Shown here piece after piece: positions 1-39,299 of a stretch of DNA of 39,299 nt. The DNA lies in the IMG/VR virus record IMGVR_UViG_3300037247_000531, positions 1 to 39,299 of that record. One strand, given 5' to 3'. Position 1 is the first letter of the stretch; every line of letters starts with the position of its first letter. The notes beneath the pieces are model-generated. The model made no database searches and was not told the origin of the DNA. It saw nothing but the letters and a program-made list of their open reading frames with translations. This DNA comes from a virus. The position numbers were made by a program, and so were the translations under genes.

Positions 1-36
1 CGGGATCGTATAGCCGTTGACTTGCAGGAAGGGCAT
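1..36 (-). CDS. 5' end of a tail gene (partial)
   Basis: Only the first 12 codons lie in the window, starting MPFLQVNGYTIP. The ATG at 36 follows a GGTGAG ribosome binding site. It sits directly downstream of the tape measure gene, where siphoviruses encode the distal tail protein or a baseplate protein. The assignment rests on position plus the general resemblance of the N-terminus to phage tail proteins. The rest of the gene lies beyond the left edge. Confidence 0.55.
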   Translation of the reverse strand, partial: MPFLQVNGYTIP

Positions 37-130
37 CGTTACTCACCATCACAATGCGAATCGTCACTCACCATCGCATACGGCATCGTTCTCACCACCG
101 CATACGGTATCGTCGCTCATCATCACGCAC
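33..130 (-). repeat. Tandem 24-26 bp repeats before a gene start
   Basis: About four imperfect copies of a 24-26 bp unit lie between the tape measure stop and the ATG at 36. On the minus strand each unit carries a GGTGAG-like Shine-Dalgarno element followed by ACGAT, for example GATGGTGAGTAACGATGCCC in the last copy. The copies start near plus positions 33, 56, 82 and 106. The unit therefore duplicates the initiation region of the downstream gene. Confidence 0.7.
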
Positions 131-135
131 AACAT
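64..135 (-). CDS. Mini-ORF of 23 codons inside the repeats
   Basis: The ATG at 135 overlaps the tape measure stop in a TGATG arrangement, typical of translational coupling. The peptide is internally repetitive, with VCGGE and VCDGE blocks, because it is encoded by the tandem repeats. A second 15-codon mini-ORF (86 to 39) lies in another frame and ends 2 nt before the next gene start. It could be a true mini-gene, a coupling leader, or debris of start duplication. No function is claimed. Confidence 0.3.
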   Translation of the reverse strand: MLCVMMSDDTVCGGENDAVCDGE

Positions 136-2954
136 CACGCGCCACCCGTGTCCACGCCAAACGCAAGACCGCCTAGCCGGCTCCCCGTCTTGGAGTAGCC
201 GCGCTCTTCGAGTTCGTCTGAGATCCGATCAACCGCACTCTCGATGTCGTCCACCTGGATATTAAATGTTATCGAACCCGATGGCTGTTGCCCGCCCAGT
301 GCCTCCATGCCTCCGGGTCCGCCAACATCGATTGCCTGGAACCGCGCGGCCTGGACCTTGAAGCCTTCGGGGACGTTTGTCAGGGAGGCGTTGAGACTGT
401 CGACCGTGTCGCCGAGGTCGCCCATACTTTTGTTGAGATTCAACCATGGATCGTTCCCGCCGCCTCTCCCGCCCGTTGGCGTAACCCCCCCCGCCGCTTT
501 CTCTACCTCCGAAAATGATATCTTGGCTTTTCTGATCGACCTCGCGAGGCTGCCCAGATGCACCTTCGCCGCGAGATCCGCAAACCAATCAATTACCCTG
601 TTCCAGACACGACGGAAGGCCTGGGCGATGTTCATCATAATATCACCGACCCACTCTGACGCCCTGCCCAGCGCGTTCACGCCTTTCTGAAAACCGAATA
701 TCCTCGTTACGACAACCCCGATCTTCTCACCGATCAGGCCAAGCACGCCTAAAAACGGCCCCAGAACTTTGAGCACCAACCCCAGAACGCCAGTTATGAG
801 TTCTATCACGCCACCCACAACGGCGAAGGCTGCGTTGAGCATTGCGGCACCAAAAAGCAAATCGACAATCGTTGTCACAAACTCACCAATCATCTCCAGC
901 AGAGGCGTGAATGCCGCCAAGATGCTATCGAGTAGCCCAACGATCGAACCGAGGATTTCGTTGACCGTTTCGATGACCTGTCTGAAGAACTCCGTTTTCT
1001 GCAAGAGCGCCGCGATTGCCCCAATGAGCGCGCCCCATGGGCCACCTGATTCCATCCCGGCCTTGGCGCCTTCGATGACGTCGCCGAGGGTGCCGGACCC
1101 GGCAATGAGCGCGTCGACAAGACCCTTCCCGGCGACGTCAACCCCGCTTTTGATCGCAGCGATACTTTTTTCTAATGCCGATGGCAATTCTCGCGCGCCG
1201 ACTTTCGCGATTGCGAGCGAGCTCGTTTCGAGGCCGCGGACGACGCCCTCAAATGCTGGTGCGAGTTTGGCGCTCGTGGCTTTCATCTCTTCAGCAAAGT
1301 TCTTGATTTCAGCACGCGCTGCCATAGTTTCGTCTGCTTTTTTTGCGGCCTCCTTCCTTTCCTTTCGTGACAATGCGGGCCTGCCTGGTCTTCCCTCGAG
1401 TTCGCCTGCCGTGATTTCAGGGATCCCCAATGCCGCGGCTTTTTCGATTGCCTTTTCTGTTCCCGTCTTGAAGATCCCAAGCTTCTTCCCCCAGAAATCG
1501 ATCGTCTCGCCTATCGCTTCAAACGCCAGCTTGAACGGGGTAATAAAGACGGTGAGGATCCCTCCCCAGATCGAGAGAAACACGCCGATGATAGTGTCGG
1601 CGATTTGACCAAAATACGAATTGGCCACCCAGTCCCAGAGTTTCACTATGTCATCAACGGCGTTTCCAAAAAACTCACCAATTTGATCGGTGAGCCAGGA
1701 CCACTGTCCCAAACTCTCCGCCACGAAACCGACAATGTCCGCAAGGAATTTGACCAAGGGGGTGCCCGCAAGATAAGCCATCCCCTCATCCCACAAACCC
1801 TTAACGTCATTCATCAGATCATCAAACGCGGAACGAACCGTATCGGCGAAGCTTCCAATTTCTTCCGTTGGGATATTGAGCGAATCCTTGATGTCATTCC
1901 CTAGCTGTTTCCACATCAATCGAACATCGTCGGTTGTGGTTTTCGAGATCTCCCCGTAGCCCACCATCAACACGCCGGCCGTAGCGATGGCTACACCGAT
2001 TGCCGCAACGATCGGAGCTACGGCAGCGAGCACGGTTACCATCGTACCGAACCCTGCGATTATCGAAGGCAAGATAGCCGCCGCCGTAGCCAGACCGGCG
2101 ACTATGCCAGCCAGCGCCGTGGCCGCCATGAGTCCCTGTGCGGCGAATTTTTTGACCTCTGGGCTCAGGCCCTTGAACCACTTGAGCAAATCGCGGATCC
2201 CCTTGGCAAACTGATTGACCATCGGGATCATCTCGGCACCGATCTGCCCCGCGATATCGGTCAACAATCCCTCGATCGATTTCATGACATTGGCAAAGCT
2301 CTGCGACGTCTTGGCCGCATCGCCCTGTTGAAGCGACGTCTTCTCCATGATGAACGCGTAACGCAAAGCGACCTTCTCGGCCGCGCCCATATCCTTCACG
2401 CTCTCGGTGATCCCGCGCGATAGAGCGAACGCCTCGAGCGCGGCCACGTGCATGACCACGCCAAATTTCATCATTGGCTCAGTCGACCCAATGAGACCGG
2501 CCTTGATTGCCAAGAGCGCATCGGCATCGGCCACGTTGTTGAAGCTGCCGATGTCTACCGCAAGCTGGGCAATCTGCGTCGACATCCTCGCGGCGGCTTC
2601 TTTGCTCCCCACCATCGGCGCGAGCATCGCCTGCGTCGAGCCGGCGAACTCGCGCATCTGAAACTCAGAGCGGCCCATCTCGTCCGCCGCCGTTCGGGCC
2701 CACTTCAAGATCTCCGGCGTCATCTTGCCGAAACTCGTGGCCACGACGTTCATGTTTTCGTCCATGTCGGACGCGACACTGACGAACTTCGCACCGAGCA
2801 AGGCCATCCCGCCGAAGGCAATACCGGCAACCGTGGCCACTTTCTTGGCCGTATCGGCCACGCCCTGGAGTCCGACCTCTGCCCCCTTGAGATCTCTGAC
2901 AAACTCCGCCGTATCAGCGCGGAGCTTGACTGCCAGGGTGCCCAAGGTTGTCAT
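135..2954 (-). CDS. Tail tape measure protein
   Basis: This 939-residue protein is the longest in the window and follows the tail chaperone frames, the standard place for the tape measure. Its N-terminus (residues 1-60) resembles the phage tail minor protein N-domain. Long hydrophobic segments lie near residues 268-335 and 665-750, with a charged helical stretch around 540-600; all are usual in tape measures. The ATG overlaps the preceding stop by 4 nt. By the usual rule of about 0.15 nm per residue, the tail would be near 140 nm. I see no lysozyme or peptidase motif. Confidence 0.9.
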   Translation of the reverse strand: MTTLGTLAVKLRADTAEFVRDLKGAEVGLQGVADTAKKVATVAGIAFGGMALLGAKFVSVASDMDENMNVVATSFGKMTPEILKWARTAADEMGRSEFQMREFAGSTQAMLAPMVGSKEAAARMSTQIAQLAVDIGSFNNVADADALLAIKAGLIGSTEPMMKFGVVMHVAALEAFALSRGITESVKDMGAAEKVALRYAFIMEKTSLQQGDAAKTSQSFANVMKSIEGLLTDIAGQIGAEMIPMVNQFAKGIRDLLKWFKGLSPEVKKFAAQGLMAATALAGIVAGLATAAAILPSIIAGFGTMVTVLAAVAPIVAAIGVAIATAGVLMVGYGEISKTTTDDVRLMWKQLGNDIKDSLNIPTEEIGSFADTVRSAFDDLMNDVKGLWDEGMAYLAGTPLVKFLADIVGFVAESLGQWSWLTDQIGEFFGNAVDDIVKLWDWVANSYFGQIADTIIGVFLSIWGGILTVFITPFKLAFEAIGETIDFWGKKLGIFKTGTEKAIEKAAALGIPEITAGELEGRPGRPALSRKERKEAAKKADETMAARAEIKNFAEEMKATSAKLAPAFEGVVRGLETSSLAIAKVGARELPSALEKSIAAIKSGVDVAGKGLVDALIAGSGTLGDVIEGAKAGMESGGPWGALIGAIAALLQKTEFFRQVIETVNEILGSIVGLLDSILAAFTPLLEMIGEFVTTIVDLLFGAAMLNAAFAVVGGVIELITGVLGLVLKVLGPFLGVLGLIGEKIGVVVTRIFGFQKGVNALGRASEWVGDIMMNIAQAFRRVWNRVIDWFADLAAKVHLGSLARSIRKAKISFSEVEKAAGGVTPTGGRGGGNDPWLNLNKSMGDLGDTVDSLNASLTNVPEGFKVQAARFQAIDVGGPGGMEALGGQQPSGSITFNIQVDDIESAVDRISDELEERGYSKTGSRLGGLAFGVDTGGA

Positions 2955-3184
2955 CGGTCGCTAAGCTCCTTTGGCTTGTTCCCTGCCGCAGCGTGGACCG
3001 CTTCGCGAATTGTTGCTCCGACGAACAACGCCCAATCCGACGGGGCCGCCTCCATCGCATCCTGGCGCCGGAGAATTCTTGCCGCGGCCTGGGTCGCCAA
3101 GTGATCTAGCATGTCCTCACGGAGAGATTTTCGTCTCGCCAAGTGATCCAGCATGTCCTCACAGAGAGATTTCGATTTGGCCAT
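2951..3184 (-). CDS. Small protein between tail chaperone and tape measure
   Basis: A 77-residue protein whose ATG overlaps the stop of the chaperone frameshift extension (TGATG). Residues 5-18 and 19-32 are near-perfect copies of a 14-residue unit containing EDMLDHLA. The rest (33-77) looks helical and alanine-rich. I do not recognise a family. Position suggests a tail assembly role, but that is inference only. Confidence 0.7.
   Translation of the reverse strand: MAKSKSLCEDMLDHLARRKSLREDMLDHLATQAAARILRRQDAMEAAPSDWALFVGATIREAVHAAAGNKPKELSDR
3089..3172 (-). repeat. 42-bp in-frame tandem duplication
   Basis: Two adjacent 42-bp copies (3172-3131 and 3130-3089) encode KSLCEDMLDHLARR and KSLREDMLDHLATQ. 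The copies differ at only a few bases, so the duplication is recent. It begins four codons after the ATG of the 77-residue protein. Confidence 0.9.
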
Positions 3185-3429
3185 CAGTCGTCAAGCTCCG
3201 CAAACGGGAGAAGGGGAATGTGGCCACCCTTGACGTGCGGAGCGTTCACGGCACCAGCGTGCCACGCGGCCAGGATTTCGACCATTCGCATCCGGCGCAT
3301 AAACGACTTGCGCTGTAGGTGCCACTCGTAGGGCGTGGCCTTCCAGAACTCTTCAAGGGTCATGCCCGCCGCCATGGTGTCAACGATCAACGACTCCCAA
3401 TCCCACTTCGGGGGCTCGCTCCTCAAGTA
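3184..3429 (-). CDS. Tail assembly chaperone, -1 frameshift extension (T domain)
   Basis: This frame lies -1 relative to the upstream chaperone gene and has no good start of its own. Translation from the AAACCCT heptamer gives 81 more residues after P156, beginning YLRSEPPKWDW, for a fused product of about 237 residues. The content (GMTLEEFWKATPYEW, then a basic helical stretch) fits the extension domains of lambda gpGT-like chaperones. A GTG at 3441 opens the same frame, but the slippery site is the better explanation. The fusion would recruit tail tube subunits to the tape measure. Confidence 0.85.
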   Translation of the reverse strand, partial: YLRSEPPKWDWESLIVDTMAAGMTLEEFWKATPYEWHLQRKSFMRRMRMVEILAAWHAGAVNAPHVKGGHIPLLPFAELDD

Positions 3430-3896
3430 GGGTTTGGTGACGCTTCTTCGCCCTCCTCGGTTTCGCTTTCTTCGGCGCCGTCCTCGGCCGCCTTTTTCTC
3501 GGCCGCCTCTTCGGCGAGTGCCTCTGGATCCTTGCCGGTCATGGCGATGCTCAGAGCGCACATGATCGCCTGGAGATATTCCTTTTTGGCGGCGAAGTCG
3601 GTGTAGATCAGGTTGCCAACTTCCTTCATGGTGAACTGCTTTCCACCACCACCGTTGATCCCGGCGTACAGCAGGATCAGGATCTCTTTGTCGCCAAGGA
3701 TCCGCAGGAGCTTCTCCTCGTTGCCGTCAGCCGATGCCGACGTGAACTCCCAGAAGAAGTAGGCCACCGGCTTGCCGAGCAAGTCCTGAGCCTCGGCCAA
3801 CTCGTTGCCGCCGTAGTGGATGATTCTGCCGCTGTCGTTGTCGGGATCGGCGGGGTTCTTGATGTAGACTTTGTACTTTTTCTTGGGCGAATGCAC
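3423..3896 (-). CDS. Tail assembly chaperone, N-terminal frame (gpG-like)
   Basis: A 157-residue protein starting at a GTG behind GGAGGTGGCGT. It lies between the tail tube and tape measure genes, the invariant place of the lambda G/T pair. Residues 1-120 form the folded part; the C-terminus is an acidic Ala/Glu tail (AEEAAEKKAAED region). The gene ends three codons after CCA-AAC, at the slippery heptamer A-AAC-CCT, and the -1 frame stays open for 81 codons. Most translation should stop here, with a minority reading into the extension. Confidence 0.85.
   Translation of the reverse strand: MHSPKKKYKVYIKNPADPDNDSGRIIHYGGNELAEAQDLLGKPVAYFFWEFTSASADGNEEKLLRILGDKEILILLYAGINGGGGKQFTMKEVGNLIYTDFAAKKEYLQAIMCALSIAMTGKDPEALAEEAAEKKAAEDGAEESETEEGEEASPNPT
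3429..3435 (-). other. Programmed -1 ribosomal frameshift site AAACCCT
   Basis: In the chaperone zero frame this reads A-AAC-CCT, which fits the canonical X-XXY-YYZ pattern. After a one-base slip, AAC becomes AAA and CCT becomes CCC, so both tRNAs keep their first two base pairs. The zero-frame stop TGA follows one codon later (3425-3423). The -1 frame continues into the T domain. Confidence 0.85.
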
Positions 3897-3984
3897 ACGC
3901 CACCTCCGTTGCTGTGCTGCTTCTCTTCGTGCTGTACGCTTCCTGCGTGTCGTGCCGCTTCTCTTTGCGCGGCCTCCCTGTCTG

Positions 3985-4374
3985 CTACACCGACGCCTCG
4001 GTGATCGTGCCAGTCATCCGTAGCGTAAACGATATCATGCTTGCCGCATCGTTCGGTCCGCTCGGATTGTCCGAAGTCACAAACGCGTTACCGGTGAGCT
4101 TGCGCCCGCCGCCCATGCGCATATCGAACGCCTCTGGCCCCGTCTTGTTGTTGATGTTGGACACCAGGGCAGCCTGGCCGACATCGCCAGAATCATTCTT
4201 GAGGGTCAGACTGATCGTCCCCTGATCTCGTCCCTGGATGAACGTTCGGGATCCATCGTCGTGATCGGTGGTGTCGATCTCGGCGCAATCCCAGGTGTAG
4301 GAACCCTCTTCGATCCCGCCAACGGAATCGCCGCTGAAGGAGAGGGTTTGAAGTCGTCCGTGAAACTTTGCCAT
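3985..4374 (-). CDS. Major tail tube protein
   Basis: A 129-residue protein, beta-rich by eye, with the FHGRLQTLSFSGDSVGGIEEGSYTWD start and a terminal MISFTLRMTGTITEA strand. It lies just upstream of the tail chaperone pair, which is the tail tube position in long-tailed siphoviruses. The ATG has an AGGAGCAGACA ribosome binding site. Size and order fit a small tube protein; sequence alone does not name a family. Confidence 0.7.
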   Translation of the reverse strand: MAKFHGRLQTLSFSGDSVGGIEEGSYTWDCAEIDTTDHDDGSRTFIQGRDQGTISLTLKNDSGDVGQAALVSNINNKTGPEAFDMRMGGGRKLTGNAFVTSDNPSGPNDAASMISFTLRMTGTITEASV

Positions 4375-4389
4375 TGTCTGCTCCTGCTC

Positions 4390-4758
4390 CTATGAAATGC
4401 CGGGGGTTGGTGTAACCGTACAAACCGCGACGGTTGCCGTCCCGGCTGAATAGTCCAGATAGACATTGCCGTCGGATTGTTTGTAGAGACCAGGATCCAA
4501 CTTGACCACCCCGATCTTGGTGTCGGCAATCTCAAACGTCTTGGTCCGAGCATCGTTCGCAGTGTGCCGCGATGCCGGCAAGTTGAGTGTCACGGTCAAC
4601 GCCGCGCCACCAGAGCCGTTGAGAATCAGGATCACTGTCGGTCCGACAATGGCGAACTCGTCGCCGTTCGTTTGATCGACAGTCTCAAAACCAGCATCAA
4701 CGAGACCATCGCCCCATGCGGGGATCGTGGTGACTGCGAGTGTGCTTCTAGGTGCCAT
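4390..4758 (-). CDS. Putative tail or neck structural protein
   Basis: A 122-residue beta-rich protein whose ATG overlaps the preceding gene by 11 nt. Short Gly/Thr/Val-rich strands (ALTVTLNLPASRHTAND, TATVAVCTVTPTPG) suggest a virion decoration or an Ig-like or adhesin-like fold. It lies between the tail terminator region and the tail tube. I do not recognise the family. Confidence 0.7.
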   Translation of the reverse strand: MAPRSTLAVTTIPAWGDGLVDAGFETVDQTNGDEFAIVGPTVILILNGSGGAALTVTLNLPASRHTANDARTKTFEIADTKIGVVKLDPGLYKQSDGNVYLDYSAGTATVAVCTVTPTPGIS

Positions 4759-5107
4759 CGTCTTCGCCCTCCGTCACGCTTGCGCTTGGCGTGTAGTGCT
4801 TGCCGTCCCAGTCGGACATAGGTGGGCCGTCGTTGGTCAACAGGCCGCTGTGATCCCCGTCGCCGCTGTCGGCCTCGTCTGGTGTCGGCTCGTGCTCCCG
4901 AGTCTGCTCGGGATCCTCGGGCCATTCGGCCACGTTGTCATCCGACGCTGGGCAGGCGATCCCCGCGTCGACCCATTCCTGGGCCAGATCGGCAGGCACG
5001 CGACCCGACGGGTAGAAGCCGGAGCCGTACTTGCGTACGGCCGCGGTTTCGTTTCCGTCCTTGTCGAGTACCGGCCGGCTTTGTTTGTCTCTGAGATAGA
5101 TCCTCAT
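4748..5107 (-). CDS. Small acidic structural-region protein
   Basis: A 119-residue protein with ATGA overlap to the gene before it. The N-terminal half is basic and folded-looking (MRIYLRDKQSRPVLDKDG, then YGSGFYPSGRVPADLAQEWVDAG). The C-terminal half is very acidic and proline-rich. The first half resembles short phage connector-region proteins seen next to head-tail joining genes, but I cannot name a family. Confidence 0.7.
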   Translation of the reverse strand: MRIYLRDKQSRPVLDKDGNETAAVRKYGSGFYPSGRVPADLAQEWVDAGIACPASDDNVAEWPEDPEQTREHEPTPDEADSGDGDHSGLLTNDGPPMSDWDGKHYTPSASVTEGEDDGT

Positions 5108-5346
5108 GATGTGCTTTCCTTTTCCTTGGCACGTCTGCGCGCGGACGAAATCAGCTTTTCTGGATCATCGTCCGGGTCGGCATACCCGGCGAAACCGTCC
5201 ATCTCGTGAGCTGGTCTCAAGACACCGTCGTCATCGGCGACAACCCCAAATGGGATGGTCTCGACGCACCAAAACGCTACTTGGCGAGAGACACCGCCGT
5301 GGTCCAGCAAAAACACTGCGCGCCATCCTAGAGCTGCTGAAATCAT
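5104..5346 (-). CDS. Hypothetical protein in the tail gene cluster
   Basis: An 80-residue protein. I place the start at the ATG at 5346, which overlaps the tail terminator stop (ATGA), and not at the longer upstream frame. It contains FLLDHGGVSRQVAFWCVET and ends in a charged helix. The family is not recognised. The tight coupling on both sides supports a real gene. Confidence 0.7.
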   Translation of the reverse strand: MISAALGWRAVFLLDHGGVSRQVAFWCVETIPFGVVADDDGVLRPAHEMDGFAGYADPDDDPEKLISSARRRAKEKESTS

Positions 5347-5750
5347 GGCGTGTCCTCGTACATCATCTCCACGGTGTACGACCACTCGTACCGACCACCG
5401 GCATCCTGGGGGAGCGGGATTGGAGCAGCCGTAAGATTCCTGACGTTGAAGTATCCCGAGATCGTAGCGTGCTCGGTGAACGAGAAGATCGAATCAGTGA
5501 AGTCCTTACCCCCGTCGTAATCGTCCTTGTCGCCGCGGGTCCTGACCTGAACTTCCGCGAAGACGGTGCGCTTCGTGCTCCCGTTATCGGGTTCTGCTGC
5601 CGGACCCCCGCCTTCAATGCAAAAGACCGCCTTGGTTGCGTAACCATCTTCCGGCGGGCGCACCGGCCCGTGGAAACAATTTGTTCCCAGGGTAGCGGCG
5701 GCCACGCCCACGCCGATTGCAGTGGCCAGGTCTACGGCGGCTTCTTTCAT
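5343..5750 (-). CDS. Tail terminator / minor capsid-like protein
   Basis: A 135-residue protein. Its middle (KAVFCIEGGGPAAEPDNGSTKRT, then VFAEVQVRTRGD) and closing strand (YEWSYTVEMMYEDTP) match the layout of tail terminator and Phage_min_cap-type proteins: a conserved CxExGGxP-like turn, a VQVRTRG strand, and a late YxWxYTVE strand. It follows the HK97 gp10-like gene, as expected. The ATG at 5750 is the third of three repeated ATGA-linked starts. Confidence 0.7.
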   Translation of the reverse strand: MKEAAVDLATAIGVGVAAATLGTNCFHGPVRPPEDGYATKAVFCIEGGGPAAEPDNGSTKRTVFAEVQVRTRGDKDDYDGGKDFTDSIFSFTEHATISGYFNVRNLTAAPIPLPQDAGGRYEWSYTVEMMYEDTP

Positions 5751-5809
5751 GCCTTACTCTTCCCGGCGCCCTTCATGGACTACTCTTCTGGGCTTCTTTC
5801 ATGCCTTAC
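5739..5809 (-). repeat. Repeated start region with two 9-codon mini-ORFs
   Basis: A 19-bp sequence, GTAAGGCATGAAAGAAGCC on the minus strand, occurs identically at 5791-5809 and 5739-5757. A diverged middle copy starts at 5776, giving a 26-bp period. The result is a chain: gp10-like stop overlapping ATG 5802 (MKEAQKSSP, stop), overlapping ATG 5776 (MKGAGKSKA, stop), overlapping the true tail-terminator ATG 5750. Each junction is an ATGA. Confidence 0.85.
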
Positions 5810-6242
5810 GATTCTCCGAGGGCCGTGTCGGCAGTTCCTTGGGCACGCCGCGCCAACTGATGTTGCGTCGTGCGTTCTCTTTGGCCTTCTTCTGGATCCA
5901 GCGCGTGTAGCCGCTCTTATGGCGGTTGACTGGATCGCTCAGAAAATGATCCTTACCGGTGGGATGATTGCGCCCGCGGATCTCGTGCACCTCTGGTCCG
6001 TACTTCTTGCCGTACCCAAGCTCCACTTCGGGATCTCTGAGGCTCTTTGGTGGCGCCACGTAGGCCGAGCCCTTCAAGAATCCCTTATCGACCGGAACCT
6101 CCTTGGTGGAATCCGCCATGATGGCAAACCCCTTCTGGTAGATCGCCGCCGCGATATTCCCACGGGTCTCGTCGCTCGCCTTGTTCATCTGCTTTCGCAG
6201 TTGGGCGAGTCCCTTGACCGTTGTTTTGATGAGGATGCTCAT
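5799..6242 (-). CDS. HK97 gp10-like neck/minor tail protein
   Basis: A 147-residue protein with the layout of the HK97 gp10-like family: an N-terminal KGLAQLRKQMNKASDETRG helix, a KEVPVDKGFLKGSAYV motif (residues about 47-62), then GYGKKYGPEVHE and a C-terminal helix. The V-P-V-D-x-G-x-L-x-x-S pattern is diagnostic. It bridges head completion and tail attachment. The order, after the stopper and before the terminator, agrees. Confidence 0.85.
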   Translation of the reverse strand: MSILIKTTVKGLAQLRKQMNKASDETRGNIAAAIYQKGFAIMADSTKEVPVDKGFLKGSAYVAPPKSLRDPEVELGYGKKYGPEVHEIRGRNHPTGKDHFLSDPVNRHKSGYTRWIQKKAKENARRNISWRGVPKELPTRPSENRKA

Positions 6243-6251
6243 GTTACACGC

Positions 6252-6575
6252 TCACAAAAACAACCCATACAACGTCAGGTCGGCACTGGGTGTGGCCTTC
6301 TCGGTCCACCCAACGATCTTGCGCGCCTCGTTGCCCTTGGTCGTATCGTCACCGGGCAACCAGATGCGCGCCTTGCGGGGGATGTTGGTTTCGGTCGTCA
6401 CCTTCGCTTTGACGTCCACCTCAACACCCTGGGAGTTGCGCGTTTTGAACAACCCGAACTCGACGCGGGCCGCGGCCGTACTCTGGCTGCCCCACGTCGG
6501 ATCTCCGCTGTTGTTTTTGGTCGTCCACGTGGCCCACGTGACCGTCTGCGTGAGCAAATGCGAGACGCGGCTCAT
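6252..6575 (-). CDS. Head closure / stopper-like protein
   Basis: A 107-residue protein beginning MSRVSHLLTQTVTW behind GAGGGGGCGAGC. The start at 6575 is preferred to the longer frame because of this ribosome binding site. It is beta-rich and follows the gp6-like connector, as head-tail stoppers (gp16/FII-like) do. The family is assigned by size and order, helped by the ITxxxxxVE-like middle region. Confidence 0.65.
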   Translation of the reverse strand: MSRVSHLLTQTVTWATWTTKNNSGDPTWGSQSTAAARVEFGLFKTRNSQGVEVDVKAKVTTETNIPRKARIWLPGDDTTKGNEARKIVGWTEKATPSADLTLYGLFL

Positions 6576-6600
6576 GCTCGCCCCCTCTTTGCACAGCACC

Positions 6601-7482
6601 TCATGCAAACACCGGCCTGACGTACGCTTCGATCTTGGACGCCACTTCGATCGGCATGCCCACCGCAATGATCTTGCTACTGGCATAGGACGCGGCCCAA
6701 CTGTCGAGCTTTTCTGAAACGATGGACGGGTTGCGCGGTCCCCACTTGTACCGCATCGCGGTGAACATGATCGCCGCGTCCTCGAGATCTTCGGGCAGGG
6801 TCAGATTGACGGTGACCTCCACGGCGTTCTCATCCGCGGCGCCCGCACTGCTGAAGTCGGTTGATGCGATGGTGAACGTCTTGGTATCCCAGGACGTATA
6901 GTCAACATCCAGCCAGGCGCCCGAGTCGAGCAAGATCTTGATCGCCCCGGTGTCCGGCGTGTCGGTCGGGATTGTTTCGTTGATGACTACTGCCGTAACC
7001 GTTCCGCTAGTGAGCGCGCCGTTGAGAGTGCCGGTCACCTGATTGCGGGTCCTATACCCGCCGGCATAGGTCACCCGATACATTGACTCCTCGGTACCAG
7101 GCAGGGGGAACGAGGTCATATACTGACCGCGGGCGACCGACCACGTCCACCCGCCCGCACGGTAGATGCGGCCCTGATTGACGTTATCGATCTGGTATTC
7201 GCTCGAGTCGATTATTTCCGCGGCGTCTTGGGGATCGTAGACAATCGAGCCAATCGAAAGCAGGGGGCGCTTGGGCGTGAAGATTGCCGGGTAGCCGTAG
7301 CCCTTGAGGTCGTCGATGCGAGCGGATTCATAGTGGAAGCTGGGGGCGCCGCAATACTTGGCGATCTCGGCGGACGCCGCCTCAATGAGGCGCTCTATAC
7401 GGAGCGTGTCGCTGCCCGCACTGATCCCGAGCTCGGTTTCTACTAGGGCGAGAGTACACAGCGCTTTTGCCGACAAGGTCAA
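6601..7482 (-). CDS. gp6-like head-tail connector with inserted beta domain
   Basis: A 293-residue protein with a TTG start placed 5 nt after AGGAGG. The N-terminus (residues 13-50, ALVETELGISAGSDTLRIER, then AASAEIAKYCGAP) and the YRVTYAGGY and LPEDLEDAAIMFTAMRYKWG blocks match the phage gp6-like connector family. About 82 residues (145-226) are inserted between those last two blocks, rich in Thr, Gly and Asp and probably a small beta sandwich. The connector forms the ring below the portal. Confidence 0.8.
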   Translation of the reverse strand: MTLSAKALCTLALVETELGISAGSDTLRIERLIEAASAEIAKYCGAPSFHYESARIDDLKGYGYPAIFTPKRPLLSIGSIVYDPQDAAEIIDSSEYQIDNVNQGRIYRAGGWTWSVARGQYMTSFPLPGTEESMYRVTYAGGYRTRNQVTGTLNGALTSGTVTAVVINETIPTDTPDTGAIKILLDSGAWLDVDYTSWDTKTFTIASTDFSSAGAADENAVEVTVNLTLPEDLEDAAIMFTAMRYKWGPRNPSIVSEKLDSWAASYASSKIIAVGMPIEVASKIEAYVRPVFA

Positions 7483-7500
7483 ACACGCCTCCTGTCCTGT

Positions 7501-8310
7501 CTACTTTTTGGCGGCCTTCTTCTTGGCGTCAGCTTCCGCCTTGGGGTTCTCGTCGGGCTTCAGCTCTGCCTTCACCTCTGCCTCAAACTTGGCCTTCTCG
7601 TCGGCATCGATCTCCGCCTCTGCCTTGGCGTCCTTGGCTTTCTCCCCGGCTTCGATCTCCGCCTTGAGCGCAGCATCAAACTCGGCCTCGAGGGCGGCGT
7701 CGGACTTGGCCTCGGCTTCCTTCTTCGCCGCTTCCGCCTTGGCGTCCACTCCCTTCATGGCAGCATCGACCACCCGCCCGGCGCGCTGGTCGTGAACGGT
7801 CTTCTTCGCCGCCTCGCTCTCGTCGGCCTTGACCTTCGCCTTTGCATCCCGCCGAGCCCGCGCCTGGTCGACGAGATCTTGCGCGGTCACCTTCGGGCTA
7901 GGCTTCGGGGCGCCCTCGTATCGAGCCACGCCGGACTTGACCAACGCCGCAGCGACCTTCTTCGAGAAGCCGTAGACGTTCCCGTCGGCGAAGTAGTTGC
8001 GCCACGACTTGTTGAACGTGACGCCGACGATCTCGGCCGGGTTGATCCCAAGCCGACGGTTGAGCCCGGCCTGTGCCTCTCGGCGCAACAGCTCGCGAGC
8101 CTTTTCGATCGCCTCGATGCGCGAGGCGTAGTCGCCAACCGACATATCGGAATCCATGAGCTTGGATTCATCGGCTTCGAGGCCGTCGGGCGTGGTGGGC
8201 TTCTTGTCGAGGCTCCTGCTCTTGGCCTTGGCTTCTTCTTCCGACTTGGCCCTGGCCTTGTCGTCCTTCTCGGCTTCTGCCTTGGCCTTGTCGTCTTCCT
8301 TCTTGCCCAT
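7501..8310 (-). CDS. Charged low-complexity virion-region protein
   Basis: A 269-residue protein. The start at 8310 follows GGAGAGACGCC. Residues 1-40 and roughly 150-269 are Lys/Ala/Glu/Asp repeats predicted to be long helices or coiled coil. A folded core (about 55-135) contains SVGDYASRIEAIEKARELLR and NPAEIVGVTFNKSWRNYFADG. It lies between the decoration-like protein and the connector. A head or head-tail protein with extended tails is likely; the family is not recognised. Confidence 0.75.
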   Translation of the reverse strand: MGKKEDDKAKAEAEKDDKARAKSEEEAKAKSRSLDKKPTTPDGLEADESKLMDSDMSVGDYASRIEAIEKARELLRREAQAGLNRRLGINPAEIVGVTFNKSWRNYFADGNVYGFSKKVAAALVKSGVARYEGAPKPSPKVTAQDLVDQARARRDAKAKVKADESEAAKKTVHDQRAGRVVDAAMKGVDAKAEAAKKEAEAKSDAALEAEFDAALKAEIEAGEKAKDAKAEAEIDADEKAKFEAEVKAELKPDENPKAEADAKKKAAKK

Positions 8311-8329
8311 GGCGTCTCTCCAAAATGAC

Positions 8330-8357
8330 TGGAGCCCCAGGCTAGCCCGGGGCTCCA
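8330..8357 (-). terminator. Strong hairpin before the charged protein gene
   Basis: TGGAGCCCC (8330-8338) and GGGGCTCCA (8349-8357) form a perfect 9-bp stem around a 10-nt loop that contains a GGCTAGCC palindrome. On the transcribed strand it is followed by GTCATTTTGG, a poor U-run. It could attenuate transcription between capsid and connector genes or act as an RNA processing or stability element. Confidence 0.5.
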
Positions 8358-8368
8358 ATCACGGTTGA

Positions 8369-8845
8369 CTACTGCGGGATCTGGTTCCATCCACCGAGGA
8401 CGCCAATGCTGTGGAACGTCGCGATGTCGGTGGTCGTGTTGCTCATCGTACATGTGACGTTGAATCTGATGTAGCGCTTCCGTGTCATCAGATCGATCGA
8501 CTGCTCGTTGACGCCGCGATACTCGGTGGTCGCCGTCGCCAGCTTCTCCACGGTCAGGGCCTGCACCACCTCGGCGCTGTCCCAGCTCGAGTCGTTCGCC
8601 GACTCCTGGAGCTCGATCGTGAAGCTGATACTTTTGGTGTCGGTCAGAGACGCCAACCACCCCGTGACCAGCACCATGCTGTGCGCCAACGCCGTGCCGC
8701 TTTTGCGATCGATGGTCTTGCCGGTGTTCTTCGTTCCGTCACCGGTACCGCCAGCAGTGACGAGCGAGGGCACATCACTGTTTTCGGACGAATTGGCATC
8801 GTGGGCGGCCATGTACTGACCGGCAGAGTTGAGAGGAAAAGTCAT
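8369..8845 (-). CDS. Putative head decoration protein
   Basis: A 158-residue beta-rich protein starting MTFPLNSAGQYM behind CCGGAGAAAAAACG. A central ISFTIELQESANDSSWDSAE block and a late YIRFNVTCTMSNTT strand resemble phage capsid-associated or decoration proteins measured against a reference value (QxSxDxxxW). It is the first gene after the major capsid protein. Role by position and fold impression only. Confidence 0.65.
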   Translation of the reverse strand: MTFPLNSAGQYMAAHDANSSENSDVPSLVTAGGTGDGTKNTGKTIDRKSGTALAHSMVLVTGWLASLTDTKSISFTIELQESANDSSWDSAEVVQALTVEKLATATTEYRGVNEQSIDLMTRKRYIRFNVTCTMSNTTTDIATFHSIGVLGGWNQIPQ

Positions 8846-8888
8846 CGTTTTTTCTCCGGGTGCGGGTGTTTACCCTTGCACCGCCAAA

Positions 8889-8905
8889 GCCCACTCTGGG
8901 TGGGC
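8889..8905 (-). terminator. Short hairpin after the capsid gene
   Basis: GCCCAC (8889-8894) pairs with GTGGGC (8900-8905) across a 5-nt loop. On the transcribed strand it is followed by TTTGG. This is a weak candidate attenuator that would lower expression downstream of the capsid gene. Confidence 0.35.
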
Positions 8906-8917
8906 CGTGGCGTTGTT

Positions 8918-8970
8918 TGTTTCAGGCTTGTGTTTCAGATCGTCGCCGTGTTCAGGATTTGCGTTCAGAT
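8918..8970 (-). repeat. Imperfect 30-bp tandem repeat after the capsid stop
   Basis: TTCAG occurs at plus positions 8921, 8934, 8951 and 8964, so a two-motif block (TTCAGG then TTCAGAT) is repeated with a 30-bp period. It fills the 126-nt gap just after the capsid stop codon. No function is evident. Confidence 0.55.
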
Positions 8971-8971
8971 C

Positions 8972-10294
8972 CTAGACCCAGTCGACGTCATCGATCCGAG
9001 CGATCTCATTGCCGCGCTGGCCAGCCGCGTGGTCCCATTCGCCGACCATGCGGATCACGGTGCGGCGGGTGCTGATCCCCGAGACCAGACTGCCGGAGGA
9101 GTTGTTGTAGCTACCTCCCACGAAAACGTCAGTCTCGTTTTCCAGGGTCTTGCCCAGGATCATGTGTGCCATCGCCACGAAGAAAATCTCCGAGTAACTG
9201 GCGCTCACATTGTCGGGAATGTTCGACGTGGCCGAGTACCCCGCCGAGAGCAACATGCCGTCGATGCCGATCCCCTCCATCTCCGGGAACAGCCGGCCAT
9301 CGGTGGCGCGCTGAGCCCGAAGGAAATTCTTGGTTCGCGGCGACATGAAGTAGTACGGCCGGTCCGTGGCCAGGTCGATGTTGTTGGTCTCGGCCGTGGT
9401 CTGAACCTGCAACAGCTCCTGAACCAAAGTCGCCTGGGTCAGCGACGCCAGGGCCGTGGCCGAGAAGTTGTTGCCGCTGGCCATGAGGCCATACAGGCCG
9501 TTGGGCTCCGAGTTTGCACCCACCCCGCGAAGCAAGGTCGCATCCAACTTGAGCTTCATGGCGCGCAACATCGAATTGGTGATGAACTGCGAATTGCGCC
9601 CAGGCGCCCCCCGAAGCATGCGATCGCTCACCGGAACGATGGTGACCAGCTCGCGCGGCTGGAGGTTGATCTGGCCGCCCTCGATCTCGTCGGCGTTCAC
9701 CACCACGCCCTCGGCCGCCCATTGGGCGTCCGCCCCGTCATTCTCGTACGGGATCGACATGCCGCCCTCATCGAGGTCGACCTGCTCGGGGCCGGCTGCC
9801 AGGTAGACGGATCGGGCGAGCAGCTCCTCGATCACGCCCTCGGCAAACACCGGCTGAAGAAGGAAGCCGCCGGAATCGAAGTCGGTCGCGCTCATGGCCT
9901 TGACGAGCGTATCCTGACCGAACTCCTTTGCACGCGCGATCGCCCGCTGGAGCCCGCCGCCGTTCTTCTGTGCCCAAAACTGACACTGGAGGGAGCGAAC
10001 GAACATGTTTGCTCGTTCCATCGCCGTCATCTCGGCCGGGTCCTTGGTGGCCAGCGGATCGAATCGGCCGCCGATGCTGCGGGTGGCCGGGTAGACGTCA
10101 CTCCTGTCGGGCATGGCCGCCCTGGCCGCCACCTCGGCGGCCTTGGTCGGGTCGTCGAGATCCTTGTTGGCCTGCTTCTGATGATCCGTGATCATCTCCG
10201 CTTTGGCCGCGCCCACCGCGTCCTTGACGATCTGCTTCACGTCTTCCCGCGTGAGGGTCTTGTTTGGATCTTGGTTGTTGCTAACGAGTGCCAT
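8972..10294 (-). CDS. HK97-type major capsid protein
   Basis: A 440-residue protein. Residues 1-100 are charged and helical, resembling the delta/scaffold region removed by the prohead protease. The HK97-fold core follows, with DFDSGGFLLQPVFAEGVIEEL, then SIPYENDGADAQWAAEG, a glycine-rich SEPNGLYGLMASG loop, and the C-terminal IRMVGEWDHAAGQRGNEIARI strand. It lies directly after the protease gene. The ATG has AGGAGAGAGACCG upstream. Confidence 0.93.
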   Translation of the reverse strand: MALVSNNQDPNKTLTREDVKQIVKDAVGAAKAEMITDHQKQANKDLDDPTKAAEVAARAAMPDRSDVYPATRSIGGRFDPLATKDPAEMTAMERANMFVRSLQCQFWAQKNGGGLQRAIARAKEFGQDTLVKAMSATDFDSGGFLLQPVFAEGVIEELLARSVYLAAGPEQVDLDEGGMSIPYENDGADAQWAAEGVVVNADEIEGGQINLQPRELVTIVPVSDRMLRGAPGRNSQFITNSMLRAMKLKLDATLLRGVGANSEPNGLYGLMASGNNFSATALASLTQATLVQELLQVQTTAETNNIDLATDRPYYFMSPRTKNFLRAQRATDGRLFPEMEGIGIDGMLLSAGYSATSNIPDNVSASYSEIFFVAMAHMILGKTLENETDVFVGGSYNNSSGSLVSGISTRRTVIRMVGEWDHAAGQRGNEIARIDDVDWV

Positions 10295-10306
10295 CGGTCT
10301 CTCTCC

Positions 10307-11686
10307 TCAAACAGGAAGTCGTCCAGACTCCCGCAAAAATTCCCGGGTCAATTCTTTGACCGCGCAAGTCACGGTCTCCTTGACAAAATCGGGAGTGACG
10401 CCGTCAATCTCTTGGAGCTCTTTGGCCACGGCAGTGATGCCTTCGCGGACCATGTCGCCGATCTCTTCCGCGGTCACCGGCGGATCCTCGCCGGGCGCAC
10501 GGAACACGGGCGGCTCCTCGTCGAAGTCGTCGCGGTAGTGGCGGGCGAGGTGGTCGTAGACGGCGCGGTGGTCGGGCTCGGGCACGCCCCGCGCAAACAG
10601 TTCATCCATGGCCGCGGTCAGGCCGCGGTAGACAACGTGGTGGTTGGGTCCGGAGTGATGACGCATCCCATCCTTGTGGGCCCGCGCAGGGTCGCCCCAG
10701 TCACCACCAATTTCCCACCCCGCGCCCTTCGGTAGCCGCGGCGTACCGTGCGGGTGAGCCTTGTCCCAAGAGATTGCGCCACGCGACTCGACCGCCATGC
10801 CCAGCTCGGCCAGGGGCGCGTCGAAGATCGAACGCGACAGCTCGCCGGCCTTGATTGCCTCGACCATCGCGCCGAGTAGCGTGGCCGACTCCTCGGCTAG
10901 CTTGACTTCGCCGGGGGTGGGCGTCTTGGCGTCCGCGGCTGGGGCAACCCGATCGGCAGCGGCAGCTACCTCGCCAGGATCGGGGGTGTTGATCGACACA
11001 ACAACCCCGCCCTTCGTTTTCTTCATCGGGCCAAGAGCCTTGTGGAGGATCTCCAACTCCTCGCGCGGGGACGCTGTGTAGATCTCGCCGTCGTCCAGGC
11101 AGCGCTCCAGCCAATCGATCATGGGCGCCATGTCCAAGCTCTTGGCTTGGGCTGCGGCGATCATCGCGTTCGGGTTGGATCCCACGGGGACGATCGAGCC
11201 TTCGAGCAAACGTTGTTCCAGGAAGTCGAGCCCGCCGCGTTCCTCATTCCACAGCCATTTGATAGCGCGGAATCCAACGGACACTCCGCGGACCACGCCG
11301 GCATCAACTAGCTGGAGCACGAGGTTGGCAAAATCGTACGTGTCGGTAAACTCGACATCACCGAGCAATTGACCCATCGCGCCAACGCCTTCGACGCGCG
11401 TATTCAGCGGGTTGCCAAGCGGAAGTGATTGGCTGTCGTGCGCCCAAAGAATCGGGCCATTCCTCAAGAACCGGTTGAGATCCCAGCCACCAGGATCGAT
11501 CGTATCGTTGTCCTCGTCGATCGCCTTGTCAGACCAGATGACGGAACGGACGCGGGAGCCATTGGCGTCGTCCTTGGCCTTTGCGATTCGACCACCTCCC
11601 CACGGGATGATCAGCTCTGAGAGATCGACTTTGTCGCCAGACCGTGCGGCGGTGAGGGCTTCTTTGAGGATCTTGGAGTTGAGCAC
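10307..11686 (-). CDS. Prohead protease (HK97/U35 type) with long C-terminal extension
   Basis: Residues 45-185 carry the S78/U35 protease pattern: SVIWSDKAIDEDNDTIDPGG, His83 in WAHD, Ser136 in GVSVGFR, and the ILWAH and NPLNTRV segments, with LLEGSIVPVGSNPNA at 161-175. About 270 further residues follow, more than in typical family members, including a Pro/Ala linker and a helical, charged C-terminus. The extension may act as an internal scaffold. The GTG start at 11686 follows GAGGCCCGC. Confidence 0.88.
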   Translation of the reverse strand: MLNSKILKEALTAARSGDKVDLSELIIPWGGGRIAKAKDDANGSRVRSVIWSDKAIDEDNDTIDPGGWDLNRFLRNGPILWAHDSQSLPLGNPLNTRVEGVGAMGQLLGDVEFTDTYDFANLVLQLVDAGVVRGVSVGFRAIKWLWNEERGGLDFLEQRLLEGSIVPVGSNPNAMIAAAQAKSLDMAPMIDWLERCLDDGEIYTASPREELEILHKALGPMKKTKGGVVVSINTPDPGEVAAAADRVAPAADAKTPTPGEVKLAEESATLLGAMVEAIKAGELSRSIFDAPLAELGMAVESRGAISWDKAHPHGTPRLPKGAGWEIGGDWGDPARAHKDGMRHHSGPNHHVVYRGLTAAMDELFARGVPEPDHRAVYDHLARHYRDDFDEEPPVFRAPGEDPPVTAEEIGDMVREGITAVAKELQEIDGVTPDFVKETVTCAVKELTREFLRESGRLPV

Positions 11687-11773
11687 GCGGGCCTCGAACC
11701 CGGTTCAGGACACGTCCGGGGAGGCCACGCGAAATCGAATGTGATTCAGGCTAGCATTACTGGCCGGGGCTGT

Positions 11774-12232
11774 CTAGTCCCCTTGGAGGTCGCCAAGCGC
11801 CTCGGCAAATGCCGACACGATTTCGGCCTTGGTTATCTCACCGGCCTTCACGGCCTCCTCGATTGCGCCGCGCGGTAGCTCTTCGTCCTCTTTGCGATTG
11901 TAGTGGAGAAAGTCGGCAACGAGATCTCTGGTCGTGTCAAGGATGCATTGGCGGCGTGTTTTGACTCCGTCCATCTCTGCCTCCGATGGTTCGTCGAGAT
12001 CCGCGACCGTCCAAAGTACGCACCCAAAGTCGGGGCCAGTGTGGACCGCCGCCGCGTAGTTCTCAAGATCCTGTGCGCCAAACCCGCTCCTCGACACTGG
12101 CCCAAGATCCCCGAGGTCGTTCAAATCAAATGCCGCGCCACATCTGCCCCAGCCAACCGGTGGTCTATAATAGCCCGGAACCTGGGTTCCACGCGCGGAC
12201 ACCCAGAGTTTGCATGTTTTGCACGTATTCAT
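11774..12232 (-). CDS. Cysteine-rich protein between portal and protease
   Basis: A 152-residue protein with CKTCKLW near the start, then GRCG and HTGPDFGCVLW (residues 5-75). This layout recurs in phage small proteins and suggests one zinc site. The C-terminal half (about 85-152) is a helical acidic domain. It lies among head genes but resembles accessory proteins more than structural ones. Function unknown. Confidence 0.75.
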   Translation of the reverse strand: MNTCKTCKLWVSARGTQVPGYYRPPVGWGRCGAAFDLNDLGDLGPVSRSGFGAQDLENYAAAVHTGPDFGCVLWTVADLDEPSEAEMDGVKTRRQCILDTTRDLVADFLHYNRKEDEELPRGAIEEAVKAGEITKAEIVSAFAEALGDLQGD

Positions 12233-12415
12233 CTAGTCCCTCATGTATTGGTTCTCTGCCCGTCGTTCAACGCGTCGTTTCATGGTCTTCCATTTCTTGC
12301 GAGCCCTGGCTACGTACGTCGAGTTGCATCCAGCACCAGGATCTTGATTCTCCCAGCGGGGGCCGTGTTCAGAACGGTACGTTTCTCCGCGTCGGTGATT
12401 CGTGTGGTTGCTCAT
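12233..12415 (-). CDS. Small basic hypothetical protein
   Basis: A 60-residue basic protein whose ATG lies immediately before the stop of the preceding gene. It contains RSEHGPRWENQDPGAGCN followed by STYVARARKKWK, suggesting a nucleic-acid-binding helix. I do not recognise the family. Confidence 0.6.
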   Translation of the reverse strand: MSNHTNHRRGETYRSEHGPRWENQDPGAGCNSTYVARARKKWKTMKRRVERRAENQYMRD

Positions 12416-12610
12416 TCAGTCCCTCCAATTCACATGCTTGCACTTCCGACAATACACCGCCCACGGGCGGGTCAGCCGGATCCCGAGCACCTGCCCCCGG
12501 CCGTTCTTGCCGCACCCCATCTCGCACCGCGGATAGATGTCCATCTTGATCCCACTTCGCTTGGTGGCGAATCGATCGGCGGGGATGAGACCTTCGGGGA
12601 GGGCGTTCAT
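12416..12610 (-). CDS. Small zinc-ribbon-like protein
   Basis: A 64-residue protein with an ATGA overlap. It holds two cysteine pairs, CEMGC near residue 29 and CRKC near residue 54, spaced as in a zinc ribbon. Function unknown. Confidence 0.65.
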   Translation of the reverse strand: MNALPEGLIPADRFATKRSGIKMDIYPRCEMGCGKNGRGQVLGIRLTRPWAVYCRKCKHVNWRD

Positions 12611-12852
12611 TTCTTGACGGTCACCCGTTCGAGGGGATCGCGGCTGTAGTAAGGGCGGGGATCCTTGTCGAGCTCTTTGCGTTTGGGCGGGGGCGGCTCG
12701 GGTAGAATGATCGGGATACGTCGCCGCAGGGGCTCGGGGCCATCCGGGCCGCCGCAGCCAGCACGGAGAGCCGCAAGCGCGCGTGCGGGCGTCACCCCGC
12801 CGTACTTGGCAATGTCGATAGCGAGCTGCGCCATTCGGGAGTCTTCAGCCAT
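12607..12852 (-). CDS. Small hypothetical protein
   Basis: An 81-residue protein starting MAEDSRMAQLAIDIAKYGGV, with the ATG coupled to the previous stop (TGATG). The N-terminal half is helical, the C-terminal half proline-rich and basic. No family recognised. Confidence 0.65.
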   Translation of the reverse strand: MAEDSRMAQLAIDIAKYGGVTPARALAALRAGCGGPDGPEPLRRRIPIILPEPPPPKRKELDKDPRPYYSRDPLERVTVKK

Positions 12853-13085
12853 CACGCCACCTTCCGCTTTCGTTTCCTTCGTTCGCACGCCTTGCGATCT
12901 ATGCACCCCAGCCGCCGTGCCCCGTGGTGTATCTGGGCCTCAAAATTCAGCTCGAAATTCGGGCGCACGGTCTCGCAATTTCTGCACTTGTGTTCCCGCC
13001 CCTGACCGAGGTCTTCGTTGATCCCACCGGTGATTTCGACCCCTCCGAAATGGAGGCTGATGAGCCTGCCGTGGTGCTGAACCAT
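12852..13085 (-). CDS. Cysteine-motif protein, paralogue of the 15505-15729 gene
   Basis: A 77-residue protein with CRNCE near residue 33 and a C-terminal HHGARRLGCIDRKACERRKR block. The latter is nearly identical in layout to HHGARGVECIDRKACNRRRR in the gene on the other side of the portal. The four cysteines suggest zinc binding, and the basic tail suggests nucleic acid contact. The ATG overlaps the portal stop (TGATG). Confidence 0.7.
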   Translation of the reverse strand: MVQHHGRLISLHFGGVEITGGINEDLGQGREHKCRNCETVRPNFELNFEAQIHHGARRLGCIDRKACERRKRKRKVA

Positions 13086-15286
13086 CACGCCACCTTCCGC
13101 AGCTCGGCAAGCGTATCCTCGAGCTGCTGATCGAACACGCCCTGGAGCGCCTTGATCGTGCGCTTCTGATCGTCTTCGGTTTCGTCGTTGAATGCCTTGA
13201 CCCTGACCACCTCGCCGGATTTCGGATTGGTGATCACAGCGTACGTCGAACAACGGCACTGGATATTAAGACTGGCCGAAGCGAAGTCGCCCGGGTACAT
13301 CGCCCTGTGGCCATCGACCTCAAACGGCTTATCGATCCCGCGTTCCTGGTCGTGTAGCCGCACATGCTCATCCCGCGCGCGGCCGTCCAGTGCGGTGCTC
13401 CATTTGCGGCTCTCGACCACCCCCGACTGCACATGGCCACCGAACGTGGCGAAGTTGGCAGCCGTGTTGACCTCGGTCCTCGCAATCCCTGCTGAGCGGA
13501 TCAGCGAGAAATCGGAGAACTGATCGCGCAACCGCCGGGCCAGCTCGTCGGCGCCCTCGCCATCGAGAATGCCCTCCTCCAGTGTTCGCCTGACTCGGTC
13601 CTTGGTCGTGTCGTTGATGTCAACGATCTCTTCCGAGCTGAATACCTCGACGTACTCCAGGACGGCGGGGTTGAGCATATTGAAAGCAGGGGCCACGCCA
13701 ACATCGGCCATGGCCTTGTTCCCCCACTCCTCGATTGTCCTCTCGATCTCGGGCGTGACCGCGAAGTCCAGGTATTCTGGCGTAAGCACGTTGACGATCT
13801 GGTCTACGTCGGAGGCGGTTACGGCTTTGGTGGGCGACAGCGAACCGTAGTGTGTTTTCTCATAAGCGTCTTCTCTCGCTTCCTTCTCCTCCAGTACATC
13901 GTGCAAATACGGCGATAGCGACTCGCGCCAGGCGGGCGGCACCTTCTCCAGCAACTCCATATGCGTCCGCGCCACCCGCTCTCTCGGCAACGATGGCGCA
14001 TCGATTTCCGTGAGACCCATCGGCACGTAGTGCTTGTTGTCCGGCTCGCCGCGGTCCTCGAGCCCCTGGAGCTTTCGGATCTCGCCCCGTGTGGCCGCCC
14101 ATGGCGCAGCCTGCAACGCCCGCAGCTCAAATTCCTTATCGGTCGGGACGGGGCTCGCGTATCCAAGAGCCAACCTCACATCGTACATCGGCACGAGATG
14201 CTGTTGAAGCTGAGCGCGGAACTTCTCGAGCTGCGGCACCGTGGACATGATCGCCATGATGGCGAGCGCGCCCGTGATCGTGGCTCTGTTCGAGTTCTCA
14301 ATATCGCCCATGATCTCAGGCGGTACGCCAATCACTTGGCGGATCAGATCCTTGAGCCAGGTCCGTTGCTCGGTTAAATCCAAATCAACGAGCTTCTGGG
14401 AGATCTCCGTGATCGTGATGTCGCCACGGGTCCACATCGATCGGCCCTGACCGGCACCACGATACTTGTTCTCGAACTTCTCCTTGGTCACCTCAAGCTC
14501 TTTCTCTGTGGTTCCCCTCCCACCCGGCGCCGGCTTGACCACCACGAGCAGATCGGGCCGGCCGTTCGTGCGGAAATAGGTGTTCTGGAATTTGCTGATG
14601 TACTCGTCGTTCTCGAGCTCGTCAGATAGGGCCACCCCGAGCCCGGTCCCGCGACCGTACGGATTCACCAGCGACGGATTGCGGAACAGGATGAATTCCT
14701 CGGGCGTGAAGTCGTAGCGCAGTCCTCCCATCTGCACCACGTATTTCATATCGCCCTTGGTCGGCACCTTCACGATCCAGTGAGGCGGGATCGGCCAGAT
14801 GGCGATCGGCGCACCGACAGCGTTGAGCTCCAGGGCCCACCCGCATTCCCCGGCCACGAACAGCAGAGCGAACGTCACTAGGCGCACGTCCACGCCGGTC
14901 AAGATCGGATTGGGGTTGGCCAGCATTTCGAGGAGCTTGTGATCGGTGATCTCGACGAGCCGGCCCTGTGCGTCCAGCTTGGCCAGCGCCTTCTCTCGGA
15001 TCTCTGGTGAAGCCCCCATCTGTAGCGTGATGTTGCGCTCGAATCCTTTTCTCTTCGCGCCCTTGGTAGCGAAGATGCGCCACGGCACGATAGCCGCAGC
15101 ATAGGCCGCCCGCTGAACCACGGCCTGGAACCATGGAGAAGTATTGTAGGCGGCCAGGACTTCTTGAACGGTGCGCCGACTGCGCCATCCGGTCGAGCCG
15201 CTGATCATCTCGATCGAGGTGCCCGTGTTCCATGCGCTCGCGCCGATTGCTTTTTTCTTGGGGCGGAAGATGTCCAGGATGCTCAT
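13085..15286 (-). CDS. Portal protein fused to a MuF domain
   Basis: A 733-residue protein. Residues 1-430 match HK97-family portals: SPWFQAVVQRAAYAAAIVPW, a membrane-like mid section, NPYGRGTGLGVALSDELENDE, TEQRTWLKDLIRQVIGVPPE and NRATITGALAI. Residues about 580-684 match the phage Mu protein F-like domain: IARTEVNTAAN, WSTALDGRARDEH, MYPGD and NIQCRCSTYA. Most phages encode these two as separate neighbouring genes. A roughly 50-residue charged helix ends the protein. The portal ring is the DNA entry channel; MuF is an internal minor head protein. Confidence 0.9.
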   Translation of the reverse strand: MSILDIFRPKKKAIGASAWNTGTSIEMISGSTGWRSRRTVQEVLAAYNTSPWFQAVVQRAAYAAAIVPWRIFATKGAKRKGFERNITLQMGASPEIREKALAKLDAQGRLVEITDHKLLEMLANPNPILTGVDVRLVTFALLFVAGECGWALELNAVGAPIAIWPIPPHWIVKVPTKGDMKYVVQMGGLRYDFTPEEFILFRNPSLVNPYGRGTGLGVALSDELENDEYISKFQNTYFRTNGRPDLLVVVKPAPGGRGTTEKELEVTKEKFENKYRGAGQGRSMWTRGDITITEISQKLVDLDLTEQRTWLKDLIRQVIGVPPEIMGDIENSNRATITGALAIMAIMSTVPQLEKFRAQLQQHLVPMYDVRLALGYASPVPTDKEFELRALQAAPWAATRGEIRKLQGLEDRGEPDNKHYVPMGLTEIDAPSLPRERVARTHMELLEKVPPAWRESLSPYLHDVLEEKEAREDAYEKTHYGSLSPTKAVTASDVDQIVNVLTPEYLDFAVTPEIERTIEEWGNKAMADVGVAPAFNMLNPAVLEYVEVFSSEEIVDINDTTKDRVRRTLEEGILDGEGADELARRLRDQFSDFSLIRSAGIARTEVNTAANFATFGGHVQSGVVESRKWSTALDGRARDEHVRLHDQERGIDKPFEVDGHRAMYPGDFASASLNIQCRCSTYAVITNPKSGEVVRVKAFNDETEDDQKRTIKALQGVFDQQLEDTLAELRKVA

Positions 15287-15290
15287 GGCG

Positions 15291-15461
15291 TCACGTTTTT
15301 CCGGCCGCAGCCTTGGCAGAACTTTCGCCCATCCGCTTCAAACACTCCGCCATCATGAGACCAAGGCCCTCTACCGCCTGTAGATCCCCAGCGTCAAACG
15401 CTCGGCACCATTGCCGAGCCGTCTCGGTCAGCTCGCCCATGGCCTTGCGCACATCGAGCAT
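15291..15461 (-). CDS. Small helical protein upstream of the portal
   Basis: A 56-residue protein starting MLDVRKAMGELTETARQWCRA, with a helical amphipathic body and an Ala/Lys tail. The start is uncertain because no clear ribosome binding site precedes the ATG and the frame is open further upstream. Family not recognised. Confidence 0.5.
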   Translation of the reverse strand: MLDVRKAMGELTETARQWCRAFDAGDLQAVEGLGLMMAECLKRMGESSAKAAAGKT

Positions 15462-15504
15462 GTGCCCATGGGACCCTTTTTGTATTCTAGCGGATTGTCC
15501 ACGC

Positions 15505-15729
15505 TCACTCCCTCCGCTTGGCTTTCCGCCGCCGACGATTGCAAGCCTTGCGATCGATGCACTCGACACCTCGCGCGCCGTGGTGGATCACGGCCTCGAC
15601 GTTCAAGGTGCCACAGGGTCCGGCGCGGCCACAGAGCGCGCACTTGACCGGCCTGCCTGCGATTGCCGCTACCTCCAGGAGGTAGTCAGGGTCAAACAGG
15701 GTCACGCCACCAATGTCTATTTCGCCCAC
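15505..15729 (-). CDS. Cysteine-motif protein, paralogue of the 12852-13085 gene
   Basis: A 74-residue protein with a GTG start behind GGAGGGAGTGAC. CALCGRAGPCG (residues 30-40) and CIDRKAC (57-63) suggest a single zinc site, followed by a strongly basic tail. The HHGAR-to-CIDRKAC block matches the gene downstream of the portal at protein and DNA level. Confidence 0.7.
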   Translation of the reverse strand: MGEIDIGGVTLFDPDYLLEVAAIAGRPVKCALCGRAGPCGTLNVEAVIHHGARGVECIDRKACNRRRRKAKRRE

Positions 15730-15730
15730 G

Positions 15731-15820
15731 TCACTCCCTCCGCACCGGCACCGAAGAAATGATCAGCCCCAGCACAACGAGCCAGAGGAAACACGCTATG
15801 TCCCAGTCGGTGAGGGTCAT
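15731..15820 (-). CDS. 29-residue single-membrane-span protein
   Basis: A mini-gene, ATG at 15820 overlapping the preceding stop (ATGA). It encodes a hydrophobic segment (CFLWLVVLGLIISSVPV) framed by a short acidic N-terminus and a basic C-terminus. Coupling on both sides supports translation. Function unknown. Confidence 0.5.
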   Translation of the reverse strand: MTLTDWDIACFLWLVVLGLIISSVPVRRE

Positions 15821-16011
15821 GACTCGGCCCACCCACTCGCCTCAGCACAATACGAATGCAGGCCAATCCAGTACCGCGTGCCCTTGTGCCCGCCGCGCGG
15901 GTACGCCGGCCGCGCCGCGAATACCAGATCGCATTTGAGCTCGCCGCACACGAAACACGTCAGCGTCTCGTCGTCGTCGGGTGCTGGGTGGATTTTGAGG
16001 ACCCGCGCCAT
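15817..16011 (-). CDS. Small zinc-motif protein
   Basis: A 64-residue protein; the ATG at 16011 overlaps the previous stop (TGATG). CFVCGELKC near residues 19-27 and a late HSYC could form a zinc site. Between them lies RGGHKGTRYWIGLHSYC. Family not recognised. Confidence 0.65.
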   Translation of the reverse strand: MARVLKIHPAPDDDETLTCFVCGELKCDLVFAARPAYPRGGHKGTRYWIGLHSYCAEASGWAES

Positions 16012-16169
16012 CAATTCACCCCACACGATCGCCACACGACTTGCACGATCGCCCGAGCGACAACAGGCCATATGCTCGGATGCATCCAGTTGATCTGGAT
16101 CACGGCCACCGGCTCGCCGCTCTCTCGCTTCATGGAGATCAGCTTCATGTAGGGCGGCAGTTTGACCAT
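16011..16169 (-). CDS. 52-residue hypothetical protein
   Basis: The ATG at 16169 follows GTGAGGC. The protein starts MVKLPPYMKLISMKRESGEP and continues with a hydrophobic-amphipathic stretch (VAVIQINWMHPSIWPVVARA). The TGATG junction to the next gene supports it. Function unknown. Confidence 0.5.
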   Translation of the reverse strand: MVKLPPYMKLISMKRESGEPVAVIQINWMHPSIWPVVARAIVQVVWRSCGVN

Positions 16170-16203
16170 GCCTCACCCTACCCCGCTTGCCCTCAAATAA
16201 CAA

Positions 16204-16386
16204 CTACTCCCCGGGCGGAGCCCCGTCGTCACCATGACGGCGTTTGGCGAATCTGCGACGAAGAAGGGCCGAAAATCCACAGGTACAATCGCCATGGGGC
16301 AATGGCTCGCAGTCGTGTAAATGCTCCGTCACGTCATCGTCCCATGTCCAGCCGGCAGGGCCCAGCGAGAGCTTGAGCTTTTTCAT
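16204..16386 (-). CDS. Small protein after the large terminase
   Basis: A 60-residue protein with ATGA overlap to the terminase stop. CEPLPHGDCTCGF (residues 26-38) followed by a basic RRRFAKRRH stretch suggests a metal site plus nucleic acid contact. Family not recognised. Confidence 0.6.
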   Translation of the reverse strand: MKKLKLSLGPAGWTWDDDVTEHLHDCEPLPHGDCTCGFSALLRRRFAKRRHGDDGAPPGE

Positions 16387-17600
16387 ATCACAATGACCTC
16401 GTAATCAACTTCGTCCTGCCGCATGACCGGCTCGAGGGCGTAGCGAGCCGCGTCCCAGATATGGTCATGCGCATCCACCAATATCGGCAAGACGTCCCCC
16501 GCCTTGTTCTTCTTGTAGCTCCACAGCCTCGACTCTTCGATCGCGTGCTCGCACCGCGGATGGATCACGATCCGCGTGTAGCCGCGTAGGTGAGCTACCC
16601 CATCCTCGACGCTGCCCTTGCCCTTCACACATGCGATCATCTTCGGGTAGTCGTTGTTGCGGCAATGGCTGATCATCTCCGGCCGCGCGTTGTCGGCCCG
16701 GGTCACGTAGTCGGCAGCCTTCGGGACCGTGTCGAACAGGGCCGGCGTATCCGTCACCTCGACGCCTACGCCGTACGCTTCGTACTCGACGTAGAGCGTC
16801 TTGGTGGGGGAGTTATCAGGGCCGTAGATCCACAACCGCACCAACGCTGTTGGGCTTTCGGCAAAACCCCAGTCGACGCCCTGGTAGGGGCCGTCCCAAT
16901 CTTCGCCAGGCGTAAACGGCTCAACGACCACCTTGCCGAACAGGACCAGCGCCTTGTTGATTGTTCTCGTTTTGCCGCCCCACACCCACGCCGCAGCATC
17001 GGCGTCCACGGCATAGAGATGATCTTTCTCGGCCAACAGCTCATCCGAGATCCAGGGGTTTTCCTCCCAGCCGATCTCGACCACCACGGCGCCGGGTGGT
17101 GGGCTGACCACAAAGCGCTGATAGGTAGCGTCGGTTTCGAGATTGGGGTTGAAGCTCACCCAGATCTCGCTTCCCTTCTTGCGGATCGTCGGGACGAGGA
17201 TCGACCAGCTCTCCTCAGAGATCGCCTCGGCTTCCTCGCACCAACAGATGTCGACGCCCTCCATCGATTTGATCTTGGCGACGTTGTTCCATAGCCCGGT
17301 GAAAATGAATTCTGATCCGATCTTGCTGCGGATCGATTGTTGCGTGACGTCGTACATTCCGCCAAGATTGAGCAGCGCGATTTGGTCGGTCAGTATCTTG
17401 TGCACCGAGTCACGAATCGAAAGCTGAAACTCGCGGGTGCAGAGAATACGAAGCGGCGCCCATTTCTCGTCGGCCGCCATGGTGAGCAACGCACGCGCAC
17501 AGCTCCAAGATTTGGTGCCGCCGCGCCCACCGCGGAGAACCTTGTATCGGTGCGGCTCGAAGAGAAATCCCAGCTTGTTGGGGATCTCAGCCCTTGCCAT
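16383..17600 (-). CDS. Terminase large subunit
   Basis: A 405-residue packaging motor of the Terminase_3/PBSX type. Walker A is GGRGGTKS at residues 24-31, with Thr where Ser-Gly is more usual. Walker B is VDICWCEEAE at 116-125. The motif III region is VSFNPN. The nuclease domain starts at GVDWGF (241-246) and ends with DAHDHIWDAARYAL (376-389), giving the acidic residues of the RNase H fold. The start at 17600 overlaps the small terminase by 14 nt. Confidence 0.92.
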   Translation of the reverse strand: MARAEIPNKLGFLFEPHRYKVLRGGRGGTKSWSCARALLTMAADEKWAPLRILCTREFQLSIRDSVHKILTDQIALLNLGGMYDVTQQSIRSKIGSEFIFTGLWNNVAKIKSMEGVDICWCEEAEAISEESWSILVPTIRKKGSEIWVSFNPNLETDATYQRFVVSPPPGAVVVEIGWEENPWISDELLAEKDHLYAVDADAAAWVWGGKTRTINKALVLFGKVVVEPFTPGEDWDGPYQGVDWGFAESPTALVRLWIYGPDNSPTKTLYVEYEAYGVGVEVTDTPALFDTVPKAADYVTRADNARPEMISHCRNNDYPKMIACVKGKGSVEDGVAHLRGYTRIVIHPRCEHAIEESRLWSYKKNKAGDVLPILVDAHDHIWDAARYALEPVMRQDEVDYEVIVI

Positions 17601-17970
17601 CGCCGATCGATCCGTCGGGTTTGATGAAAACGACCTCGAGCCTCGATGCAACCTGGCTGCCGTCCGCGCTACCGAGGTCTATGCTCTGGCGTGGCTTGCC
17701 CCAACCGCGGTCGAGGATCTCCTTTGCGGCCTTGATCTGAATATCCCCCGAGTCGCTCGTCAGTGCGTTGGCCAAAACCAAAAGGGCGGCCTCGGTGTAC
17801 TCGCGCGCAGCATCGCGAAGGGCGGCATCGGTCCGCGGGCGCCCGGACGGATTCCCACTCTGACCCTTCTTCCATGAGCCACCGCGACGCTTCTTCTTCG
17901 TTACTGTTTTTTTCCTGCTAACAGTAGCCACGCGCTTCGCGGCCTTCTTCTTTTTCTTCCGCACCGCCAT
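17587..17970 (-). CDS. Probable terminase small subunit (DUF5681)
   Basis: A 127-residue protein with a poly-Lys/Arg N-terminus and the GSWKKGQSGNPSGRPR signature (residues 31-46) of DUF5681. A helical body with AALRDAAREYTEAALLVL follows, then a short C-terminus. Such genes sit directly before large terminases, as here. The basic N-terminus probably contacts DNA. The ATG follows GGAGAC. Confidence 0.8.
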   Translation of the reverse strand: MAVRKKKKKAAKRVATVSRKKTVTKKKRRGGSWKKGQSGNPSGRPRTDAALRDAAREYTEAALLVLANALTSDSGDIQIKAAKEILDRGWGKPRQSIDLGSADGSQVASRLEVVFIKPDGSIGDGKG

Positions 17971-18001
17971 GTCTCCAGCCTAGCACACCGGGGCGGGGGC
18001 G

Positions 18002-18205
18002 TCACCCATCGCCGGTGCTTTCCAGATCCTCAATCCACAGCGATGCTCTGATCAATTCCGACAACGCCGCGATGCACGCATCCCCAGCGGGTGCCGGGTT
18101 TCCTGTTTCGGCCCACCCGCGGGCCAGCTCCAGTTGGCGTCTCGCGTCTTCGCAATGAGCAGCAATCCTAGCCCGCACGTCATCGGCTGTTCTGACCACA
18201 ACCAT
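18002..18205 (-). CDS. Small helical protein before the terminase genes
   Basis: A 67-residue alpha-helical protein (TADDVRARIAAHCEDARRQ and a second helix ending SLWIEDLESTGDG). The ATG at 18205 overlaps the upstream membrane-protein gene by 26 nt; a GTG one codon later is possible. Family not recognised. Confidence 0.55.
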   Translation of the reverse strand: MVVVRTADDVRARIAAHCEDARRQLELARGWAETGNPAPAGDACIAALSELIRASLWIEDLESTGDG

Positions 18206-18311
18206 CCCCCACGGGCAACCCCCCTTGCCATCTTTCAGTGACGTACCAAATCCAGACATACAACGACACGAACACAACGATCATGAAGATTACCAACTGT
18301 CGCTGCGTCAT
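18180..18311 (-). CDS. 43-residue membrane protein
   Basis: A single transmembrane segment (residues 6-24, LVIFMIVVFVSLYVWIWYV) follows a short polar N-terminus. The ATG at 18311 has AGGGGCCGTC upstream and overlaps the stop of the preceding mini-gene (ATGA). Size and pairing resemble small phage lysis or inner-membrane proteins, but nothing specific shows a function. Confidence 0.6.
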   Translation of the reverse strand: MTQRQLVIFMIVVFVSLYVWIWYVTERWQGGLPVGDGCGQNSR

Positions 18312-18466
18312 GACGGCCCCTCCCGCCCGCAACACGCGCCCTCGGCCCTGTATTTTTCCACCGTCTCGGCGCACGATGCGCCACGAAAAACCAAAGCCAT
18401 GCAGACAACGAATGCCAAAAAGACCGCGAGAAAATCCAACCTGTCGGCAAACCATCGTTCCTTCAC
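18308..18466 (-). CDS. 52-residue membrane-anchored protein
   Basis: A GTG start follows a strong AGGAGG at 7 nt. The protein begins with a charged KERWFADRLDF, has one hydrophobic segment (LAVFLAFVVCMALVF), and ends in a cysteine-containing tail (GASCAETVEKYRAEGACC). ATGA coupling joins it to the next small membrane gene, so the two probably act as a pair. Confidence 0.65.
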   Translation of the reverse strand: MKERWFADRLDFLAVFLAFVVCMALVFRGASCAETVEKYRAEGACCGREGPS

Positions 18467-18535
18467 AACAGCACCTCCTGTTTCAGTTTCGGCCCCGCGC
18501 CACGGGCGGCGCCATGGCCGACGTATAGCCGCGCT

Positions 18536-19087
18536 TCACAACAACGCCTCGCCGATCGTACCGACCGGAGCTATAGGCAGATGCCAAGCAGGCACCGCCC
18601 CATGGACATCACGAATCGGCACGAGCCGACCACGAGTCCGGTTGATCGTCTTCGGCATCGTGTAGATCCGATACCTTTCGTGATGCCGCCAGAACCACGC
18701 CTTTAGCTTCTGAAAATTGATCGCGTGCCCGTCAACGCCGCCATCGTGTCTCACGAAGCAATAGAGCAAAAAATCAGCCTCGCCGTACCGCATCCACCCT
18801 TCGCTCTCTCGCCCCAGCACCGTACAGCTTTGCGTCTCCAAAAAGAAATTGACAAAACGTCGGCCGTTTTTGGGTGGTCGAGTCAGCTTCTCCTCTATCG
18901 CCACCGATCCGCCGCGCTTTGATTGCATCACCGTATCAACCGCCATGCGCTTCTGCACCAGCATCGACCAACGGCTCTTCTCAATAAACACGTAGCGACC
19001 CTCGCGCGAATGCTTGCCATAGAACGGAGCAAGCGCCAGCCCCCTCACCGATCGCTGCCAGTCGTCATCTCTGCGAAAATCGTTCAC
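18536..19087 (-). CDS. Possible PD-(D/E)XK-fold protein
   Basis: A 183-residue protein with a GTG start that overlaps the methyltransferase stop (GTGA). A segment D-x-V-M-Q...SVAIEEKLTR, about 50-70 residues in, has the acidic-then-ExK spacing of restriction-like nucleases. ETQS follows after a beta strand, then YGEADFLLYCFVR. Its place beside a DNA methyltransferase would suit a nuclease. The assignment is tentative and no family is recognised. Confidence 0.55.
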   Translation of the reverse strand: MNDFRRDDDWQRSVRGLALAPFYGKHSREGRYVFIEKSRWSMLVQKRMAVDTVMQSKRGGSVAIEEKLTRPPKNGRRFVNFFLETQSCTVLGRESEGWMRYGEADFLLYCFVRHDGGVDGHAINFQKLKAWFWRHHERYRIYTMPKTINRTRGRLVPIRDVHGAVPAWHLPIAPVGTIGEALL

Positions 19088-20244
19088 GGCGTCGCCTCGT
19101 TGCCCCACGCGAACCAACCCTTGCGCGCCTGGCGAGCGAATAACTCGATCTTCGAAAGCTCCGGGTAGAATGCCTCTATGATTTCGTAGAACCGATCTGG
19201 CTTCTGGCTGTGCTTTCCGCGCGGATGCTCAATCACTGACGGGACCCGCGCCTCGACCGGAGGTTTCGGCATGTCCCCCCGCACAGCGACGAGCAGCAAC
19301 TCGTGACGTTGACGGAAAAAATACCCCATACCGATCTTGCCCTTGTCCCAGACCGCACACGTTTTGTACTCAAAACCCCACGCACGTACGACATCGATCG
19401 CTTTGGCAAGTAGGGGGCTCGTAGCCCAGAGAAACAGAATCGCGTCGTCTGTGGCCACCTTGGCTACGGGAAGGGCGCAGATCTCCTCAAGCGGCATCGT
19501 CGGGTACTGATTCTCAATCACTCGCGTCGGGTCCGTGGAATTGTCATCGTAACGCCAGGGCGGATCAGCGTAGAGCACAGAGAAGCGACGCGGCAGCTTA
19601 TCCAGCGGCTCGGACTTTTCAGCGAGCGCTTCTACTTTCTCGTGCCGATTGCGCTCAGCGATGTATCGCTTCGCTGTCTTGCCCTTGTCTTTCCCAGACA
19701 GGGCTTTTTTCTGATCGGCTTTCGGCAACTCAGCCACCTTGGCCGCGAGCGACACCGCCACCTCACCAGCATCAACCGCAGCCACGAGATCCTTGCTGCC
19801 CTCGATCTGGACCTTGCGGGCACTGCGTACGCTGCGCTCGGCAACGCCAAGCGCCCTGGCTGCGCTCTCTTGGGTTTCAACCGGCAAATTTGCCGCTTGG
19901 TCGCTACGGCGGTCGCCGCCATGTCCCATCGTCGCCACCCTCGCCGCCACCATGGCCCGTTGGCTCTCGTTCAGGTGGCGGCGCTTGACGTTCTCGGAAA
20001 TCACGTAGGCGAGGGGATCGCTGCCACGCCAGGTGCGGAGCTTTGGCTCGACACCGACCTTCTCACAAGCCAGCCAACGGTTACGCCCATCCAAGATCGA
20101 TCCGTCCGGGTGGAGCACGATCGATTCGTATAGACCGTACGTCAGGATATCCTCGGCCAGCTCCTCAAGCTGGGCATCGGACATGAGCGGGAAAACTTCA
20201 GCATATGGATGGAATTTCATGAAGGCCCCAAGGTCAGTGGTCAC
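19084..20244 (-). CDS. ParB domain fused to MT-A70-type adenine methyltransferase
   Basis: Residues 10-115 form a ParB-like nuclease-fold domain with LHPDGSILDGRNRW (DGRNR at 52-56), SENVKRRHLNESQRAMVAAR and GGDRRSD. A helix-turn-helix-like section follows (about 125-170), then the MT-A70 catalytic domain with DPPW at 227-230 (VLYADPPWRYDD). Adenine-N6 methylation of phage DNA, perhaps for restriction evasion, is the expected activity. GTG 20244 has GGAG 7 nt upstream; ATG 20220 is the alternative. A 10-bp inverted repeat flanks the start. Confidence 0.87.
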   Translation of the reverse strand: MTTDLGAFMKFHPYAEVFPLMSDAQLEELAEDILTYGLYESIVLHPDGSILDGRNRWLACEKVGVEPKLRTWRGSDPLAYVISENVKRRHLNESQRAMVAARVATMGHGGDRRSDQAANLPVETQESAARALGVAERSVRSARKVQIEGSKDLVAAVDAGEVAVSLAAKVAELPKADQKKALSGKDKGKTAKRYIAERNRHEKVEALAEKSEPLDKLPRRFSVLYADPPWRYDDNSTDPTRVIENQYPTMPLEEICALPVAKVATDDAILFLWATSPLLAKAIDVVRAWGFEYKTCAVWDKGKIGMGYFFRQRHELLLVAVRGDMPKPPVEARVPSVIEHPRGKHSQKPDRFYEIIEAFYPELSKIELFARQARKGWFAWGNEATP

Positions 20245-20267
20245 CGAGCACTCCGGGGACCTTGGGG
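20226..20267 (-). promoter_or_regulatory. 10-bp inverted repeat flanking the methyltransferase start
   Basis: CCCCAAGGTC (20226-20235) and GACCTTGGGG (20258-20267) are perfect inverted copies 22 nt apart. The GGAG ribosome binding site and the GTG start codon (20242-20244) lie in the spacer. It could be an operator or an mRNA hairpin that presents or hides the start. A perfect TTGACA (minus strand, 20330-20325) lies upstream, but I see no matching -10. Confidence 0.55.
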
Positions 20268-20334
20268 AGTACCCTCGGCACCCGGCGACCGTAAAGCCCC
20301 ACCATCGCTCAACTGGGCGTTGGTTGTCAACTTG

Positions 20335-20532
20335 TCATCCCCGACTGTTCCGATCCGACGGCCCGCCAAGCGCCTCGAGCGTCTCCTCTTCTTCCCTCTT
20401 CGCCCTCCCAGCCTCCACCCTCAGCCGCTCATTCTCCCGCCGTAGCCGCTCAACCTCGTCCCCGAGCTCGCGGATCTGGTCGTAGAGCATGCGGTGTGTG
20501 ATGAATGCGCCTGATGGGGTATTGGTATTCAC
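20335..20532 (-). CDS. Small coiled-coil protein
   Basis: A 65-residue protein. I chose the GTG at 20532 because it overlaps the previous stop (GTGA); a GTG at 20550 would add six residues. Most of it is one heptad-patterned helix (LYDQIRELGDEVERLRRENE onwards). Function unknown. Confidence 0.65.
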   Translation of the reverse strand: MNTNTPSGAFITHRMLYDQIRELGDEVERLRRENERLRVEAGRAKREEEETLEALGGPSDRNSRG

Positions 20533-20744
20533 GACCGCGGCGTCCCCCACCCGAGCCCGCCGTGGCCGAGGTGGGCCGCAAGAGTCGTAGCCCGCACTTG
20601 GTCGAACGGGTGCTTGATTTCTTCAATCTCGCCATTTCGGCGTCGCTCGACGTAGGCATCTTGGCGACAATCTGGTCCGCAGTAGATCATGCGTCCATAG
20701 CGGGCCCAGAATCGCTTGAAGCAGTGGGCGCAGAGTTTGTGCAT
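20529..20744 (-). CDS. Small zinc-finger-like protein
   Basis: A 71-residue protein, ATG at 20744 overlapping the DUF3310 stop (TAATG). CAHCFKRFWARYGRMIYCGPDC (residues 5-26 region) has the C-x2-C...C-x3-C layout of YHYC-type zinc fingers common in phage accessory proteins. The C-terminal part is glycine-rich. Confidence 0.7.
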   Translation of the reverse strand: MHKLCAHCFKRFWARYGRMIYCGPDCRQDAYVERRRNGEIEEIKHPFDQVRATTLAAHLGHGGLGWGTPRS

Positions 20745-21004
20745 TAGGATTTTCCAATCACCCGATCCAAATACCACCGGGCCTTTTCGAGATCCTCTTT
20801 GCTCTTGGCGCGCCAGACGTACTTGATCACGTTGCCGAGACAGAATTCCCGACCGAGCCCCGCAGCTTCGATTGCTTGCATGCACTCGGTGCCGTTGTAG
20901 TGGGGTGGGTTGATGGGGTCTCTGGCGATCCCGGCCTGTATCAACTGCTCCCGGGCCTTCTCCACTGCGGCCATTGCACCACCAGCGCCCGATCCGAGCT
21001 TCAC
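20744..21004 (-). CDS. DUF3310 protein
   Basis: An 86-residue protein with the DUF3310 signature: DPINPPHYNGTECMQAIEAA, then FCLGNVIKYVWRAKSK and DLEKARWYLDRVI. The family is frequent in phage replication regions, often labelled nucleotide-kinase-like on weak grounds. The GTG start overlaps the preceding stop (GTGA) and shares its GGAGGTGGGGC initiation context with the two genes before it. Confidence 0.85.
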   Translation of the reverse strand: MKLGSGAGGAMAAVEKAREQLIQAGIARDPINPPHYNGTECMQAIEAAGLGREFCLGNVIKYVWRAKSKEDLEKARWYLDRVIGKS

Positions 21005-21264
21005 GGCCCCACCTCCCAACAAAGCCCAACATCGCAACACCGGATATCGGGATCGACGATCTCGAGCGTCTTGGTTTCTTCGTGCCAGATGAAGAAGGCT
21101 TGTGGCTCAGCCCATTTGATTGGCTCGGTCCGCGGCTCTTCCTTCGCGTCCGCATCCGGGATCCAGCTCCGCGGCGACGGGGCACGGAACAGCCACCAGG
21201 TCGACAGGATCCCAATCGACAACCACACCACGCCGATCGTCCCCAAAACCAGTTTTTCTTTCAC
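21001..21264 (-). CDS. Small membrane protein with a C-terminal EIVDP motif
   Basis: An 87-residue protein with a GTG start (GTGA overlap). One membrane span (residues 5-24, LVLGTIGVVWLSIGILSTWW) is followed by a proline-rich linker. The C-terminal block FIWHEETKTLEIVDPDIRCC parallels IFSWCPDTRVIEIVEPGVVC in the 35337-35576 gene. The shared motif suggests paralogous membrane-anchored domains. Confidence 0.65.
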   Translation of the reverse strand: MKEKLVLGTIGVVWLSIGILSTWWLFRAPSPRSWIPDADAKEEPRTEPIKWAEPQAFFIWHEETKTLEIVDPDIRCCDVGLCWEVGP

Positions 21265-21410
21265 AGCCCCCACCTCATAGCCATAACTAGCCGGTGAAAA
21301 ACGAGCAAATGGACAAGGCACAACCAATTTTCGCCCCCCGATGGTCGCCGCATGTAGTATACCCTCCCGCGACAATCGGCATTGTCGTGTCTGCACATCA
21401 TCTCCTTCAC
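21261..21410 (-). CDS. 49-residue cysteine/histidine protein
   Basis: The GTG at 21410 overlaps the VRR-NUC stop (GTGA). The spacing MCRHDNADC...NWLCLVHLL gives two C/H pairs, suggesting one zinc site. The initiation context is repeated at the next two genes. ATGs at 21401 and 21398 are alternative starts. Confidence 0.6.
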   Translation of the reverse strand: MKEMMCRHDNADCRGRVYYMRRPSGGENWLCLVHLLVFHRLVMAMRWGL

Positions 21411-21835
21411 AGCCCCACCTCCACAATAAAAGCTTTGGCCTCTTCGGAGGTCCGCACCACAGCCACGGACCACCCGCGCTTTTCCAGAAGCTCGAGCCAC
21501 ACCCGCTGGTACTTCGATGGCGATCCCCTTGGTCCCTTGAACTCGATCGCCACGTCCGCCCGCCGATCGAAGATCAGAATATCCGGCACACCCGCCGATA
21601 CGCCCAGCCGTTTCAGCTCGGCCGCTCGCCCCTTGCTCACCTGGCCCACCAGCTCGTTGGCCGGGTGGCATAGCAATAGGCCGCGCAGTCGTGCCCAGGC
21701 TACGAATTTTTCTTGCTCGCGATGCTCCTCACGGCGCCGGCGTTTCTTGCGCGGCTTGGGCTCGGGGCCGCCGATTACGTGGTGGCGGAGGGTGGTGCGA
21801 GTCCGGGTGGACACCTTGAGCAAGTCGATGGTCAT
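21407..21835 (-). CDS. VRR-NUC endonuclease
   Basis: A 142-residue protein. After a very basic stretch (KPRKKRRRREEH), the VRR-NUC domain shows REQEKFVAWARLRG, RLGVSAGVPDILIF and IEFKGPRGSPSKYQRVWL, the last with the catalytic ExK and the conserved Q. These are stand-alone PD-(D/E)XK nucleases, expected to cleave branched replication or recombination intermediates. ATG 21835 overlaps the preceding stop (ATGA) and follows GGAGACC. Confidence 0.88.
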   Translation of the reverse strand: MTIDLLKVSTRTRTTLRHHVIGGPEPKPRKKRRRREEHREQEKFVAWARLRGLLLCHPANELVGQVSKGRAAELKRLGVSAGVPDILIFDRRADVAIEFKGPRGSPSKYQRVWLELLEKRGWSVAVVRTSEEAKAFIVEVGL

Positions 21836-22107
21836 CGGCCGGTCTCCACATAGTAAGCTCTCCGCCTCTCGGCGCATCGAGGACAGCGCGACTTGCCCTT
21901 ACCTTCGGGCTTTCCACCACAGAGCTGACAAAGCCCCGCGTTTCGCCGGGCCGCCACCCGCACTCTTGATGCCGCGCTCGATGCCCTGCGATACTTCGGT
22001 CGCGTGTCCATCATCCGCGCCTGATGCTCGCGGCAATATTCAGTACACAGAGCGCACCGCCGTCGATCCGGCAGGGCCTTGGCTTTCTTGCAACGGGTGC
22101 AGGTCAT
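21832..22107 (-). CDS. Zinc-finger-like protein
   Basis: A 91-residue protein beginning MTCTRCKKAKALPDRRRCAL. Cysteine pairs recur at CTRC, CALC, CQLCGG and CPRC, enough for two zinc sites, in a strongly basic chain. Such proteins often sit beside phage replication genes. ATG 22107 overlaps the preceding mini-gene stop (ATGA). Confidence 0.7.
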   Translation of the reverse strand: MTCTRCKKAKALPDRRRCALCTEYCREHQARMMDTRPKYRRASSAASRVRVAARRNAGLCQLCGGKPEGKGKSRCPRCAERRRAYYVETGR

Positions 22108-22181
22108 GCCTTCACCGCCCGCGCGATGGCGAACAGGGCCGCGCCCACGGGCTCGAGATCTGTTGCGTAATCTTCTCTCAT
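22104..22181 (-). CDS. 25-residue mini-gene
   Basis: ATG 22181 follows a strong AAAAGGAG. The peptide MREDYATDLEPVGAALFAIA, ending RAVKA, resembles tiny helical phage proteins with an LEPV-x-ALxAIA pattern. ATGA coupling to the next gene argues for translation. It is the first gene after the repeat-rich gap. Confidence 0.6.
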   Translation of the reverse strand: MREDYATDLEPVGAALFAIARAVKA

Positions 22182-22221
22182 GATTCTCCTTTTGATGCCT
22201 GCACCCATCGTGCCAGCATCT

Positions 22222-22487
22222 ATGGAGGGCATGGAGGGTCAAATCCAACCCTCCATATCCCGTTGTCGTACAATTTCATGAGCTTACTCGATACGTGGAG
22301 ACATGGACGGTTTCGGCCCAAGAGTGTATAGGGGGTATATGAGAGCGGGGTTTTCTCCCCTCTCTCTCTCTGTTTTCTTCACAGACATACACACACCCTC
22401 CATGTATCCATAGATTGCAGATTACTGAGTGATCCCGGGGAGCAAACCTATGGACGGTAGTCCTCCATTACCGTCCATGCCGTCCAT
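22222..22487. repeat. Nine ATGGASGGY repeats, origin candidate
   Basis: Plus-strand forward copies start at 22222, 22231, 22303 and 22450. Inverted copies lie at 22248-22256, 22395-22403, 22460-22468, 22470-22478 and 22479-22487. The pair 22231-22239 / 22248-22256 is a perfect 9-bp inverted repeat with an 8-nt loop. A pyrimidine-rich tract lies around 22350-22385. The array spans the 3' end of the SF3 helicase gene and the 240-nt gap after it, which has no gene. Confidence 0.6.
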
Positions 22488-24179
22488 AAAATCGGCGTCG
22501 GTACGAATGCGCAAATTCCAAAACCGCCCGCGATCGATCTCATGCCGAACGAACCCAAGGAGGCGCAACCTGGTCGCAAACTTCACGCTCGAGACCGCGA
22601 AGCGCCCCTCGTCACGGCACCACGCGGAATAGGATTGGTAGAGCTCGCCTGCACCGCGCCAGTCGCCGACCACGTCTCCCCTGGACGGCCCGCTGACAGC
22701 GACAGGGACGACGACGTGGGTATCGTGAGCCCATCCGGCCACAGAGTCGGCCTCGACCCGCCATTGCTGCACGGCACCGGCATGGCTTGCCGGGATCGTG
22801 TAGCCGCCATTGCGCAGGAGCCGGACGGCCCCATGCAATGCCCAGAGTACGATCCCCGGCCGCTCGGCAAAGAGCCCGCTCAGCAGCTCGTCCCGGTCGA
22901 CGCGCTCGGGGTCGCGGTCAAAGGATCGGTTGAACGTCACGATCAAGAACCGCCGGAAAAAAGCATGGGTCAGGTCAACCGTGCCGGGCAGTGTGTTGGC
23001 CGCGAACAGGTGACCGGCCCGTGGGCGAAACGAAAACGGCCGCTCATAGGGCCGCCGTGCGCCTATCTCGTCCCCGGTGACAATCGCCTTGAACGCGCTC
23101 GAGTCCAAGACATCCGACTCCGGCAGCTCCGATAGAGAATTGAGGCGTTTCCCGCGAAGCTCGGCCCGGTAGTATTCGGTGGCCCATTTCTGTGGTGGAA
23201 CATTCGACATTGCGCTTGCGGGGAAAAGCGACGTGACAACCTCGATCGCAATCGACTTGCCGTTCTCGCCATCGCCCAAAAACACGAGAGCTCTCTGGTA
23301 TGAGGGCGCGATGCCGAGCAGCGCGGCCCCGACGAATTCCTGAAACGCCCTGCACTTGTCTTCGATGTCGGGATCATCACGGAATATCGCGCCCAGCGCC
23401 TTCTTCCATTCTGGGAATTCGGCATCCTCGTTGAAATCGAAATCGAGCGCCACCCGCGCCCGGTGGTCAGGGGAATGCTGGTGTTCGTGCAGGCCGTCGG
23501 CATCGACCGTCACGAATACGTTGGCGAACGCTAGCCCGGGAGCCGCGTTGCTGAAAAAGTCCGGTTGGTAGATCTCTTGGTCTACGAGGGCGCACCGGTG
23601 AGAGCCCTCGGCAAAATGAGACGAGACGGTAAGCGGGCGGAATTTATCTTCACCGTGCCCGACCAACGTCCCCGCCATCCCCTGGACGATCCCGGCACAA
23701 CGCTCGCGACCAACCTCAGCGAATATACCGCGTTCTGGTTGATAGACCCAAAGCATGCCCTCCGCCGAAACAAGCGGGCCGTCACTCTCGGCCAGCAGCT
23801 TGTCCGCCAACGCGCGGCCAGCCTCGACTTCGTCCCCGCGCTTCATGACGGGCGCCCCCGCCGGCTGCGTGGTCGACATCTTGCGGCGCTCGGCCTTCAC
23901 GGCTCGCTCGAGATCCGCCAGGATATGGACGCCGGCACGGCGGAGCCCGTCTTTGAGGCGCGCATATTCCGCGACGGGGAGGAGGGCGATTATCTCGACG
24001 GCTTCGGGTGCAAGCGGAGCCCCGGAATCATCCTTGGCTTTGGCTGGTAGCTCGTCTATGAATGCTCTGTCTTTCTCGATCTGCTCAACGATCTCGCGAT
24101 CGGCCACGGCCCGCTCTGCGGCCAGGCGATCAAGCTCGGCGCTCTGTTCATCGGTGAGCCCATACAGATCTTCGGGCAT
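22422..24179 (-). CDS. Superfamily 3 replicative helicase (phage/plasmid primase C-terminal type)
   Basis: A 585-residue protein. The N-terminal 110 residues are helical and charged. The D5_N-like region follows (about 205-300), then the SF3 AAA core: Walker A GDGENGKS at 302-309, an acidic LNSLSELPE segment as Walker B, GHLFAANTLP as motif C, and FFRRFLIVTF as the arginine finger. The C-terminus carries a winged-helix-like SYSAWCRDEGRFAVSSVKFATRL. No primase domain is present; that is in a separate gene upstream. ATG 24179 (AGGGCGCC upstream) is preferred to GTG 24242. Confidence 0.9.
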   Translation of the reverse strand: MPEDLYGLTDEQSAELDRLAAERAVADREIVEQIEKDRAFIDELPAKAKDDSGAPLAPEAVEIIALLPVAEYARLKDGLRRAGVHILADLERAVKAERRKMSTTQPAGAPVMKRGDEVEAGRALADKLLAESDGPLVSAEGMLWVYQPERGIFAEVGRERCAGIVQGMAGTLVGHGEDKFRPLTVSSHFAEGSHRCALVDQEIYQPDFFSNAAPGLAFANVFVTVDADGLHEHQHSPDHRARVALDFDFNEDAEFPEWKKALGAIFRDDPDIEDKCRAFQEFVGAALLGIAPSYQRALVFLGDGENGKSIAIEVVTSLFPASAMSNVPPQKWATEYYRAELRGKRLNSLSELPESDVLDSSAFKAIVTGDEIGARRPYERPFSFRPRAGHLFAANTLPGTVDLTHAFFRRFLIVTFNRSFDRDPERVDRDELLSGLFAERPGIVLWALHGAVRLLRNGGYTIPASHAGAVQQWRVEADSVAGWAHDTHVVVPVAVSGPSRGDVVGDWRGAGELYQSYSAWCRDEGRFAVSSVKFATRLRLLGFVRHEIDRGRFWNLRIRTDADFMDGMDGNGGLPSIGLLPGITQ

Positions 24180-24283
24180 GGCGCCCTCGTAATGCCCGTC
24201 ACGGCGCGTGAGGTGTGACCCCCAGAGGGACATCACGCGCACATGACGGGCTAGATTGTCGAGCGGACAGGGGTCACGTAGGC

Positions 24284-24312
24284 ACTCTACCTGGGTGGGG
24301 GTGGGTGGTCAA
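24284..24312 (-). promoter_or_regulatory. Candidate sigma70-type promoter for the helicase gene
   Basis: On the minus strand TTGACC (24312-24307) and TAGAGT (24289-24284) are separated by exactly 17 nt. They match 5/6 and 4/6 bases of the consensus -35 and -10. The pair lies in the 144-nt gap before the SF3 helicase gene, one of the few real gaps in the early region. Confidence 0.45.
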
Positions 24313-24323
24313 GGAGCTGTCGG

Positions 24324-24653
24324 TCACGAATCCCACCGAATTGGCCACCGTAGTGTCATGGCTCTGCGAGAGTTATAACATGCAGGATCGGCAGGATACC
24401 AAACATCGGGGTAGTTCCCGAATTGCCCGGCCGTGATATCAAGAACATTGCCACGCACAGTAACCCAGCAATGCCACGGATCTTCATTGGATCTGGCACC
24501 AAGAAACTGACCACCATAATGGATGAGCACACCCTTGATATCTGCCCGGTGTAGCGCTCGGCAAAGCGAAGCGCTTGCGGTATCACAATCGCCATCGCCG
24601 TATCCATGTCTGGCCCGTACTCGCTTAGCTATCCCGCGAACTGTTTTTCGCAT
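24324..24653 (-). CDS. Possible papain/transglutaminase-fold protein
   Basis: A 109-residue protein starting MRKTVRGIAKRVRARHGYGD. It shows GDCDTASASLC (Cys23, Cys31), then WHCWVTV (His61), then LDITAGQF (Asp72). The Cys...HCW...DxTAxQF order recalls papain-like and transglutaminase-like hydrolases. The substrate is unknown. The ATG overlaps the PrimPol stop (TGATG). Confidence 0.65.
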   Translation of the reverse strand: MRKTVRGIAKRVRARHGYGDGDCDTASASLCRALHRADIKGVLIHYGGQFLGARSNEDPWHCWVTVRGNVLDITAGQFGNYPDVWYPADPACYNSRRAMTLRWPIRWDS

Positions 24654-25390
24654 CACCCCGAATACCTCCTAACAGCATGCCTAACCACCCGCTTAACCTC
24701 CGCCTCCGGCAACGGCGGCTGACACCGAGCATCGTTGATCGCCAACATCTTCTCCTCGATGTCGTCGCGTCCCTCGTTGATCAGGTAGCAACAGATCTTG
24801 AACAGCGTTCGGTTGCGCTCGCCCTCGACGATCGCGCGCCCGTTGATACCGCACCGCCGCAGCCCCGACGGCGCAGGCACCACCCGCCTCGGCGCCGGCC
24901 GCAACAACTCAATCAACCACCCAGGCATCTCCGCAAGCGGCAGCATGCCCGGAGCTGCCCTCGGGTGCCACTGATAGATGCCGCAGTCGCGCACGCTGGG
25001 CGGAGCCACCACATAGCCACCCGTCGCTCGGATATCAACACCAGGCGCCACGTTGACCTTGCACCCAATGTGCTCGGCCGGGTAGCGGAAATAGATATGC
25101 TGCCCACGCGGTGTCAGGCAAATGAGCGTATCGGGAAAGCGCTCATAGGATGCGAACCACGCATAGAGCGATCGTTGCCCTTGCTCGGTATCCACGTCGA
25201 CCACCGCGAGGCCCGAGATCTCGCCCGTCGCCACCGCCAGATTCGCACCGGCCGGCCATGATTGCGGGTCGGTGGTCGCGTCTTTCATGCCGCGCGAACC
25301 AGCGAGCGGCTCTTTGCTGCGTGGTGCCAATGGGAACGTCGCCCAATTCTTAGCGGCGTAGGCGCGGGCGTAGTGTTCAATCCTACTCAT
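24653..25390 (-). CDS. PrimPol-type primase with PriCT domain
   Basis: A 245-residue protein. Residues 5-165 form the bifunctional DNA primase/polymerase N-terminal domain: FPLAPRSKEPL, the VVDVDT metal-binding pair, HIYFRYP, and GVDIRATGGYVVAPPS. Residues 185-245 match PriCT-1 (GERNRTLFKICCYLINEGRD, then CQPPLPEAEVKRVVRHA). In many phages and plasmids this is fused to the SF3 helicase; here the helicase is a separate gene. The start ATG overlaps the previous stop (TGATG); GTG 25393 is an alternative. Confidence 0.9.
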   Translation of the reverse strand: MSRIEHYARAYAAKNWATFPLAPRSKEPLAGSRGMKDATTDPQSWPAGANLAVATGEISGLAVVDVDTEQGQRSLYAWFASYERFPDTLICLTPRGQHIYFRYPAEHIGCKVNVAPGVDIRATGGYVVAPPSVRDCGIYQWHPRAAPGMLPLAEMPGWLIELLRPAPRRVVPAPSGLRRCGINGRAIVEGERNRTLFKICCYLINEGRDDIEEKMLAINDARCQPPLPEAEVKRVVRHAVRRYSG

Positions 25391-25764
25391 CACCCCCCCG
25401 CAAAATCCTCAAACGGCACGTACCCATACCCGTCACAATGCAAAATCCAAAGCCGCACAGCATCCGGCATCGTATCCACAAGCGTGGCGTGATCCTTCTC
25501 GCGCAACAACCCACCGAGCAACCCATCAAGCTCGACACCGAACCGGCGGGCCACGCGGTGGCTCATCTTCTCGGTCCCGCTCGTAGCTCGGAATCCCGCG
25601 ATGCGTCGGCCGCTCGGCCCGTGGTCGACAATGAACTCGGTGGAACTCAGCAGATCGGCTCTATGAACGGCCAGAGATTGTTGACGTCCGCACGCCAGGC
25701 CGGTGACGGATTGTGGCCCTCGGTCGGTTGAGATGTCGTAGTCAATTTGTTTTGGGTTTGGCAT
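25390..25764 (-). CDS. Hypothetical protein upstream of the primase
   Basis: A 124-residue protein beginning MPNPKQIDYDISTDRG. A central FRATSGTEKMSHRVARRFGV segment is basic; the end, DAVRLWILHCDGYGYVPFED, is more hydrophobic. No family recognised. Its start region is duplicated 31 nt upstream, where the copy has the better ribosome binding site but another frame. Confidence 0.65.
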   Translation of the reverse strand: MPNPKQIDYDISTDRGPQSVTGLACGRQQSLAVHRADLLSSTEFIVDHGPSGRRIAGFRATSGTEKMSHRVARRFGVELDGLLGGLLREKDHATLVDTMPDAVRLWILHCDGYGYVPFEDFAGG

Positions 25765-25795
25765 CAAGATCGCTCTCTTGTTTTGGGTTTGGCAT
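25742..25795 (-). repeat. Duplicated gene start forming a 17-codon mini-ORF
   Basis: The 18-bp sequence ATGCCAAACCCAAAACAA occurs at minus-strand 25795 and again at 25764, a 31-nt shift that changes frame. The first copy has AAGGAGTAACC upstream and reads MPNPKQESDLDAKPKTN before a stop. The second is the start of the 124-residue protein and has no clear ribosome binding site, suggesting reinitiation. Confidence 0.8.
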
Positions 25796-25797
25796 GG

Positions 25798-26022
25798 TTA
25801 CTCCTTGGTGGCGAGGGCGAGAATACGTTTGGCGATCTTGCATGAGCAGCACAGATGCGGACACAACGGGTTGTGCCCACTTGCCGCTTTCGCCGCCCTC
25901 TCCAGCCCGGCCTGGTAGGCGGTCTGGCAGTTGGTGTGCAAAAGGATTTGGATATCCTCGTCTGAGCAGCATTGCGGCTGATTGCTTTCGCCACACCACT
26001 TGCACTTGGTCGGGTCAGTCAT
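25798..26022 (-). CDS. Cysteine-rich small protein
   Basis: A 74-residue protein with CKWCGESNQPQCC near the N-terminus, a middle C, and CPHLCCSCK near the C-terminus: about ten cysteines with one or two histidines. Two zinc sites are likely. Coupled to the previous gene by ATGA. Function unknown. Confidence 0.65.
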   Translation of the reverse strand: MTDPTKCKWCGESNQPQCCSDEDIQILLHTNCQTAYQAGLERAAKAASGHNPLCPHLCCSCKIAKRILALATKE

Positions 26023-26198
26023 CGTCGCCCCTTCTGTGACCGGCATGGTGGCGCTTTCCACAGCCACGCCCCGGACGTCCAGTAGTGTTTCCACCTGCGA
26101 TGCGCCGTGTAGAATCGTTGCGCCGGACACCGCGCACACTGTTGGGTGATTGGGTCCAGGGTTGGCTCCCATCTATGCCGCCGTTTCCACTCAGGCAT
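26019..26198 (-). CDS. Small basic aromatic protein with a C-x2-C motif
   Basis: A 59-residue protein rich in Trp and Arg (MPEWKRRHRWEPTLD, CARCPAQRFYTAHRRWKHYW). CARC suggests a half zinc ribbon. The ATG at 26198 overlaps the nucleotidyltransferase stop by 8 nt. Family not recognised. Confidence 0.55.
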   Translation of the reverse strand: MPEWKRRHRWEPTLDPITQQCARCPAQRFYTAHRRWKHYWTSGAWLWKAPPCRSQKGRR

Positions 26199-26619
26199 CG
26201 TCAACCACCCCCGCAAGAACAGCCCACAGATACGGCCAGGCTTTCTCGGCCTTCAGTCCCCGTGCCAAGCGCCCTGCCTTGCTGTCACCGACCTTGACCA
26301 TCGCTCTGAACCACCGCAACCGCATCTCGGCCTCGGCGGGAGTGACGGGGATGAGATCGATGCTGGGCCAGCCGTCCCATTTCTGGGTCCAGGTGTCAGA
26401 CGAGAGTAGCCTTGGGTCGGTGCCGTAGGTCTCATTGTCGCGCGTGAAGCCGCTGTCTTCGAGCCACCGGCGAAGCTCATCGCGTGAGTCCGCGACCACC
26501 AGGAAATCATAATCCGAGTCGCAGGTGAAAACCCCCACGAGTCGAGAGCCTGCGAGATGGAAAACGTAGGGGGCGTGCTCGAGGAGTGCCAGGCCGGGGT
26601 GGGGGGTGCTAATCGTCAT
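26191..26619 (-). CDS. Nucleotidyltransferase-fold protein
   Basis: A 142-residue protein with the signature of the pol-beta-like nucleotidyltransferase superfamily: AGSRLVGVFTCDSDYDFLVV, with Gly24-Ser25 and the acidic pair Asp36/Asp38, and a later SIDLIPV supplying a third acidic residue. Minimal nucleotidyltransferases of this kind modify nucleic acids or proteins. The substrate cannot be inferred. ATG 26619 follows AGGAGACCACCA. Confidence 0.75.
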   Translation of the reverse strand: MTISTPHPGLALLEHAPYVFHLAGSRLVGVFTCDSDYDFLVVADSRDELRRWLEDSGFTRDNETYGTDPRLLSSDTWTQKWDGWPSIDLIPVTPAEAEMRLRWFRAMVKVGDSKAGRLARGLKAEKAWPYLWAVLAGVVDDA

Positions 26620-26830
26620 TGGTGGTCTCCTGTTTTGGCGTGGCGGGTTTCCACTTCGCCTTGATCCTAGCGCGCTCCAATTGTTTTCGTGCCTCGGGTG
26701 TCCAATGCTCCCGCCGCCATGCTGCGGAACAAGAGCAGAGATAAAACACCGCCCCCGAGCACAGCGCATGATCGCAACCAAGCTCATGGGGTACGCCATC
26801 CATGGGCGTGAGCCTGACTGCCATCGCCAT
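26609..26830 (-). CDS. Small Cys/His protein
   Basis: A 73-residue protein. HELGCDHALCSGAVFYLCSC (residues about 14-33) gives a C/H cluster for one metal site; a basic helix WRREHWTPEARKQLERARIK follows. The ATG overlaps the previous stop (TAATG). Confidence 0.65.
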   Translation of the reverse strand: MAMAVRLTPMDGVPHELGCDHALCSGAVFYLCSCSAAWRREHWTPEARKQLERARIKAKWKPATPKQETTNDD

Positions 26831-27498
26831 TACTTGTCGCCCTCGTCTTCGGGCGCGGTGGCTTTGCTGGTGCAGGATTGACACGGGACATCCACAATGG
26901 GTTGTTCAGTATCGATCATTGATGGTGTTGTACCTTCGCCGTGGCACTCGGGGCAGTCAACCCACCTCTGAGTATTCCGCGACTCGACCCGTTTGCTACC
27001 GTGGCAGCGGTGGCAGGGCTCGGCCGGTTTCGGTTGGGGTGGGATGATGCCACTGCTATTTAGGATTTGCCGTACCTCTTTGTCTTCTGTCGCCCTTGCA
27101 TCATTGATGTCGGCGTCGGTCTGCTTGCCGCGTTGCCATCGTCGTAGCGTCTCGCGCAACTTCTCACACCCACACGGCTCTGCCGGTTTCGGTTGGGGCG
27201 AGGACTGCCGAGCGATGTCGGCGTAGTCGTTGTACCACGGCACCCACCATTCTGTTGCCAGGTCCGAGTTCTCGTTGACCTCGCATAGCGCAACCATCTC
27301 TCGCACCGCGCCTAGCAATCGCTCACGCTCCCCGCACGCGGGCTCTGCCGGGGGCTCGGGTTGGGTGGTCGGATCGAGGGTGGCCGCAGACGACGGGGAT
27401 CCTCCCTGACCTTCGTCAGGTCTACCAAGTCCGCCGTCTGCGGCCTCAAGCGCACTGACGCGTTTTATGAGACCCATAATTATTGCGTCACGATCCAT
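26830..27498 (-). CDS. DnaJ-type zinc-finger protein with repeated PQPKPAEPC linkers
   Basis: A 222-residue protein. After a helical start (MDRDAIIMGLIKRVSALEAA), three proline linkers recur (PEPPAEPACGE, SPQPKPAEPCGCEK, PPQPKPAEPCHRCHG). The last opens a CHRCHGSK...CPECHGEG zinc module like the DnaJ central domain. A 17-bp DNA repeat (27023-27039 and 27182-27198) underlies two linkers. ATG 27498 follows GAGGAGACCGACG. Confidence 0.75.
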   Translation of the reverse strand: MDRDAIIMGLIKRVSALEAADGGLGRPDEGQGGSPSSAATLDPTTQPEPPAEPACGERERLLGAVREMVALCEVNENSDLATEWWVPWYNDYADIARQSSPQPKPAEPCGCEKLRETLRRWQRGKQTDADINDARATEDKEVRQILNSSGIIPPQPKPAEPCHRCHGSKRVESRNTQRWVDCPECHGEGTTPSMIDTEQPIVDVPCQSCTSKATAPEDEGDK

Positions 27499-27509
27499 CG
27501 TCGGTCTCC

Positions 27510-28154
27510 TCACTTGACTACGTCAACCAGGTTCAGGTTCCCCAATTTCTCGATGACATCCGAATCAGCCTTCTGATCAAACCCCTCTGCTCCGTACTGC
27601 AAAGCGCCGATGAGGTTCTGTGCGTCGCGTGGTGTACCGCCAGACCGGGTGACCAACACAGCAAACTCTTGCTCACCCCTCTTGATGAGTGTTGAGATGA
27701 AATCGTAATCACTGGTATCGTTTTTCTCTACCGTGCCCCACCCTTTTGTGTATTGGAGGACTTCGTTTTCCAGGCCCATCGATCGGGCTGTCGCGAGGAA
27801 TGTGGGCCATTGTGCTTTCGTCGGGTGGTATCCATCAGTGGCAACGCGACATACCTTTTTGAATTTCCACCACAACTCAGTCTCAAGCCCATCTATCTCC
27901 CGCCCCTCTTTACTGTCGTCTGGTCCTAGGCCATACCACCTACGAAGCTCATCTAAAATATCCCTGGGCAAGCTCTCTTCGATTGCCATCTGGACGTGGA
28001 GTATGCAGTACTCTTTTCTTGTCCTACGGCTGCAACAAGACATCTTATCTGCGACGTCGCGTATCGCGGGATGAAATCGGCGTTTCATGCTCTCGTTTTG
28101 ATCTTCTTCGAGTTTCACTAACGACATTCCTTCACCAAAAGTTGTCCTACGCAT
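27510..28154 (-). CDS. Hypothetical protein of 214 residues
   Basis: ATG 28154 follows a strong AAGGGAGTGATC. The protein is largely helical, with paired cysteines in MSCCSRRTRKEYC and a WWKFKKVCRVATDGYHPTKA segment. The C-terminal third contains QEFAVLVTRSGGTPRDAQN. Base composition by eye is less GC-rich than its neighbours, hinting at separate acquisition. No family recognised. Confidence 0.7.
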   Translation of the reverse strand: MRRTTFGEGMSLVKLEEDQNESMKRRFHPAIRDVADKMSCCSRRTRKEYCILHVQMAIEESLPRDILDELRRWYGLGPDDSKEGREIDGLETELWWKFKKVCRVATDGYHPTKAQWPTFLATARSMGLENEVLQYTKGWGTVEKNDTSDYDFISTLIKRGEQEFAVLVTRSGGTPRDAQNLIGALQYGAEGFDQKADSDVIEKLGNLNLVDVVK

Positions 28155-28164
28155 GATCACTCCC

Positions 28165-28356
28165 TTACGGCTGCGTTTGGTCCCAACAACCAGATTTCTG
28201 CACCAAAAGAAGAGATCGGATCTCTCCCTCAAGTCGTATAATCTCGGCTGCTTGCTCTGCGTTGGTTTTTTTCGACGACAAGATCGATGCCTTCAGTTTG
28301 ACGTTGATCTCACGCAATCGCTCTGCACGCTTCCGCAGTCGCTCTAATTTATCCAT
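28165..28356 (-). CDS. Small coiled-coil protein
   Basis: A 63-residue protein, nearly all one heptad helix (MDKLERLRKRAERLREINVK onwards). The ATG overlaps the preceding stop by 8 nt and uses the AGGAGACCGAC initiation sequence shared with two other genes nearby. Confidence 0.65.
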   Translation of the reverse strand: MDKLERLRKRAERLREINVKLKASILSSKKTNAEQAAEIIRLEGEIRSLLLVQKSGCWDQTQP

Positions 28357-28681
28357 TGTCGGTCTCCTTGATGCGATTCTTCATAACGCGACGTCGCTCT
28401 TTGTCGCTCACGAATCCGCGCTCCGTAGTCTCGATGTGATAAATGCTATCGTCGAATGCTGGCTCGCCTGTCTCTGGCGCGTTCTCGTCAGCGGTCTTTC
28501 CGAGAAATGCCGCATCAGCTTTGGACCAACGAGGCTTGCTGCCGTAGCCGCTCACCCAATGAATGCCGTCCTCTGGTTGGTGCGCAGCAACGATTTCATC
28601 TAGCGGGGAGCCAAGGCGGCGTTGCTGATCTTGCGTCAAGTCCACGGGTAGAGCAAAGTCAATCTCTATGCGGCTAATCAT
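28349..28681 (-). CDS. Hypothetical protein of a recurrent phage family
   Basis: A 110-residue protein beginning MISRIEIDFALPVDLTQDQQ. The pattern IEIDF-x-PVxLxxDQQRRL, then WVSGYGSKP, then FDDSIYHIETTERG recurs in phage accessory regions from memory of such proteins, without known function. The start is coupled to the previous stop by an 8-nt overlap and has GAGGAGACCGACG upstream. Confidence 0.7.
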   Translation of the reverse strand: MISRIEIDFALPVDLTQDQQRRLGSPLDEIVAAHQPEDGIHWVSGYGSKPRWSKADAAFLGKTADENAPETGEPAFDDSIYHIETTERGFVSDKERRRVMKNRIKETDNG

Positions 28682-29039
28682 CGTCGGTCTCCTCGCTTGC
28701 TTTGCCTCCCCCACAGGTCCCGCTACTGTCACCGTCCGGTGTGTTACCTCCCGGTTTCTGGCCGCCGGGCTTGGCTGACTTGGCGAGGGCGGCGCGGGCA
28801 CGTCCGCCTCTATCGCAAATGACTTTTGCTTCCGATCTTCGTGTTATCCCCCCGCGCGGGTTATAGTTCTTCTCGTTGCCGTACCATTCCAAAGCATCCC
28901 GCAACCCCGCCCGCTTGTCCTGGAGTTCGACGTAATCGGCGTAGTCCACGTAGTCGCCGTGCGAGTGGCGTTCCATTTCCACGCCGCATCCCTCGCCGCC
29001 GTCCATTGTCATGTGTGGGTTGTATCGCGTGACTGTCAT
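28674..29039 (-). CDS. Small protein with a shared RAALxKSA tail
   Basis: A 121-residue protein. Residues 30-60 contain YVELQDKRAGLRDALEWYGN, and a C-terminal stretch RARAALAKSAKPGGQKPGG is glycine-rich. The RAALxKSA segment also ends the preceding gene, at DNA level too. ATGA overlap on the upstream side. Family not recognised. Confidence 0.65.
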   Translation of the reverse strand: MTVTRYNPHMTMDGGEGCGVEMERHSHGDYVDYADYVELQDKRAGLRDALEWYGNEKNYNPRGGITRRSEAKVICDRGGRARAALAKSAKPGGQKPGGNTPDGDSSGTCGGGKASEETDDD

Positions 29040-29596
29040 GGCTTGGTCTCCTCGGGCGCGGCTGACTTGACGAGGGCGGCACGGACGATCTCTGCCGTCT
29101 CTTTGATGTGCTTAATCAAGGCGGTACAGCAATCCCACGAGTCATCGTGGGGGCAATCCCCGTCGCAACATCCATGCGCATCGAGATATTCTAGCTGCCC
29201 CAGTGCCTCCCGCAACTCACGCTCACGGGCGAGGGCGGCGTCGAGATCGGCTGAGTAATCAGCTTTCATTTCCTCGCCAAGATTCTTGATAGCCCCCATG
29301 GTTTGGTTGTGAGTGCGATCTAAATTCCTGTCCTCTGCTTCTTCTGCTCTCTTTCTCCATTCACCTCGCTCCCGCTTGCATTCTTCCGCCCGCTCCTCGG
29401 CTGCGGCGAGCTTGGCACGTAACTCTCGGCGCTCTTGAGCCACCGCCTGCCGTTCGGCCTGTTCTCCCGTGTAGTTGTACTCTGCCGCCTCACGTCGGGA
29501 TCGCTCGGCGGCGAGCTTGGACCTGAGGTCGGCGATGCGTTGCCGCAGACCATCGTGCGCCTCCAGTGCTTCGGGTGTTTCTTTCGTGTCTGCCAT
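29036..29596 (-). CDS. Coiled-coil protein with a cysteine cluster
   Basis: A 186-residue protein. Residues 15-145 are a long charged coiled coil (RQRIADLRSKLAAERSRREA onwards). A metal-type cluster HGCCDGDCPHDDSWDCC follows, then a tail with RAALVKSAAPEE. The gene next to it shares that tail. TGATG start coupling. Function unknown. Confidence 0.7.
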   Translation of the reverse strand: MADTKETPEALEAHDGLRQRIADLRSKLAAERSRREAAEYNYTGEQAERQAVAQERRELRAKLAAAEERAEECKRERGEWRKRAEEAEDRNLDRTHNQTMGAIKNLGEEMKADYSADLDAALARERELREALGQLEYLDAHGCCDGDCPHDDSWDCCTALIKHIKETAEIVRAALVKSAAPEETKP

Positions 29597-29892
29597 CACG
29601 TCACGCCCTTTCGTTTGGCTGCATTGTCTGCGAGCATCATCGCGAAGTTGGCAACGTCGGCTGCCTCTCTGACGACTGCCGCGGGGTTGACCTTGCTGGG
29701 AGGGAAAGAACCACAGCGGCACGGGGTGCATTTACCAAGGCCTAAAACTTCCTGTAACTCCTCTACCTCCTCCTGTAGACTACCGAACAACCACGAGAGG
29801 GTTTCTTGATCCCACCCACCCTTCTCGTCATTCGCCCGAAGCTGCCTTTCCATTGCCTGCGCGAAGACTAGAACCTCTGGTCTCAATTTCAT
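29596..29892 (-). CDS. MazG-like nucleotide pyrophosphohydrolase
   Basis: A 98-residue protein with the all-alpha MazG pattern: WLFGSLQEEVEELQEVL gives the EExEE metal-binding helix, and REAADVANFAMMLAD gives the second ExxD helix. A short cysteine-containing insert (CTPCRCGSF) lies between. Such enzymes hydrolyse nucleoside triphosphates and may act on nucleotide pools or alarmones during infection. ATGA coupling to the previous gene. Confidence 0.75.
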   Translation of the reverse strand: MKLRPEVLVFAQAMERQLRANDEKGGWDQETLSWLFGSLQEEVEELQEVLGLGKCTPCRCGSFPPSKVNPAAVVREAADVANFAMMLADNAAKRKGVT

Positions 29893-30131
29893 TCTCCGCC
29901 CTTTCGTTTGGCTGCGTCGTAAGCTCCAATCGCGCGTTTTGCTACTCCGTCCTCACCACACCGCGACCGGAGTATTTCCGCAACATAGTTTGCTGCCTTC
30001 TCCACCTCCCGTAGCCTCCGGCACTCGGCTATGAGGGCAGCAAACTCTTTTGGCAGACAGCAATTTCGCGAGCACGGGCCATGGGTGATGCAGTTGTGCG
30101 CTTGCAGTTTGTCTAGGTCGAGATCAACCAT
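29889..30131 (-). CDS. Small cysteine-rich protein
   Basis: An 80-residue protein; ATG 30131 overlaps the previous stop (TGATG), and GTG 30134 is an alternative. HNCITHGPCSRNCC near the N-terminus suggests a metal site, followed by helices. Its 3' end contains the 19-bp boundary repeat also present at the end of the MazG-like gene (AAKRKG peptide). Confidence 0.65.
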   Translation of the reverse strand: MVDLDLDKLQAHNCITHGPCSRNCCLPKEFAALIAECRRLREVEKAANYVAEILRSRCGEDGVAKRAIGAYDAAKRKGGE

Positions 30132-30490
30132 CACCCACCGCCCTTCGGGTTGAGGGCGCGCCAGGTTCTAGAATGAGTGCAGCCTACGCAATAGTCATCC
30201 TCACAGTCGGGCCCGTGCAGGGCTGCCATCGCATTCCCCGCCCTCTCAAGCGCCGCCACGCGCTCGCGGAGGGAGTCGCGCTCTTGTGTCGCATTGGCCA
30301 GGCTGGCGCCCATGACGATGTGGTCCGCAAGGGCCTGGGACAGATCTTCTACCGCCCTTTCCGCCCGCTCCCGCAACGCCACGTTCTCGGCGCGGAGCGT
30401 TTCGATCTCTCTGTTCAAGTCGCCACTTACGAATGCAAGATTATTCGCGAGCACTTCCGGCGGCATGTAGTCAGGATCGTTCTCGTTCAT
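30131..30490 (-). CDS. Coiled-coil protein with a C-terminal cysteine motif
   Basis: A 119-residue protein. Residues 20-90 are coiled coil (LNREIETLRAENVALRERAE onwards), then HGPDCEDDYCVGCTH. The layout (coiled coil then Cys cluster) matches the 29036-29596 gene. ATG 30490 follows GAGGAGGGTGACCG. Confidence 0.65.
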   Translation of the reverse strand: MNENDPDYMPPEVLANNLAFVSGDLNREIETLRAENVALRERAERAVEDLSQALADHIVMGASLANATQERDSLRERVAALERAGNAMAALHGPDCEDDYCVGCTHSRTWRALNPKGGG

Positions 30491-30493
30491 CGG

Positions 30494-31390
30494 TCACCCT
30501 CCTCGGTTTCGCGGCGGGGGAAACTCCCTGACCCGCAGATCCTCGGGCCACTCGCTCATGTCCTTGCTCACGCGGCCGTCGATATCTATTTGCTTGTAGA
30601 ACACTGCGACTCCCGCCGCCCGGCATTGCTCGGCAATGGATCGCGCCCATTCGATCTTCATCGGACGGCGATTGGGGCCGGATTCGCAGCCGACGATGAC
30701 CCAATCTACATCGAATACGCAGCCGATGACATCTATCTCAGCCAGCAACGGCTCCAAACTCAGAAACCTCACCGTGGCTGGCACGTGCGGCAGATCCTGC
30801 ATCACCCGCTCGAGGTCGGCTTGCGTTGAGGCGGAGGCGCCGGGCCAGACGTTGGGGAGGGGCCAGGAATATAGCGTGCGCTCATACTCCCCCTCTCGCA
30901 TTTTCAATCTCAACCATGCCTCATAGGACGCCTGGCCCCTAAACGAGTCGTTTTGCATCAGCAGTCGAGCCCGCTCCGGCCTCTTCGTCAAAACTTGAAA
31001 CGTGTGCTGCGGGCACGCCGCCATCACGCCAAAGACCGCCGCGATGAACTCGTCCGGCACGTCCCTGTGGAACAAATCACCCATCGAACACGCAAAGAAC
31101 TTGGTCGGCTTGCGTCGGCGCAGTGGTTCGCTCAGACGGTCGGGGTGGGTACGGACGTCGGAGAAATTGCGTGGGCGCAGGAAGGCGTCGACCCCGATGT
31201 CGACAGTGAGCTGGCCTGAGCCCTCGGCCCTCTGTGTTGCTTCGGCGGACGTGCATGGGATCATATCGCCACCATACACCCGCGGAAACAACCGCCGAGC
31301 GTAGCAGTTGTCGCAGCCAGGCATGCCCGAGTGGGTACAGCCGGTGACGACATTCCAAACTTCGTCGGTCCAAGAGATCTTCGTGCTCAT
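30494..31390 (-). CDS. DUF5131 family protein (phage Gp37/Gp68)
   Basis: A 298-residue protein matching Pfam DUF5131: TKISWTDEVWNVVTGCTHSG, then CDNCYARRL, FACSMGDLFHRDVPDEFI, LTKRPERARLL, FLSLEPLLAEID and WVIVGCESGPNRRPM. The three cysteines of the first block resemble metal or cluster ligands, and the family has a TIM-barrel look with possible radical-SAM affinity. The activity is not established. ATGA coupling. Confidence 0.9.
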   Translation of the reverse strand: MSTKISWTDEVWNVVTGCTHSGMPGCDNCYARRLFPRVYGGDMIPCTSAEATQRAEGSGQLTVDIGVDAFLRPRNFSDVRTHPDRLSEPLRRRKPTKFFACSMGDLFHRDVPDEFIAAVFGVMAACPQHTFQVLTKRPERARLLMQNDSFRGQASYEAWLRLKMREGEYERTLYSWPLPNVWPGASASTQADLERVMQDLPHVPATVRFLSLEPLLAEIDVIGCVFDVDWVIVGCESGPNRRPMKIEWARSIAEQCRAAGVAVFYKQIDIDGRVSKDMSEWPEDLRVREFPPPRNRGG

Positions 31391-31554
31391 GATTTCTCCT
31401 CATCAATCCACAAAATACGCCGCCCGGTCTTACGGTCGACGGCAAGCCGCACGTACTCGCCTCGGTATTCCGCGACTTCGTTGGTGAGCTGATAGCGATG
31501 GAATCGGCCCTTGCCGAATATGCGCTTGCGGTGTGGGGTGTTGCGTTTGCTCAT
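31387..31554 (-). CDS. Small basic protein
   Basis: A 55-residue basic protein (MSKRNTPHRKRIFGKGRFHR onwards), ATG overlapping the previous stop (ATGA). The closing GEYVRLAVDRKTGRRILW looks like a short beta hairpin, possibly nucleic-acid binding. Family not recognised. Confidence 0.65.
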   Translation of the reverse strand: MSKRNTPHRKRIFGKGRFHRYQLTNEVAEYRGEYVRLAVDRKTGRRILWIDEEKS

Positions 31555-31754
31555 GGCTTTTCCTTGGGTGGGAGGGCGGCAAAGAACGCACGGACTTGCG
31601 TGCGCAGACACTCCTCGGGAGTATTCCCGTCCCTCGGTATGTGCCAGAAAGATGGGTATCCGGTGTGCTCCCATAGGATGTATTCCGAATCGTCCACTGA
31701 AGCCTCGCGGCCAAATTCGTGTGCTACGGTTTGGATCAATTCATGCGCCGTCAT
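31551..31754 (-). CDS. Small hypothetical protein
   Basis: A 67-residue protein starting MTAHELIQTVAHEFGREASV, then WEHTGYPSFWHIP and a C-terminal helix. The start is at an ATGA overlap. Family not recognised. Confidence 0.65.
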   Translation of the reverse strand: MTAHELIQTVAHEFGREASVDDSEYILWEHTGYPSFWHIPRDGNTPEECLRTQVRAFFAALPPKEKP

Positions 31755-31876
31755 CCCTCACCTCGTATTGGGACGACCCGGCTGTCGAAACCCCGCAAGA
31801 GTTTCACCGGGCCGCCCCTGGGTGTGTCACCATTGCCTTGAGCTTGCACATGCACACCCGGCCGGCAGAATTGCAC
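31751..31876 (-). CDS. Possible 41-residue protein
   Basis: A GTG at 31876 opens a short frame with FCRPGVHVQAQGNGDTPRGG and a basic end, closing at an ATGA overlap with the next gene. No ribosome binding site is visible. Support is the frame, the coupling and the absence of any other gene in this gap. Confidence 0.35.
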   Translation of the reverse strand: MQFCRPGVHVQAQGNGDTPRGGPVKLLRGFDSRVVPIRGEG

Positions 31877-31880
31877 GGCG

Positions 31881-32030
31881 CTAGCCAAGATTGGTTCTCT
31901 CCCTGAACAGCTCAGCCAAGAAACAAACACCAAATCCGACCATGGCGATACCAGCAAAATACGGTTGCCCCGTCGCCAACACCATGGCAGATCCTATAAG
32001 CCCCGTGAGCGAACCAAGGATAGTGATCAT
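31881..32030 (-). CDS. 49-residue membrane protein
   Basis: Two hydrophobic segments (ILGSLTGLIGSAMVLATG and YFAGIAMVGFGVCFLAELF) are joined by a short loop, with a charged C-terminus. ATG 32030 overlaps the preceding stop (ATGA). Holin-like in size, but it stands far from any lysis gene. Confidence 0.65.
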   Translation of the reverse strand: MITILGSLTGLIGSAMVLATGQPYFAGIAMVGFGVCFLAELFRERTNLG

Positions 32031-32368
32031 TTCTGCTCCTCCTCGCTCTCGCTCGCCAGATCTTTGAGCGACAACCATTTGTTGTCAATGATGTGTCCGA
32101 TCCTATGCACGCACCCATGGTCATAATCGACGCGCACGTAACAACCAACGAGATCCTCCCAGTCATTGACGCCGACAGTTTCCAGTACGCCGCGGATCGC
32201 GCGCACTGCAAATTCACCACTGCCGCCGCTGCGTTTATCCAACGCATAGCCGCCAAACCCCTGCTCTGATTCACCGTAGTCAAGATGGACAAAGAACGTC
32301 AGGCATCCGTGGTCTTCAATGTCAAGCGTCGTCCCGATGATTTTCGCGTTGCTTCGTTCGATTGTCAT
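32027..32368 (-). CDS. Conserved phage hypothetical protein
   Basis: A 113-residue protein with DIEDHGCLTFFVHLDYGESE, QGFGGYALD, IRGVLETVGVNDWEDLVG, and a YVRVDYDHGCVHRIGHIIDN block. That ordered set recurs in phage accessory proteins from memory. Its beta-rich fold suggests a compact single domain. No function is known to me. Confidence 0.72.
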   Translation of the reverse strand: MTIERSNAKIIGTTLDIEDHGCLTFFVHLDYGESEQGFGGYALDKRSGGSGEFAVRAIRGVLETVGVNDWEDLVGCYVRVDYDHGCVHRIGHIIDNKWLSLKDLASESEEEQK

Positions 32369-32370
32369 GA

Positions 32371-32628
32371 CTACCCACTCCTTGCTTTCCTTCGTTTCAT
32401 CTCCGCATCCACCCTGCGGAGTCGTCGCCCCAGGGTCAGCCCCTCGCGCATCGCCGCCTCGTTAGCTTCAAATGACCCGAGATCATCGAGGCTCTGTGAT
32501 GCGGCCACGGCATCGCAGAGATCATCGTATGCTCGTCGTAATTTGTCGTCGTCCATTTCGACCAAGTCGTTCACGGCCGGCGCCGCGATCATGGTGACGA
32601 GTCGCCGCCTGTCTACATCGCTAACCAT
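32371..32628 (-). CDS. Small helical protein after the helicase
   Basis: An 85-residue helical protein (MVSDVDRRRLVTMIAAPAVN onwards), starting 1 nt after the helicase stop. Charged, with a basic C-terminus. Family not recognised. Confidence 0.65.
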   Translation of the reverse strand: MVSDVDRRRLVTMIAAPAVNDLVEMDDDKLRRAYDDLCDAVAASQSLDDLGSFEANEAAMREGLTLGRRLRRVDAEMKRRKARSG

Positions 32629-32629
32629 T

Positions 32630-34300
32630 CTATCTCGCCCTCCAAATCAAACCCCGCGCCGCACCCTTTGTCAACCCGATCGGAACGTCCGCCCCGCCCC
32701 TACGCAGGCAAGTGATCTGCTTCTCGGTCGCCGGATCGTTACGCCAGTCTGCGGCCTTCGCATGCGTGAGCAGATCCGAAGCCTGCCCCCGATCCAATCC
32801 GTCGGCAATCGGTACTTTCGCCCGCTTGAGTGCCCCGATCTGCTTCCCTGTCGGTTCGAGCTGTCGCCACCGTTCCGATTGGATCCCAGCCAAAGCTATG
32901 GCGGAGCACCGCCGGACATAATCCTCCGCCACCCCGAGGGCCAGGCTTTGGTCGACGGGTCGCGACGTGAGCGGATCTCGCGTCGGCCCGCCCACCACCT
33001 CGACTACCCAGAGATCGCCAACCGGCCGCATGATGATCGTCCCGCCCTGCCCGGCGCTCAGCGCATACTCGCCGGGCTTGCCTCCGACCCACCGAAGCGC
33101 CGACCGCACACCGGGGGCCACGCCTCGGATCTGGCGGAGCAACGCCTGGCCCCGCATCTCCAACGCGATCGACGGATCGGGCTCGCCCTTGCTCGACTCG
33201 GCCGGGGCGGCCGGGGCAAGACCGAAGATCACGGGTGCCTGCACCAATGTGTGCCGCTTGCTTGTGCCGACCAGATCCAGGATCAGGCAGTTGGCCTTCA
33301 TCGGCGCCAACCGCAGCCCACGGCCGATCATCTGGATCGCGAGGCTCTTGCTGGTGGTCGGCCTGGCCATAACGATTGCGTCGACGCCAGGGTCGTCAAA
33401 GCCCTCGGTGAGGACCATGCAATTCGCGAGCTGCCGGATCTCCCCAGCAGCAAATCGACGCAGGATGTCGCGGCGTTCGTCAATCGGCGTGGCGCCGCAT
33501 ACCCACGCGGCGTCAGATCCAAGTGCCTCGGCCACAGCTTCGGCCTGGCGAACCGACACCACGAAGATCAAAGAGCGCCTATCGGCCGCGTGCTCACGAA
33601 CAGCCGCGACGATCTCGCCCACGATGCCGGCTTCGAGCAATGCCGCATCGAGATCCGTGCCGACGAAATCGCCGTCAGCACCGATGCCGATCGCGTCCAG
33701 GTCGACATCGATCTTGCGTTGGATGATCTCGACGTCCACCAGGTAGCCCTGCTTGATCGCGTCGAGCATGTGGAGCTGGTAGACGACACGATCAAAGACC
33801 GAATTGAGCCGCGCTTGATCTGTTCGTTCGGGGGTGGCGGTCAGGCCGAGGAGGAGGGGGGCGTTGACACTATCGACAACGGTACGCCAGGAGCGTGCCG
33901 TCGCGTGGTGGCACTCATCTGCTACCACGAGATCGAAACCAGGCTTCTGTCCGCAGCCCACTCCGCCATCGCAGAGATACCGCAAGCGATTATCCCGCCA
34001 CGCCGTCTGTACGCTGGCGAATACAACGTCCCTCGCGTCGTACTCATTGCGCTCCGCCTTGACCACACCGGCCTGCGCCTCGGGCCACACCTCGGCAAGC
34101 GCACGCAGGGGCTGCTCTATCAACTCATCGCGGTGGGCAAGCCAGAGCGTGCGTGCGCCGAGCTCTTTGGCGAGGGCCAGGCCCGTGATCGTCTTCCCGG
34201 TCCCGCACGGGAGGGTCAAGAGCAAGCGCTTGTCGCCTTCGGCCACGGCCTGTCGGAAGGCGGCGATTGCGTCGCGCTGGTAGGGGCGGAGGGTGATCAT
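32630..34300 (-). CDS. Superfamily 2 DEAD/DEAH helicase
   Basis: A 556-residue protein. Motif I is LPCGTGKT ending at residue 37, motif II DECH at 128-131, motif III TATP at 154-157, and motif VI IQMIGRGLRL in the second RecA domain. The C-terminus has two copies of a TxKQIxxLxR motif with GLDRGQASDLLTHA and GLTKGAARGLI, small helical repeats also seen in other phage helicases. An unwinding role in replication or recombination is expected. ATG 34300 is preferred to TTG 34309. Confidence 0.9.
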   Translation of the reverse strand: MITLRPYQRDAIAAFRQAVAEGDKRLLLTLPCGTGKTITGLALAKELGARTLWLAHRDELIEQPLRALAEVWPEAQAGVVKAERNEYDARDVVFASVQTAWRDNRLRYLCDGGVGCGQKPGFDLVVADECHHATARSWRTVVDSVNAPLLLGLTATPERTDQARLNSVFDRVVYQLHMLDAIKQGYLVDVEIIQRKIDVDLDAIGIGADGDFVGTDLDAALLEAGIVGEIVAAVREHAADRRSLIFVVSVRQAEAVAEALGSDAAWVCGATPIDERRDILRRFAAGEIRQLANCMVLTEGFDDPGVDAIVMARPTTSKSLAIQMIGRGLRLAPMKANCLILDLVGTSKRHTLVQAPVIFGLAPAAPAESSKGEPDPSIALEMRGQALLRQIRGVAPGVRSALRWVGGKPGEYALSAGQGGTIIMRPVGDLWVVEVVGGPTRDPLTSRPVDQSLALGVAEDYVRRCSAIALAGIQSERWRQLEPTGKQIGALKRAKVPIADGLDRGQASDLLTHAKAADWRNDPATEKQITCLRRGGADVPIGLTKGAARGLIWRAR

Positions 34301-34312
34301 TTGCGTCAACCC

Positions 34313-34343
34313 ACACTCAGGCCCGGTGGCTGGGTCTGAGTGT
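34313..34343 (-). promoter_or_regulatory. Hairpin just upstream of the helicase start
   Basis: ACACTCAG (34313-34320) and CTGAGTGT (34336-34343) pair perfectly. An inner CCC/GGG stem extends this to about 12 bp with a 7-nt loop. It ends 12 nt before the helicase ATG. There is no U-run, so an mRNA structure or protein-binding site is likelier than a terminator. Confidence 0.45.
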
Positions 34344-34354
34344 CTTGTCTCCCC

Positions 34355-35188
34355 TCAGGTCTTCCTCGCCCGGATCTTGATCTTGATCTTTTTTCTGTGG
34401 TTGATGACGCGCAAAATGCCCAACCCAGCAGTTTTTTCTCCTACCGACGGAGCTGCGAGCTCGGCTTGCATGCCACATATCGCCTGGAGTAGTTTGGATT
34501 TCCCCCCCTGCTCGATCATCTTGTTGCAATGATCCTCAACGGGAATCCCATTGTCAACGAGCCAATAAAGCCCCTTTTGGATGTGGACGTGCATCGTGTT
34601 ATCGCCGACTATGTCGAGATGCACCTCCAGTGCCCGCGTTGCTACAGTCTCCTTCGTCCGCCATTGGCGCAAGAGTTGTGCGATGAATCGCACGGTTTTC
34701 GGTTGGTCGTTTTTACCGACCACCAAATCATGCGACTTCAGCCACTTGTCTACTTCGATCTCCGGCGATATTTTTGCCTTCACGGCGGCGGCGAATTTCT
34801 CGGTGGCACGCACCGGCCGACGGTGAGTATTCAACAACAAAAAAGCGTAGGCCTCATGGTCGCGACCGCGTGATGGGAAGATGATGCATGGAACTTTTAC
34901 GATATCGTCTCTGTGCTTGACCGCACACAGCCGCTGCATCCCATCTACAACAAACAACCGACCGTCTTTTCTTTTCATAACGGTCAGTGTACTGAACGCC
35001 GCCCAACTGAAGTTTGCAGCAATTCCCAGCGTGTTGGATTCTGAAACCTCGCCTCGCTGATACGCGGGATCGACCTTCAAATCCCTGATTGCTATCTGTT
35101 TGTGCAGCCCGGTATCTTCCAGTCTCGTCCAATTGTACCTTTCAATCTTCCCCACCTTGCTTGACTCGCAATTCCCTGTATCCGGCAT
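34355..35188 (-). CDS. ParB-fold (DGxxR) domain protein
   Basis: A 277-residue protein. The N-terminal half has DLKVDPAYQRGEVSESN, then RLFVVDGMQRLCAVK, the DGQ/MQRL signature of ParB/Srx-fold domains, and IIFPSRGRDHEAYAFLLLNT. The C-terminal half is helical, with a very basic end (NHRKKIKIKIRARKT). Such phage proteins act in DNA modification, regulation or partition. ATG 35188 with AAAGGTGAATGAA is chosen over GTG 35197. Confidence 0.78.
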   Translation of the reverse strand: MPDTGNCESSKVGKIERYNWTRLEDTGLHKQIAIRDLKVDPAYQRGEVSESNTLGIAANFSWAAFSTLTVMKRKDGRLFVVDGMQRLCAVKHRDDIVKVPCIIFPSRGRDHEAYAFLLLNTHRRPVRATEKFAAAVKAKISPEIEVDKWLKSHDLVVGKNDQPKTVRFIAQLLRQWRTKETVATRALEVHLDIVGDNTMHVHIQKGLYWLVDNGIPVEDHCNKMIEQGGKSKLLQAICGMQAELAAPSVGEKTAGLGILRVINHRKKIKIKIRARKT

Positions 35189-35262
35189 TTCATTCACCTT
35201 TCTAGGCCGGCTGCGTGCTGGCCAATTTGGTTAACCGAATCCTGCCACATCATCTGCTCCCA

Positions 35263-35332
35263 CACACCCCCGCCCGACCAATCGGCGCACCCGAGGAGGA
35301 CGCCAGGGCCGCGCCCGCCGGGCGGGGGTGTG
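35263..35332 (-). promoter_or_regulatory. 14-bp GC-rich inverted repeat in the pre-ParB gap
   Basis: CACACCCCCGCCCG (35263-35276) and CGGGCGGGGGTGTG (35319-35332) are perfect inverted copies 42 nt apart. The right arm can instead fold with its neighbour CGCCC (35312-35316) around a 3-nt loop, so two mutually exclusive hairpins exist. The 148-nt gap 35189-35336 also has a GGTTAACC palindrome (35229-35236) but no clear promoter. Confidence 0.55.
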
Positions 35333-35336
35333 GTTG

Positions 35337-35576
35337 TTATTGCCACTTCTGTTCGCACACAACCCCCGGCTCCACAATTTCAATCACCCGCGTGTCTGGA
35401 CACCAGGAGAATATGATCTTCCCGTTCTCTATCAAGAGAGCATCGGTTGGGCATTGGACAGAATCCACCCACGGCGATTGGGCCCATCTCGGCTTGTGCA
35501 TGGAGAGGTGAACCACGAACAACACAATCACCGCGGTTAAGCACAGGGCCGTCCAGATAGTGACGTAATTACTCAT
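35337..35576 (-). CDS. Small membrane protein with a C-terminal EIVEP motif
   Basis: A 79-residue protein; ATG 35576 overlaps the previous stop by 8 nt. One membrane span (IWTALCLTAVIVLFVVHL) is followed by WAQSPWVDSVQCPTD, and the C-terminal KIIFSWCPDTRVIEIVEPGV parallels the 21001-21264 protein. Confidence 0.7.
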   Translation of the reverse strand: MSNYVTIWTALCLTAVIVLFVVHLSMHKPRWAQSPWVDSVQCPTDALLIENGKIIFSWCPDTRVIEIVEPGVVCEQKWQ

Positions 35577-35904
35577 CCCGCCACCCATCCACCTGCACCC
35601 ACTTGCCGTCGACCTGTCGGGCGCACGGATCGCAGGCGTTGAGGCAGACCGTGCCGTCAGAGAAAACGCAGACGGACGTACCGGCCGCACCATTCAGCAC
35701 GACATCACACGTCCGGCTTGCCGTCTTGTCGGCGTGGCGGATGCAACCGTGGGCGATTGCGGCGGGCTTCTCGACCACGGGGGGCGCTGTTGATTCAGCC
35801 TCGTCCACCAGCGCAGTGATACTCGCGCCAAGAAAGACCGCGACAATCCCGAGCGCCCCCAGAAAAATCGTGATAGCCCCGAGGGCCGTGATCGTTTTCT
35901 TCAT
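35569..35904 (-). CDS. Small secreted or membrane-anchored protein
   Basis: A 111-residue protein. Residues 1-33 are a basic start plus hydrophobic stretch (KKTITALGAITIFLGALGIV then AVFLGASITAL), a signal anchor. The exported part carries six cysteines (HGCIRH, TCDVV, VCVF, VCLNACDPC), suggesting disulfides or a metal site. ATGA coupling on the upstream side. Confidence 0.7.
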   Translation of the reverse strand: MKKTITALGAITIFLGALGIVAVFLGASITALVDEAESTAPPVVEKPAAIAHGCIRHADKTASRTCDVVLNGAAGTSVCVFSDGTVCLNACDPCARQVDGKWVQVDGWRDE

Positions 35905-36125
35905 TTCGTTTTCTCCAGCTCGGCTAGTATTGCGTCGACGATGACAACGACATTCCTAGCGGTGTTGTCCCCCAACCCGCCGCCGGCAATGACCATGCCG
36001 GCCATCCACGTTCGGGTGTCCATGCCGAGGTAACAATCCGGATCCAGCCTGCCGTCGTCCTCTCGAGCGGGACTGGTTGGGAACGCCGCTTCATCACTCG
36101 TCGCCTTTCTTGCGCTCCTCGTCAA
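35901..36125 (-). CDS. Small hypothetical protein, start uncertain
   Basis: The C-terminal part reads DEAAFPTSP...LGMDTRTWMAGMVIAGGGLG and ends VVIVDAILAELEKTK, resembling a common family of small phage proteins with an RxxxAxxAL...ADAxLxELE layout. ATG 36023 is internal to the conserved part. I use TTG 36125, but an ATG at 36094 with a good AAAGG site lies one base out of frame, as if one base had been lost after it. Confidence 0.45.
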   Translation of the reverse strand: MTRSARKATSDEAAFPTSPAREDDGRLDPDCYLGMDTRTWMAGMVIAGGGLGDNTARNVVVIVDAILAELEKTK

Positions 36126-36225
36126 GGATTTCCAATATTCGATCGGTATTGACCTGTGTCGCACGTACGCCCACGGCCACCAGGGCAACCATGAGAAACA
36201 CGCCGACGATCATTACGCTCGTCAT
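36094..36225 (-). CDS. 43-residue membrane protein
   Basis: One membrane span (MTSVMIVGVFLMVALVAVGV) is followed by a charged helix (TDRILEILDEERKKGDE). ATG 36225 overlaps the preceding stop (TGATG). Function unknown. Confidence 0.65.
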   Translation of the reverse strand: MTSVMIVGVFLMVALVAVGVRATQVNTDRILEILDEERKKGDE

Positions 36226-36962
36226 CACTCCGGCCCCCCGAAGTCGGGGATGCCGTCGTCGTGCTCGCCAGCGCACTCGCCCCTGAGCGCCCCGGCGTTC
36301 GCTCCGTCGAGATTGTCGCGGATCGGCGGGCCATCCTTCACCTCCCCAGTCTTCGGATCCATCCCCTCCGGGTCGCCAGTGATCGGATCAGTCGGCCCCT
36401 CCACGTCTCCGGGATCGGCCGGTGGAGCGGCCAACGCATCCTGACGCGCCTTGTAGGCATCGCGGACGATCTTGATATCGGTTTTCGTCAGCTCGCCAGC
36501 CCTCTTCTTGATCCCCTCACTCACGCCCGTGAGCGTGTCGAGCGTTCCCGCCGCCGCGACCGCGGTCAAGATCTGCGGGACCAGCATGTCGCTCTTCTTC
36601 GGGTCGGGCTCGGTACGCGGGGGCGGAGCCTGGTTGTCGGTTCGGACGCGGGCGCCACCGACCCGACGGCCCTTGAACTGCACCTCGGGTACGAAATAGA
36701 GCGTGATCGAATGACCGGGCCACTTGGTCACGTCGGCGCCGAACAACTCGACCAGCGAGTCTTCGATCTCCGCACCGATCCGGAGCATCTTCGGTCCATC
36801 CGCGGTTGAGCATTTCGCGATGGCGATCGTCTTGCCCCAGAACTCGTGACGCGGATCGACCGATTCGATCTTGGCCTTCACGTCGCCACCCATGACATCC
36901 ACGCCACAGATGTACAACGATGGTCGCAGCGGCTTGCCTTGGTAGAATGCTTTTTGTCCCAT
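36225..36962 (-). CDS. Putative OB-like protein of the recombination module
   Basis: A 245-residue protein. ATG 36962 sits 8 nt after AGGAGG. Residues 10-105 (SLYICGVDVMGGDVKAKIES, LVELFGADVTKWPGHSITLY, VQFKGRRVGGARVR) match a phage family in which a PSKxLKAxDL domain ends in IxLY...VxAIRVR. An OB-like DNA-binding fold is plausible. A helical middle and a long acidic, proline-rich C-terminus follow; such tails occur in single-strand DNA-binding proteins. It lies directly after the exonuclease. Confidence 0.7.
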   Translation of the reverse strand: MGQKAFYQGKPLRPSLYICGVDVMGGDVKAKIESVDPRHEFWGKTIAIAKCSTADGPKMLRIGAEIEDSLVELFGADVTKWPGHSITLYFVPEVQFKGRRVGGARVRTDNQAPPPRTEPDPKKSDMLVPQILTAVAAAGTLDTLTGVSEGIKKRAGELTKTDIKIVRDAYKARQDALAAPPADPGDVEGPTDPITGDPEGMDPKTGEVKDGPPIRDNLDGANAGALRGECAGEHDDGIPDFGGPE

Positions 36963-37050
36963 TGTCTTGTCCTCCTGTGTTTGGTTATGCGGGCATCCCA
37001 CCCGCTTGGAGATTACCTGCCATCCCTAGTAGGGCGTTGCCCCCGAAACC

Positions 37051-37923
37051 TCAGAAATCCAACCCCGAATAATCCGCCCGCTTCAACTCTTCCTTCTCCG
37101 GCTCTGCCCATCTCGGCAACCGCAGCTCGAGCGGGCCATCCTCGTAAGCGCCGGGCCAGTGGCCGGACGCCATGCACTGATCATAGATTGCCCGCGCTTC
37201 GCGGTATGCAGTGCGCCCGATCTCGAGCAGACCGTCGGGCGCGGCCGGTACGTCTTCCGGTAGATCGTCATGTACATCCGGAGCGCCCATCTCATAGACC
37301 GCCACCTCGTAGGGTGCGACCTTCTCGACCACGATCACTTTCATCTCGAGCCTGGGATCGATCAGCCTGCACGCACCGTCGAGGTACTGCGCGAACTGGA
37401 GATGGTACCCGAGCCGCGCGCACTGTGCGGCAAAGAGCTGTGGCGCCGCGTTGGCTGCGCTCTTGATCTCGAGTATGAAATCAGGGGCCAGGCCATCGAG
37501 CCGCGCCTTGTAGCCGTCCCAGAAAAGCGAGACCTCCCAATCGGTCACCTGATCCAACAGCGGCCCGGCTACGGGATGCCCCCGCACAGCCGCAGCCACG
37601 CCCGCGATGTCGTCATAGGCGTTCTGTTTGAGAATGGTTTGGCTGGCGTTGTCTTTCTGGAACTTCTCCCACGCCTTGCCGCGCCGCGTGCCATCGAACG
37701 CGACAACCTGCTCCTCGAAAAGCTCCGGCTGCCCGATCGCCAGATGCACCGCAGTCCCGCTGCGCATGGCGTCGGTCTCGCCTTTGGTCTGCGCATGGTA
37801 TGCCTTCGGGCTTTGCGTGTGGATCGTCTTGAGCGCCGACGATCCGATCTCCGGGGCGGCGTGGTAGTCGGCGGCGGGGAGGTTTTTGATGATTTGGTTT
37901 CTCGGTTTGGTTGTCTCGGTCAT
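37051..37923 (-). CDS. RecE-like PD-(D/E)XK exonuclease
   Basis: A 290-residue protein of the lambda-exonuclease/RecE nuclease superfamily. Visible motifs: SALKTIHTQSPKAYHAQ (29-45), GTAVHLA (56-62), E130, RLDGL with D143, LEIKS with E152 and K154, and YHLQFAQY (173-180) with the conserved Q and Y. It should resect double-strand ends 5' to 3' for single-strand annealing. The start overlaps the ATPase stop by 4 nt. An annealing partner is not identified; the next gene is a candidate. Confidence 0.87.
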   Translation of the reverse strand: MTETTKPRNQIIKNLPAADYHAAPEIGSSALKTIHTQSPKAYHAQTKGETDAMRSGTAVHLAIGQPELFEEQVVAFDGTRRGKAWEKFQKDNASQTILKQNAYDDIAGVAAAVRGHPVAGPLLDQVTDWEVSLFWDGYKARLDGLAPDFILEIKSAANAAPQLFAAQCARLGYHLQFAQYLDGACRLIDPRLEMKVIVVEKVAPYEVAVYEMGAPDVHDDLPEDVPAAPDGLLEIGRTAYREARAIYDQCMASGHWPGAYEDGPLELRLPRWAEPEKEELKRADYSGLDF

Positions 37924-39284
37924 GACTGCGCACCCCCGCCGAAATCAACGTCGATGACTTCGGGTTTTTTGGTCTTCGGTTTCTCCCCCGGTGGCTTCTT
38001 CCCTTCGGTCTTCGCGGGCTCGGGGCTTGCCTTCTCTGCCCCAACAACCTCCCCCTCGTGAAACACGACGCTACAGCCCTTGCCATCCCCCACAACGACC
38101 ATCCAAATATGAGCCTTGTTCTTGTCGGCCCACTCACTGAGCGCCTCCCGGCTCTCCACGTCGAACGCTGAGCCCTCATCAAGCAGCAGCTCGCGGAGGT
38201 CGGGGCTCTGGGCCAGAACGATCTCCGCGCTGGCCACGAGCTTCTCCCTCATGCTCGCCTGGTCCCACGAAAAATCGTGGAGCATCACGGTATCATCGTC
38301 GACCGACAGACCGACCACGGGATACTCGGCCTCGGCGATTGTCTTGGCCTTCTTTTCGTCCAGGTCTTCGAGGTTGCGATCGAGAGCCCTGGCTGCCTTC
38401 TCAGCCGCGCCGTGGTCGACAGTCAGCCGCGCATGCTCGGCATTGTCGCGCACCCTGCGGTTGGCCTCGTCGACCGTGGCGAGCCGCACCTGGATCTCCT
38501 CGGTGTCGGGGTCTTCGAGTTTGGCGACTTCGGCTTTGAGGGTGCGGCCCCGCCCGGCGGCGACTTCGACCCCCGCCTTTGCTGCAACAAGATCTGATTC
38601 GGCCTTCTTCATGATGACTTGCGCCGCCCGGTACTTGTCACCCACCTCCCGCAGCTCCGCCCGCTTCGTCTCGTGCCCCGCGTTGATCTCCTGCCGCCGC
38701 GTCAGCTCCGCCGCCAGCTTGGCTACGGATACCTCTTCGATCGGCGCATCATTGCTATGTGATGCGCTGTCGAGCTGTGCACGGAGCCGCTTCGCGTCGC
38801 GGTTGGCGTCGGTGCGCTCATCATAGATGCAAGCGCGCTCGGCATCATGCGCGGTGAAATCCTGCCCCGGTACCAGCTCACGCACGACAGCGAGTAGCTC
38901 GGCGTTTTTCATTCGCGCGATCTTGCCGAGGTCTTGCATACAACCGCCCTTGATCTGATCCATCAAGGCCTGAGGTGTGCCGTCCCTCCCCGTCACCACG
39001 AGCGATGTCCCCTTGCGCGTGAGTTTGCGCTCGACCTCAAAGCCGCCGTTGTCGAGGCCGCCATCGATCTCGGCCCGGATGTGACCTCGCTTTGCCCCCC
39101 GACGCAGCGGCTCATCCGGGATCGCTTTCGCGCCATCGAACAACATTCCGACCGAACGGAGCGCAGTGCTCTTGCCTTGCGCGGTCTTCCCTCCGATCGT
39201 CGTGATCGGTTCGCCGTTGGGGTGGATCTCGGCGACCTTGATCGCCATCGTATTTTCGATTTCCAGTGTCGTGATTCTGCTCAT
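37920..39284 (-). CDS. SbcC/SMC-like ATPase
   Basis: A 454-residue protein. Walker A GGKTAQGKST at 31-40, a long coiled coil at about 155-320, a signature-like FSWDQASMREKL at 338-349, and Walker B LLLDEGSAFD at 366-375. An acidic, Pro/Lys-rich tail follows from about 415. This is the short AAA_23/RecN-SbcC type found with phage exonucleases, probably remodelling DNA ends. The ATG at 39284 has AGGAGG upstream at the very edge of the window. Confidence 0.88.
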   Translation of the reverse strand: MSRITTLEIENTMAIKVAEIHPNGEPITTIGGKTAQGKSTALRSVGMLFDGAKAIPDEPLRRGAKRGHIRAEIDGGLDNGGFEVERKLTRKGTSLVVTGRDGTPQALMDQIKGGCMQDLGKIARMKNAELLAVVRELVPGQDFTAHDAERACIYDERTDANRDAKRLRAQLDSASHSNDAPIEEVSVAKLAAELTRRQEINAGHETKRAELREVGDKYRAAQVIMKKAESDLVAAKAGVEVAAGRGRTLKAEVAKLEDPDTEEIQVRLATVDEANRRVRDNAEHARLTVDHGAAEKAARALDRNLEDLDEKKAKTIAEAEYPVVGLSVDDDTVMLHDFSWDQASMREKLVASAEIVLAQSPDLRELLLDEGSAFDVESREALSEWADKNKAHIWMVVVGDGKGCSVVFHEGEVVGAEKASPEPAKTEGKKPPGEKPKTKKPEVIDVDFGGGAQS

Positions 39285-39299
39285 GGTTTGTCCTCCTGT

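What the first reader, a model, noticed from the sequence alone, without database searches (positions are those of the whole stretch)
5739..5809. Chain of two 9-codon mini-ORFs leading into the tail terminator gene
Three ATGs at 5802, 5776 and 5750 are linked by ATGA stops with a 26-bp period, and a 19-bp block is identical in first and last copies. The two mini-ORFs (MKEAQKSSP, MKGAGKSKA) mimic the start of the real protein (MKEAAVDLA). Ribosome binding sites before each are weak, so translation of the terminator may depend on repeated termination-reinitiation, lowering output of a protein needed in few copies.
Basis: partly seen in the sequence, partly recalled or inferred. Interest (0 to 1): 0.7.

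Follow-up and report, generated by a model that had tools for sequence, protein, structure and literature searches.

The report
Repeated stop-start junction before phage gene
In this phage a 26-base stretch covering the point where one gene stops and the next starts is present three times, leaving two tiny 9-codon reading frames that can hand ribosomes on to the tail gene; related phages have just one such junction, and the same kind of duplication occurs independently in bacteria.

Summary
On the minus strand, ATGA occurs at 5802, 5776 and 5750 with an exact 26-bp period. It chains an HK97-gp10-like gene, two 9-codon ORFs and a PF12691-like tail terminator gene. The closest relative found (terminator 83% identical) has a single GTGA junction and lacks these 52 bp. 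The next (61%) has a single TAGTG. Every other readable viral homologue has one -4 overlap. The array is therefore a lineage-specific tandem triplication of a conserved translational-coupling junction. Because 26 = 3k-1, every copy restores the -4 overlap, so the mini-ORFs can relay terminating ribosomes across a gap that, by published E. coli data, would otherwise nearly abolish coupling.

The same architecture arose independently: at livM-livG in Acidisphaera rubrifaciens (family relatives have single GTGA/ATGA junctions), in a Solirubrobacteraceae MAG, and, with unit number differing (2 vs 1), between related viral contigs.

Weak Shine-Dalgarno sequences are usual at this junction. The structure works like a MIRU (a repeat keeping -4 overlaps at an operon junction) but is not one. 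New variant of a known kind; modest interest.

The parts
5799..6242 (-). Upstream gene, HK97-gp10-like tail completion/neck protein (147 aa), ending in TGA inside the first ATGA
   Evidence: phrog_5 E 1.3e-7; PF04883 only weak, below cut-off; 76% identical to L002
5785..5810 (-). Repeat copy 1 (26 bp), CGTAAGGCATGAAAGAAGCCCAGAAG, holding the original stop and first ATGA
5773..5802 (-). Mini-ORF 1, MKEAQKSSP*, 9 codons, -4 overlap at both ends
5759..5784 (-). Repeat copy 2 (26 bp), AGTAGTCCATGAAGGGCGCCGGGAAG, the most diverged copy
5747..5776 (-). Mini-ORF 2, MKGAGKSKA*, 9 codons, -4 overlap at both ends
5733..5758 (-). Repeat copy 3, AGTAAGGCATGAAAGAAGCCGCCGTA, spanning the true start of the terminator gene
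   Evidence: start matches L002 and L030 homologues
5343..5750 (-). Tail terminator gene (135 aa), start ATG 5750
   Evidence: phrog_2595 connector E 9.6e-5; PF12691 Phage_tail_terminator_6 E 0.008, below gathering score; same N-terminus as L002

Best explanation
A single ancestral 4-nt stop/start overlap (DTGA) that couples translation of an HK97-gp10-like gene to the tail terminator gene was tandemly duplicated in this lineage, adding two copies of a 26-bp unit. Because 26 is one less than a multiple of three, the ATGA of each copy closes the ORF begun at the previous copy, so two 9-codon ORFs run without a gap from the upstream stop to the terminator start. A ribosome ending the upstream gene can reinitiate at ATG 5802, translate 9 codons, reinitiate at 5776, translate 9 codons, and reinitiate at 5750. 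The mini-ORFs act as a relay that keeps an old coupling working across a 52-bp insertion; their peptides need no function. Shown: the array, its absence from relatives, the conserved single overlap, and independent recurrence elsewhere. Inferred: the duplication mechanism, actual translation of the mini-ORFs, and the near-neutral effect.
For: Nearest relative L002 has one GTGA junction with the same gp10 end (the two proteins end the same number of residues after a shared LPTRP motif) and the same terminator start, lacking 52 bp. L030 has one TAGTG. All other readable homologous viral junctions, about 7 further distinct sequences, have a single -4 ATGA; annotated Arthrobacter phages have -1, -4 or -8 overlaps. 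In simulation, duplicating the single junction gives a chained ORF only for unit lengths of 3k-1, and then always. The same architecture is found at livM-livG in Acidisphaera rubrifaciens (L105), whose family relatives have a single GTGA or ATGA, in a Solirubrobacteraceae MAG before a TgpA-like gene (L059), and in viral contig L037 with two units where L048/L049 have one. In E. coli a 38-nt gap cuts reinitiation by 80-100% and the last 15 nt of an upstream gene suffice (PMC10666635), so a relay would matter and 9 codons are enough sequence.
Against: No expression data. The first ATG has a moderate SD-like motif and direct initiation at 5750 cannot be excluded. Only one close relative was found, so the ancestral state rests on L002, L030 and more distant homologues. 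A random unit length gives the chain one time in three, so phase alone is weak evidence of selection. Period-26 arrays are not in excess over period 28 in viral contigs (7 versus 7; 2 for period 25).
Confidence: 0.72

Rival explanations
1. Attenuator: each extra reinitiation step loses ribosomes, so two mini-ORFs were kept because they lower terminator output relative to the upstream gene.
For: Geometry fits. If the per-step efficiency is below 1, three steps pass fewer ribosomes than one. SD-like pairing at the second and third ATG is no better than at random positions.
Against: No relative keeps such a chain. The partner upstream is also a head-tail protein. The same chain occurs at unrelated cellular genes. 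Weak SD is common at this junction without mini-ORFs.
Confidence: 0.14
2. Enhancer/leader: short coupled ORFs deliver ribosomes and keep mRNA structure open at the terminator start, as bicistronic-design leaders do, raising output.
For: The predicted mRNA around the junction is structured in both window and L002. Coupled short ORFs are proposed to deliver ribosomes and are used so in biotechnology (PMC12548453). Longer repeats at M. tuberculosis rnc-fpg1 went with higher fpg1 mRNA (PMC2734929).
Against: The upstream gene already delivers ribosomes to the junction; neither mini-ORF has a good SD of its own except possibly the first.
Confidence: 0.07
3. Neutral slippage product, not translated as a chain; the terminator is initiated on its own at 5750.
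For: Copy 2 has diverged by 9-11 of 26 positions, so the peptides look unconstrained. Similar arrays without genes are common: of 116 arrays in the scanned loci only 8 are chained and lead into an ORF of 80 codons or more.
Against: The SD at 5750 is weak and the homologous junction is an overlap everywhere. All three ATGA and both frames remain intact, although chance retention is not improbable (0.74 per mini-ORF for no early stop).
Confidence: 0.06
4. Assembly artefact of a single-copy junction.
For: The relative has a single copy; raw reads cannot be checked here.
Against: The longest exact repeat is 19 bp and the copies differ; the 79-bp array fits inside a typical short read, and k-mers over 19 resolve it.
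Confidence: 0.01

Closest known systems
Termination-reinitiation (TeRe) at ATGA/TGATG overlapping gene pairs (Huber et al. 2019 PMC6728339; 2023 PMC10666635)
   Same: Each link is a canonical -4 overlap in a co-directed gene pair; the ancestral junction is of this kind.
   Different: Here the junction is triplicated, inserting two 9-codon ORFs between the genes.
Mycobacterial interspersed repetitive units (MIRU; Supply et al. 1997, described in PMC12548453 and PMC2734929)
   Same: A short repeat at an operon junction that carries an ORF joined to the next gene with a -4 overlap, so coupling survives the insertion; can be tandem and vary in copy number.
   Different: MIRUs are 40-100 bp, scattered over many loci, look mobile and are mycobacterial; here the 26-bp unit is found at one place in the window and is a copy of the local gene junction itself.
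Bicistronic design (BCD) leader cistrons
   Same: A short leader ORF whose stop overlaps the target's start delivers ribosomes to it.
   Different: Engineered with their own strong RBS at the transcript's start (own knowledge); these lie between two genes and have weak SD.
Minigene in the axe-txe operon (PMC8708949)
   Same: A natural mini-ORF in an operon affecting translation of the next gene in cis.
   Different: Two codons, not a tandem repeat and not described as an ATGA chain in the abstract read.

Membership tests
TeRe-coupled overlapping gene pair | Co-directed genes with -4 (ATGA) or -1 (TGATG/TAATG type) overlap | tested here: met
   Every link in the chain is ATGA; homologous junctions are -4 or -1
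TeRe-coupled overlapping gene pair | Translation of the downstream ORF depends on translation of the upstream one | not testable with these tools
   Needs reporters or ribosome profiling
MIRU | ORF in the repeat with DTGA overlap to the downstream gene | tested here: met
   Both mini-ORFs end in ATGA overlapping the next start
MIRU | 40-100 bp unit scattered at many loci of the genome | tested here: not met
   26-bp unit; no other place in the 39-kb window within 3 mismatches; 19-bp core absent from the viral contig collection
MIRU | Found in mycobacteria | tested here: inconclusive
   Host unknown; the only annotated-phage hits are distant, to phages of Arthrobacter and Microbacterium
Tandem duplication of a gene junction | Relatives have a single copy at the homologous site | tested here: met
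   L002 GTGA, L030 TAGTG, other homologues single ATGA
Variable-number repeat (VNTR) | Unit number varies among close relatives | tested here: inconclusive
   No relative closer than 83% for the window; shown only for the independent case L037 (2 units) versus L048/L049 (1 unit)

The most novel reading that the evidence does not exclude
Tandem duplications of DTGA gene junctions with a 3k-1 unit form a recurrent class of junction VNTR across phages and bacteria, in which the number of relay mini-ORFs sets the expression ratio of two coupled genes and can be tuned by gain or loss of units.
Probability: 0.15. Interest if true: 0.62.

Novelty: new variant of a known kind. Interest (0 to 1): 0.36.

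Why it matters
Published work says coupling fails once genes are more than about 20-40 nt apart. This locus shows how an insertion can sit inside a coupled junction without opening a gap: the duplicated overlap carries its own stop and start. It gives natural constructs with 1, 2 and 3 serial overlaps (the window against L002; L037 against L048; Acidisphaera livM-livG against its relatives) for measuring the efficiency of each reinitiation step, and it warns annotators not to start the terminator gene at the first ATG of the array.

Tried and rejected
No closer relatives were found: the terminator protein gave no hit in annotated phages and only L002 and L030 in viral contigs; one genome-contig scan with the two-sequence alignment gave none. 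The 19-bp repeat is absent from viral contigs. Controls with period 25 and 28 showed no excess of period-26 arrays, so general selection for the 3k-1 phase is not supported, though numbers are tiny. A further ATG..ATGA 9-codon ORF at 6268 before the upstream gene was rejected: it begins inside the end of the preceding gene and is not conserved in L002. Selection on the mini-peptides could not be tested (two short, diverged copies). The order of the duplication events (C1 resembles C3 more than C2) could not be resolved.

Full report
Observation. The window's genes in this region run on the minus strand. At the junction of the HK97-gp10-like gene (6242..5799) and the tail terminator gene (5750..5343) the sequence reads GTAAGGCATGAAAGAAGCCCAGAAGA GTAGTCCATGAAGGGCGCCGGGAAGA GTAAGGCATGAAAGAAGCCGCCGTAGA. 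ATGA occurs three times, 26 bp apart. The two intervening ORFs, MKEAQKSSP* and MKGAGKSKA*, each end in the ATGA that begins the next. TRF reports period 26 and 3 copies. The 19-bp identity of first and last copy is unique in the window, and 300 local dinucleotide shuffles never reached the observed period similarity.

Gene identities. The upstream protein matches phrog_5 (tail completion or Neck1, E 1.3e-7) and the downstream one phrog_2595 (head-tail connector, E 9.6e-5). PF12691 Phage_tail_terminator_6 is hit below its cut-off (E 0.008). Position, order and N-terminus agree with a tail terminator, but that label rests on weak profile matches.

Comparison. The closest relative found, L002, is 83% identical in the terminator and 76% in the upstream protein. 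Its junction is a single GTGA, the gp10-like protein ends at the same position, and the terminator starts VKESGVDLAT against MKEAAVDLAT. The window thus holds 52 extra bases, two 26-bp units. L030 (61%) has a single TAGTG. Of the more distant viral homologues, all with readable junctions have a single -4 ATGA (L004 and L008 run off their contigs and L015 is cut soon after the junction). Phages Waltz and Kovu have -4 and -1 overlaps, and Ottawa an 8-nt one. Coupling of these two genes by overlap is therefore old and conserved; the array is specific to this lineage.

Origin. Duplicating the single junction in silico gives a chained mini-ORF only when the unit length is 3k-1, and then always. Copy 2 has diverged most, so the array is not brand new. 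Its longest exact repeat is 19 bp, which makes an assembly artefact unlikely.

Recurrence. A scan of viral contigs for CATGAA three times at period 26 gave 7 stretches; L037 is a gene-start case with two identical mini-ORFs (MNREGFEQP*) leading into a 206-aa gene. L048 and L049, identical over the first 35 residues of that gene, have one unit: unit number changes between relatives. In a collection of 84,980 prokaryote genomes the same pattern gave 107 stretches. Among the loci read, 8 arrays were chained and led into an ORF of 80 codons or more (this count includes L037). Two of these start exactly at an upstream ORF's -4 overlap: Acidisphaera rubrifaciens livM-livG (L105) and a gene pair in a Solirubrobacteraceae MAG whose second gene is TgpA-like (L059). 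Family relatives of L105 have a single GTGA (L163) or ATGA (L164) at livM-livG, the same +52-bp pattern as in the window. Period-25 and period-28 controls in viral contigs gave 2 and 7 stretches, none leading into an ORF of 80 codons.

Mechanism. In E. coli a 38-nt gap reduces reinitiation by 80-90% in two gene pairs and abolishes it in a third, and the last 15 nt of an upstream gene suffice for coupling (PMC10666635). A 52-nt insertion without ORFs would thus be expected to uncouple the terminator; the chained mini-ORFs leave no untranslated gap. I take the relay as the most likely function and the effect on output as unknown.

Known kinds. The chain works like a MIRU, which sits at start codons with a -4 overlap so that coupling survives (PMC12548453), and like engineered bicistronic leaders. 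It is not a MIRU: the unit is shorter, local, and a copy of the junction itself. I found no paper describing serial duplication of an ATGA junction, but only open-licence papers were searched.

Noticed in passing
window 5104..5346 (-): An 80-aa DUF6253-like ORF lies between the terminator gene and the next gene with an ATGA overlap at both ends. L002 lacks it there (the terminator joins MRIYL... directly by ATGA), and its 48%-identical homologue in L030 lies after the major tail protein gene (6412..6657): a whole gene apparently moved into a -4 junction without breaking the chain.
   Followed up: partly
L037 (IMGVR_UViG_3300042924_005333) versus L048/L049: Two versus one 26-bp mini-ORF units before the same gene start; the downstream protein is identical for 35 residues and then unrelated, so the gene's body was exchanged behind a conserved start.
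   Followed up: partly
L105 2433..2510: Acidisphaera rubrifaciens livM-livG junction with two 26-bp mini-ORFs (MNLASEVRP, MNLASEARP), absent from family relatives.
   Followed up: yes
window 32..124 and 7558..8302: Other degenerate tandem repeats: a 25-bp array near the window's start and Ala/Lys-rich coding repeats in the 285-aa ORF.
   Followed up: no
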